The position numbers and the translations under genes are program-made. A DNA stretch of 64,000 nt from Sweltsa coloradensis (lineage: Eukaryota; Arthropoda; Insecta; Plecoptera; Chloroperlidae), in assembly GCA_024449915.1 (NCBI GenBank), contig JAMZAV010000310.1, positions 1 through 64,000 on the forward strand, read 5' to 3'. Shown here in pieces: positions 1 through 64,000 of the stretch (positions are counted from its first letter, which is position 1; each line of letters begins with the position of its first letter). Below the pieces are notes generated by a model. That model worked only from the letters and a program-made list of their open reading frames with translations. It did not search any database and had not been told where the DNA came from.

Positions 1-382
1 AAAAAAAATTTAAAAAAAAATTTTTTCGCAAATCGCAATTTTACGTACAGTCTGGCCACTTTTGGGCCTCAAATTTCACCCAAAACAAATTTGTTTTTTT
101 TTTGGGGACAATGTTTACAAGAGATTGCTTTCGGAGCCATTTTAAGCTTACATTTAAAATATTTTCTCCTACACAACCTTGCAAAATTAGTTACAATTTA
201 CCTGTGATGGCATATTTATGGTCATTTAAAACAAAAGTGATCATTTTTTTAAAAAATGTGCTCCGGTGGCCAGCGACAATAACGCATTCTTACTTATCTA
301 ATTCATTTTGGTGCCAACCACAACTCGATAGGACAAACAATAAAGCTTCCAAGTGATCCAGACTAAATCTCTGCATTCTGCA
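1..382. other. No gene seen
   Basis: AT-rich sequence with A and T runs at the left edge. Nothing recognised. Confidence 0.6.
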
Positions 383-390
383 TTTAACAA

Positions 391-1644
391 CATAGGGGCG
401 GATTCAGGACCTTTCAAAGGGGGGGGGGGGCGGGGGGCACAGTCCCCCAGCTTAGCCCCGCAGGGATTTTTTTAAAGGCCTTGTTTTCAAAAACCAGTTT
501 TAAGAGCGTTCACCACCGGCGTTTTAGGCAATTTTCTGTTTGCGTCGGGGAATAACATCACAGTTGTTAGAAATTTTGAACATATCTCAAGAAAGTGGAA
601 ATAAAGGTTTCTATAGTAACACATTCCTAAAATTTGTTTTGAAATAATTTATAAAGAATAAATTAGATTTCACGAATTTCAATTTTGTTAAAAAGTCCCA
701 AAATTGACTATATTCGTGAATTTTTTCTGGCTGATCAATTTAAAAATTTGAAAATCTATGACCGTAAGAAACGTCCATGTACGCTTTATTGACAAGTTTG
801 CAAAATTGTATATACGTAGGATGCTTTTTGGCCGAGCAAACGCTATTTACTAACTGTCAAAAGGGTGGTGAACCCTCTTAATGGTTTTAGAAGGTTTATT
901 TCAATATATTTTTATATGCAGTTGCTCACTAAAATAGCCCTGGAGGAAGATAAAACATGGGGAGTTTATAATCAAACTTTTCCAAAATACGCTTTTAGAG
1001 AATTACAATTTTTCTTTATGGATTGAAATGTTATAAAATACCGTCCTGAAACGGTTAAAAGAAATATTACTTTTAACTGGATAAATAAAACATTTTTGAA
1101 ATAATAGAATGGTATAAAGTCACATGCCAATCAGTTATAGTGACACTGACTACAGCACAAAATCATGTATTCTTGTGCTTTTAGCATAGCGTCAATCACT
1201 TTATCAAGATCTATTACTAGATCTCTGTGGATGTTCAAAAAAGCTAAGCTTGTCAGCCTTTCTTTGCTCATTTTTGTCTCATCCACGTCTTTAGCTTCAC
1301 AGTGTTGAGAAACTTCCATCTGCGGCTTGCACGCTAACAGGCATGGGTGCATAAAATGCGAAGTAAAACAGAATTTTGATATTTGGAAATATATCAACAT
1401 CACACGCAATGATAGCATCAATTCCCGGTTTTTCGGTAAGATGTACTTCTTTCTTTTTCCATTTTTGCTTCCACATTTTGCGTTCCCAAGGATAGTAACT
1501 TTGAAATTTCTGTTGATATTGACATCATTATCGCAAGAAACATTGATTTTCGGTGGTTGAATATATTCATTGTAGAATAAAATTTAGCTTCATATTGTAG
1601 GGTAGGGGCGATCGCCCCTTTCCACCCCCCCTGGATCCGCACTG
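391..1644 (-). mobile_element. hAT transposon with transposase C-terminal relic
   Basis: Bounded by TIRs CATAGGGGCGGATTCAGG and CCTGGATCCGCACTG and an exact 8-bp target-site duplication TTTAACAA (383-390, 1645-1652). At 1182-1271 the minus strand encodes MSKERLTSLAFLNIHRDL, the hAT dimerisation (hATC) signature; just upstream, FSTL and KTW fragments in other frames show frameshifts. The element is 1254 bp and not functional as it stands. hAT family membership is supported by TIR, TSD and protein. Confidence 0.88.
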
Positions 1645-1860
1645 TTTAACAACCTTTTTTTTTAAAGACTCACAACAGATTTCCGACAGATTACCGGTTG
1701 GAATGTTTGGGCATATTCATTTTGTAGGGCCTCTACAAAAAAAACTGGTTTTAAACACTACGTATGTGCATGTAGTGCTCACCAGTATTGCTTGCATGAT
1801 ATCAGGAATCATAGGGTGTCCTTGCTTGTTAAAAGTTTTATTTTCTTAATTTGCAACCAG

Positions 1861-1931
1861 TAATGATTTTTGTTTTCAAACCAATTCCCGGTGCTTCTCC
1901 AGAGCTTATCTATCTTAATAACCAAGATCAG
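1861..1931 (+). CDS. Candidate penultimate exon of an unidentified plus-strand gene
   Basis: A 71-bp stretch bounded by TTTGCAACCAG| and a perfect donor CAG|GTAAGG. The only frame open throughout reads MIFVFKPIPGASPELIYLN then NQDQ and ends in phase 0. It is followed by a 100-bp intron with a branch-like CTAAC and a long T tract, and an in-frame last exon. I do not recognise the protein. The rest of the gene would lie left of the window, beyond the hAT insertion at 391-1644. The splice signals are good, but two short exons are thin evidence. Confidence 0.35.
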
Positions 1932-2031
1932 GTAAGGTAGAAAAAAACTTGATATCTAGGCTACGTGACTTTCTACCCAGGTAATTTATTGTTTATAATT
2001 TGCCCGTTTGTTTTTTTCCTTTCTAACTTAG

Positions 2032-2070
2032 GAGATTGGCCGTGTTGGACCCTGCTCCGCTAACTCGTGA
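2032..2070 (+). CDS. Candidate last coding exon of an unidentified plus-strand gene
   Basis: Begins after TTTCTAACTTAG| with a strong polypyrimidine tract. In phase 0 with the previous exon it encodes EIGRVGPCSANS and TGA. Another frame of the same stretch is open for about 46 codons to a TAG at 2172 (RLAVLDPAPLTREQC...), so a different upstream donor could give a longer tail. Neither version is recognised. Confidence 0.33.
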   Translation, partial: EIGRVGPCSANS

Positions 2071-2763
2071 ACAATGCAACAGTCTTCTTACTAGCAAAGG
2101 ATTCAGTAAAAGAAATTCCGACATTCCATCCATTCAGCACAACGACTTTTTGACCAGCTACAGTAATGATTAGATTTGTTTGTAATTGTATTCCACTTTA
2201 TGTACTGCCACTTTTTATAACATTTGACGTAGACCTAGATTGCACATATTATGTAGTTCTTGATCTAAAACGTAACATAGCCCACACTGCCATGTCCAGG
2301 GGTGAAACATTTATTAGTAGTTATGAGATATGGCCATAACGTAAATCTATACCACCTCAATTTGGGTGAATTGGGGAAAATGCAACTTTTAAAACCAAAA
2401 CATATGTTTTGGGAAACACATGTTGCTGTTAGTTGGTTGTGATTGATCCAAACGAGTGAGAGCTTTGTGCATAAAAAGTCACACGCCCTATCAAAAATAA
2501 GTGTAGGCATACACATTGTTACATAATAACACCCTAGGGCTAGAATCGAGAACTAATTGCAAGATTCTGTTAGTACAGTATTGCGACTGTCTTTGCACGT
2601 CTTGTCAGTTATAGACAATGTCCCCAATAACAATTCAATATGATAATGATCAATATTAACAATTTTTATAATATTCACAGCCATAAAAAATTACCGTACC
2701 TAGAATGACTAAATAGATTAGGGGTGGGCAGTGACTTAAGACAAAAAACAATCAAGCTTGTGG
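2071..2763. other. No gene seen; possible 3' UTR
   Basis: AT-rich, no repeat recognised. It may hold the 3' UTR of the candidate plus-strand gene, but no AATAAA was seen close by. Confidence 0.4.
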
Positions 2764-2771
2764 GTAGAAAC

Positions 2772-3575
2772 CACTGCCTCCTAGATGTTCGTCGTGGCTC
2801 CTCGTTACCTGCCTGTCCACGCGCACAGTGTTAATTGTTGTCCAAAGCGCTAGTTACCGTCCCCAAGAGCTTTCTTTTAGATGTTGTTGTCACATTAAAT
2901 GTCATCTCCCATGTAATTTACTGTTAAATCCAACTAAATTGAATGTTTTAGATCGTATTTTGTGTACGTACATCACTTATCAAGGTTTGCAGAATAGTAA
3001 TATACAATTTGTCTAGTTACATTATATTATATTACGCACAAAAAGTAGATATTGATAACTTTGTTGTTTGATAATATAAGGCAAAGAGCTAATAGGCATG
3101 TTATTTTTATCTGGAGGGCCTATGCTCCTATTCCTAATCATATTAAAAATCAATAGGCTTAGGTAGCCTACTCGGCCCTAGTCTTGACTAGGCCACGAGC
3201 TAAACAATATTACTTTCCATCAAGCAGTGGCGCGTGCTAAAGGGGAGTCTGGTGGGGGGCCTGGGTGGCACAATTTCCTTATTTCCCTGTAGTTTCATGC
3301 AAAGAAAGGCCTACTTGTTTTAGATAATGGCATCCCGGTATCTTACAACTTCTTGCACGCACCATTGCCTATTATGAAGAAAAATATAGCTCAACTCTGG
3401 CATGATGACATTTGAATCGTATGCAGATCGTATGTAAACAACGAAAACAAAAGAAAGCTCTTGGGGACGGTAACTAGCGCTGTGGGAAAAAAGTGCGAAT
3501 TTTCTTCAACAATCAAACCATGTTGCATGGACAGGCAGGGAACGAGGAGCCACGACGAACATCTAGGAGGCAGTG
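2772..3575. mobile_element. Long-TIR DNA transposon, CACTGCC family
   Basis: Two inverted arms of more than 100 bp (2772-2883 and 3454-3575) begin CACTGCCTCCTAGATGTTCG and are flanked by an exact 8-bp duplication GTAGAAAC (2764-2771, 3576-3583). The middle is unrelated AT-rich DNA without a transposase. An 8-bp TSD with CA-starting ends fits hAT or P superfamilies. Related ends occur at 23716-24173. Confidence 0.85.
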
Positions 3576-3896
3576 GTAGAAACACTCAAAGTATGTACTT
3601 AAAAACTTTCATTCTGTTAAAAACTCAAGCTTTTATAGTCACGTGACCTTCCAAGTCACCATTTTTATTAGTGACATTTAGTTTTAAGGTAGGATACTAA
3701 TTGCATCTTAAGACTAGTCTACCAATGTATCTTCAACTAACTCGAGCTTGATATTATAGAAGAGTTAAGTGTGGGGGATAATGGCAGGCGCCATTACATC
3801 ATTCATCATTCATAAGCAATGCCATGGAGTTGGGATGGTGCACAGGTACTTCTGCTCTTGTTGAAACCCGTGTTTAATACTGTGCAGGGAGTAATA

Positions 3897-3911
3897 ACAC
3901 TACTACCCTAC

Positions 3912-3945
<34 letters not shown>

Positions 3946-3968
3946 ACTACCCTACTAGTAATAATAAT
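3897..3968. repeat. Duplicated segment with (TAA)n microsatellite
   Basis: The segment ACACTACTACCCTACTAGTA followed by (ATA)n occurs twice in tandem. Confidence 0.8.
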
Positions 3969-4162
3969 TAACTGCTATCATTGACTAATAGCAGTTGTAA
4001 TAAAAATATAATAATTATTATTATCATCTTATTTATTATTTTATTATGGGTATTATCATAGCAATTGTCGTAAAAGTTTGCCCCGACTAGGAACTTTTGC
4101 AACAATTGCTAATTGCTATGAATCAATAAATGTCCTTAAAGCGGGTTTATGCTTAAAAACCT

Positions 4163-4220
<58 letters not shown>
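3969..4220 (+). repeat. SINE tail in a head-to-head foldback, with (TAA)n
   Basis: The right half is the tail of the tRNA-derived SINE seen at 53.4 kb (CTATGAATCAATAA, then TGTCCTTAAAGCGGG, then CTTAAAAACCTTAT and (AAT)n). The left half contains the same T-arm and tail start in reverse (CATAGCAATTGTCGTAAAAG, TTTGCCCCGACT), giving a palindrome around 4090. Confidence 0.75.
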
Positions 4221-4222
<2 letters not shown>

Positions 4223-4224
<2 letters not shown>

Positions 4225-7000
4225 TTAAGCGAGCGTTTCCATTTGACTCTGCCGGAAAAAATAGTCACTGTTTTTTTTTTTTTTTGTATGTCTCGCCATA
4301 ACGTTCGAATGGAGGCTCGGATCGAGTTGAAATTTTGACCATCCGCAAGCTTCGTTCTCGATTGAATGCCATTAGTTTTGTGGTAAAATCGTTCAAAAAG
4401 TTAAAAAGTTACATTAAAGTTAATCGAAAGTTTTTTTTTCAAACTAAACGGCGACAAAATCTGAGGTGGCCAAATTATTTAGAATGTCCGTCCGGTCACA
4501 AATATGTTAATTTTATTTTGATCGATAGTAGTGTAGATGGAAATTACATTATAACAAAAGTAACGTTACCATGGCAACGAAAAGTTGCACGAGAATTCTG
4601 GTCACTATGCACTGCCACCTAGAAGTAATCAAAATACTATCGAGGAAGCAGTGTATTATTATTACCAAAGAGTTAAAATAGTTTTCCCAAAGAAATGATG
4701 TCAAGGTCCTCTAGATGGCGGTGGATTTTATTCACAAAGTGAGGTTTACGCACGGGTTTACCCATATACCTTGCCAATAATAAATAATATTGGAAACATG
4801 GCCCCGTGGACAGCCAGTACATTGTGTATTTACCAGTACAGGTACGTGTCTATAAAAATTAGTAGAAAATTACAAAAAGAGATTCCGCACAATTCTCGGA
4901 AGAACAGGAACTCACAAAAATTATATTAATTTTACTTTCACATCTCCGACACTAAAATGTAAAAAGTACTCGTCAATTTGACGGCACTACAACAGCATAA
5001 AAGAACTTTAAAAGTAATGTTAATTCTTTCCAAGGTCTCAAAAACACTTTCTACAGTAAGTTTAGTTTAGTAGCCTACTAACAAGTTCTTTAAAGAATTA
5101 AAGTTCAAAAAAGAAAGGAACTCTTTCCTCCCCAGACCCCAAGACTGCAAATGAGAAGCAAGTTCTGTTTACTACGTGGTTGTATCCCACAACTTATACA
5201 TTTCTCAGAGGAGGACCCGGGGCCCCAACACATGGACAAAAATACAGTTATCACTTACCAGTATTTTACGTGTACCTTCAGTTGTTTTTAAATATGACAA
5301 AAAATTATCGCATTTTGTTTAATAAATAATAAAGATTCTTGTTAGGTTTTGTTACATTTTAGGTGGGTTAATTTGCCATTACAAAGGTCCCGTGGTTGAG
5401 TTTTCAACCCATGTCGGAACAAACGTGGAGTTTCTCGAGTAGACCTGCTAGGCTAGTTTGTGTAAACATGCAAGTAGTCACCAAACCCTGGTAACAATGC
5501 AAATATTGTATATAAATAATATAATATGTGCATTGTTGTTTCTTGTATACTAAATGTCAATTCCAACCTTCTTGAGGGAATAATAATATGCTCTACCGCA
5601 TTTCATATCATGTGTAAAGGTGAAACAATTACACTTGGATGTTTTTTACAGTTTAATTTAAACGCAGATCAATAACTCTTTTTCCCCAGTTGCGAAATAC
5701 AAAATAATGACGTAGCGTTTAAACTGATCTTATCTACCAACTAAAATACAATTAATTACACATCAAATAGCAATTGAGATAGAATTTGATTGCCGCTCCC
5801 AACAGCTTCGATGTTCTTTACCTGAGGCCCTAGGTTCACTTCCCTGTGGGTGCAAACCTTATCAACTATTGCTATGTATTCACTATATCTTAGCCTATAC
5901 ATATATTTTAAACACTCACATGCATGGCAATCATAATTTAGCGGTTGATGTTTAATACTAGTTTAAAAGTCCAGTTCATACCTCTGGGTTTCATCACTGC
6001 ATTAAACCTTAAAGTGGAATTCTCCACGTGGTGACCTGTATAAAATATTTCGCAGATATTAAGTTAAATCATGCTATTTAGCACTCTCATAGTAAAGAAT
6101 CCCGCACATTGTGATTTGTTAAAAAAATTATAAATGGAAAAAGCACGCCCAAATGCATGTCCATAATAGCTACAAACTGTGATACAAACCAAAATACTTG
6201 CAACTGTCTGCCCATCAATAATGCTATACTGGTAGTCTTTTTGCCATCATCTCCAGCAATGTAGTTTGTATTTTCACTGCTTCATCCGTCATCAATATAT
6301 ATTATAGGTTTGCCGTTTGATGCTACTTTTGATAAGTGGTAACCAAAATTGTGATTCAATTGATACTCTATGCTTGTAGAATCGATCGATAATCAACTTA
6401 TCGACTTCAAAGTGTGTGCAATCTCCTAAGATGCAATTCCAAGCTCGGTAATAAAATATACTTGATGCAAAGAAGCACTTGCTCACTTACACAATCACTA
6501 CCACAAAAATTACAATCTCCAGGTCTTTGTAAAGAAAGGAAAGGAAAGTTGAAGAATCAATTTCCAATCGATAAATAAACTTATGTCGGTAATCAATTTA
6601 ATGATCAATAATCGGCGTCAACCCCAATATATTGTGTACAGTGAGAAAACTCCCAGATGTAAAACTAAAATATAAAACTACCGTCTATTGAATGTACCAA
6701 ACTTTGACCCATGTCATCTGTTCACTCATGTCATCTGTTCACATCTGTTCACAATACCATTTAATTGTTGTGATTGTAATGTCCACTTGCACAATAATAA
6801 TAACATATATTTGATTATATAGGTACTAGCGAAAAGTTATTATAGTTGTATTGCAAACCAATTTGTATTCTGGACAAGTTTTCCCTCTCCCTACCCAGTT
6901 TCCAAAAAGCAACTAAGCATGTATCAAATCAAAATCAAATCAAATTTCAATTTTGGGATTGTTTATTAAAATTAAATAACGGTACTAAAATGAACATATA
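4223..7000. other. No gene identified
   Basis: A 95-codon plus-strand ORF (4335-4622) is unrecognised and looks like chance. CACTGCCACCTAGAAG at 4609 and an inverted CTAGATGGCGGTG at about 4708-4720 resemble the ends of the CACTGCC transposon family but have no matching TSD. The rest is AT-rich and unremarkable. Confidence 0.5.
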
Positions 7001-7001
7001 T

Positions 7002-7591
7002 TTGGATGACGAAGCCAAAGACTTCATTTTCACTGACCCCCCAAAAAATTTTAGTTCTGGTGTATTTTTCTGTTTGGGGGGGGGGGGTTGTTTGTATTTT
7101 TGTCTGTTTGTTCGCTCTCTACCGGGCAAACGGCATATCCGATCTTGATGAAAATTGGAGGGGACCTTCGAAATCTCTGAACTTAGAGATGTATTGTTTT
7201 TGGGTACAATCGAATAAATATTTCTCATGAATATCGTACTTTTACGATTTTTTTCGATTTTTAGTGCGATATTTTCGTGCCATTTGGGCCGATTCTGACC
7301 AAACGGGTGGGGCTACAACGTTCATATTTTACATGGACATTAAGGTTATGGTGATGTATTGCTTTCTGAAAGAAAAAGTTGAAAAAGTTAGCCAGAATCC
7401 ATAGAATAAAGGTTTTAATATGAGTTTTTTTAGGTTTATAATAACAATTAACAAGTAACAATAGAAACTTGACAACAATCACCTACAATGCATTCAAAAA
7501 GCACTTGCAATGGAAAACTGGTGCTACACAAACTGAAAACTTACAAAAACGCTCATCCATCAACGCGGCGGGACTTAAGCGTTTTCCTAGT
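7002..7591 (+). mobile_element. Non-autonomous element, GGATGAGCG family, copy 1
   Basis: Shares its whole length with copies at 17302-18077 (reverse) and 42866-43312. The left end is TTGGATGA.G.AGC.AAAGACTTCA; near the right end are the inverted ACGCTCATCC, an AACGC...GCGTT hairpin and a final TTCCTAG. The shared interior includes GAAATCTCTGAACTTAGA and ACGATTTTTTTCGATT. No TSD was seen. The CTAG end with a preceding hairpin suggests a Helitron/Helentron-like element, but this is not proven. Confidence 0.7.
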
Positions 7592-7718
7592 GGTAATTAA
7601 TTAGCCCCTTAACCACCTACAGTGGTGGCTTTACCTTAAGAATATCAATAAATGCAATGAAAAGCTATATTATTATGTGCCATTACCACGTCAAATGCGT
7701 CATGTGGGTCATGTAGAC

Positions 7719-8961
7719 CAGCGTTTCCCAAACTCAAAATATGGCAACCCGGTTTTATCATGCTCCTTCGCTTAACTTATAATGATATTTTAAAATTGTA
7801 GGGGCTTACATATACTTAGTATATTAGAAAGAATAGTATAATTTTTTTAGCAAGCTATAATAATGAATAACTATAAACTTTTAGTAAAAGTAGTAGTATC
7901 ACTTTTTATTTAGCAAATTGCTATTTCAATACATTTCACAATATGGTCAATAATAATATTCAATTTTATGTATATAATGCAATTCCCTATACAATCTTCA
8001 TAGGTATCTTTATAACTTTACATTACGTCATTTATAAAATTAGTTATAAAGATATATATATATAGTTATAAAAATTCTTTTTTCCTCAGTTCGAAACTAA
8101 CAAAACAAAAAATAAAACAAAGCTTAATTACCATGGATGTCAATCAGCCAGGCCCAAGCTTGCAACGCATTGCGGTTTCAAATTTTCATGTGGCTTCGAA
8201 CAGTCTGTAAAACCAAATTTTAAATAATCTTTGGAATATTGATGAATCCAAGCCTTCTTCTTCTTCTTCTTCTTCTTCTTGGTCATTGGTACGACGACCA
8301 TAGATTCCCTACTTTGTTTCGCACAAGATGGATCTGGTTCACTGGCACTAGCACAAAAACTGTCACCACTCTTAGTCATTGAAATATTTGCACTTTTAAA
8401 AATTACTCAATATTGATCAACCTCACTGTATGCAAGCTAAATCACAACTACAAGTGAGCACTGTGAGAAGGTGACGACGAACCCCCACCCCCAACACATA
8501 CATTTCTTATTTTTTTTCTAAATCAAGAGACAACCCACAAGTAGATGTAGCTAATCTCTCTCACATTCACCCCGTCACGTCCAAATGGCTATCTTGCAAG
8601 GTCCTGTCATTCATCTTACATCTCCATTGCTTTTTTGAGACATAAATTATGTTTACGGATTTAGTTTCTCAAGTTTTGCCAGACTCATCAAAGGACACTG
8701 GCTATATGGCTCATCAACGAAATTGGAACCTTCTCGAGTTGTACGTGACTGACAATAGTAGTTTCTTAGCTAGAATTTAGGCGTGGAACTGTTTGCGATA
8801 CCTAAAAGTAGGGATCATGGTATTTATAGTAGTCGACGTCAACAAAGTAGTATAAGCCCCGCCCCCCGTAGACGTTTTATACAGCATGGTATTATTAACT
8901 TTTAACCAGTTTTAACTCTCCATGCAGCGACCTGGCATCGAACGTAATTTGTGAAACACTG
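7719..8961 (-). mobile_element. hAT element with ZBED-type N-terminal relic
   Basis: TIRs CAGCGTTTCCCAAAC and TTTGTGAAACACTG are the familiar hAT CAGTGTTTCCCAA type. The flanking 8-bp duplication ATGTAGAC is exact (7711-7718, 8962-8969). The minus strand at 8140-8379 encodes an ORF with a poly-Lys run followed by YLKFGFTDC and KPQCV, resembling the start of the BED-type zinc finger region of ZBED5/FAM200-like hAT proteins. The second cysteine pair and the rest of the transposase are missing. Confidence 0.85.
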
Positions 8962-9179
8962 ATGTAGACCATACAAAATTAGTTGAAAAACATTCGGTTC
9001 TAGCATTAATCAACAGGCAGCATGCTATCGAATCACCTTGTGTTCTCGGTTTCAAAGATGCAATTTAATGTTTTAATGGTAAAGATATATAAAACGATTC
9101 ACAGCAAAGTACCAGTATGATATATTTATAGCATAACTTTTGGGGAACTTGAGGTAAAATAAATAAATGAATACTATAA

Positions 9180-9203
9180 ATATATACATACATATATATA
9201 TAT
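9180..9203. repeat. AT dinucleotide microsatellite
   Basis: (TA)n/(ATAC)n repeat next to the left flank of the Penelope-like element. Confidence 0.7.
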
Positions 9204-9237
9204 GTTTTTTCTTAAGCTTTCGTGATCCATGGTTAAT

Positions 9238-10968
9238 TTTTTAAGTATCTTTACGGTAAATAATCACGCACAGTATTAAAAAAAAAATAACTTTAATCCC
9301 AAGTTTCAGAAAAAACTATGTTTCCATTTCAAGGAAGGTTAAAAACAAAAATTAATAAAACAACAACAGCATTATAAAAAAAACAAATAGAAACAAACAA
9401 AAAAACACTATGCAAACATAGAAAATTACAAAGATCCAATTGCAGTGAACCAAAAATCAAAGGTCATAACAAGTCATAGGCGCACCGATGGGTTCACCAT
9501 TATCACCAGTGGAAAGCAAATTTGTATATGGAAGTTTTCGGGGCCCAAAGAGCACTCGAATCGTCCCTTTTACAAACCTCGAGTTTTTTTGAGATACATT
9601 GACGACTATTTTGTAATTTGGCAACATGGGCAAGAAGAGTACCGAGTTTTTTAAAACCACCTAAACTCTATCCATTTGACATTCAATTCACCATGGAAGT
9701 TTAAGTAGACGGAAAACTGCCTTTTCCCTTTATGCCTTTATAATAAGGAAACCTGATGGACGTTTGGGCCACACTGTATACAGAAAGCCAACTCATCCAA
9801 TAGGTATTTGCAGGCCCCCTTCACATCATCATCCTTCGCAACTTCGATCAATAGCATTTACTTTGGCTACACGTTCTCGAAGAATAACTGACGAAGAACA
9901 TTTTGACGAAAAAAGGCAAGATTCTACGTGAGGGACTGTCAGTAATGGGTTTCCTAACCGGTTTTTCCACAAGGCTTGGAAAAGAAGAACCAGAGCAGAA
10001 GAACTCAAGTCGATCCAGTAGACAAACCAAGAGCCACTGCATATTTGCCATATGTTCGAAGGACCACCAACCGAATTGGCAAACTACTGGCTATTGAAAA
10101 CATCAAGACGGGTTTTTCAACAGATAGAACCTTAGGCGAAATGATTGGTAGCTACAAAGACAAGATTCATTTGGAGGGTTGGGGCGTCTACGAGATTCCG
10201 TTTTGGAGACTGTTCGCAGACATATGTTGGACAAACTGGTCGAAATTTTCGATGAGTCTACAGGAAAAACAAAAATCGCCGTCAACAAGATGGAAACAAC
10301 ATCGCTTTTGGGACAACATGTCAAGAAGGAGGGTCATTCCATTGATTTTGACGGAATGAGGCCTCTTGCCATGGTAAGCCCCTCTATCTAGTCGAATCGG
10401 GCAGAGAGCAGTGGAAATTGAGAAGCGCCCCCTCAATCTTAACAAACGAGACGATGGAAGCGTTTGGCTCAATCGTGGAAGCCTGCTTTGATTTAGAGGT
10501 TAGTCAAAGAAAGCGGTATAGCGGTGATAGAGTGCCTGCCCGTTCTAGACGAACGTGGGACGGTCCCGGACGGACCCAACCATCTTGTCTAGAAATTTGG
10601 AATCCAGCAGAATGACTAGAAGTCATACTGCAGCTTTTTGAAAAGTATGAGACTGAGCCGCCTGTGGTACCAAGACATGAAAGACAGCGATAGGCCTGCT
10701 AGAATGGTAACAAGAAGTCACACTCACAAAGCAACCAAGTGATTTGATTTTAGGTTCACTGCAATTGGATCTTTGTAATTTTCTATGTTTGCAAGGTAGT
10801 GTGTTTTTTGTTTCTATTTGTTTATTTTTATAATGCTGTTGTTGTTTTATTGAATTTTTGTTTTTAACCTTCCCTTGAAAATGGAAACATAGTTTTTCTG
10901 AAACGTTGGGATTAAAGTTATTTTTTTTATAATACTGTGCGTGATTATTTACCGTAAAGATACTTAAA
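9238..10968 (+). mobile_element. Decayed Penelope-like retroelement with GIY-YIG endonuclease
   Basis: In shifting plus-strand frames the element contains GAPMGSPLSP (9482-9511), the catalytic YIDD box (9595-9606), VYRKPTHP with a following SHHHP, LPYVRR (about 10046) and the GIY-YIG start GVYEIP (about 10186), followed in another frame by TYVGQTGR. This order of RT, linker and GIY-YIG is that of endonuclease-positive Penelope-like elements. Stops and frameshifts break it repeatedly. About 225 bp at each end (9238-9463 and 10740-10968) are inverted copies of each other, which suits the inverted terminal repeats known in this class. Confidence 0.85.
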
Positions 10969-10973
10969 ACATA

Positions 10974-11015
10974 TATATATATATAAAATATATATATATA
11001 ATATATATATATATG
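10974..11015. repeat. (TA)n microsatellite
   Basis: Alternating TA tract immediately right of the Penelope-like element, mirrored by a shorter one on its left. Confidence 0.85.
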
Positions 11016-12468
11016 AATAAAATAAATACTTACTATTCGTCTACAGGGCAATGCCAAGCTGGCCTTGGCTAACTAGACCACCAAGACTGTAACATTCTAA
11101 CTTTTGTAGATCTATAATGCAACTACAATTGAGGTTTCTCTTCATTTGCTACGCTCACTGTTCTGTTTGTCATTTATGGTGATTGGTGAATAACATGAGT
11201 ATAATACAAAATGTTGTTTATTTTATATTTTTCACAATTTGTCAATTAGTTGTATTTATTGCCCTCATTTGTAAATTGTTTATTTAAGACAACTGAATGT
11301 AGTACACATTAAATAAATAATTACATAGAATGCTTGGTCACCGTAGCTTCATATACATTGTTGCTCTTCATTGACTTGTCAATTTAATCCGGGAAAATTA
11401 AATCGAGGAAAGTCTTTGGGATGCTGGGACCATGGAGTTTAAATAGTACTATACAGTGTTAAGAAACAAGACTGTCCCAGCTAATCCGAGATGTCACCTT
11501 TAACAATCTGTACAAAAGAATAATTACATATTTACGTTTGCATGTTCAAGGCTGCAGAATAGCATCTGAAATAATGATTAACCGTTAAGAAAAATGTTTT
11601 CACAGGAATGTTTTATGGATGTGATCACCATTTCATTATTCATCTTTTTTTGTCATGTGTTGTGTATCAATTCCCTGTGACATGATGTATATTTTTTTAT
11701 TGAGAGCTTTTTCCAAGTATTATACTATTTTACTATACCCGAGCACTAGAGTTGGGAGGGAAGCCCCCTTACTGGTTGTGCTGACGGTGTGGCTCAGTAT
11801 GAATGGTGTGTGAAGTAACCTTGCTGATGATGACAACATGCATTCAGAATTTACTTCTTGCGTGGCCCTATTACAGGTTTGGTTATGTGTTGCAAGTTTT
11901 GTTTGCATGTAGTTAGCTGATTTTTAGTGGCCACCATCTGCCTGATGAGTCCCAGAAGGACGAAATGCGTTGTGGATTAAGGTAACAACTTTAAATTAGC
12001 TGCAGTTGTCATCAGCAGGTGAAAAGTTTTGTCGTCCCCAGCCCTTCAGGCTGGGATTTATGTTCTCTTTGCTTTCCCAACCTGTCAACCCTTCTCCAAT
12101 CTATTTTACTTGTCAGATGTGCTCAACATTTTTCATTGTGAGGATAGATGCTTACGACACAGGCACACAGAAAATGTAGCTAGAAGGAAATGGAAGGGCA
12201 ATCAATGTAATGTATGGTACAACATAATTGTGACATAATGGCCAATTTATTTTTATGTTAACTTAAGAAAAAGTAACAATTACATTAAAAGAAGCAGGCT
12301 AAACTAAATTAATTTCATGTTCATACATACACTAACTTGGCAATGCAATGCCAATAAGTGAAATCGTACTGACATTTTAACCTTGTCTAGAGGCTACATA
12401 TTTTTAGCTGCACAGAGTATTGTCTTGCAAAGGCTGATCAAACCTTAAATTGCCAGTTATAAATATCA
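11016..12468. other. No gene or repeat recognised
   Basis: AT-rich intergenic-looking sequence. ORFs are short and unremarkable. Confidence 0.5.
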
Positions 12469-12476
12469 ATTGTAAG

Positions 12477-12971
12477 CAGTGGCGTAGGAACTATTTTTTA
12501 GTGGGGGGGGTCACACTAAAGTTGACTACGAGGTTAGGTGGGCAAACCGGGGTCTGGGGCAAAGCCCCAGCTGCCGGAGGCGAGATTTTTTAAAAGGTGC
12601 TCTTGATAGGTGGCCAGGCGAATTTTAATTATGAACAAGGGTTACATTTTGAAGCTAATATTGCATTGAAGGTTGATTACCTGACTGAAATCGGTCGACA
12701 GTCTGCTTGGGAGTGAAAACACTGCACACAAAATATAGGGCCTAATGAATATTAGTCTAAAATCAGATGGCTATAGTCTAGTCTCGCAAATCACGTCTCT
12801 TACTAAATCTTTCTAAAAAATGTTAACAAAAACAAAACAAAAATCTTCCTTTTTGTTTGCAAGCCCGACTGTAGTAAAAATCCTAAAAATCACCCAATAA
12901 GCTATACCTGGCTTGACCCTCCCACTAAGTGGGGGGGGGTTCCCCCCATCCCCCCCGTTCCTACGCCCCTG
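12477..12971. mobile_element. hAT MITE, CAGTGGCGTAGGAAC family
   Basis: 495 bp with TIRs CAGTGGCGTAGGAAC and GTTCCTACGCCCCTG and an exact 8-bp TSD ATTGTAAG (12469-12476, 12972-12979). The ends carry G and C runs. No coding capacity. A truncated relative ends at 49398. Confidence 0.9.
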
Positions 12972-12979
12972 ATTGTAAG

Positions 12980-14385
12980 TAGCAACACTTTAAGTGATAT
13001 ATGTATTTTAGATGAATTTCACATCATTGACTAGACTATGGTAGAACCAACCACTAAACAGCACAGTATTGTGTACAATGCTATGCATTGCATTTGTATT
13101 TTATTTTGGGGTATGACAAAATCGCACATTGATTAAATGTAAAATTTTGCAACTATTAATAGTTGTAAATAGTACCAGTATGTTTGAGTTTGGTATATAG
13201 TACATTGTATTGCTTTGTTATGGTAATGGTACCACTTGGATTATCAGTAGAGGATTACTCCATAAAAGAAAACCATCCAAACAATAAATATTAAATACAT
13301 TGTCATAGCAAATATACATTATATTATTGATGGAATGTTTCGAGTCAATTTACGTATTCATAAATAATAGATTTTGAATATAAATACTAAGTAACCTTGA
13401 TCTGACTAGAATGTTTTAGTTTTACTATGAACATAAAATTTGTAAATCAGGTATAAAGCAAGTTAAGTTAATCTATATTAGGATGATACAGGAGGGACTG
13501 GACTAAACTATATATTATTTAATTCCTACTCTTAGATATAGTGGAGATGGCATTGAGTACTGTGTATGTTTGATTATATTCTGATTTCAAATTGAAAATA
13601 CCCATTGTATCTTATTTTTAGTAATTGTTTCCACAACAAATTTCAACAAACCAAATTTGTGATTTAAATACAGAAGAATGTATCCTTAATTTTATCCTGC
13701 TTGACAGCTCAAGTGTTCTGAAACATTATAGAACTTTAAAGAGACAAATGAAAAGAGATGAAGAATATTCAATACAAGAGGATGAATGCAGGGAAAGGTA
13801 ATTTGAACAAGGTGCAGAGGACAATACAACTAGGGAGGTTTTAGACTGAGGTACGGGAAGAGGTGATTGCAATGAACATGAATAGACTAGTCCCTGCTTT
13901 CACGCAAAAGATTTGGTACCTATTATTTATTTAAGAGTTGAAAATTTAACTTACTTTAAATTTAAAAATAGGTACAGCTTCCTTTTTAGTTTTAACGCAA
14001 TGCCATCCCTAAAATATCAACAAACCATGTGCTTACAGTACTAATCATACAAATAAGCAATGAAACAATAGTTCATATAAATACATCATTTTTGTAAAAC
14101 AAATTAAATACAAAATACAGCTTTTAAATCAAAGGTGTATAATATAATATTGCACAAGAAATATTGGAAATAATTAAATAGGTAGGCCTGTTCAAGTACA
14201 CAATACCAACAAGGGTAATTTTAAAACTAATATCACTTTAAACTAAATTATCTATAATCTAGATGCAATAAATAAAAAGTACTATTTGTTTTATTTCAGC
14301 TCAAAATACAACACAATCAAGCCCACTAACAATGAAGCTGTAGGGGTTTGTAACTGGCAACACCAACCAAACTTGGTTTTATGTG
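12980..14385. other. No gene identified apart from one exon-like ORF
   Basis: AT-rich. The only structured item is the exon-like ORF at 13709-13797. Confidence 0.45.
13709..13797 (+). CDS. Isolated exon-like ORF with splice consensus
   Basis: Preceded by a good polypyrimidine tract and acceptor (CTGCTTGACAG|) and closed by GGGAAAG|GTAATT. In between it is open and highly charged: SSVLKHYRTLKRQMKRDEEY then SIQEDECRE. No partner exon was found nearby and the sequence is not recognised. It may be a real exon of a plus-strand gene, a relic, or chance. Confidence 0.18.
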
Positions 14386-14393
14386 GGCATGGT

Positions 14394-15390
14394 TAGGGTG
14401 TCCATTCGTCCCGTTTAAAACGGGACAGTCCCGTTTTGTAGGCACCTGTCTCGGTGTCCCGACAACTGTTCACGGGACGCTGTTTTGTCCCGTTTTTGTA
14501 AATATACCGATTTCACGTGTAGCTCGTGGCTCGTCTGCTGTAAATTTACGGACTACGCGTATTCTGTATACACTTTTCTGCTGGCCTTGACTTTGCACGA
14601 ATGAATGCGTCATCAGCAGGCGGAGTGTAGAGGGGGGGGGGTGGGTGGAGTTGGTACGGCATCAGTTACACGAATTGTCCCGAGCCCCAACGAAGTTTTT
14701 GTCGTTTTGCAGCCGAGCAACATGTAAAACATAAAACGAGTATCACAATAAATATTTAATTTGATAATTCACCCAAAACCAACCTTCCTTGGGTCCTTGC
14801 TTGCTCAGATCGTTGTAAATGCTGTCGTGAGGAAAAAATATCAAAAAAATTTAGAGTGCTTGCAAGCCTACTTCGCCTGCTTATTTGTAGAACTGATTGT
14901 ATTCAAACAGATGGAATATATAGTTCGCAATTCGATATTTAATTATTATTAGCAGCAATTAAATGGTGGGGAAGCTAATTTTGATTTGAAAACATATTTT
15001 TACTTCATAGCCTCACTTTTACGAGATAGTTTTTTCGTCTCGTACGCGTGAGTGTGTAAAATGCCGCCGCCTAAACGTGTGTTTTCAATGACGATGTTAA
15101 GAAGGACTTTCCTTATCTTGTTAGACAAGAGACTGATAATGACAAAGTGTTTTGTACGATCTACAAAGCAACATTTTCTATAGTTATTATCCATTAAGGT
15201 AATCCCCCGAGTTGCCATTTTTCAGTTAAAACATGACAAAATAATTGTAGTATGGTGAAAATTTTAAAAGGCCTCCGGCGAAAAGACCTCCGGCGAAAAG
15301 GCCTCCGGCGGCTGGGGCTTCGCCCCAGACCCCAGCTACAGCCGCCGGAAGTTTGTCCCGCTTTTTTGGTTTGAAAATCTGGACACCCTA
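14394..15390 (+). mobile_element. hAT element with zinc-finger relic, TAGGGTGTCC family
   Basis: 997 bp, ends TAGGGTGTCCA and TGGACACCCTA, exact 8-bp TSD GGCATGGT (14386-14393, 15391-15398). Subterminal GTCCCGTTT repeats lie at both ends. At about 15060-15200 plus-strand frames spell a relic of a hAT BED-like zinc finger (FPYLVRQETDNDKVFCTI then FSI). A triplicated CCTCCGGCGAAAAG motif follows near 15265-15310. Part of the interior (TTTCACCATACTACAG side) recurs at 49105-49170. Confidence 0.88.
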
Positions 15391-15398
15391 GGCATGGT

Positions 15399-17301
15399 GG
15401 TACATTAATTAATTATTATTAGTTAATCACTAATGTGGGCTCAATTTTGTGGTTTGCCATTTGAGGTGTGTTGGGCTGTTTCACAAATCTCAACTATAAT
15501 GTCAAGTCAAATAAGGTCAACTAATGACTAAAAGAATACTTGACAATGTTTACAAATATGGATCACTCACTCACATAATAACAAGGCATCAATATTTTGC
15601 ATAGTCTCACAAACTGCTTAAGATCTTAATAAGCTTAGATTCAAGCATTCCTAAGGCAAACATATGGAAAACTTAAAAAGGTTTTCTATTAGAGTTAAGA
15701 CCAAATAAAAATCACACGTATTTGTCTCTTCTACACCTAATATCTTTTGGTAGACAGATTATTTCCAACACTCAATAGTCCAATGAATGACTTTCAATTA
15801 AAACTAAGAGTCATCACACAAAAAGTAAAATTTGATACCTTGCATGCATTCACAAGTATTAAAATTTACCCCCTCCTACAATATTTAAGGCAATGCATAA
15901 TGTCATTAATTGTCTTGTTTTCAGAAAGCTTTTAATATCGTTGTGATGAAATTTAAAGAGCAGATTATCCATACATGCTTAAATGTAACAGGTTGACTAA
16001 AAATAAAAAGAAAGACAAACTATGTAGGCCTATCATAATTTGAGAATCACTCATTCCAACTGGTAAATTAAATACGAACTAATAATAATAATAGCTAATA
16101 AGTAATAATATTAAGAAACAAATAAATTAAATTTTACTTCAAATTATAAGCAGAGGGATTGTTCATTTTTAAAAATCTATTCTTCAACTGGTGGAGATAA
16201 GTTCACTACTAAATAAAGTATTTAAACCACTTACTAAGTCCAATTTTTTAAAACTCTAGACTGATTACTTTTAGTTTTACTTAGTTTATTTACAAAGTGC
16301 ATGCATTATTAATATTGTTATATTATCAAGTTATTATACACGTAGCACTTTTATAAGTTTCGAACAATCTAATACTACATAATATTATGCACAGTTAGCA
16401 TGATATGGTAAATGGTGTGATTTGATCTAGCCATTCCATTGGCTGACATACATCTCATTGATAAACAAATTTGGTTAGTTTTACGGAATCACATAAGAGT
16501 CATGAACTTGTTAAAAGTTTAAACGTGCAGCCGCAAGTTTTGTTCTCACAAATACAGAAACATAATAGTAGTGTTACTAGAAACCAACTTCACAGCAGAT
16601 GGTTATTAAACAAGTAATAATAAATAGAAAAGAGGCTGTTCTCAGCCTAGTGTATACAAACTGGTCCTTTGAGGATTACAATCCACAAGTTTATCAATTA
16701 AAGAAATCACTTTTGTGAATAATGAGACAGTTTCATGGGACTTATTATCAGGAAGAAATTACCAGGTACATTATACAATACGGTTTAACGAGTACATTGT
16801 TTCGTAAGTTTCTTCAACAGGTATTCACACATTTGAACTAACACTTCTTACAGCTTTGATATTTAATTTCTCATTTTATTTGAAGTGATATTGACAGATA
16901 CAATAATCAAAAATCACAATCAATATTTTGTAGTTTTTAACCTGAATAGCATAAGATGGTAAATTAATAGTAAATTTGTTGCAAGACAAATTGGCTCAAA
17001 GAAGGAGTTCCAATCAGAGGTATATAGATGCATCACTTGTATGGAGACAAAGACAGAAACTATTGCGATGCGATTCTGCATTCACATGAACGTTTCTCGG
17101 ATCAAACCTTGTTAACAGGACCACTTTATGCTGCCACAACTGCAATGAGGGGTAGCCAATAAAACTGGATTTTTGTCTCTAGGGTAACACAAATTAAATA
17201 TATAATCCTACACACAAATTAAATATATAATCCTACATTTTGATAATATATCAGATTGCCATCCCTAGAACATGACATGCTCGTATTATCAAATACTACT
17301 A
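15399..17301. other. No gene or repeat recognised
   Basis: AT-rich. A 30-bp direct repeat AATTAAATATATAATCCTAC lies near 17190-17236; nothing else is structured. Confidence 0.5.
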
Positions 17302-18077
17302 GGAAAACGCTAAAGTCACGCCGCGTTGATGGATGAGCGTTTTTTGTAAGTTTTTTGTTTGCGTTTGTTTGCACTTTTCCTTTGCAAGTGCTTTTTGAAT
17401 GCATTGTAGGTGATTGTTGTCAAGTTTCTATTGTTGCTTGTTAATTGGTATTATAAACCTAAAAAAACTCATATTGAAACCTTTATTTTTGTAAATTCTG
17501 GCTGACTTTTTCAACTTTTTCTTTCAAAAGGTACTACATCATCATAACCTTAATGTCCATGTGAAATCTGAACGTTGTAGCCCCACCCGTTTGGTCAGAA
17601 TCGGCCCAAATGTGACGAAAATATCGCGCTAAAAATTGAAAAACTTATATTAAAACCTTTATTTCTATGGATTCTGGCTAACTTTTTCAACTTTTTCTTT
17701 CAAAAAGTACTACATCACCATAACCTTAATGTCCATGTGAAATATGAACGTTGTAGCCCTACCCGTTTGGTCAGAATCGGACCAAATGTCCCGAAAATAT
17801 CGCACTAAAAATCGAAAAAAATCGTAAAAGTACGATATTCATGAGAAATATTTCTTCGATTGTACCCGAAAACAATACACCTCTAAGTTCAGAGATTTCG
17901 AAGGTCCCCTCCAATTTTCATCAAGATCGCATATGCCGTTTGCCCGGGATCGAGCAAACAAACAGACAGAAAAACAAAAAAAAAACAAAAAAAAAAAAAA
18001 AAAACACCCGAGCTAAATTTTTTGGGGGGTCAGTGAAATTGAAGTCTTTGCTTCACTCGCTACGCTCATCCAAAAAA
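17302..18077 (-). mobile_element. GGATGAGCG-family element, copy 2, with internal duplication
   Basis: Reverse orientation of the 7002-7591 element. About 170 bp (17473-17640) are repeated in tandem at 17645-17815, so this copy is longer than the others. A poly-A tract follows the AAACAGACAG segment. The end reads CTACGCTCATCCAAAA. Confidence 0.75.
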
Positions 18078-18317
18078 ATAAGGTATCAGTGTTTGGAATT
18101 AAAAGATGGGTGATATAGTCAGGAATGCACACTTAATTTCATCCATGCTAGGTGAAAGTATGAGTTATGTTTGCACCTTATAGTAGTATAAATGTGATCC
18201 TTACATTTCCGGAATGATTTCAATTTCATGATTCAATTAAAAATAAACAATGGAATTGTACCTTTTGAAATATTTGACATGTTTTGTACCTAAATCAGTA
18301 TCCAATATTAGCAAAAT

Positions 18318-18318
18318 C

Positions 18319-18353
<35 letters not shown>

Positions 18354-18395
18354 ATATAAGGTTTTTAAGCATAAGCCCGCTTTAAGGACATACTA
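18318..18395 (-). repeat. SINE 3' tail with (ATT)n
   Basis: Reverse complement of the TGTCCTTAAAGCGGGCTTAT, CTTAAAAACCTTAT, (AAT)n tail found at 4135 and 53.5-53.9 kb. Only the tail remains. Confidence 0.8.
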
Positions 18396-18400
18396 CTTAT

Positions 18401-19944
18401 TTACATTTTGACAAAAAAACTTTAAAAAAGGAAACGAATTAATATATGACTCACTACCTACTTTTTATAGACCTTTACTAATAGATCTATCGGAAATAAA
18501 TAATCGAGAACATGTACACACAATTAAATAACAAGTGGACCCTATAACCTCCAATGTATGGAAATTTTGTAGTGTACTGCCTAAAATATTAGATAGAAGT
18601 TTGCCGACATGAATTAATGTTGTCTTCGCTATTATACTCTTTGGTTCATCTATGCTATAGTCTTCTGTAATTTGTTGACAAATGTTTCATGGACTATTTT
18701 AGAAATTCTGATGTATTAAATGTACTGTAGTAACGATTAGTAAAATTTGGGTTCTTCTTGTTTCGGTTGTGGTATATTATTATTACATATTAATTGAGCA
18801 GACTCGCAAAAGGCTGGCTAGTAGCTATACATTGAAATTGTTAACCAGAGCCTTTGAATTCTCGAGTAACAATAAATAAGTATAAATTTATTGTAATATT
18901 CAAGTACGTACAGCAATGACAAGTCAATAAACAACTGCCCTTGCTGCAGAAAATGAAAAGTTCTAAAAGTTACATAGTTTAGCATACTATGTAGTACCTA
19001 GTTCCAAAGACAATAGCAGTACATTGCAAGAAGTTTACACCTGATTACGTCTACCTCCTAGTTTCAAACTTGACTGCATATTGCACTTGTTCTGTGCCAC
19101 AAGTAAGATGTACATAAATTACAATATACAACAATAAGATTACTAGCTTAAAGCTTAGACCTGATGTTTTATCTATCCATAATTCTTAAGCAACATTTTT
19201 CATTCACAACTAGTAATTGGGGTGCAATGTTAAAACATCATATCAACATTTCAATACAATGGCACAATGCACCTCATGTTATCTAGTACTGTAATTGCGA
19301 ATGACAGCCTACATACGATGACAGGCGACTATAATACCTAGAGGGTACTTACTACTTAGTGTCCTTCATGCAAGTAGTTTCACTGAATTTGATACAATGT
19401 CAATAAATATGATGAAATAAATAGGTACAGTACATTGTTAGCTAGTATATACTTTTAAACTTAAAAAAAAAAAACTTTTTCTCATCTCAAATAATATAAG
19501 ATAGGCCTGCCTTTGGTCATAGTTATAACTAAGTAACAAAAAGAGATCGAATCACCATTGTTTTGGAAAATGGTTTAAAACTATGGATTTCATAAACAAT
19601 TTAACATTGCTTGCCCCCATAAAACATCAACACCACCAAGAATGTGACTGAAGAATAGAATAGCTGTTCAATAAATGTACAATTCCCAATATTAACCATT
19701 AAAAGTTACAACTAGTACATAGGCCTAGTATAAATAAACATAATACTGAAATTATATTATTAATAAGTATTAAGTAAGTAATAACAAGATTTTTAGAAAC
19801 ACAAGAGATAACAATACCAAAGTAGTGTTTTGGTACCTAAAATGTTATTGCATAAGATTAAATATTGTATAAATTACTATGTGGCATTGCACTAATTTCC
19901 ATGGTACAATTTGTAAACAAAATGCTGGATAAAGCTGGATGGTC
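18401..19944 (-). other. Downstream region and probable 3' UTR of the eMIC isoform
   Basis: No ORF of note. It probably holds the 3' UTR, ending near the AATAAA at 18887 if that signal is used. Confidence 0.35.
18887..18892 (-). promoter_or_regulatory. Possible polyadenylation signal for the eMIC isoform
   Basis: AATAAA on the minus strand about 1.05 kb beyond the stop at 19945; I saw no nearer AATAAA or ATTAAA. It would mark the end of the gene. Confidence 0.3.
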
Positions 19945-20116
19945 TTAACGGCTGTACGGCGATGGTGTACGACTAGTAGCTCTGAGAGGCGAGTGGCTTC
20001 CATTGGACCAGTTGCTGCGTGGCGACATACTGCAACTGCTGCGGCTGTGGTGGCTGCTGTTGGAGGAAGGGGTGGGAGGAGTTGGGCGGTGGTAGGGGAT
20101 GGGTCGCTTACGAGCA
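19945..20116 (-). CDS. Srrm234: Terminal exon carrying the eMIC core
   Basis: Opens after TTGGTTTTCAG|T and reads SARKRPIPYHRPTPPTPSS, then a Ser/His/Arg-rich tail with SPRSNWSNGSHSPL and RTPSPYSR, stopping at TAA 19945-19947. The RKRPIPY.RP core is the signature of the eMIC domain of SRRM3/SRRM4, which binds early spliceosome components and promotes inclusion of neural microexons. It joins in phase with the RRIT end of the 27013 exon to give RRITSARKRPIPYHRP, the same order as vertebrate SRRM4. The polypyrimidine tract before the acceptor is weak, which would suit regulated use. Confidence 0.93.
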
Positions 20117-22984
20117 CTGAAAACCAAGCCCTTGTTAGTGGGTTGTACATAGTTCACATGCAGTAGTTAGTTGTTGAAAATATCCAATAACCTTGTTCAC
20201 ATAACTTAATGGTTTTGTATGTGATGTGAGAAGCAGAATGTCATAATCAAATTATCAATGAATACACAAAGCTATCAGTTATGTGAATTAGGTTACATTA
20301 CATTAGATATCTTATACCACAAAGTAAATTAGGAATTAGCATGTTATGTTCTGTAGATTAGTGGCTCCAGTTAGAGAAGTCCTAAAATGTAATCAAATGT
20401 TAGTAATCAGCAGATACACATTCACACTTGGTAAAATGATAATGAAGCACAGTGAGCATGCACTGGCCATAACGTGTGCAAGTAAAATAAAAATGAACAC
20501 TCAAAATACAGCAGAAACACTAAGTAGAAAAGCAAATAATAAAATACGAAATCAGGTACTTACCTAAACCAAAATAAATGTCAAAAATTCTTGCAATTTG
20601 GGTTGAAGATAACTCAAAATCTATGTACAATCCTATGGATGCCAGTTCATAGATATAAAACCATATTATGAAATAGTATACAAAATATACAACACTGCAA
20701 ATCATTTCATCTCCAAATTGAATCAAACTGAAAGACAAAACAAAAGCTTGTGTAGGTTTTCCAATCTTGATTGTAAATCAGTAAAAGTCACTAACTAGTA
20801 AATAGTAAAAAACAAAAAAACAAACAAACAATGAAAGCGCAATGCACAATATGAATAAATGTGTACAATTTCAATTATTTTCTTCATTCTATAATGTAGT
20901 AGTGTACTTGTGCACCAATTGTATTGAAACAACTCAGCAAATTATTTTCCATACCATTACATATGAATGTGATTCACTACTATTTTCTTCTAAGACTTTT
21001 TACACAAAATAGTAAATATACTTATAATAATAGTACAAACTTAGCTTATTTCTTTCATATTTCATCAATTTTATCTTCACCTATATTGTTTGATTGTTGG
21101 GTGATACTCTTGCAAAGTTTGCAAAGTTGATAATGTCAATGGAGGTAGCATCAATTCATGCATTAACTGTAAAAATATAGTCATTGTTCTAGCTGTCACA
21201 AGTAAAATGTAAAATTATACATCTATTTAAATACTACAAAAATATAAAACTAAACTTAGTGTAATAAACATACTTAAAAATTCAAATTAAACATCAGTGT
21301 AGTCACTATTTACTTGGTAATTGGTGAAAACAAACTACGTACTAAAACAAACCATTCATGTGCACTAGTACATTTTATTATGTTTCTTTTAATACAGGAG
21401 TAAAATTGAATGTAAAATGATATAAACAGCAATCAAAATAAAACTGAATTTATTTACAACAATGCAACAATGTTTTCTAGCTAGCTAGGTACTAAATAGT
21501 AATTAATTGCAAACAATAGGCTCCATGCGTCCTGCAATATACATGACTCATTCTTCAGTACTTCTTTGTGGGTAAATCATAAGATAGGTACAGATAGGCA
21601 CACTCAACCATATTATTGCATGGACTGCATGGGAGTTCTAAAAAGATCTTTGTTTTTATATTTATTTGACAAGGAAAGACAACCAATGGATCCACATCTA
21701 ATACAATTAAAAACACCTGCTACCTAAATAATTTGTCAATAAAAGAAACCAAACACTTGATCATTTTAGGAAACACGTTTAATGCAAACACTTAGCGCAA
21801 TTCAATTTTACTTGCCAACTACTACACCTCAAGTTTATTTCTCCCGATTGGGTTTTATTTTATGGAAAAAATGTTATGCAATGCACACAATTTGTCGTGG
21901 GAGTCTAGTAAAATGGCAATTATAAACATAGAAAACACAACAAACATCACAGATCTACATTACTAGTAACTAAATTGTCAGATGTACAAAAATGTGAAGT
22001 TTTGACTACTGTACTAGTCTGTGCAAACCATTGTTATGAGATGTTATGCTTTGCCTGTTGATGAAAAGTAGCTATGCTAGTCATCAGTCAAGGACAAAAC
22101 TGGTTCTAATAAGTAAAATGCATGGTTGTTGAGAACGTAGCATACTAACGTTTTGTCAAGTGTTGTTGGTTTATCCATTATTCTAAAACTAATCAACAAT
22201 GGTTAAGTTTTCAAAAAAACAATCTAATTACAGACAAATTCACACAATTATTGATCATTATGTATTAATTTAGACATGCCCTCAACCACTCTCTAGTACT
22301 GAAAAGTGATATCATGTTTGGGTCCGTTGTGGAATCCTCCTTAAAAACAAGTGACAAAATAACAAAAAAGGGTTTATATATGGAAATAATAAAAATATTT
22401 CTAAGAAACATTTCTCTGCAAGACCACTAGTACAAATACTCCAATACTATTTTTTAATATTTTAAATACACTACAATACATATATTATGCAATGCAGTCC
22501 TATTTTTATTTTATAGTGTAGGTAGGTAGGTAGGTAGTATGAAGTATTGATCATTTGAAGTTTAACTTATTGCCATTGGGCACCATGAGGTGCCACATTA
22601 AACCTATTTAAATATGAAATTAGTATATTTTTTTAAAGTTTATTTGTGACAAAAAACTGTTGGCTGTAGACTGTAGAGCCTTCTGATGTGGCATTAAATA
22701 AACATTCATTCAGCCAGCTTTTGAGGATTTTTAAAAATAAATCCAACAATATGTTTTATTTTTTGCTAATTTTGTATATAATTTTGACACTTTCCCTGCC
22801 AGAGATAGCTCATACTGCTTCGGGAGGTCACGGTTTCAAAACCAACAATCCTAATTGAAAGTTTTCCCCAAGGTTTTCTATTAATGTGAATGCGAGGGGT
22901 CGAGTTTTCTTAAAACAGCCCTTAGACATTCTCAATTACGTAACACTCTAATAACCACGTTAGTAGTAAGTCACGTGAAGAGGG
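20117..22984 (-). other. SRRM intron, no feature recognised
   Basis: AT-rich intron between the two alternative last exons. It holds a short (TAGG)n run near 22520 and a tRNA-like promoter pair (TAGCTCATACTG, GGTTTCAAAACC) near 22806-22850 that may be another SINE head. Confidence 0.45.
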
Positions 22985-23049
22985 TCACACCAGGTATAGC
23001 AGATGTGAACCCACCAGCTGGTAACCAAGATTTTGGTTTTTCAAATGCA

Positions 23050-23462
23050 ACAAAACCTTGTTGGTCTTGCAGTTAGTACAGTCTCTGCTTCCAATGCAAA
23101 AGGTCCAGAGTTCAAATCCCGCTATAGGCAGGAGATTTTAAACTTTGGATGTGACTTAAGTTCATCAATTCCTAACTTAGGAATGTGTAAATATTTACTT
23201 TGGTCCGAGCAACGAGGCACAATAAATAATAAGGGAGAAACCCTCCAATTTATTTGGAGCAACTTACTCCAAACTACTTGTTGATTCTGGCGCTATCCAC
23301 GCGTGTAATCAAGTCCAGATAGTTTGACCCGTTTTCCTATTTAAAATACTGGTCTCTAGTTGGTCACGATTCACTCGTCGATGGTGTCGGCGCCAGCAGA
23401 GTTGACTTGGTCTGCTTTAAATTTTATGTCCCCCACTATGACTGAGTGGGTACTCTAAATAT
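23050..23462 (+). repeat. tRNA-derived SINE, Trp-like head
   Basis: The head has an anticodon-arm-like TCTGCTTCCAATGCAAA and a B box AGTTCAAATCCC. The body matches the element at 40670-41076 in reverse: TTGTTGATTCTGGCG, then CACTCGTCGAT, then GACTGAGTGGGTACTCTAAA at the end. Confidence 0.8.
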
Positions 23463-23715
23463 GTCTTTAAGATATCTTTTGTTATTGGCAGTACTTACGT
23501 AATTCAAAGGGCTCTAAATATAGGCTACTCTACTGTACTAGTGGAAAGTACTAAATCAATAGTTTGAAAACCAAATTACTTACTACCCACCTATTTGAAA
23601 TTTGATTGCCAAAAACTCAAAAAACCATTTTAAAAGGCTGTTTGTTGTGTTGTTTGGCAGTTGACATATTGTCGGAACCGGTTGTTTGAATGATTGTGCT
23701 TTTAAGAGTTAGTGG

Positions 23716-24173
23716 CACCGCCGTCTGGATGTATGTAAGATACAAATTAAGCTGCTTGTTGTGGCTCGGATTTACCCATATTAAATGATTGACATGCAAA
23801 AGGAATAGAGCTTTGTCGGTCTGCCGCTAGACGGGGCTAGTTAAGGGGGGCGGAAGTAGATTTATTTCAGGTTTAGGATTGGGACTTATGGCCGGGCTTT
23901 TAATTAATGAATAATAAAGGTGATAATTATATTTTTATTTAGTTGGAACGTTTTATATAAAGGAATTGTTTATTTTCCATGAATTATGACAACAAACTCA
24001 GGTATGTAAAGGAAGTTTCACAGATCTAGTTCCAGATTTGAACCATAGATGGTGTTAGTTAAGGGGGGCATGAACTTCTTTACCGACTGAAAGTTCACTG
24101 AAAGTCATGACCAAATTTTGTTGAGCCACGACAAGCAGCTTATTTGTATCTTACATACATCCAGACGGCGGTG
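23716..24173. mobile_element. MITE with about 55-bp TIRs, CACCGCC family
   Basis: 458 bp. TIRs begin CACCGCCGTCTGGATGTATG. Exact 8-bp TSD GTTAGTGG (23708-23715, 24174-24181). GTTAAGGGGGGC occurs twice inside. The ends resemble CACTGCCTCCTAGATGTTCG of the 2772-3575 element, so the two may be one superfamily. Confidence 0.88.
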
Positions 24174-24181
24174 GTTAGTGG

Positions 24182-25195
24182 ACTAAAAATTGTGATATAT
24201 CAAGGAGGCCTTAATGCAATTTTATTTGTTGCATTACTTCTCAACAAAGGCTGTTTTGATAGGTCTTGGATTACTTAATAGTTACACCCTGAAGCTTAGA
24301 AATAACAAATATTAATAGTATTAACCACATATTTAGAAAACTCAAGACAGTTGCAATATTGGGAAATGATGATTGAATGCTCTATGACAATATTGGTAAC
24401 AATATTAAGTGCCTTATAACATTATTGCACACAGTAGAGTACTTATAGTTAGCAACATTATACACATAGGCCTAATGTATATTGATTTCTACCTAGGTAG
24501 CTTCAAGTCACTAAGTCTCAGAATGTCAGAAATAATGCAAGATACAAATTGTTTGAAAGTTGTGTGAACTGTGAACAATTAACAACTATACTGGAGCTTC
24601 CAAGCTTTGTGTAACTTGTGGTGGAGCCAGTAGTCAAGTGTCTTAAAACATGCAACTATTGATTATTTTTGCTAAGAACTTAGTTAAGATGGTAGCATAA
24701 AACGGTGGTAGTTTAACGAAAGAGGTTCTCTAGTAAGGTAAGACGACGCAACATAGTACTTGTACGCTCTGCTATTAGGCCTGCAACGTGATGTTGCAGC
24801 TTGGATTAACGTGATGCAAAAAGGTGGACACACACACATTATGGAGTTGCACACGCCACACTTCCAGTGACATGCTCTGGCAGATACAACTACAGCATTC
24901 ATTTTACTTGAAAGGTTAAATAATAATTCATCTAGGTGCACTTTTAAAATACAATCAATCATGGGTCTGGGATCAAATAAATAGGTAGACAAAGCGTGAA
25001 GTGTAAAGATAAGTTACAATACATGAAGTACAATGAGGCAATGATTTGTAGAACTAAAAAATCTACTGGTGTGTGTCAGAGCAAACTAAATATTCACTCA
25101 TTCATCCAATTTACAATGATAACCTAGAGTTAAGACTGTAGCACAAGAAAGTTATTTAGTTGCACTTCAACATCAAATTTTAAAATAGGACATGT
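24182..25195 (-). other. Probable 3' UTR of the eMIC-less isoform and intron of the longer one
   Basis: No repeat or ORF of note. A 102-codon minus ORF (24684-24992) is unrecognised. Confidence 0.35.
24221..24226 (-). promoter_or_regulatory. Possible polyadenylation signal for the eMIC-less last exon
   Basis: AATAAA on the minus strand, the first one downstream of the stop at 25196. It implies a 3' UTR of about 1 kb that would run through the MITE end at 24173 if cleavage is late. Weak evidence, position only. Confidence 0.2.
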
Positions 25196-25298
25196 TTAGC
25201 GGCGCCGACTGGGTTTAGAACCTCCTGATTTTGAAGACTTGGTTCCAACTAATGGAGAGGTTGGAGATATCGACAATAAGTTCCCATCACTCTTGACA
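25196..25298 (-). CDS. Srrm234: Alternative last exon giving the eMIC-less isoform
   Basis: Opens after TTTCACAG|T and adds 33 residues, ending KSGGSKPSRRR and TAA at 25196-25198. The phase matches the donor at 27013. Splicing to it breaks the eMIC domain after RRIT, so the protein would be SRRM2-like. The tail (Ser/Thr/Pro then Lys/Arg) is unlike any eMIC sequence. The nearest AATAAA on this strand is about 970 bp further on (24221-24226). It is an alternative to the 20116 exon, since it contains the stop. Its use is inferred from splice consensus and frame only. Confidence 0.75.
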
Positions 25299-25586
25299 CT
25301 GTGAAATAATACGCAACAATTTAAACACACTATATTAAGATAATACTTGGAAGTTTATCTGGTTACCTATTATGTGAATACCCAAAAATACATAAATGCA
25401 AGAAAATTGACCCTTTAAATGGGCAAAAGAAGGGACTCATTGAAATCAACATTAGAAACGTGAGTTCGTAGCATTAGTTGTTGGAGCGAGGTTCCACTGT
25501 ATTTTTTTATCTCACTGTAAAGTTAAATTGGGAACTACAACTACTATTATAACAGAGAAAAAATCTTTACCTCGGGATGTAAATAG

Positions 25587-26470
25587 TAGGGTTGCCGTTC
25601 AATACGAATTTCAGTATCGATAATCGGACCAGTTAAATCGATTATCGATCGCGATAATCGAATTTAAAAAAATATCGATCGATAATCGATAATCGAATCA
25701 AAATTAGGCCTAAACTTGCTCGTATACCGACGCGGACCGTGGACCTTTTGCGAGTGCATCCTTTTGTTCCTTCTATTTGCTCAGAACAGGGTTTTTCCAC
25801 GCTATAATAGTCTTTCACGAGCTCCCCCCCCCCCCCCCACGTGTCTGGCCGGCGCGACGAGAGCGAGCTAAGTGGAGTAGACAGACCGCGCTACGCTACC
25901 CGGCTTGATTGAGTGTTGTCTTTGTGAAGGTCGTTCTTCTTGGAAATTGTGGTTCTGTGAAGTTTTATTTCAGCTTTTGTTGAGATTGTCGTTCATTCAT
26001 TTACGAGATATTCAATGCTCCGATATTTATTTCGTGACGAGATGAATATTGTTAGACATTAGTATGGAAGACGACGTAATATTGGTATGAGAGAACTGAT
26101 AAGATAATATTATCGTAGCACTACGGAAAGAAGAAAAGCGATTACGAGTTGGCGTGGAATGGGGAGGAATGCATCTCGATAAAATACTTGTTGACCTTGC
26201 TTGGCCGTGACGTGCACAGTGCAGGCGCTTCGTACTTCACGCCTTACGAGTGTTGTAGATCTCGCAGTGGACGCATTTTTCACGGAATAAAGCGATTAAT
26301 GTCTTGACTGGTACTATTTTATGAAGTTCTGCAGAGCGGGCGGTAAATTACAAAATTTCGGGCGGGCGAGCTATTTGATTATCGAAATATCGATAATCGA
26401 TTCTGGAAGACTGAATCGATTATCGATCGTTTCGGGAAATAATCGTATTGATTATCAAACGGCAACCCTA
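25587..26470. mobile_element. hAT element, TAGGGTTGCCGTT family
   Basis: 884 bp, ends TAGGGTTGCCGTT and AACGGCAACCCTA, exact 8-bp TSD GTAAATAG (25579-25586, 26471-26478). Each end holds many copies of TCGATAATCGAT-like motifs, a likely subterminal transposase-binding array. The middle is CpG-rich with a 15-bp C run. It lies in the intron between the first-half eMIC exon and the first alternative last exon. Confidence 0.88.
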
Positions 26471-26721
26471 GTAAATAGTATATAAACATGGTATGAAACA
26501 GTTATGTAATGTTTTACTCTGTTGGTGAATCTTTGGTTTTGACAAGCTAAGTTTATGGTTGCAATTGAAAACAGAGGTGAAAGAGGTGAAATGATAATAT
26601 GGACTGAACAGATTCCAACTCCTTACATAACTCAAAGTTGAGACTCGTATTCACAGTGGGCATCTAGACCAGGGAGTCCTGTTGTTACTATGCAATTGTT
26701 TTTATATTAATTACTCCATAT

Positions 26722-26945
26722 TTAACCCTTTCGGGTCTAGTTTTTTATTTTTACTTAAAAGGCGGTGGAACAATTTACCATAAAAACTACACTGAAACAC
26801 TTAAATGAATGGCCAATAGATAAAGAAAAATCATTTTTAAAAAATTCTAAAAAAAAATCATTTTTTTCCTCCAGAATTTTTTTCAAAATATTTCATGGGG
26901 TTGTAGTAAAGCGTGCACAACACCCTTGTCCGACTTCCCACAAAT
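26722..26945. mobile_element. TTAA-target MITE relic, second copy
   Basis: Starts TTAACCCTTTCGGG and shares AAAGGCGGTGGAAC, GTAGTAAAGCGTGCA and ACACCCTTGTCCG-type segments with the intact element at 39665-39875. Its right end is degraded. Confidence 0.65.
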
Positions 26946-27012
26946 GACATAACAGAAAACAAATAAATTAAGGGGTCATGATTGTATGAAGAGTCCCGTG
27001 AACATGTCTTAC

Positions 27013-27300
27013 CTTGTGATGCGTCTCCTGTCCAGGAAGCTGGGGGACCCCCTCCTCCTAGGAATGGAGGGGGAACGAGACCGGGAAGAGTGGCTGCTAG
27101 GTGGACCCTTGCTCTTCCGCGAGACGGTGCTGTGCGAGTCGCTACTCGAACTGCTCGGTGAGCGACTGCGCGACCGACTGGCCGACCGCGAGCGACTCCG
27201 CGTTCGAGATCGACTGCGAGAGCGGCTGGCGGAGGGCGAGCGACTTCGCGAGCGCGAACTGCTGCCAGACGAGAAACTCTTCACGCTGCGCCTAGAAGAA
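27013..27300 (-). CDS. Srrm234: SRRM RS exon carrying the first half of the eMIC domain
   Basis: Between CTCCCCAG| and ACAAG|GTAAGA, phase 2 on both sides. The first 60 residues are nearly pure RS/SR. The last 30 include SIPRRRGSPSFLDRRRIT, which matches the segment just before the RKRPIPY core of the vertebrate SRRM3/SRRM4 eMIC domain (human SRRM4: RRRDSPSHLEARRIT). The eMIC core lies on the next exon, so this exon alone does not give a functional eMIC. GC and CpG content are far above the flanking introns. A 211-224 bp TTAA-target MITE relic begins about 68 bp beyond its donor. Confidence 0.92.
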
Positions 27301-27879
27301 CTGGGGAGGGGGACACAAGAATTATTTTAACACCCAAGGCCAAAATCATTTTTCTACATCAATCTATATTCAATAGTGTATGGCAGGGAAAGATTGATAG
27401 TAGCTTCAGCATTCCTTTGAAGTAGACCTATTCGATACTGGTAACCATGATTAAGTTGAAGTGACGTCCTGAACAGCCTTGAATATTATGTGTCTCTTCA
27501 ACTTCACATGGCTGCCAAATGCAATCTTTCGCATCTATATAATTATTAAGCGTAGGCCTACCGTAGGCCTTTATTAACAAAATCAATAGCCATAGCCATT
27601 TCCTATTTTTAAGTACATACGTGCATAATTGCATGAGTACCTACATGTAACAACCAGAACGTACTTGCTCGATTCGAACTACAGCATTACGGGCAACTTT
27701 CTGTTGAGTGCAAAGCATAGGCATACGATGTAACAGCTACAGACTATCCTAGGTTAAGGTTTAGATTGTTTGAGTAAATTAGCCCATTTAGCATAGGTAG
27801 GCCTAGTTTTAGGATAAAAAAATAATTATTAAATATTATACTTTATGGTTGAGTGAGGTTTTCCCAAACAAGGCTGATC
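27301..27879 (-). other. SRRM intron, nothing recognised
   Basis: Short AT-rich stretch upstream of the 27300 acceptor. Confidence 0.45.
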
Positions 27880-28400
27880 TGTAGATACTAAGCATTGGCA
27901 GTAGGACTTCTAATGCATCAGCCGTCTTCACCACAACCAATCTCTTTGTCTTCCACAGCTTTACCGCCACATGCACTCAGCTTAGCTGTTCGTTTCCAAC
28001 TCTTCTGATTTCTCCATTTTTTCTTGGTTCTATATTCTTTGAGCCCTCCTCTAGGCGCTTGTAGATCATGTATTTGGAATGCTTATACCCTGCCATACCT
28101 TTCAATGTCCAAACCATCTTAGAATGTCCCTAGCTAAATTCATTCTCAATCCAGCTATCTTTAATATTTCATACTTCTTATCTGATTTAGTAACACTTAA
28201 CATCTAAAACTTCATTGCCTGCGCTTCTTTCCTATTCTTCTTTCCCACTGCCCATATTACTGCCATATGTTAAATTAGGTTAAAATATGCTTATAACAAT
28301 TTTAATTTTGTGGAAAACTCATCCAAGTAATTTTTCTACCAATTGATAACAACCTTTGTTTTTGCACTCTAGATGACACTTCCCTACACACTTTTGCATC
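27880..28400 (-). mobile_element. LINE remnant (reverse transcriptase C-terminal region)
   Basis: On the minus strand a broken frame reads MAVMWAVGKKNRKEA, then ILKIAGLRMN, then LRWFGH (28103-28122), then a basic segment KKWRNQKSWK. LRWFGH with upstream helices is typical of the end of LINE reverse transcriptases. There are stops and frameshifts, and no catalytic region. Confidence 0.6.
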
Positions 28401-28486
28401 TTTTGTCAATATCTTCCCAAATATTTAAATTCTTCTTTTTCTTCTAAACAATAACAATAATAATAATAACAATAATGTAGTTAAAT

Positions 28487-28717
28487 ATTAGTTATTTTAT
28501 GGTGTGATGAAAGGAATGCCAAAAGGCTGGATCATGTGAGAAACATGTAGAGATAGGATAGGAGACCAACAGCTTACCTGAAGTGGAGTAGGCGCGCCGT
28601 GATACACACAACACAATTTGTGTTTATGTCTTCTATCACGGCGCGCCTACTCCACTTCAGGTAAGCTGTTGGTCTCCTATCCTATCTCTACATGTTTCTC
28701 ACATTAGTTATTTTATG
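28487..28717. repeat. Insertion-like segment bounded by 15-bp direct repeats
   Basis: ATTAGTTATTTTATG occurs at 28487-28501 and again at 28703-28717. Between them lie about 32 bp of other sequence and then the perfect hairpin. Confidence 0.7.
28534..28704. repeat. Perfect 71-bp inverted repeat with 29-nt loop
   Basis: 28534-28604 and 28634-28704 are exact reverse complements (71 of 71). The arm contains GGCGCGCC and CAGGTAAGC, a consensus splice donor, which the palindrome places on both strands. The RNA from either strand would form a long perfect hairpin. It lies in the intron between the giant exon and the 27300 exon. Confidence 0.95.
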
Positions 28718-29091
28718 TTAATTTTGAGAGCTTACTATAGGGTCTATGTGGACATGTATATTAGCTAATAGCTTATATTATGTATACCATCAACTGACTA
28801 CGAATAAATAAATAAATGAGCCATAGCAAAGTTGCATGGAGTATTGAGCTATTTTAAAAATGAGTAATGACTATATTTAGAACAAGAAGTTAACAATATC
28901 ACCCACACTGTGCGACACAACTTCTTTCCTATATGTATCACATTCACACTGTAACCAAAATAACTGATATAAGATAATTAAAAAGCTAGCTTTATAAGTA
29001 ATATTAATATTATATTTCCATTTTTAAATAATATTTGGAAAAAGTATTTAGGCCTACATTGTATAATAATTGTCTTTAAATGATAACAGTA

Positions 29092-29723
29092 CCGTATCGG
29101 ACCGAATATAGCGCGATGTTTTTTTCCGAAAATACTATCTCTAAAACAGCACTCGCGTTATTTTTGCGCTCTTGCATTTGAAATAGCGCCTGAACATAGG
29201 CCACCCGCAATACAACTCCCGCGCATCGGCTGCTGCGCATCGCCCCGCCCACCCACTCGACGCCAGCTGATCCCGTGAGGCGGGCGGGTGACGTCATCAC
29301 GGGCTCCGCGGCAAAAGGCCGCGGGAATATCGCCGCGTATTACGGTTCACGGGTTCTGCGGAAAATGACCACCAAAATAACTGTGCGTACAATTAAAAAG
29401 TTTTTCTTGGGAATCGATCCCGAATCGATTCTAGGTCACAATGCTCGATTTGTAGTCCCTTAATCAGACTGGTGAACTGTGGTTGGCCTATGTGAGCTTG
29501 TGCTTGGCCCTACCCTGTTAAAAAACATAGGACTAGGCCCTAACATTGTTCAAAATGTTTTGTTGTAAGAATGAAACTTTAGTCTATTCATTCATTGCAT
29601 TGTAAATAAAAAATGTGTCTTGTACATTTTAATTTCCTTGGATTTTTCTTTTTTCTTGAAATGATTCTGAAAAATTGGGGGTCGTGTTATATTCGAGGTC
29701 GTGCTATATTCGGTCCAATACGG
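29092..29723. mobile_element. MITE, CCGTAT...GACCGAATATAGC family, copy 1
   Basis: 632 bp with TIRs CCGTATCGGACCGAATATAGC and the inverted GCTATATTCGGTCCAATACGG, flanked by TA on both sides, as expected for the Tc1/mariner group. The interior has a CpG-rich block and no transposase. The full-length relative is 35680-36328. Confidence 0.85.
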
Positions 29724-29725
29724 TA

Positions 29726-31363
29726 ACTATTTTCTTTCACAATTTACAAAAGTGAGTGTGAAACATTTACGTGAAATTCATATTTTAAACTACCCACCAA
29801 ACTTTACCAGTTGGCAGCCCTGTGCAGCTGCCGGCACTGCCAACTCAACATGCAAACGGAAATGAGACCACGCTCCAGCGGCAGAACAGAATAAGGATCC
29901 AGTTGATCCAGTTGAATAAGGATAACAATTAGTACAATCAGCGATCAATAAGGAGCAAATACCACAGTAAGCGAACCAATCAAAATCATTACCGGTATTA
30001 TACTACATCGGCATACTTCGGCCGAACGTCACCCACTTCTCTGTGGACCTTTAAAACATCAAGACGTGCCACTGATTTGTCTGCAGATTCCTTTGTCCAC
30101 CTAGAGCTAGGTCTAACCAGGGGCCACAGTACCGTAACGCGGCATAGAGGATGGACCTACCAGCTTAGGCCTACATTCGACCTCCTTGAGAACTTCCAAA
30201 CTGGTAATGACAAGGAATCAACATTTTTTTTATTATGAAGTAATGTTTGGAATACTACAGTCGTGAGTTGATCAGATCTTGAAACTTTCATTTTCACTAC
30301 GCAAATGTTACTTGTCACAAATTCTACACTAGGCTACTAGCGATGTCAAAAACATTTTCCAGTAAAGTAATTTCTAAAGGCCTAAAATTTACATGTAAAC
30401 TTGTTTGGTTTAGAAAAGTAGCAAGCTTGTTCATATTGGGTGGTTTTTAAAGGGGAATTTTAATTTTCCGAAGTGTGTGTTGAAGGGGATGGTTCTTTCA
30501 CTTTAAAGGGATCCTGTTAATTATGTTTTGAAACTGTCATTTTAAAGGGTAATGCTTTGTCTCATAATGTTTTGTAATTGTCACTAGGGCTAAATGGGCT
30601 GTTAAAGTCACTCAGACTTGATTATAAAATCATATTGTTGTAAATTGTAATGTTGTTAAAACCTATCTCCTGTTGGAACATCCATTTTAATATTTCCTGT
30701 TAGTGTTTTGTCTTTATTTAAATTTAATATAAAATATAAGATTTCTCGTGCTCTCCACTGAGAGTTGGCGCCCAAAACCCATCTGGACTGTAAACTCAGG
30801 TAAATGTTATGAATTGTTGTCGTAGTCGTTTTTGTGTTGTGTTTTTGCTAAAACACAAATGTAGTAGCAAAATTACCAAAACGATGCAGAGAGTAGAATT
30901 TAAATGAATTTGAATTGGAACAAGATGACGTCTACATTTTACATCTGCGCCACATGTTGATTGGCAGTTGAAATAATACGAAAGGAGTTTACTTGGATGT
31001 CCTCCGTGGAAAGCAACTCCGCGATAGTTGATCCTGTGTATGTGCTGGTTCCGTATCTCATTTCTATTGAATATGTACCCCAATAAGCAAATTCTACATT
31101 GTTTCAAGAATATTTATTAAAATTATGTTGCAAGTGTAAATTACGCCAAATAAGTCGATGAAAGAATGGTGAATAACGTAATGTGAATGCCATTTCTTAA
31201 ATACTTCTCGTTCAAAAGATACAAGCATTTTAAAAATGGACCAGGGGTCTTCTCGTCCAATGCACGGAAAACGCTTCCCACGTTCTCTTAAGGTAGCCTA
31301 TGTCTTTTCTTTTGAATAATTATTTGCTAATTGTGAAGATGTGATTATCGAATTTAATTAGCT
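29726..31363. other. SRRM intron, nothing recognised
   Basis: No convincing repeat boundaries. A 103-codon minus ORF (30796-31107) is unrecognised. Confidence 0.45.
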
Positions 31364-31371
31364 CATGTAAG

Positions 31372-32602
31372 TAGGGATGCACAACGATACTTTTTTAATT
31401 GTCGATTATCAAAATGGTAATGACCAATAAAAAATTCAAGTCCGTTGAGCTGGAATCTCAAATGTGGTAAATTAAATTCAAAACAATACAATCTCATGCT
31501 ACTCGCTGCCTCGTCCTGTCTTGTGTTGTATTTGTTTTTGCCTTCCGCTATCGGCTAAGTTAGCTCCCAAACATAAATCTCGAGTAAGACACCTTGTAAC
31601 TTATCTCTGTCTGCCCAAGCGGAAAATACGAATTACGTGTTTAGGGCCGTTTTCAACCAATTATTGATATGTCGATTATCAATAGTGACTAGATTATCAA
31701 TTATCAAGATTTTATCCAATATTAATTATCAATCAATAATATTATAACAGTGTTCTCCCCAGAAAAAAATGTTCACTGGGTATTTCATAAACATTGCCGG
31801 GTACTCGTGGGTAGGGTCAAAAATAGTGGGGGTCCGGGGGCTTGCCCCCGGAAAAAATTGAGATCCTAGATTCGATTTGGGGGAGTTTTAGAGGTTTTCG
31901 AAGCCCTTTTAAAGTAGCTTACTTTTGTTGGTTTAGTGGTATGAAGTAGGCCTCAAAACATTTCAAATTTGATTGAAATCATAGTCTAAGTCTATTTTCT
32001 CCTTTGTAATGTAGGCTATGTGAAAACTGAAGTCCTATTGCTAATACAATAGGCCCGTATAAAGGTGATGATGTTATTCTTTCTAAGTGGTTATTATCTA
32101 AGATTTGTAGGCTAGGTTTACAATTACTACAACTTGAAACATTGTTATATTTGATGACTTCATTTTTATTACTTTAAAATTTGTCCTAGCAATCAATAAA
32201 CTTGGAAAATTGCTAAAATTGTTCACTTGTGTGTGCTCCTTGTGTGCAGTTAATGTTCAAGATCATAGCGATGATTGCCATTTTGCCAACTTATGAGTTT
32301 CGTTCAAATGCATTCCTTGTCGGGTTCTATAGCGATCAGCGAGATTAGCCTCCACGATGTTGTGTACAATCTGTGCTGCAGTTTAGGGATGGGACGTTTA
32401 AACGTTTAGTGGACGGTTAGTTTATTAAATTCGCAAATCGTTTGTAAAAAATAAAATTTAAAAAAAAAAAAAAAAAAATTCAATTTTTTTTTTTTCAAAA
32501 TTTTTATTGCCGGGCGGCAGGGAATTATCGCCGGGCGGCCCGCCCGGCGGTCCGGACCTGGGGAGAACACTGTTATAATATAAATTATCGTGTGCATCCC
32601 TA
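31372..32602. mobile_element. hAT element, TAGGGATGCAC family, with nested insertion
   Basis: Ends TAGGGATGCACAACGATA and TTATCGTGTGCATCCCTA. The 8-bp TSD CATGTAAG/CATGCAAG has one mismatch (31364-31371, 32603-32610). Subterminal GATTATCAA motifs resemble those of 25587-26470. The element is split by a second transposon at 31748-32572. It ends 87 bp from the donor of the giant exon. Confidence 0.85.
31748..32572. mobile_element. Nested TIR element, CAGTGTTCTCCCCAG family
   Basis: 825 bp with TIRs CAGTGTTCTCCCCAG and CTGGGGAGAACACTG, flanked by TTATAA on both sides (31742-31747, 32573-32578), inside the hAT copy above. It holds GC-rich inverted bits (GCCGGGCGGC) and an A-rich/T-rich tract near 32450-32510. 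No transposase. The TIR is hAT-like, but a 6-bp duplication is unusual for hAT. Confidence 0.8.
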
Positions 32603-32688
32603 CATGCAAGATACTACAGTACTGCAGCGAGGTATTACAGTAAACCGGAAGTGTCTTATGACGAGTTTCATTTAGCATTTAGCCTTAC

Positions 32689-34560
32689 CTTTTGCTGTAT
32701 GATGACTGTGAAGAACTTCTAGACTTGTGCGACTTGGGAGAACCTTTGCTTGAATGGCCAGGTGACCTTGATCTTGACCTACTACTGGAGACAGACTGGC
32801 GTCGCCGTATTGTCCCTTCGTCACTCTTTGTTATCTTGGGGTCCGCATTGATCGGAGTAGTTTCTCCTTGCGAATCTTTTTTCTTCAAGCTGGAGTGTCT
32901 GGCCGGGGGTGAACCCGGTGGCTTGGGAATCAAGGCAGGCTGGAGAGGTAGAGGATAATCAGGACTTTTCGGTACTATCGAGGATGTTGAAACAGGACTT
33001 TCATGCTGTTCTTCTAGCGACTTTTGAATGTCTTTACTTTCTTCTCTGTCCGGCAAATTTATATCGAAATACATGCCGGCACCACTATAGAGAGTAGCTG
33101 TAACCGGTTCATCTAGTTCATTAGCAGTGGCCAGTTTATCATCTTTTTTCATTGCTTTATATTCGGGAGACAATTTCGACAATTTTTTCCCCAGAGACTC
33201 CTTTGCTTTTTCGGCCAGTCCTGTTTGCAACATTTTTAGGGTCTGAATTTCCTTTTCATCCTCTTTTTCCTTCTCGCGATTAACCTTTTCGTCTACTTCA
33301 TCCTCTTCTTCAAGACTCGATGAGCGAAGTCTTACTCTGGGCATCACTAAAGAAGGGCGACAATTTCTCGAGTGGGAACGAGACCTAGAACGGGATTTGG
33401 CATTTTTCCTAGCAGACTTCTCTGCGGTTTTAGTAAGAGATATACCCTTCTTTGACGCGGATCTAACTTTATAGCTTTCCGAGTTCTTTCCGCTCGGGGA
33501 ACGGCTGCAACTTGATCTTGCACTACTACTTCGACTGCTCATGCTTTTATTTCTTTCTCGGTGTTCGTGGGAGGTGACTTTCTTCGGTGGTTCAGCTCTC
33601 TCGCGATGCGGAGAGGGGGAATCCCGCCCTCTATCTCTCTCCCGCCTCGGAGGAGATTTAGCCCCACTTCCGCGAGGGTAATCTCGCCGATGGTACACTG
33701 GAGACCTCGACTCTCGCCTCCTGTCTCTGCTGCCTTTCTCGCTTCTGGACTGGCCATATTTGGGAGACGTCTTGCGAGATTGTTTCCGCACCGGAGACCG
33801 GCTAATTGTTCTAGATGAACGCCTCTTTAGCCCTGGAGACGGAGACTTGCAAGATTTATTCCGTTTGGGAGATGTCGTACCCAAGATATTCGTCATGCCC
33901 CTTGATCGATGTAGTTTATGGTAAGGTGAATGCGACCTGCTTTTGGAATGCTGCGACCTCATGACTACAAGAGGAGAGTGAGACTTACTTTTCTTCTCTC
34001 TTCTGACTGAGGGGGATCTGCTATTTGTGGGTGATTTACGTCTTGGTTCTACCTTCCTCCTCGGCGACGTATTATGCTTGCGCACAGCCCATTCGGAATA
34101 TCTTGAATAGTTTGCCGGGGGTGACTTACTGCGATTTCGAGATTCTGAAGATTTAGGTAATTTCTTTGCACTTTTATCACGTTGATACTTGCTGGGAGAG
34201 CGAGAACGGCTTTTGCGTTCATGTTTATGAATGGATGATGATCTGGATCGTCTGGACTTGGAGCGTTTGCCATCTTTCTCCTGGTTATGAGCATGATCAA
34301 CCTTCTTCATACCTGGTGAACGCGAGTGCCGCATGCTTTCAGAAGAAGAATCTCCATCTTTTGCTCTTCTATTTTTCCCATCACTCTTGTCATTCTTCCC
34401 ATTTAGCTTGCTTATACTAGATTCATTGCTCTTTGTGTAGGGCTTGTCTAAAGTATGCATGAACTGATTAAGTTTGTTTCGACTTGGAGAGGATATGAGA
34501 TGTTTAGAACCATTTTTATTTTGAAGGAAGTTGATTTTGGCAGATTTTCTTTCTGGTGAA
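32689..34560 (-). CDS. Srrm234: SRRM giant RS-repeat exon (about 624 codons)
   Basis: Begins after TTTTCAG| and ends at AAAAG|GTAAGG, phase 2 in and out. The first two thirds are dense RS/SP repeats (for example SRSHSP, RRKSPTNSRSPS), the low-complexity phospho-substrate region that makes up most of SRRM2. At about 33.05-33.35 kb the composition changes: an acidic Glu/Asp-Lys stretch, a probable helix LQTGLAEKAKESLGKKL, then YSGAGMYFDINLPD, which is not RS-like and may be a conserved short motif. RS repeats resume to the end. Long single exons of this type are typical of SRRM2. The in-frame ATG at 34460 is internal; the exon clearly extends 100 bp further upstream. Confidence 0.92.
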
Positions 34561-34630
34561 CTGAAAATAAAAATAATATACTAATTAATTTTAATTTGAA
34601 AACCCATCAATACCTAGAATTGAATTAAAT

Positions 34631-34870
34631 TGATTGATTGGATTGTTTGAATATTGCTTAACGTCTTTTATTAATGCACTTTGGCTATTCGAGACGATGA
34701 GTGGTGATAGATGAGGATGAAGTATGATCAGAAGGGAGGAGGGAAAACCCGGTACCGGCCCGTAGCAGACTCCTTTCGAAAAGTACCAAAGGGACCAACG
34801 GCTTAACGTCCCATCCGAAAGGACGGTGTAACTTTGACAGTCATGTAGGTTCCTCTACTAGCCAATTGTA
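34631..34870. repeat. Dispersed repeat, GCTTAACGTC family
   Basis: TTGATTGATTGGATTG, then ATATTGCTTAACGTCT, CTTGGCTAATCGAGACGA-type sequence shared with 50006-50075. This copy continues into GGCTTAACGTCCCATCCGAA. Element class unknown. Confidence 0.65.
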
Positions 34871-34994
34871 TTAAATGATTGTGAGTGACGATTCGCGACT
34901 ACTTTTGTTTGGCTGGCCAATTCTGATTGTGGTTATACTCTGTGCATTAGTTTGGCTGTGGCTCGAAAACTCAATTAGCAACAGCATGCAATCA

Positions 34995-35040
34995 GAGGTT
35001 CTGAGATCAATCCCTAGACAGGGCAAACTTTTAGAATTAC
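34995..35040 (+). repeat. SINE T-arm fragment
   Basis: AGAGGTTCTGAGATCAATCC then CAGGGCAAACTTTTA matches the B-box side of the 53.4-kb SINE. Confidence 0.45.
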
Positions 35041-35677
35041 CACTAAACACCATATTAAATACATATATTCTATTCTCATTATTATTTTATAAATTGAATT
35101 GAATTGAATTGGGAACATAAATAATCATGTCCAGTGGGGGGGATAGGTATAGAGACGACACCTTTTTACCTTAAAAATGTAAACAACACACTAAAAGATG
35201 AGAAGAGTTGCCGATACGTTTCGACTAGCTTGTGGTACCTCCAGTGGTTGATAACTTCATTTTCGAAATGTCATCATTGTAAAGGCAATACAATGTTGTA
35301 TCACACTGTACTATTTACTATTCAAAGATTACTTAAAACTAACTTTTAAACTGACAATTTGTGGATCTTCTTAATTTTATAAAATTATAGAAGAAATTAG
35401 GCTAATAACAAGTAAAATGCCACCATTAGGAACGATAAAAATAAAAAAATTGCTGGGGCTGTGTGCCCGAGAACAGCACCAATTAGTTGGAGGGAAAACC
35501 CCATCGGAGCCCCATTGTACCAGGATACATACTTTTCCCTGAACAATTGTTTCAGTGGCAGTTCTAAAAAGTTCTTAAAGTCGATCGATTGAGTGAACTA
35601 CCCTATCAAAACAACAATTTATTTAACATTAAATAAACTTAAAATAATACTTGATCTATATTATTATCAACTAGTAT
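35041..35677. other. SRRM intron, nothing recognised
   Basis: AT-rich; no structure found. Confidence 0.45.
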
Positions 35678-35679
35678 TA

Positions 35680-36328
35680 CCGTATCAGACCGAATATAGC
35701 GCGATGTTTTTTTCCCGAAAATACGATCTCAAAAACAGCACTCGCGTTATTTCTGCGCGCTTGCATTTGAAATAGCGCCCGAACATAGGCCACCTGCAAT
35801 ACAACTCCTGCACATCGGCTGCTGCGCATCGCTCCGCTTACCCACTCCCCGCCAGCCGATCCCGTAGCGTGAGGCGGGCGGGTGACGTAATCACAGGCTT
35901 CGCGGAAAAAGACCGCAGGAATATCGCCGTGTATCATGGTTCACGTGTTCCGCGGAAAATGACCACCAAAATAACTGTGCGTACAATTAAATAGTTTTTT
36001 CTTGGGAATAGATCCCGAATTGGTTCTAGGTCACAATGATCGATTTGTAATCCCTAAATCAGACTGGTGAACTGTGGTTGACCTATGTGAGCTTGTGCTT
36101 GGCCCTACCCTGTTAAAAAACATAGGACTAGGCCCTAACATTGTTCAAAATGTTTTGTTGTAAGAGTGAAACTTTACGTTAAACATTCATTGCATTGTAG
36201 GCCTAAATAAAACATGTTTCTTGTACATTTTAATTTTCTTTGATTTTTTAAAATTTTTTCTTGAAATGATGCCAAAAAATTGGGGGTCGTGTTATATTCA
36301 AGATCGTGCTATATTCGGTCCAATACGG
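35680..36328. mobile_element. MITE, CCGTAT family, copy 2
   Basis: 649 bp, flanked by TA, colinear with 29092-29723 (same CpG-rich block, ATGACCACCAAAATAACTGT, GTGAGCTTGTGCTTGGCC). TIRs CCGTATCAGACCGAATATAGC and the inverted GCTATATTCGGTCCAATACGG. Non-coding. Confidence 0.85.
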
Positions 36329-36330
36329 TA

Positions 36331-36930
36331 TTTAAAACGGTATTCAACACAACTTCATGAATTTATGTATTTTATACAAAGTAAATAATAATATTGTTCC
36401 GTTCTAAATGCGCGTGTAGTATTTTGACTCCAGTACTGATATACTACCTACTTAGTATATCATGCTAGGTACAATCATAAAACTAAATATTATACAATAA
36501 TCGATGTACGTATATATATATTTGTTGCACTTGAGGAAGAAATGGTGAAGAAATGAAAAATGTTCATGAATTATCTCTATATATGATCTTCATCGACATT
36601 AAGATAATCAAAACCACAAATGAAGATTTTAATTCTACCTCTTTTGTAGCGAACAACCACATGTTGACTTGGCAACAAGCACTGGTTTGTTATGATGGCA
36701 GTACTGAATGTCCCAAAGGTTGTAGCAAGCTACGAGCATCCACCTCAAACTTATATTATATAGAAATAAATAGTAGTTACATACATCTGCAGAATATGGC
36801 TGTGTATTATGATAAAGAAACATTGGCTGATGTATTTACAAGTGTAAACAGCGCCCGCAGTACAAACAAAAAGCTTATTAAACGTCCCGCGTCGGTTCTG
36901 CAGGAGTACTCATCTGAGCCTCCCTAACGC
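36331..36930. other. SRRM intron, no supported gene
   Basis: A 124-codon plus ORF (36553-36927) shows no recognisable motif and runs into the tRNA-like sequence that follows; treated as chance. Confidence 0.4.
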
Positions 36931-36934
36931 CGTA

Positions 36935-37020
36935 GACTCGAGTGGCATGAGCGCAGCGTGTTCGCGTAGCATGCAAGAGGTACCCGGTTCGAGACCTGGC
37001 CTGTGCGTTTTTTTTTCCTT
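36935..37020 (+). repeat. tRNA-like sequence, probably a SINE head or tRNA pseudogene
   Basis: A-box-like GTGGCATGAGCGCAGCG and B box GGTTCGAGACC at tRNA spacing, then a T run (Pol III terminator). The arms do not fold into a good cloverleaf, so it is not called as a tRNA gene. Confidence 0.55.
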
Positions 37021-38080
37021 TTGTTTATCCGGAAATAACAATTATTTATATCTTTACTGTGATAGATTTAATTTTTATAATCTTTTGTGGAAGTTACTCT
37101 TTTCTTTTTTTATATATTTTATGTAACCGGTACCGGTATATCTGCCACAGTCTCTGTTGCTAATCTCTTGGTAAGAAAAGGTGGATTTGAAACTGGTCTC
37201 ATCTAGGACTAATTAAGCAAATGTACCAAGGCCCCAAGCAAGTCTTGCAATCTCCCGTGCACGCTCGTAGATTTATAGATGAAATGGAATAAATATATAA
37301 TGTAAACAAATAAAATATAAATATAAATAAATGAACAATAAGAACGTTCACATAACCGTCTACTAGTCTACCGTACCGTCTAATCTATTTGGTTGACAAA
37401 TTACAGCAGCAGATAACTAAATATTGATATGAATTCAGAGCCGCGAGCAGAATAGGCATTGAAGGTATAGGCCACACCCACCCCAGTCTCTCGTCATTGA
37501 CAGCAGACTACGGCGTGCGACGTCACGGTGCTGTTGCCATAATTCTTGTAATCGCTTGGCCGTACGAGTTGAAGTTGGACCAAACATCTCAAATATCTCG
37601 AAAACGAACCCCGTTTGACCACATTTTCAAAAGCAAATAATGTTAGTCGTGAAATTATCTACATTTTGCACCTAAATTTGTTAATATTCCTTTAGGGGTC
37701 ACAATGTTACGCAACGATATGTGATTGAAAGTGTAGGTTTTTGTTCAGCAACAATGCATAAGATAGGGTATTCCAGCGCATTTCAAAACGCAATAAATAA
37801 AAAACTAGTACCGTTAGGCCCAAAAAAAGATTTTTGCTATACTCACAAGCTCAATCTCATCTTTCAGTACCTGGAATCTGAAGGATATCTATCACATGCG
37901 CAGTTACCATCGATCGACTTTAATACTGGCCCGTCGAGCATCCTCCCACTTTTTACTTTGGAAATTAACTTCTGGGTACCTCTACACACACAAGAGATAA
38001 AGAAAGAAGTCGAAACGTATCAGCAACTTATCTTTTCATCTTTTTTTGTTTATGCATCCTACCGAAAGGTTTTAAGTTAA
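37021..38080. other. SRRM intron, nothing recognised
   Basis: Includes an unrecognised 119-codon plus ORF (37721-38080). Confidence 0.4.
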
Positions 38081-38083
38081 GTT

Positions 38084-38737
38084 AAAGGGGTATTTAACCG
38101 CTAAACTCAAAAAATATATTTCATTCAGGCTAACTAGTAATGAATTAAGCAATTAACAAAAAATTATTGGGGCCATCATGACCTCCCAAAAAATTGTCAA
38201 ACATGACATTATTCGAGCTAGGTCCCATCGGCGAAAATCTCCCATAAGAAATAACATGGGGACGATCTTTATGCCCCGTGACCTTAGAGGATTTCGATCC
38301 AAAAAAATATTGGTTATTATTGACGTAATCTACAGCCTTTTCTGCAAATTCTCTATATTTTGTTTTGTAATTTGGGCAAGCAGTTCGGTCAAAATATGCT
38401 GATTACCAAGATGGGGTGTGATTTTGGATTGCATATTTTTGCGTGTTTGAGGGTATATTTGGGCACAGTTTCAAGACACGATGTTATAAAGGGGCATTTT
38501 AGATTGGTACTATGCTCTAGTATCTATGTGAACCAAAAAAGAAGCAGGTTAAAGCCGGTTTAAGAAATTTCCCAAAACACCAATCTTCGCAAATTTCTGG
38601 ATAAAAAAAATTAAAAAATTCGTGTTAAATCACAGTTACAAGATATAATTTTATAAACGGTCATTTAAGTGTAGTATTGTGCTATAGATCACGTGGTAAA
38701 AAATAATTTTTTTTTTTGGGTTTTTAGCCCCTTTAAG
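38084..38737. mobile_element. TTAA-flanked element, AGGGG ends (tentative)
   Basis: Left end TTAAAGGGGTATTTAACC and right end GGTTTTTAGCCCCTTTAA are imperfect inverses with TTAA outside, as in Kolobok or piggyBac-type elements. The interior is unrecognised. Confidence 0.5.
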
Positions 38738-39036
38738 GGTCCTTCTGTACTTTTTCTCCCACAGAAACTTTTGTATTTATTTTCCTAGTTCAATTATCCC
38801 AGCCATTTAAATCTAACCTATACTTTCGCAAACTTGTTAACTAGCTTCACCGGTAGGCCCTAACTATGGGCAAGTACAAATTTTAGTTTGCTTCTAGACC
38901 TTCATTTTGAGACAACTATCTTCCCATTTTCAAAGAACAATATTGATGCAACAATAACGAATAAAAAATATTGAATGGTAAATTAGCACAATCAATATAT
39001 AATCTGGCTGGTCTGGCTTTGTTCCAAGTGTTTTAA

Positions 39037-39660
39037 GGCTATCCGACCACAATTTTCTATTTTCCAAAGTATGCTACCAAGTCAAAATAAAATGAATGGC
39101 TTTGAAACCTGGCTCGTTTAGAAAATCAAAACTATTTTTTCCTAAATTTTCTGATCGGGCACACGGCTAATATTCCCTCTTCAAAATAATTTCAAACTTC
39201 AATTCGTCCAAGCACACCATTCAACGTAGGTAGTAGTTGTGTTTTTGACTTTTTGTGACATTAATTTTCAGCTGGTTTTCTTGAGGCTGACAGAGAGAAT
39301 TTTTTTTGTCTTTCCTGTAATTTTTTTTGTTTGGCGGTACAAATCGGTACAAAATACTGCCAAACGAAAAAATTTGCAGGAAAACAACTGTAAAAAAATA
39401 CCTTTTTTCTCTCAGTCAGCCTCTAGAAACCAGTTGAAAATTAATGTCACAAAAACACAACTACCTACGTTGAATGGTGTGCTTGTGCGAATTGAAGTTT
39501 TAAATTATTTTGAAGTGGCGATATTAGCCGTGTGCCCGATCAGAAAAATTTGAAAATATAGTTTTGATTTTCTAAATAAGCCAGGTTTCAAAGCCATTCA
39601 CTATAATTATTTTGACTTGGTAGCATATTTTGGAAAATAGAAAAACACTGTTGAATAGCC
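39037..39660. mobile_element. Foldback element with about 300-bp inverted arms
   Basis: Almost the whole 624 bp is one imperfect palindrome centred near 39345. Ends GGCTATCC and GAATAGCC are flanked by TTAA (39033-39036, 39661-39664). Arms share segments such as TAGCATATTTTGGAAAATAG and its inverse. Non-coding. Confidence 0.85.
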
Positions 39661-39664
39661 TTAA

Positions 39665-39875
39665 CCCTTTTTGGACAGATTTAAAAAAAAATTATTTAGA
39701 AGGCAGTGGAACTGTTAACTATAGTAAGTGCATTAAAAGACCTGTATAGGAGGGCGTCATACAAAGTTTCAAAATTAAAAAAAAAAAAAAAAAAATTTAA
39801 AGTTTTTATGGGAGGTGTAGTAAAGTGTGCAGAAACACCCATGTCGGGGCTGCCCCGACATATGACCGGAAAGGG
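39665..39875. mobile_element. piggyBac-like MITE abutting the foldback element
   Basis: 211 bp, ends CCCTTTTTGGAC and GACCGGAAAGGG, TTAA on both sides (39661-39664, 39876-39879). The left TTAA is the same one that closes the foldback element. A truncated relative lies at 26722-26945. Confidence 0.8.
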
Positions 39876-39879
39876 TTAA

Positions 39880-40650
39880 GTATTACGGATCTACAAATTG
39901 CAAAGACGCTCTAAACCCAATTACTGAGAGGGGCCGAACTATAAAATCATTTCTTCATTTAGAACAAGTATACAAAATTACCTTGCGGTACTCTTAGACA
40001 ACCCTCGAAAAATCCATTCCCCAGAGTTACAAAAGTCTCCTGGCGAGTTGTCAAGTCCTATCACTTGTCTGTCAATACCACTGGTAGCCTGAATCTGTGA
40101 ATTTTAAATCCACGCATAGCTGCTCCATCGAAAGAATGCAGATGCTAGCTGCATCGGCGGGGAAGAACGGGCCAATTAGCGATCCGCGATCAGTATTTTA
40201 AATTATGGGCCGCTGATTGGCTAGAACTAGCCCGCCGGTGACATCGCCATCTGCAAACTTTCGATGGACCAGCTATATATATATATAAATATGTTTTTAT
40301 TTTTACCTAATATCGATCATCGACAGTCTTTGTGAGAAAATTAAGTTGTCTGCAGTCGGCACTATGAGTAGTCCCCTCCCCTCCCCCAATAAACCAATCC
40401 TTCAAACCTTGCCAACATCAATGAACATGTCAAAAACTCGATCCATAGATGTGGGCCTTTTATGACGTGCCAGCTTGCAAACAAAAAGGAAGGTTTACGT
40501 TAGCATTTCTTTTTAGAAAAGAGGCTAGCGCGGCAATTGGCAAGTACCTGCAGTAAATATGACATAGTAGTAGTAAACATCTCGCCACAAAATCATTGAG
40601 CTGTATTTGTCCTCAGTCATATTCGAGGTGATTAAATAAATAAAATAATA
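39880..40650. other. SRRM intron, nothing recognised
   Basis: No structured feature beyond a short (TA)n near 40275. Confidence 0.45.
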
Positions 40651-40669
40651 AATAAATAAATAAATTGTA

Positions 40670-41076
40670 TTTAGAGTCTACCCACTCAGTTATATAACTG
40701 ATTTTCAGTGGAGGACTTTAAATCAAAGCGACCAAGCCAACCCTGTAGGCCCCGACGTAATCGACGAGTGAGCGATAACCAACCAAAGATCGATATTTTT
40801 AATAGGAAATATAGCAATCAGTGGTATGGACAGTGCGAACACCCGCGAATCAACGCCAGAATCAACAAGGCCGATTCAGAACAACTCTGAATTTATTATG
40901 TGCTTCGTTGCTAGGACGGCTCCAAAGTCACCGTTTACAAACTCCTAAGACACAAACTGATGGACTTAAGTCCAAATCAGAAGTTAAAAAACTACTGACT
41001 TTAGCGGGAATCGAACCCTAGACCTTCTGCATTGGAAGCAGATACGCTAACAACAAGACCAACGAGCCACATATAT
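40670..41076 (-). repeat. tRNA-derived SINE, Trp-like head, reverse copy
   Basis: Read on the minus strand: TCTTGTTGTTAGCGTA (A box), a perfect anticodon stem TCTGC/GCAGA with loop TTCCAAT (CCA), and GGTTCGATTCCC (B box). The body matches 23050-23462 to its end at ACTGAGTGGGTAGACTC. Confidence 0.85.
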
Positions 41077-41481
41077 TTTCGAGTGGAAGACGTGCTTTGA
41101 GAGACTAGCCATCTGATTTTAGATTCTCATTCGTTATATTTTGTGTGCAGTGTTTTAACTCCCAAGAAGAATGTCTACCGATTTCAGTCAGGGAAGCAAT
41201 CTTCAATGCAATATAGGTTTCAAAATTCAACCCTTGTTCTGTTATTCATGATTGAAATTCGCCTGAAAACACGTTTTATGCTATCTTACAAGGACACGTT
41301 TCCCAAAAACTCTTGCCTACGGCGGCAAACCCTGGACTACTTAGCCTACCTCGTGGTGAATGAAATTTGTACCTAGAGAGTACATTTCCTCCCGATTTTT
41401 CGAGAGTTGCTCTTAGATAACAATACAGTACTTCATAGTTCATAATCATATATAAAATAAAAATGTATTCACTGTATTTAC

Positions 41482-41546
41482 CTGCCACTTGCAACATCAG
41501 AAGAAGATTCACACCTCTTTTTTGACACACTTTCATCTCGTTTTTT
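41482..41546 (-). CDS. Srrm234: SRRM internal exon, 65 bp, phase 0 to phase 2
   Basis: Between CCTTTAG| and GGCAG|GTAAAT. It reads KKRDESVSKKRCESSSDVAS and Gly, then the leftover AG joins the T of the giant exon to make Ser. It is assigned to the gene by phase compatibility on both sides and by composition. The 65-bp size is small for an exon but above the usual microexon range of 27 nt or less. It could also be joined to the SRRM4-like first exon if that ends at 57898 in phase 0. Confidence 0.8.
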
Positions 41547-42860
41547 CTAAAGGAAAATTAGAAATACAAAAAATTACAATGTGGCACACTACATACTAAC
41601 ACATAAAATATTTAGGTGTGAATAGTACAAAAAATATCTATACAAAGGTGAATGTTAGAAAATTTATAAATATTTGGTAATAGCAAATCTGTATGTAGGT
41701 CTACTAGTACACAACAGAGAACAAGGGTTAACGTAAAATTAAAACCAAAACTGCCAATTTCCTTAATAAAAGTAAAAGTACATACTTAATTATACACTAT
41801 TACCAAAAATCCATAAACTCCAGAGAGAAAACTGTCACAAAATAAACTTATGTTCCACAGCCTACTCATTCATACTAGAATGTCTCTGTACAATGTGGGC
41901 CAAACATGAGATTTGTGATGTCAATGGGTGCATAAAAAGAGGCTTGGACTACAAATTAAAGCCACAAGTGCCACATGACTTTTGTTTAGGACAGTTCAGT
42001 AATGTCGGACAATGAGTGGCATATTTTGTTAGTACAATTTTTAAAAGTATATGTTGATTTAGTATCAACAGTTCAAATGTTATCCGTCCCACATTTGTAA
42101 CAAAACACTACAAATGAATTTCATTTTTGACCCAGTATGTACTTTAATAGGTAGGTGCAATATGTAATGTATGACAACACACGTGATTCAGAGGCCAGAA
42201 GATTCTCTACCACTTTCTTACCAAACCAAATACAAGTTAGCCTACATACCCAGGATTTTATAAATAAAATAAGTTAAATAACCCTTTTAAGCTATTGCTA
42301 TTAAGACTTGTCAATGGGATTATGTATCAGTTTTGATTCACTAAACAAAGGTCTGTGAATCAACTTGCAACATATTTATGTAATACTAATAGGTAGTGAA
42401 AGTAGGTATTATTGGCCATAGTTTGTGCATGTTGGGGGGGGGGGGGGGGTATGAATCATACCAATTACAAACTGTGTTTGATAGCCAGGCTAAGCACATC
42501 ATTGCCAAGATAAATGTTATACAGCATAGACTTGGCATTTGCCTACAATTTGATTTACAAAACCTAAACACAACTTAATTTTCTCCAGTTATAATAGCTG
42601 TGTAAGAATGCGTACATGCTTACTGGCCAATGTATAACGAGTATGGTACTACCAATTTACAGTAAAACCTTGGGTAGTTTTGATGTCCTGTAATTCCTTG
42701 AGGCTGTCACATATTGGAATTTTTGTCATTGGGTCTTGTGAACACCATAAAGCATTTAAGCTTTTTTCCATACCGGTTTATACCTTGTTTTACCATACTT
42801 TGAATTTATTTAGACCAGAAATAACAAGGAATGGTGGTGAGTGTAATGTGGAAGTACAAA
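41547..42860. other. SRRM intron, nothing recognised
   Basis: AT-rich with an 18-bp G run near 42434-42449. Confidence 0.45.
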
Positions 42861-42865
42861 CATTT

Positions 42866-43312
42866 TTGGATGAGCATAGCGAGCGAAGCAAAGATTCCAT
42901 TTCACTACACTGGAGAAAAAAATCCGGAATGTTTTTTTTGTCTGTTAACACGATTCCGGCTAAACCGATACTCCAATTGCGATGAAATTTTCTGGAGGTC
43001 TTCGAAATCTCTGAACTTAGAACTGCCACGTTTTTGAGCGCAATCGAAAAATTATTTCTCATTAAAATCGCAATTTTACGATTTTTTTCGATTAAAAAAA
43101 AAATCTTTGACTTATAACACCTTCATGCTTTATCCGATTGTAACGATTTTTTTTTACAGAACCTTTATTTCATGAATTAATATATAGGTGTGAAATTTGA
43201 GCGCGATCGAAATATAATTTCTCATGAAAATCAAAATTTTACGTTTTTTCTTAAAAAAACATACGCTCATCCAACAACGCGCCTGAAAAAGCGTTTGCGA
43301 AGCTTCCTAGTT
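42866..43312 (+). mobile_element. GGATGAGCG-family element, copy 3
   Basis: Starts TTTGGATGAGCATAGCGAGC, shares GAAATCTCTGAACTTAGA and AATTTTACGATTTTTTTCGA with the 7002 copy, and ends ACGCTCATCC...AACGC...GCGTT...TTCCTAG. Confidence 0.75.
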
Positions 43313-45858
43313 TAACTAAATTGAAATTGATATTAATAATTGATATTGAATTCCAGCTGTCAAGCCTGGGGGCAACATTTAAAAAACTAAAAGTAACACT
43401 GTAAGTAAGTATAGTAAAAAGATTTTTGTGTTGTTGTGATACATAGTTGTGGGTTTCAATTCAAATAACAATAAAAACAGTTAGGAAAGGAGAAAAAATG
43501 CTCTCATCATAATATGGCTTCTTGAACAAATGAATGTACGCTTGAGATGACATCGAGGACCAGGGTATTATGATAGTGACAAGTCTAATCCAATTTCAAG
43601 GAGTCAATTACTTCATAAGAAAAGACTACAGATGAACGTGCATGATTGACTGAGCTCCAACTTAAAACTAGACTAGCTCTTGGCTAGGGGTGGGGGTGAA
43701 AGATGAGAGAGAGATAATGAATGTGAAGGGGATAGACAAGACAGGGAGGGGATGGGGGAGAGGGGGAGAAGAGTTACCAGAAGTTAAAGTTCGTTTTGTG
43801 GCGGGATTAATAGATTCACTGGTAGGCAAGTTCCCACCTTCTTAATTCCCCATCGTGAATTATGGTACTGGTATTATAAAACAAATGGTGGGCATTGACA
43901 ATAATTTCCAAGGACAAAATATTTCTGTTAAAAAGTTGATTCTTATTTCTTACTCTGTTCCATAAGTTCCAGAAACAACTTGCAAGGTTCACTGGTATTT
44001 GATGTCATCCCTAGTACGGACTGAACATATCCAAGGGCTTTACTGTATCATAGTAGTACAATGTGTGTGTACATCATGTGTCGCATTCGGCCATTCCACT
44101 CTGACAAAGAGGAGATCTCACGTACAACAGCAAACATCAGGAACAACAGTACAATAATCCATCGACAATAACAAATACCAAGACACCTAAGGCATGTTTT
44201 GAACTAAGAGTAACAGTAGAATTAAGGAAGACTGTGCTATTGGGTACGGTACTCCTTGACTCATAGCATAGACAAAGTTAAGTAAGTAAACAGCACTCAT
44301 TCAAGCCAATAGGTTTGGTATATACATATATACAATATACATGAATAATATATTCCTACATAAACAAATAACTGCTGAGTAAATTAATCACATAGAACTA
44401 CTAACAAATTATAAATAATAATATGCAATAGCATTGCATATTTTCATTAAGAAACTCTTAATAGTAATGTACGCGGTTGGATTTACAATATTCAAACAAA
44501 AATTGAAGTACTGTGTGGATGGAAAATGCTGAATAAATGTTAAGATAAACTATATCTGTATCTACAGACAACTAGCAATAGTTCCATAAAACAAACGTAG
44601 TATAATATCGACCGAGGGGATTTAAGCCCATATGTATCCTCGAGGCATATTATTATTTTGCATCTGCGTTCTAAAAATTTGCCAACGGTTTCAATACAAC
44701 ACACTGGGTCTGTTGCACTCAAAGGCAACCCCGTGACAGGGATATTAAATTACAGAATTAACAATTTGGTACAGCCTTCCTTAATTGCCACTTTTGCCCT
44801 GAAGAAATCTACCAAAAACGTAAATAGCAAAAGATGACAGTACGTACATCATAACATGCAAGTGTATTTTACATTAAGAAAAGAAAGAAAAATAAGAGTG
44901 ATGTTATGACTTTTGATGTCATTACAGCACATTGTTTACATTTACTTGGCAAAATAAATATGAAAACTCATGTGCACGTAATCATTTGGTTCAGTTAGAA
45001 AATAACGAAATCACCGCCACCAGAATTTGCAATAACTCTTAAATGTCTATACTTACTCAAGGCCCAATTTCGGGGAATCCTATGTAATGGTGCGTGGTGG
45101 TTATAAACAAGAAATATTTTTATCGCTCCATCTCTCGTTTTTTTTTTTTATATAAACAGACAAATAAAACATGCAAAAACACTAATAATAGTTCTAAAGG
45201 TTTCATGATAAGATAACTTACAAGTAAAAGGGGGTTATGAAATTGTAAATACAGTAGTGGATGAAAAATATCAAATCAGATGATTTTAAAATATACAATG
45301 TACAAGTAAGCCATGATATAAGTAGCCAAGACAATCAAATATGTGGTAGGCACAGAAAGAAAGAATAATGTAAATTATGTAGTAGTACTAGTAGCCTATG
45401 TATTTTTGCGACTGATTGGGCAAATTAATAATGTATATATTTTGTTGTTTGTTTTGATTTAGATTTGAGTTAAAATAAAATGGCTTTATTTATAAACTCC
45501 ACATTAATAAACAATGGATAAAACTATACTTACTATTTGAAAAATCCTGTGGCAACATGCACAGTTCCATGGAACACAAGTTGGGTTGATAAGATATGGA
45601 TTAAAAAAATATTAATTGAAACATATTGAAATCAGAGCCAAGGTGGAAAAATTATTGAGATAGGCACTGGATTTATATAGAATGTTGAAGTTACTACACA
45701 ATACAAACTCATGTTATCCACAAGTAGTTGACGCAAGGGCCTCTAGATGGCAATATGTCTCTAGGTTTAGCTCCTATGACGGAAACAAAACTACAACTTG
45801 TGAGATATTCTTTGACCTCATTTTAATTCCTAAACGAGTAACGTGTTTTCAAAGTTAC
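43313..45858. other. SRRM intron, nothing recognised
   Basis: AT-rich, no repeat boundaries identified. A purine-rich GAGAGAGA/GGGGAGA stretch lies near 43690-43780. Confidence 0.45.
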
Positions 45859-45973
45859 CTCAGAGCGAGACCGCTTATCCTTAGACACGCTATCCGACTT
45901 CTCTGATGTCTTGCGACGGTGTTTATTCTTGTCTCTCTTCTTGCGTGTCTTACTCTTTGGAGAATCCGAGTCA
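45859..45973 (-). CDS. Srrm234: SRRM internal exon ending in phase 0
   Basis: A 115-bp exon between TAATTTCAG| and TCTGAG|GTAACT. It enters in phase 2 and leaves in phase 0, encoding SDSDSPKSKTRKKRDKNK, then HRRKTSEKSDSVSKDKRSRS and Glu. The next exon (41546) enters in phase 0, so the two must be used, or skipped, together. A Tigger-like MITE lies only 37 bp upstream of this acceptor, leaving just the branch-site region between them. Confidence 0.85.
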
Positions 45974-46010
45974 CTGAAATTACAAAAGTAAAAGTAATTT
46001 AAAGTATGTA

Positions 46011-46069
46011 CAGTAAGATCTCTCTTATCCGATCTCCTCTTATCCGATGTTCCGTGTTAACCGAGCCGC

Positions 46070-46106
<37 letters not shown>

Positions 46107-46928
46107 AAAGTTTTAAATACGTAAATAAAACATAAAAATAATTACAGACGCCGCGCCGCACTTTTTTAAATGTACTCGCATACATTTGTAGGCACGCCTT
46201 ACGAGTGAGTGCAAAGAAGATAGATCGGCGATATATCTCGACTTTCGAGCAGTGTGCATCAGTCTACTGAGCATATAGAGTTCAGTGGTCAGTGTGCGTC
46301 GGGCGCATCGCCGGTAAGCGTCAGTGCCACCCACTGAGCATATAGAGGTCAGTGTGCGTCGCGCGCCTGCGCGTGCGCATACGATCCAGCCATCTCACAC
46401 ACAGCTGTTCAAAGATGGTCGTTGTGGAACTAGATGCAATCATGTTTCAACGATTCACGAAATTCGTAATCACAACGCATTGAATTGTTATTCCTGGGCT
46501 TATCTTATTTCTTTCCCAGACTTATCTTGCGTCGTGAGCTTCAGCGCGGGCACAGTAGTGAGAGGTTTTCCCACATGAGAACGAGAGCTAGGCCTAGGCC
46601 TAGGCTTGCATTGTAGGCCTAGGCCTACTGCGTCGAGTTTAGGCCTAGGCCTAGGCCTAGACATACGTTTTTATTACGACATGTAGGCCTAATTGTGTAC
46701 GTGTGTTCGTGAGCTTGAATTACAAGCTATTAAATCATTTAGTATACCCTGTATGAAGTGTATTGTGTGTATTTTATGTTCCTTTATCCATTACATGTGT
46801 CATATATCATTTTACCACATCAGGCTATGCTACGAGAGCAAATAAACAATTGATCCGCGCCATCCGAGTTTTTCGCAAATCCGAGGTGCCCCCGGTCTCA
46901 TCCAACTCGGATAAGAGAGATCTTACTG
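46011..46928. mobile_element. Tigger/pogo-like MITE
   Basis: 918 bp, TIRs CAGTAAGATCTCTCTTATCC and the inverted GGATAAGAGAGATCTTACTG, flanked by TA. This end sequence is typical of pogo/Tigger elements. The interior has a 33-base A run (46072-46104), a 30-bp direct repeat (CTGAGCATATAGAG.TCAGTG near 46266 and 46336) and a (GGCCTA)n tract at 46588-46660. No transposase. Confidence 0.85.
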
Positions 46929-47040
46929 TACTTGAAATATTTGTTTTGAAAGTGCTAAAAAAAACTATTGGAAAGGCATAAATGTTTCAATGGGTTGGCA
47001 AAAGTAAATTTAAGGTTAATAGAAGTTACACAGAACATAC

Positions 47041-47175
47041 CTGCTCGAGTCGGAGCTGTCACTTGAAGAGGACGACGAATCCGACGACGAAGACCTGTGT
47101 CGTTTGTGACGTTCCTTCTCCTTCTTCTTTTCTTTCAAGGTGGACTTCTTCTTGGCATGTTTTGGAGACTCGGAT
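47041..47175 (-). CDS. Srrm234: SRRM internal exon, Lys-rich then poly-Ser/Asp
   Basis: A 135-bp exon between TTGCTTAG| and GCAG|GTATGT, phase 2 on both sides. It reads RSESPKHAKKKSTL, then a Lys/Glu/Arg helix-like stretch, then an acidic serine run (SSSSDSSSSSSDSSDSS). Alternating basic and phospho-acceptor Ser/Asp stretches are typical of SRRM proteins. The exon is symmetric and could be a cassette. Confidence 0.86.
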
Positions 47176-49040
47176 CTAAGCAACACACGCAATACACAAC
47201 ACTTAAACAAACACCAAGTCAAACCCATGGCCTTCAGACTCACTTCCAAAAACCTCAACATAACAAAATGAACCAAGCCAATTGGCAGGTATGTATGAAA
47301 TTAGTAAAATAAACAATCACATACACATAATCACAACTATAGTCATAAGAAACCAAACACAAAAAATACTGTCTGTAAATGATGTGTGGAAAGACACACA
47401 TATCAAATGTGACATAATTTACCTTTCGAACCCAGCAATAATGTACGACTTGTCAGAAAAATAGAGAAATCATACATTAATATTCATATCTTGTGTATAA
47501 ATACAGCACAATATTAGGGCAGACATTGAAAAATAGAAGACAATAATTTTGCAATTTGTATGTAAAATATTAGGTTATTGGAGCACCAATATGATAGGTA
47601 CCTAACTGGCATTTGAAAACTTAATTTCAATTGAAATAGCACATATGAATACTATACAGATGCAGGTAATTATAATTATGGTAAAAACAAAATTCATGGT
47701 GATAAAAAGAAAATCATGAATAATTTACATCACCAATTAACCTCTTTCGGGGAAACCGAAAAACAAAACAAAGATGCCATTTTATCACCACAAATTCATA
47801 TCAGCCTTTGAATTGTATTATAACTATGTTTTTACTGTAACCTGCAAGTACTTGACAAGATCCCATTCCAAAATTCCCAAAAGTATATTGGGAGAAGAAC
47901 TTCAAAATAATTTTTAAATCAATTTCATTTGTCGTAACAAAAATACTGCACAGGCATTATATGTACTTCTATGGGTGTTCTACCTCTTAGTTTTAAGCCA
48001 ACATTTTACAACTCATAAATTCACACAGTACATCCAAGTCATTACAACACATGTCATTATAACAAATTATAACTTAACGTACCGGTATGAAAAAGAAACT
48101 GATTTTATGGTGTGCCTTGCACTGTTTTCCACATTCACATTTTTTCCTTACACCTGATCATCAAGATAACATTTATATAATAAAGTTTTATTTCAGCCAG
48201 TACCTTGGTGTTTGTTGTTATGACTTTGAAATTTTGAACTATATTAATAAGTATAACATAGAGCTGGTCTATGATATGACGAGATATTACTGACAACAGG
48301 TAAAAATTCCATATTGTCATTGGTATTCTATTCTGGTAAAATGTAGGCATACCTTCACAATGAAAATCGCATAACATACTAAACACAAAAAATTCAAAGT
48401 TCAAATTCCGTAAATTTTTTGTTTGTTAAGAATGAGGAGCTAGAAACTAGAAAGCAATACAAAGTTATTGTATTGCCAAAAATGTGTTCCTGACATCGAA
48501 TCAAGAACAATATCGCATATAGCAGCCCTCGGAATGAGTCGATTCACAACTTATGACAAATTAAAAAGCTTCTTTTAAGTAAACAGTTCAAAACAAATTT
48601 TTAATAATGAAATAAGTTGTGAAACAAATTATCCTACCACGTTCTAAGGAATAACCCTCCAGTGCCTTCAGCTCAATGACCAAAATATGATTTATGGATA
48701 AAATAAATGCTACTTTTTCTATTTCCTATTTTTTCTTCTCCCCTCCCCAGGGAACAGGTCTTAATTTATTTAGACTTGAGGTTGATTTAGTGTTAAAGTA
48801 CTAGTAACTTGTATTAGAAAAACTCAGCTCACATTTTAGTCTGGGAAACTTCACAGACTTAGAGTTAGGGAGAATATGTAGTTTAGTTTCAAAATAGTGG
48901 AATATGGGTAGTTGTAGGAGAAAATGAAGATTGGTAACGCAGGAAGTAGTAAAGGGGAGTAAACTGTTAACAATCAAGATAATTATTACACTACTATTCA
49001 TATTATGATTGACTGATGGCAATTTTTATTAGGCCTACAA
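47176..49040. other. SRRM intron, nothing recognised
   Basis: AT-rich; small ORFs only. Confidence 0.45.
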
Positions 49041-49049
49041 ACTTTAGAT

Positions 49050-49398
49050 TTTGTGAGCGGTAGCTGGGGTTTGGGGCAAAGTTCCAGCCGCCGGAGGGAA
49101 AAAATTTCACCATACTACAGTTATTTCGTCATGTTTTAACAGAAAAATGGCAACGCAAGGGATTACCGTTTTGTTTATGAAGGATATATACACTTAAGTT
49201 GTTTTTGAAATTTCAATTTGATTGTCCAACTAAACCATCATGTGTATAAAAGTATGTTATGCACAATAATAGAGAGTTTTGAAATGCTTGAGATGCTTGG
49301 ACTCTGTAACAATGTTTTAGAGCAGCTATCTGCGACCTAAGAACTAAACAAATGAACGCTGTTAAATATCCCCCCCCCCTCGGTTCCTATGCCACTGC
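49050..49398. mobile_element. Truncated hAT fragment
   Basis: Ends CGGTTCCTATGCCACTG, the inverted CAGTGGC.TAGGAAC terminus. Its left part (CTGGGGTTTGGGGCAAAG, CACCATACTACAGTTATTT) matches, in reverse, the zinc-finger region of the 14394-15390 element. No left terminus or TSD was found. Confidence 0.6.
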
Positions 49399-49399
49399 T

Positions 49400-50004
49400 A
49401 TCCATGATGAAGCATCACATATCATCATTGATGCTATTAAAATGCAATATAACTAACTAATGTAAGATAAAGCATACCTAATGAAAAACGCATACTGATG
49501 CATAGTGACCCTATTCTCTAAATCCTAAATTTTAAGCACATATAGACTTTGGAAACCAAGGTCTATAGGAGCAGAAGTAAAATAATTAATTAGCCCATTT
49601 TATTAGTTAAAACAATTCAACTACCTGTACTTTACTATTTTATCTATGTGGCAAGGAATGAATCTTGGAAGCTTATTATTATAGGCTATATATGGAGTCC
49701 GATTGCAAGCATACCTTTTTTGACACATTTTTAGAGGTGAAAGAGGCACATCAGCTTGGAATCAACGACAACTTAATTTATATGCTAAACTTTTCTGTTA
49801 GATGAACATTTAATTAGGGTCATGCAACCAAGTAAAATACCCTAGTTAAAATATTTAAACAATCATTTAAAATAATCTACTAATGAAAACACTAAATTGA
49901 AGGTAGGTAGGCATATTATGTGTAAGGCTTTGACGAATTTGTTATGTTCTTATCACCATAGATGATTTGCAGATTTCTCATTGTTGCATCCTAAAATGAT
50001 ACAG
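49400..50004. other. SRRM intron, nothing recognised
   Basis: AT-rich. Confidence 0.45.
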
Positions 50005-50005
50005 G

Positions 50006-50245
50006 TTGATTGATTGGATATTGCTTAACGTCTCATATTTATGCAACTTGGCTAATCGAGACGAAGGGAGGGACGTAAGGGATGACGCGGGGGGACAAGG
50101 GGTGGACAGGCCTGTGCTGGTCAGAACCAGCCACAAGCGTATGGGGAGGGCAGGGGTTCCCCCACGTCGTGGTCGTCTCTGTCTGTGTCATCATCTGTCC
50201 GTGTTGTCATTGTCGTCGCCGTCGGGGAGGTAGTCAAAGGGAAGG
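50006..50245. repeat. Dispersed repeat, GCTTAACGTC family, second copy
   Basis: The first 70 bp match 34631 onward. The rest (CAGAACCAGCCAC, CACGTCGTGGTCGTC, GTCAAAGGGAAGGGG) matches 56725-56850. Confidence 0.65.
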
Positions 50246-50787
50246 GGAATGATAGATCAAGAATCTGGGTATGAAAGTCCTGAATCTGTGTATACAGTAG
50301 TTACCAAAATGGCAATACTTACATATTATGGTATGATCAAAGTATGCTGAAAAATAGGGATGCAACCACGGATCAACATAATATTTAAACCGTTCTATCA
50401 ATAATAGAATAGCAACCTTCCGCAAAGTATCACAATGTTGGCTTCTTAAATATTTTTAATGAAAGTAAGTCCTCGGAACTTACCTATATTGTCATTTGTA
50501 ATTCCTTCCAATTGTACTGTTTGAAATAGAAAAATGTATATGCAATACAAATGTAAAGAGTTTAATGTATTTATTATATTATTATTAGTATTATTATTAT
50601 TTTAATAGCTATCGCCAAGACTTTCACAGACGGAGTTGCAAACATCATTCAAGCAGGTGTGTGTTGAAGACAGCTTAACCAACAATGTCAATGGAACTTA
50701 ATATTTTAGCTTGAATTATGTTAACAACAAAAAAAACTGATTTCTCTAAGGCTAAACTAACTTTATATTTTGTTACAAAATTGTTAC

Positions 50788-50853
50788 CTGTCTTTCTTGT
50801 GTTTTTTAGATTTCTTCTTTTTCTTGTCTCGCTTTGTTTCCGGACTAGACGAA
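50788..50853 (-). CDS. Srrm234: SRRM internal exon, Ser/Lys-rich (22 codons)
   Basis: A 66-bp exon between TTTTCAG| and GACAG|GTAACA, phase 2 on both sides. It encodes SSSPETKRDKKKKK followed by SKKHKKD. The poly-Lys stretch after SSSP resembles the region that follows the FGIS block in human SRRM2 and the KKKKKKSSKKHKR stretch of SRRM4. As a symmetric 66-nt exon it can be skipped without a frameshift. It is too short to identify on its own; the call rests on splice phase, spacing and composition. Confidence 0.85.
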
Positions 50854-51117
50854 CTGAAAACAAATATTTACAGGTTTGATAGAAAGAAAATATGCAAATC
50901 TTTGGATGTAAGCCTATGACCCCTGACTATTTTCCTTCAAATATACTTTTTTTACAGTTGCCACTTTCAGCCCATGAAAAACTGATGAAAAACTGAACTT
51001 TTAAAGTTTTTTGTAGTACAAATCTATGTTCTAAAAGTTCATTAAAATTTAACATAATTATAGTGTCATTTTTTGATTACATCAATTTTTTCAGTCCACT
51101 TGATGATAGATACGTGA

Positions 51118-51278
51118 AGTCCCGAATGTAGGGTGAATATAAGCCGCCCCCCTAATATTTTTCTTGTTGAAATACAAAAAAAACATGCATCAGCATTATG
51201 CATAATAAGATAGGTTACGGACTTTGTGAGATATAACATAATGAAAAAAAAGGTAGGCTTGTATCCAGTTCAATACGG
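51118..51278. mobile_element. CCGTAT-family MITE remnant
   Basis: The right end CAATACGGTA and left GTGAATATAAGCCGCCCCCC fit a diverged or related member of the CCGTAT...ATATAGC family. Much shorter than the 29.1- and 35.7-kb copies. Confidence 0.45.
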
Positions 51279-51652
51279 TACTTAAAGATGCACAATATTG
51301 GTATAAAAGTAACATTTAAATTGAAAGCAACAGCTCTTTATGATTGCATTGTGGATTTCAATAGCACACCGAGGTGGTCAACTGCTTTAGATTACAAATG
51401 GGGCCGAACATGAAAAGTTTCTAACAAGTCTAAAACTGAAATCAAGTATACAATTATTTTAATTTAATGAGTTCATATTTAATAAATAATATACCTTTTA
51501 GTGATTTCTATTAACCTATTTACTTACAATGTTTAATGTTTGCTGTCTGCACAAACAAAGGACAGATTTATCAAAATATAGATCTTTCCTATAATCCAAA
51601 TAAAACTCAATGGCTATGACCAAAAGAGGACAAACAAAATGGCCATGTCTAC

Positions 51653-51907
51653 CTGTCTCTCCCTTTCCTCTTTTTATTCTTGGTGGTGTCTGGCTCGACC
51701 TGTTCGGGACTCGGAGTTCGAATGAGAGGATACTTCCGGATCTGCTCTGCAGCAGCCTTTGCTGCAGCCTTCGCTTGAGCCTCCTTTGCATGACGTTGTG
51801 GGTCCAGACTACTTCCCTCCACAAAGTATTCGGATATCCCAAACGCTTCGCGCAGTTTGGCATTCTTTTCCTGCTGGGCCTCGGCAATTTGATGTGTTTC
51901 GCGAACA
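51653..51907 (-). CDS. Srrm234: SRRM2-family conserved exon (ETHQ/FGIS block)
   Basis: The exon opens after TGTGAACAG| and closes at GACAG|GTAGAC, phase 2 in and out. It encodes THQIAE, then FGISEYFVEGSSLDPQR, then an Ala/Lys-rich helix, a PLIRTPSPEQ segment and a basic tail. Human SRRM2 has the same order just after its cwf21 domain: THQLAE, FGISDSYVDGSSFDPQR, then PYSLVRESSSSRSPTP. This is the most diagnostic SRRM2 block in the window, and it identifies the gene as the SRRM2 lineage rather than a generic RS protein. Residues upstream of RETHQ in the same frame (NSLFVNS) fall in the intron. The preceding exon, expected to carry cwf21, was not found between this exon and the satellite array. 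Confidence 0.92.
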
Positions 51908-53288
51908 CTGTTCACAAACAGAGAATTCAAGTGTCTTACAAATAAAACTTACTAGCTAATAATCACAACATAGAAAATTGTCCGAGTCTTCTTAAGCCCC
52001 AAAACTATAACAAGCAGCCGTTAAAGGTGCTAATGCCGAAATGGGTTGATAAAGACTCAACAGTTGTGCAAGTGGGAAGATATCAAGAAGAAAGCTGAAG
52101 TATCAATTGGGGAATGCAGATTAACTTCATATAATTCACATGACCTGATGGAATTGGTGGATATACTGCAGTACATCAGGGATTGCCTTCTCAACAGCGG
52201 CCATAATCCAGTAACTAGAAACATTGTCGTAGACAAGTAATTAAATAAATTATGTAAAGAGGGATTGGAATAGGACACATTTGGCAGTTAGTAAATAGCT
52301 ATTCGCTTGGCCAAGAAGCATCTGACGTACCGGTATATGGAACTTTGCAACCAATAACGCATACATGGACATCAGCACTACAGTCATAGATTTCCTAAAT
52401 TTTGTCTTAATCAACCAGAATAAATTCACGAATATAGTCAATTTTGGAGACAAAATCAAAATTTGTGAAAATAAATTTATTTTTTATAGGCCCAAATTAT
52501 TTTAAAACAAATTTTAGAAATGTGTTACGACAGTCAAAAATGGAATTTTTGAAGAAATGCTAACAATGAAAAAACCCAAATTCTGGGTAAATGCAAAATC
52601 CGATTTCGCAGACCTGATTTTTTAAAATACTAATGGAAGCTTTCTTGAACCCCATACAAAAGTTATTTTGCATTTAAATCAATTTCTTACGGATTTACCG
52701 GGCATTGTTTGATGCTGGGCGTGAAAATTAGGAAATTAGCTGGTACTCCAATAAGTAACATATAAACCACGATTTTGTGACGTAACCTTTGCCCCTACCA
52801 AAACTATAGAAGACACCTTTCTTGTAGGGAATTGAATGGGGAATATTTTTGTAATTAAAACATTTTGTCTATCTCCAACCAATTTGTAGATATTTGATAA
52901 CCAACACTTTTTGGCCGCCATTTTCCAATATGGCGGCCAAAGCTCTTGTCCGATTGTAGGGGAGTTTTAGTATGTTGATTAGTATTATATAAGGAAGGTC
53001 TCTGCAAAAATTAAGCGACATCGCAATTTTTTCCTCCAAAAATTCTTATTTGCCAGGATTATTGGGGGAGGGGGGCGCGAAGGGCCGTGGGGCGGCCTAG
53101 CTCACCACAGCAACGCACTTCATGCTCCCCCACGGCGCTTTTTTTCTCTTTCAAAAGTTTTCTCTTTTTAAGGTCATTTTCGTGAAAATCTGTGCGTTTT
53201 AAAGCACCACAATAACAAACTTTGTATATCTAGTCAAATCCTTTTTTGGTCAGATGATAATTTGCCTTTAATATTGCGAGAAAACAGT
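51908..53288. other. SRRM intron, no gene
   Basis: Upstream of the ETHQ exon. No cwf21-like coding was found in any minus frame. Confidence 0.45.
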
Positions 53289-53510
53289 TATTCTTCTGTT
53301 GGATTTATGTCATGGAAGTCAACATTCACAACAACTTGCAGTAAAGTAAAGGTTTGTTCTGTTGTCCCGGTGTCTCAATTGGTAGAGCTACGGCACGTTA
53401 AGCCGGAGGTTCTGGGTTCAAACTCCAGTCGAGGCAAACTTTTACGACAACTGCTATGAATCAACAACTATGGCCTTAAAGCGGGCTTATGCTTAAAATC
53501 CTTATGTGCA
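53289..53510 (+). repeat. tRNA-derived SINE, Asn-like head, copy 1
   Basis: A tRNA-like head at about 53371-53438: TGTCTCAATTGGTAGAGC (A box), anticodon arm CGGC-ACGTTAA-GCCG, GGTTCAAACTCC (B box). The tail AACTTTTACGACAACTGC runs to TAAAGCGGGCTTATGCTTAA. A near-identical copy follows 302 bp downstream, including about 80 bp before the head. Confidence 0.85.
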
Positions 53511-53590
53511 TACTACCCAACTCATGGGAGATGAGATGTGATTGGATTTATCCATGTGATCTTTCAGATTTAACAGCTACATTGCAATCT

Positions 53591-53770
53591 TCTGTTGGAT
53601 TTATGTCATGAGAGTCAACATTCACAACAACTAGCAGTTTAGTAAAGGTTTATTCTGTTGTCCCGTTGGCTCAATTGGTATAGCTATGGCACGTTAAGCC
53701 GGAGGTTCTGGGTTTGACCCCAGTCGGGGCAAACTTTTACAACAACTGCTATGAATCAATAATAATAATA
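53591..53770 (+). repeat. tRNA-derived SINE, copy 2 with (AAT)n
   Basis: Same upstream segment, head and T-arm as copy 1 (GGTTTGACCCC B box) and a tail that goes straight into (AAT)n without the AAAGCGGG block. Confidence 0.85.
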
Positions 53771-53774
53771 ATAA

Positions 53775-53935
53775 TTATTATTAGTCAATGATAACAGTAG
53801 TAATAAAAGTATGCCCAGACTGGAGACTGGGGACCCAGTCGGGGCATACTTTTCACTAATAATGTCCTTAAAGCGGGCTTATGCTTAAAAACTTTATTTC
53901 ATTATTATTATTATTATTATTATTATTTTTATTTT
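53775..53935 (+). repeat. SINE-derived foldback fragment with tail
   Basis: AAAAGTATGCCCAGACTGG and CCCAGTCGGGGCATACTTTT form an inverted pair with a short loop, followed by TGTCCTTAAAGCGGGCTTAT and (ATT)n. Compare 3969-4220. Confidence 0.75.
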
Positions 53936-54243
53936 TTAAATTAATATTTGCATTTATTGTAATCATTTGTACACAATATTAAAAAGAAATGCGAGAGCGA
54001 CAGATATAGCATCTACCCCATATTCTCAATTGAAACATTAAAGTGCACTTTTCACACTTTTTTGGGCGAAGGGGGGGGGGGGGGTTGACTCCCCCCCGCT
54101 GCGCTCCCTTATCTAATCAGATCAACAAGTAGTATCATATGCAGTGACGTGCAATTCAATTTTTTTAGGGAGAACAGTTCCATCCATGTATCACTTTTCT
54201 GATCTGTGCATTTGTGTCGTCTCACGAGAAGAACTAAATTTAC

Positions 54244-55038
54244 CAGGGCATCGAACCGGTACGAACCGAAAACCGAAAAAAAAATTCCTGAACCAAAAGC
54301 TGAACCGAAAACCGTTATAAGAAAGTGCCTGAACCGAAACCGAATTTCTTATTTCGGTTTATTTTGGGTTTTTTCGGTTAAGGGGGCAGTTTCTGTCACA
54401 AAGTCTAAAAATCGCGAAAATTGGGAAAAATTAAAAAAAAGTTCGATTTTTCCTTTCACAAGTTCTTCTTTTCAAAAGACCAAAGACACCATGCCCACCA
54501 CACCTTTCATAAACACAGACTTCAGAATGTTGTTCTTAACCGTGGAAATCAAATTAAGGTCACTTTAATTTAGTGTAGTAAGGCTAAATGTAAATAGACG
54601 ACACTCCCCGTCACCGCACCCATTGATTGCCTTAGTCCTGTAACGTTCATTATCCCAGTCTTTCATATCGGCCTCTACAGACACAGACCTGATTTGGACT
54701 GAGGACTGAGGAACATTGTGGAATGTGGACTTAAGAGTCAGGTTTTGGGCATATATGTTGAGAATTGATAGATGTGGACATGTATTGGTAATTAATGTTA
54801 GTAAATATCCCTACAAACGTTTTCAACTTTCAAAAAAATGATACTTTTATTGATATTTTGCCTTATAAAATGTAAAATAAAATAAACTGGTTCAAACCGG
54901 TTTAAAACGGTTCGAACCGAACCGTTATTTTTAGAAAGGTCGAACTGAACCGAAAACCAAACCGAAAAAAATAACGTACCAAAAACCAAACCGAAATAAA
55001 AATTATTTAAATAATTTTTATTTCGGTTCCATCCCCTG
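54244..55038. mobile_element. hAT MITE with GAACCGAA-rich ends
   Basis: 795 bp, ends CAGGGCATCGAACCG and CGGTTCCATCCCCTG, exact 8-bp TSD AAATTTAC (54236-54243, 55039-55046). Each end has several GAACCGAAAACCGAAAA-type repeats. Non-coding. Confidence 0.9.
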
Positions 55039-55169
55039 AAATTTACCCCTAATTGATGTGTTTTTGATGACAGTGCCCTTCCCGAAACATAAAAAGGAGT
55101 AATTTACCCCGGCATCTCCACCAACAAAAAGCCCAGATTGCTAGAGCTTAACTTCCTATTTTGTTTGGT

Positions 55170-55692
55170 CAGGCACTAGGAAGAGACGGGGGAAGGGGGG
55201 TAATCTCCCCCTGACTTTTTACTGTGACCCCTCCCCCAATTAAAAATGCTAGAAATTCAGTCAAACCGTAAATCCCCACAGTGACAAGCGACAGCTACCG
55301 AATAATGAATTTTAAATTTTAAATCTCCTGCTGTTACACCTTTTGTTTTGGGTTTTTTCGGTTAAGGGGGCAGTTTCTGTCACAAAGTCACATTATATAT
55401 TATAAATCCTAATGTTTGTAGGCTTGTAGAACGTCCATCTTGTCATTATTCCAATTCTTTTTTTATAGTTTTATAGCTTTTACTGTACAAAAATTTATTA
55501 ATTTGGTATTGCATTCAGCCCACTTATTTTTTCTAGAACGGACCAAACACACTAAAAACTGTTGTCAAAATTTACCTTGTAGTTGGGGGTTAGGACCCCC
55601 CCCCCCCTCCCATGCTTGGTTCCTTTTCCCAAAAACCCAGCAGAAGATTTGTTGCCCCCCCCCCCCCTTGAAAAAGAGTTCCTACGTGCCTG
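55170..55692. mobile_element. hAT-like MITE, CAGGCAC...TAGGAA ends
   Basis: Ends CAGGCACTAGGAA and GTTCCTACGTGCCTG are inverse, with adjacent G/C runs as in the 12477 and 59335 elements. The flanking 8 bp match only 5 of 8. It contains a 44-bp exact copy (55346-55389) of 54362-54405 from the neighbouring hAT. Confidence 0.65.
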
Positions 55693-56640
55693 ATTTTGGG
55701 TACTCCCATATCAGTGCTTATTTTTCCCCGTCGTCAAGCGTATTATCCACAAGACCATAAGAAAGTCATCGATTGAAATGTGAATTTCGCAATGCCCTAA
55801 TTGATTTCCTTTATTGTCCGTCGTAAAACCAGTTTGTGTACCTCAAGACACTACACATCTCATCATCTCCATGTTAATGCAAGCCCTTACATCCACGACC
55901 AATATTCCCGCGATCAAATTAGTGGTTAATTAATGGACTTAAAAAACCGCGGACAACTGGATTAAACAATGTTATGAAGTGATGTCTGTTTCCAACGACG
56001 TTTAGAGAAGAGTGTAATTTCAACCAGGTTTCGTCGTTGTGCTTTGAGACAACGATTGTAACCCACGCGACAACGACAGGAAACACGCGTACTGGCTGGG
56101 GGATTCCCTAGGGAGCTGCTACTCAGGGTAGACTGCAACGCTCTATGGATCGCGTACACCTGTTCCGATCCCACGCGCCACGGTAAGCGGCTGACGGCGA
56201 GCGAAACGCTAAGCCCCCATTTGCGGCGACTTCCTAATCCTATTCCCGTAATCCGTGAAATGTGCGACTTGACGTCTGTTCCCGATCGCACGTGGCGAGG
56301 AAGGCGAGGACATAAACTGTCTCCACAGACTTCGCAATCACGCCGAAATAAGATCCTACACCATTTTATCAGTTTGATTATTTTGTTACATAACGAACCA
56401 CGAACCCGACATCCAATCCAAAGTTATAGTTATAGGCCTAGTCTCGTGGCTCCAATGTCTTCTACTCAAAATGTATATTTTTAATTCATAACACATAAAG
56501 TCCTTGAACTCATGGAACGACCTGCAGCGCTCGAAGCAGACCAATGACAAACGCCATACGTACCAGGAACTGGGAGAATGAAATTGGTTGTGCTCCAGGC
56601 TGAAAATGTTAGGTATTACCACCAGTTCCCATTTTTTTTT
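55693..56640. other. No supported gene
   Basis: GC is somewhat raised at 56000-56350. A 109-codon minus ORF (55962-56291) has no recognisable motif. Confidence 0.4.
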
Positions 56641-56649
56641 TGTTTATTT

Positions 56650-56870
56650 GGATTAAGGACGCGCCAACCGTTGGGTCATAACCATAATGTACCACTCTAA
56701 CCTAGGGGGGGGGGGAAGAGGGGCCCTCAGAACCAGCCACGGGTAAGGGGAGGAAGGGGGGTTTCTCACGTCGCGGTCGTCATCGTCTTTGTCATAGTTC
56801 GTTGTGTCATTGTCATCGTCGTCGGAGAGGTCGTCAAGGGAAGGGGGCAAGGTCCGCGACGATGATTGCC
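56650..56870. repeat. Dispersed repeat related to 50100-50240
   Basis: Shares CAGAACCAGCCAC, TCTCACGTCGCGGTCGTC and GTCATTGTCATCGTCGTC with the 50-kb copy. The acidic minus-strand ORF here is a by-product of the GTC/ATC triplets. Confidence 0.6.
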
Positions 56871-57730
56871 AGAGCTCGCCTCTATTTTCGGGGAGTAAAA
56901 TACTATCCTTCATACTAGCTGATGTTTGCGAGGTGGACTTTTTCTCTTGAATCGCCTTTTACGATTAGCAGAGCCATGCTCTGGGCCAATTCTACCCCGG
57001 GCCCAGACGGGGGCCCACTAATTGGTTTTGTTATAAGGGGATAGGACATACGTGTTAAATCGTTATTGTTTTAGTCTTAAGAAATTTGTTATAACACAAA
57101 CAAAATTCTTAGGACGGACCAATCAGACGTCAATAATCCTTACGACGACCAATGAAAATTGAAAAGTAGTAACTTCAGGCAACTAAAACAAGACTAACCA
57201 ATCAGCTATCTTAACAAAATTGGACCCATTGAAACTGCGAACTGTGTTGGAGGTTGCAAGATGCAGGTACGAAGTACATGACAGTGACACCAAGGAAAGT
57301 CGGTTCGAACTTCGAATACTACATAAGAAATGGATTTTTAATGAAGAAAAATTATTGCTTTTCATCCTGAACTAGCACCAGTCATCTGTCATCATATGGA
57401 ATTTGAACATAACATCATCACAATAGTCATCTGATAGGAGGCCCAAGTATACCTTCTATTCACGGTTTGGAGGTTGTTTCGACTAATTTTTTTAACACCT
57501 ACAACAAATTGAAATATTTTCCTGCTTCCAATTTTGTATTGACATTTCCATAGAGATTAATACCTTACTAATCTCTTTTTATATTACCAACAAAATATAC
57601 AGCAGCACTATCACCTATAGATATCTTATGAAAAAACTAATGTAACCTGCTGCTTCTACACAAACACAATTGTACGAATGTACACCAATGATAACGGGCA
57701 ATCAACGTGACACGTAACGTAACTACCAAC
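56871..57730. other. SRRM intron downstream of the alternative first exon, nothing recognised
   Basis: AT-rich; no repeat boundaries identified. Confidence 0.4.
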
Positions 57731-58140
57731 CTGACGACGGACCGAAGCGTTTTCCGAGAGTTGCGCGGGGTAAGCAGGCATATTTGCAGATTGGCGAGAG
57801 GGTGATGCTGCGGCGGCGGCGGCAGGGGGAGAATATGAGACACGCAGTGACAGCAACACGGTTGTACGACAGTTCGTTCCCTCCTCGTCGCGATTACCCC
57901 GAGATTAGCACGCGCGACGTGTTGCCCGACGGCGGCGGCGGCCGGCAGCGTCCGTTGTTCCACGATCGCCTGGAACGTGCCTCGCCACAATCGCTCGAAC
58001 AGCACCCTCTCGTCCACGGGCCGACGTCTCGGGCACGCGGCCGTAGTCGAGCGCGAGGTGACCACATGGTCAGAGAACAACATAGCACGACGAAAAAATA
58101 GGCTTCGATTGGGGTTACCGTAAAGCGCGAGAACATGAAG
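57720..58140 (-). promoter_or_regulatory. GC- and CpG-rich island around the SRRM4-like first exon
   Basis: By eye this is the most GC- and CpG-dense stretch outside transposons, with repeated CGG and CGCG. It coincides with the SRRM4-like exon and suggests an internal promoter. No TATA or initiator could be assigned. Confidence 0.4.
57731..58083 (-). CDS. Srrm234: Alternative first coding exon with SRRM4-like N-terminus
   Basis: The minus-strand frame from the ATG at 58083 reads LFERLWRGTFQAI at residues 29-41. This closely matches the N-terminus of vertebrate SRRM4, which I recall as LFEKFWRGTFKAV near residue 11; a looser match continues to about residue 61 (ARANL). The conserved part ends at a possible donor GGG|GTAATC (57898, phase 0). 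A second possible donor CAG|GTTGGT at 57731 leaves phase 2, which matches the incoming phase of the exons at 51907, 50853, 47175 and 34560, so I extended the exon to it; residues 63-117 are not conserved to my eye. The ATG at 58083 is the nearest in-frame one upstream of the motif; another lies at 58143. The stretch is much richer in GC and CpG than its surroundings, as expected of a promoter and first exon. The identity of the motif is firmer than the exon ends. Confidence 0.62.
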
Positions 58141-59334
58141 CACCTTGCGAAAACGCAGAGTTAAAAGTTAGTTACTAAGTATGTGTATATATATATATAT
58201 ATATTAAACTAATGGAAGACAACGACGCAGGCACCAAGTTAGGTAATCGGCTACTGGAAAGTAGCACGATTTGGAAGACTTTGGATTTTGCGACCTCACA
58301 CAAACGCCGTATGTATCTACATGTTGGCCTGACGCGCGCGATGTGGTCACTTGTTACCCGAGGCCAACACTCGACTCACTAACAGAAGCCAGTGTTCTAT
58401 GAGAAGGAGTTGGCTGCGTTTCGCGCCGGCGCATATCGTAAGGGTTGCAGATATAGAATTTTGGGATGAGAGTCCCTCCCCCGGCATCCCCCATAGCAGT
58501 TTGCTCTCCCAATCCCCTTCATTTCCTCCCTCTCACACTAGCAAAGAGGAAAATCGATCTGGTCGTCGTCCGTGGTGGCCGATTGTACTCGGCGGAGAAG
58601 GGAGAAATTTCATATCCACATATTGCCGGAGCGCGTAATGAAACATTTCCAATGCAGCAATGCGGATTCCTTGAGTAGCTTACTCTCGTCACTAAGGTGC
58701 AAGATTCTCAAGAGTGCACGCTAGCTAATATCCTAGCTAAAGCCGCCACGCGGTTCCATTCAACTCTCCTTTTCACGAAATTTTAATATCTTACGAAACA
58801 GACATTTACTTTGGCAGTGGTCCACATGAATCTTCGAACTTAGCTCACCGAGTAGGTAGTAGAAGAACGGAAGGAAGCTGTAGTAACTTCTCCCACAACA
58901 CTCCCAAAAGAGATCGTATAGCCTGGATCGCAGTCAACGCTCATTCGAACCTTGCGTTTCATTCCATCAACAATTCACAAGAAATATAACAAAACGTACA
59001 ATCGTGTACCTTCCTTCATAGCATATAGTTCATCTCAATCTCCTCACAAATATGATCAATGATCATATATCAACAAATCATTTGTCCCGCCGCCCGCGCT
59101 TCCATAGTAATTAGCAAGTGGTTTGTCTAGCTAGCAGATCCGAGTAGAATGGGTGATAATATGTAACAACGATATTAATTTGATGAAACTTTTAGAGCAG
59201 GTGAGGTAATTGTAATTACTCAATTGGACTAAACACTGCACTTTAATAAATAAATAACAAGATTTTAAACGGGATAAAGCGACCTCCTTGTTCATTCTGC
59301 ACAAAAATAATAAGACATGTCATGTACACATTGT
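58141..59334. other. No gene recognised upstream of the alternative first exon
   Basis: A (TA)n tract at 58183-58204 and moderately GC-rich sequence to 58.7 kb. Short plus-strand ORFs (58351-58638, 58466-58678) overlap each other in two frames and are not supported. Confidence 0.4.
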
Positions 59335-59337
59335 ACA

Positions 59338-59811
59338 GGCGCGTAGGAACCTTATATTTTGTAGTGGTGGGGGTACCGGTCAAAACAAGAAAGGAGTGTA
59401 AGTAACCCCCAAGGAGGGGGGGGGGGGCACAGCCCCAGCCGCCGGGAGGCCCACTCACCAAAGGCGAGTTTTATTTATTTTTGGATCGAGATTGCGAGGG
59501 GTAAAAACGTGTCTTGGGACAAATTATGAAGATGAACTGTTCGGGGCATGGAATGCCTGATCTATGTGGATCTGAATGATAAAAAATACTATATCATACT
59601 ACTGTTGACAATAGAGCTTGAGACAGAGTGAATGAAGGGTAGCATGATCGAAGAGCCAATTTGTACAAAATGTTGAGGATTTATATAGTAGGTGGATGCA
59701 TCATGACAAATGTGAAACGGATAGCTCTTTTGTTTCTTTTGGTGTGGCTATCAGCGTAAAAAGTGGGGGGAGGGGGGGGGGGTCAATTCCGGCCATTCCT
59801 ACGCGCCTAGC
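59338..59811. mobile_element. hAT-like MITE, CAGGCGCGTAGGAA ends
   Basis: Left end CAGGCGCGTAGGAACC and right end ATTCCTACGCGCCTAG with G runs just inside. No matching TSD. Related to the 12477 and 55170 elements. Confidence 0.65.
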
Positions 59812-59879
59812 CAACCAAGTATGTTTCAATAACTGCCCTAATGCTTATAATAATTTGTGTAGTCTAGTACTTTACAGCC

Positions 59880-62800
59880 TACGACTCTACACAATGTGAC
59901 AACCATTACAATCATAGGCAAAGTGGAAGTTGCTTTGCAGCTTTGACACAACGTAAGAACTGATGCGAACTGATGCTGAGAGCTGATGTGTACCGGGTGA
60001 AACTGATTAGGAACGGCACGGCATAGATACCGATATACCGATACCGGCAGCTCAGACTGAAAGTTTGTCCTTGGGGATTGCATCCTCTCAAACAGCCATA
60101 GGCCTATGTGCCTGACTACACAAAGTGACAACCATTACAATCATAGGCAAAGTGGAAGTTGCTTTGCAGCTGTGACACAACGTAAGAACTGATGCGAACT
60201 GATGCTGGAGCTGATGTGTACCGGGTGAAACTGATTAGGAACGGCACGGCATAGATACCGATATACCGATACCGGCAGCTCAGACTGAAAGTTTGTCCTT
60301 GGGGATTGCATCCTCTCAAACAGCCATAGGCCTATGTGCCTGACTACACAAAGTGACAACCATTATAATCATAGGCAAAGTGGAAGTTGCTTTGCAGCTG
60401 TGACACAACGTAAGAACTGATGCGAACTGATGCTGAGAGCTGATGTGTACCGGGTGAAACTGATTAGGAACGGCACGGCATAGATACCGATATACCGATA
60501 CCGGCAGCTCAGACTGAAAGTTTGTCCTTGGGGATTGCATCCTCTCAAACAGCCATAGGCCTATGTGCCTGACTACACAAAGTGACAACCATTACAATCA
60601 TAGGCAAAGTGGAAGTTGCTTTGCAGCTGTGACACAACGTAAGAACTGATGCGAACTGATGCTGAGAGCTGATGTGTACCGGGTGAAACTGATTAGGAAC
60701 GGCACGGCATAGATACCGATATACCGATACCGGCAGCTCAGACTGAAAGTTTGTCCTTGGGGATTGCATCCTCTCAAACAGTCATAGGCCTATGTGCCTG
60801 ACTCTACACAAAGTGACAACCATTACAATCATAGGCAAAGTGGAAGTTGCTTTGCAGCTGTGACACAACGTAAGAACTGATGCGAACTGATGCTGGGAGC
60901 TGATGTGTACCGGGTGAAACTGATTAGGAACGGCACGGCATAGATACCGATATACCGATACCGGCAGCTCAGACTGAAAGTTTGTCCTTGGGGATTGCAT
61001 CCTCTCAAACAGCCGTAGGCCTATGTGCCTGACTCTACACAAAGTGACAACCATTATAATCATAGGATAGGCAAAGTGGAAGTTGCTTTGCAGCTGTGAC
61101 ACAACGTAAGAACTGATGCGAACTGATGCTGAGAGCTGATGTGTACCGGGTGAAACTGATTAGGAACGGCACGGCATAGATACCGATATACCGATACCGG
61201 CAGCTCAGACTGAAAGTTTGTCCTTTTGGGATTGCATCCTCTCAAACAGCCATAGGCCTATGTGCCTGACTACACAAAGTGACAACCATTACAATCATAG
61301 GCAAAGTGGAAGTTGCTTTGCAGCTTTGACACAACGTAAGAACTGATGCGAACTGATGCTGAGAGCTGATGTGTACCGGGTGAAACTGATTAGGAACGGC
61401 ACGGCATAGATACCGATATACCGATACCGGCAGCTCAGACTGAAAGTTTGTCCTTGGGGATTGCATCCTCTCAAACAGCCATAGGCCTATGTGCCTGACT
61501 ACACAAAGTGACAACCATTACAATCATAGGATAGGCAAAGTGGAAGTTGCTTTGCAGCTGTGACACAACGTAAGAACTGATGCGAACTGATGCTGAGAGC
61601 TGATGTGTACCGGGTGAAACTGATTAGGAACGGCACGGCATAGATACCGATATACCGATACCGGCAGCTCAGACTGAAAGTTTGTCCTTGGGGATTGCAT
61701 CCTCTCAAACAGTCATAGGCCTAAGTGCCTGACTACACAAAGTGACAACCATTACAATCATAGGCAAAGTGGAAGTTGCTTTGCAGCTGTGACACAACGT
61801 AAGAACTGATGCGAACTGATGCTGAGAGCTGATGTGTCACGGGTGAAACTGATTAGGAACGGCACGGCATAGATACCGATATACCGATACCGGCAGCTCA
61901 GACTGAAAGTTTTGTCCTTGGGGATTGCATCCTCTCAAACAGCCATAGGCCTATGTGCCTGACTCTACACAAAGTGACAACCATTATAATCATAGGCAAA
62001 GTGGAAGTTGCTTTGCAGCTGTGACACAACGTAAGAACTGATGCGAACTGATGCTGGGAGCTGATGTGTACCGGGTTGAAACTGATTAGGAACGGCACGG
62101 CATAGATACCGATATACCGAAACCGGCAGCTCAGACTGAAAGTTTGTCCTTGGGGATCGCATCCTCTCAAACAGTCATAGGCCTATGTGCCTGACTACAC
62201 AAAGTGACAACCATTATAATCATAGGCAAAGTGGAAGTTGCTTTGCAGCTGTGACACAACGTAAGAACTGATGCGAACTGATGCTGGGAGCTGATGTGTA
62301 CCGGGTGAAACTGATTAGGAACGGCACGGCATAGATACCGATATACCGATACCGGCAGTTCAGACTGAAAGTTTGTCCTTGGGGATTGCATCCTCTCAAA
62401 CAGTCATAGGCCTATGTGCCTGACTCTACACAAAGTGACAACCATTACAATCATAGGCAAAGTGGAAGTTGCTTTGCAGCTGTGACACAACGTAAGAACT
62501 GATGCGAACTGATGCTGGGAGCTGATGTGTACCGGGTGAAACTGATTAGGAACGGCACGGCATAGATACCGATATACCGATACCGGCAGCTCAGACTGAA
62601 AGTTTGTCCTTGGGGATTGCATCCTCTCAAACAGCCATAGGCCTATGTGCCTGACTACACAAAGTGACAACCATTACAATCATAGGCAAAGTGGAAGTTG
62701 CTTTGCAGCTGTGACACAACGTAAGAACTGATGCGAACTGATGCTGGGAGCTGATGTGTACCGGGTGAAACTGATTAGGAACGGCACGGCATAGATACCG

Positions 62801-64000
62801 ATATACCGATACCGGCAGCTCAGACTGAAAGTTTGTCCTTGGGGATTGCATCCTCTCAAACAGCCGTAGGCCTATGTGCCTGACTCTACACAAAGTGACA
62901 ACCATTACAATCATAGGCAAAGTGGAAGTTGCTTTGCAGCTGTGACACAACGTAAGAACTGATGCGAACTGATGCGGGGAGCTGAGGTGTACCGGTGAAA
63001 CTGATTAGGAACGGCACGGCATAGATACCGATATACCGATACCGGCAGCTCAGACTGAAAGTTTGTCCTTGGGGATTGCATCCTCTCAAACAGCGTAGGC
63101 CTATGTGCCTGACTCTACACAAAGTGACAACCATTACAATCATAGGCAAAGTGGAAGTTGCTTTGCAGCTGTGACACAACGTAAGAACTGATGCGAACTG
63201 ATGCTGGGAGCTGATGTGTACCGGGTGAAACTGATTAGGAACGGCACGGCATAGATACCGATATACCGATACCGGCAGCTCAGACTGAAAGTTTGTCCTT
63301 GGGGATTGCATCCTCTCAAACAGCCATAGGCCTATGTGCCTGACTCTACACAATGTGACAACCATTACAATCATAGGCAAAGTGGAAGTTGCTTTGCAGC
63401 TGTGACACAACGTAAGAACTGATGCGAACTGATGCTGAGAGCTGATGTGTACCGGGTGAAACTGATTAGGAACGGCACGGCATAGATACCGATATACCGA
63501 TACCGGCAGCTCAGACTGAAAGTTTGTCCTTGGGGATTGCATCCTCTCAAACAGCCATAGGCCTATGTGCCTGACTCTACACAATGTGACAACCATTACA
63601 ATCATAGGCAAAGCGGAAGTTGCTTTGCAGCTGAGACACAACGTAAGAACTGATGCGAACTGATGCTGGAGCTGATGTTGTACCGGGTGAAACTGATTAG
63701 GAACGGCACGGCATAGATACCGATATACCGATACCGGCTGCTCAGACTGAAAGTTTGTCCTTGGGGATTGCATCCTCTCAAACAGCCGTAGGCCTATGTG
63801 CCTGACTCTACACAAAGTGACAACCATTACAATCATAGGCAAAGTGGAAGTTGCTTTGCAGCTGTGACACAACGTAAGAACTGATGCGAACTGATGCTGG
63901 GAGCTGATGTGTACCGGGTGAAACTGATTAGGAACGGCACGGCATAGATACCGATATACCGATACCGGCAGCTCAGACTGAAAGTTTGTCCTTGGGGATT
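59880..64000. repeat. Satellite array, about 230-bp unit, 18 copies visible
   Basis: Starting from GTGACAACC at 59896, the same word recurs at 60125, 60353, 60582, 60813, 61044, 61279, 61508, 61742, 61974, 62204, 62435, 62664, 62895, 63124, 63355, 63586 and 63817, giving spacings of 228-235 bp. Units are nearly identical and differ by small indels (GACTACAC or GACTCTACAC; CAGCCATAGG, CAGTCATAGG or CAGCCGTAGG; an extra ATAGG). Each holds GATACCGATATACCGATACC and a palindrome CATAGGCCTATG. The array runs off the right edge. It carries no gene: long minus-strand ORFs arise because 231 is a multiple of three. Confidence 0.97.

Follow-up and report, generated by a model that had tools for sequence, protein, structure and literature searches.

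A candidate SRRM4-type first exon in a Srrm2/3/4 gene of Sweltsa coloradensis

The minus strand of a 64,000-nucleotide stretch of Sweltsa coloradensis DNA (the window) encodes, at positions 58002-57964, a peptide, LFERLWRGTFQAI, whose resemblance to the start of vertebrate SRRM4, a neuronal regulator of microexons, is real and goes beyond chance. The stretch around it, 57731..58083, is probably coding sequence of an alternative first exon, homologous to the vertebrate SRRM4 start, in a Srrm2/3/4 gene that is undivided. The site at which transcription starts, the use of the exon, its linkage to the eMIC, the function of the motif and the age of the promoter are points that we infer from the DNA.

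The peptide was located by reading the window in six frames. An earlier note on this DNA had reported it on the minus strand within an exon at 57731..58083, and it was found there; an ATG at 58083 and a splice donor delimit these coordinates. The N-terminus of human SRRM4, which we take to be LFEKFWRGTFKAV, belongs to a motif type that we write as LFE(K/R)xWRGTF(K/Q)A. Aligned with this working sequence, which is not a database copy, LFERLWRGTFQAI is identical at nine of 13 positions, identical or similar at all 13, and scores 58 out of 72 by BLOSUM62; the runner-up site for LFEKFWRGTFKAV in the six frames of the window scores 27. When the window was shuffled 100 times with dinucleotides preserved, the highest score was 37; 2000 shuffles of the region 57.0-59.0 kb reached at most 41, and 1000 permutations of the query run on the real window at most 39. 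None of these controls came to 58. The working SRRM4 sequence was also tested as 221 13-mers, RS-rich ones having been removed beforehand, ranked by score relative to self. The top 15 came from residues 6-28, the WRGTF motif, and 498-521, the eMIC. These two elements are the best matches of the working SRRM4 sequence in the window, and they lie on a single strand in SRRM4 order.

The matching core comprises about 16 residues, ERVLFERLWRGTFQAI, of which LFERLWRGTFQAI is the 13-residue part. A tblastn extension to 34 columns at 44 % was rejected as homology beyond this core, but not the core itself: the flank alone is at chance. When the flank after the motif was compared with SRRM4, 3027 of 5000 shuffles scored at least as high as the real sequence in local alignment, and 2291 of 5000 scored as high in anchored alignment. 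Because the flank is no better than its shuffles, the claim of homology is limited to about 16 residues. In the alignment to SRRM4 suggested earlier, made with the working human sequence, the motif is far above shuffles and permuted queries, whereas the flank is not. The SRRM4 yardstick is a working sequence and not a database copy, and the same motif as given in the earlier note is not independent of it. The working SRRM4 sequence carries R146, H154 and S155, in agreement with the text consulted of PMC13387927 (2026), a check outside which the motif letters themselves lie; a working 162-residue stretch of SRRM2 is identical to a PDB chain, which likewise does not check the SRRM4 motif letters.

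The small number of matching residues, the flank at chance and a yardstick not taken from a database would allow the resemblance to be due to chance, or to convergence on a short hydrophobic helix. We consider this highly improbable, given that all three sets of controls stayed below the real score and that the location in the gene fits. The motif is likely homologous to the SRRM4 N-terminus. Among PDB chains at E up to 10, none matched the window exon and none matched the SRRM4 N-terminus in its working version. Pattern searches in viral_contigs (80 and 54 matches) and genome_contigs (143) yielded no confirmed relative; these collections are viral and prokaryotic, and the lack of relatives there is therefore uninformative on animals. 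Six motif strings had no occurrence in the literature text searched.

The motif frame is open from 58167 to 57637, with the nearest upstream stop at 58170 and the closing stop at 57639-57637. ATG 58083 is the only in-frame ATG between stop 58170 and the motif. Its +4 position is a T, and transcripts that began further up would first meet an out-of-frame ATG at 58136. The candidate coding first exon (57731..58083, minus strand) runs from ATG 58083 to a CAG/GTTGGT donor after 57731, in phase 2, and comprises 117 codons plus two bases. On approximate splice-site tables this donor scores 2.0. Downstream of the motif the open frame holds four donors above -2, of which this is the best, and its phase matches the need of the exon at 51907. 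It is nevertheless weak, being off consensus at +3 and +4. Another donor, after 57898 (GGG/GTAATC, phase 0, score 0.12), is mismatched to the phase-2 exon at 51907 and is retained as a minor alternative; it suits the phase-0 acceptor at 41546 and would therefore skip the SRRM2-type block, like SRRM4.

The GC content by codon position is 0.68/0.55/0.79 in 58083-57898, where the third position is raised, and 0.64/0.51/0.64 in 57897-57733, where it is flat. Since the flank is at chance and the codon-position GC there is flat, the 3' part of the exon may be non-coding as drawn. This flat composition, together with the weak donor and the fact that the join to 51907 is modelled, would also fit if the exon were coding for another minus-strand gene, or if the frame were unexpressed and the motif a relic. 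We judge both distinctly unlikely. An SRRM4-type motif would then lie by coincidence upstream of an SRRM2-type exon and an eMIC, sharing their strand and fitting in phase, and a relic is not expected to retain identity or similarity at all 13 positions. As for another gene, Pfam gives no other family in the candidate exon, where it returned DUF789 only, at E 0.2 and under its cut-off. An AlphaFold2 model of the 117-residue exon product, computed from the single sequence, was discarded for its poor confidence: pLDDT averaged 37.5 and lay below 50 in the helix that the model places at residues 25-33.

The start of the candidate exon coincides with a possible promoter. The segment 57751..58250 is first in GC (0.552) and in CpG number (56) among 255 overlapping 500-base windows, and by CpG observed/expected (1.48) it ranks 11th of the 255. 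On the first two measures this agrees with the CpG-rich island described earlier. The initiator pattern TCA(G/T)T(C/T) does not occur in 58003-58900; a core-promoter motif scan gave seven matches to the looser YYANWYY and four to the DPE pattern, which are uninformative, and a simple repeat accounts for the TATATA sequence at 58191-58203. Two other open frames of the minus strand lie nearby. One, upstream of the exon at 58494-58354, starts with ATG and ends in a stop after 46 codons (MGDAGGGTLIPKFYICNPYDMRRRE...), and is perhaps due to chance or an upstream open frame. The other, at 56653-56958, carries an acidic run (SLDDLSDDDDNDTTNYDKDDDDRD) and lies in a second GC-rich stretch between the candidate exon and the SRRM2-type exon.

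The motif lies on the same strand as, and upstream of, an SRRM2-type exon and the eMIC exons. The SRRM2-type exon (51653..51907), which begins and ends in phase 2, aligns with human SRRM2 from residue 118 onward, past the cwf21 region (PDB chain 5mqf_S, E 2.9e-12). It starts 5823 bases past the end of the candidate first exon, in keeping with the distance of about 6 kb given in the earlier note. Further along the minus strand, splice sites and phase define two modelled Lys/Ser-rich exons (50788..50853 and 47041..47175) and an exon from phase 2 to phase 0 (45859..45973). A filtered search for a link from phase 0 to phase 2 listed two candidates, both with the acceptor at 41546, and one of them, 41482..41546, was used as the modelled linking exon. 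A long Arg/Ser-rich exon (32689..34560), recognised by its open frame and splice sites, is followed by another Arg/Ser-rich exon, in which the eMIC begins (27013..27300, ...FLDRRRIT), and by the last coding exon, which holds the second part (SARKRPIPYHRP...) and the stop (19945..20116). All six exons modelled between the SRRM2-type exon and the last one are rich in Lys, Ser or Arg. The last two modelled exons, when joined, match Pfam SRRM_C, the eMIC (E 1.1e-15; 58.4 bits, cut-off 27). The nine-exon model from ATG 58083 has 1106 codons and a single stop at the end, after the eMIC. Its exon limits are a splice-site reading of the DNA, and the join from 57731 to 51907 is modelled. Because the SRRM2-type block and the eMIC lie in one gene, the host would be an undivided Srrm2/3/4 gene of an invertebrate.

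Within this gene the eMIC is split at RRRIT/SARKRPIPY, in phase 2, by a 6.9-kb intron (between 27300-27013 and 20116-19945). Read-through past the donor of the first part meets an immediate stop and could give a truncated eMIC form. On the plus strand, two weak tRNA matches (53364-53436 and 53660-53731; 32.8 and 33.2 bits) are separated by about 300 bases, have similar flanks and are perhaps tRNA-derived short interspersed elements.

Pfam (E up to 1), run on all three minus-strand reading frames of 52.0-64.0 kb, did not find the cwf21 domain, and human SRRM2 residues 1-101 gave no convincing tblastn match in the whole window (best E 3.8); both searches could miss a domain split across small exons. 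Given this result for 52-64 kb, the modelled form would be cwf21-less. In 52.0-58.0 kb Pfam returned DUF2381 alone (E 0.16). In 58.0-64.0 kb several Pfam matches, two or three of them above cut-off (examples are Bac_luciferase, E 3.9e-8; EarA, 1.6e-5; Plk4_PB1, 6.2e-6), were rejected as repeats with stops read as glycine, because no single stretch passes and their positions fall inside a 231-base satellite. The satellite array, of about 18 copies of the 231-base unit with 97 % matches, occupies 59883-64000, upstream of the exon and up to the window end. Exon 51907 opens in phase 2 and corresponds to SRRM2 from residue 118, and the cwf21 exons are therefore expected beyond 64 kb; the motif exon would thus be internal to the gene.

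A cassette spliced between those cwf21 exons and exon 51907 would need a phase-2 acceptor. The interval 58190-58003 holds six AG sites, four of them in phase 2. One of the four, at 58174, has an in-frame stop (58170) behind it, and those at 58102, 58027 and 58006 score -3.87, -6.61 and -7.61, respectively, compared with -1.34 to 6.57 for the eight other modelled acceptors of the gene. The lack of a good phase-2 acceptor favours an initiating coding exon over a cassette read in frame. Acceptor 58143, in phase 0, scores -0.21, which is in the range of the gene, and the branch-point-like sequence TAACTAAC lies ahead of it. The motif exon could thus belong to the same gene without being a coding first exon: transcripts that carry cwf21 might include it as a cassette, or a noncoding exon further up might be spliced to it at 58143. 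The 5' part of the gene extends beyond the window. For the cassette, however, the phase of 58143 is not the phase 2 that exon 51907 needs from upstream coding exons, and the three stop-free phase-2 acceptors all score -3.87 or less. We consider an exon reached from upstream unlikely overall.

If the stretch is an alternative first exon, transcription would begin in the CpG-rich stretch near 58.1-58.2 kb and translation at ATG 58083. The donor after 57731 would be spliced to the SRRM2-type exon at 51907, although later phase-2 acceptors also fit. The product would carry the LFE(R/K)xWRGTF(Q/K)A motif and lack cwf21. In the assembled spliceosome, cwf21 anchors SRRM2/Cwc21 to Prp8. An eMIC form without this domain may work at the early stage of exon definition, like SRRM4, and be a microexon enhancer; the motif, perhaps a short amphipathic helix judging from how L, F, W and F are spaced, may bind some other partner. 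The low-confidence AlphaFold2 helix falls at the motif. The eMIC contacts U2AF1/2 and SF1 according to the text consulted of PMC8797185.

The earlier note had proposed an SRRM4-like first exon in a gene of the SRRM2 lineage, driven by a promoter of the ancestral gene. Strand, order, a phase-compatible donor and the finding of no cwf21 in between agree with the exon, whereas the ancestral promoter is plausible only. Homology of the motif and initiation of transcripts at the exon would together imply such a promoter, on the basis of one genome and an SRRM4 sequence not taken from a database. With a probability that we place somewhat short of even, the ancestral bilaterian Srrm2/3/4 gene had two starts (cwf21 and WRGTF) and two ends (non-eMIC and eMIC), and SRRM4 is a pre-existing WRGTF plus eMIC isoform that was fixed after duplication, not the outcome of cwf21 loss. 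If true, this would explain why SRRM4 lacks cwf21 while SRRM2 and SRRM3 have it: the cwf21-less form would predate the separation of the genes, by way of an alternative first exon. The motif would also be a second conserved element of SRRM4 besides the eMIC, and one for which the literature text consulted states no role. An SRRM4-type first exon in an invertebrate gene was not described in the literature searched, which included the consulted text of PMC8797185, PMC12626424, PMC3464207, PMC10551640, PMC7935315, PMC4459148 and PMC13281805; an earlier description is possible. The 2022 article names, in the legend of its Figure 1, "Srrm2/4-N, conserved regions at Srrm2/4 N termini" (PMC8797185), and on that account an Srrm2/4 N-terminal region has been recognised already.

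To our knowledge, vertebrate SRRM4 has neither an SRRM2-type block nor cwf21, and we know of no WRGTF start in SRRM3. The arrangement described here resembles SRRM4 (nSR100) in its N-terminal WRGTF motif, compared with the working sequence, its eMIC C-terminus and its phase-2 junctions; the modelled form would also lack cwf21, going by 52-64 kb of a gene whose 5' part lies beyond the window. It differs in that vertebrate SRRM4 is a separate gene, without the SRRM2-type block, whereas here the motif exon lies upstream of that block in one gene and the modelled form keeps the block through exon 51907-51653. About 80 residues separate motif and block, and there the resemblance to SRRM4 is at chance where tested. 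In human SRRM4 the junctions of exons 4/5 and 5/6 are of phase 2, as deduced from the exon 5 limits r.438_464 in the text consulted of PMC13387927. Exon 51907-51653 matches vertebrate SRRM2 from residue 118; SRRM2 starts with its cwf21 region, in contrast to the result for 52-64 kb. Vertebrate SRRM3 combines cwf21 (PMC4459148) and the eMIC (PMC10551640) in one gene, as the present gene would with cwf21 exons beyond 64 kb, a likeness drawn from the descriptions consulted. A parallel in layout is Drosophila Srrm234 (CG7971), in which, according to the text consulted, one gene gives SRRM2-type and eMIC forms and the eMIC end arises at the 3' side from alternative last exons (PMC8797185). Here too the SRRM2-type block and a 3' eMIC are found in one gene, whose continuity is modelled from splice sites. 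Isoform F of the fly gene has an additional 5' exon, the sequence of which is not given in the methods of PMC8797185. In Drosophila the isoform choice described in that text is made at the 3' end, whereas in S. coloradensis the proposed choice would be made at the start.
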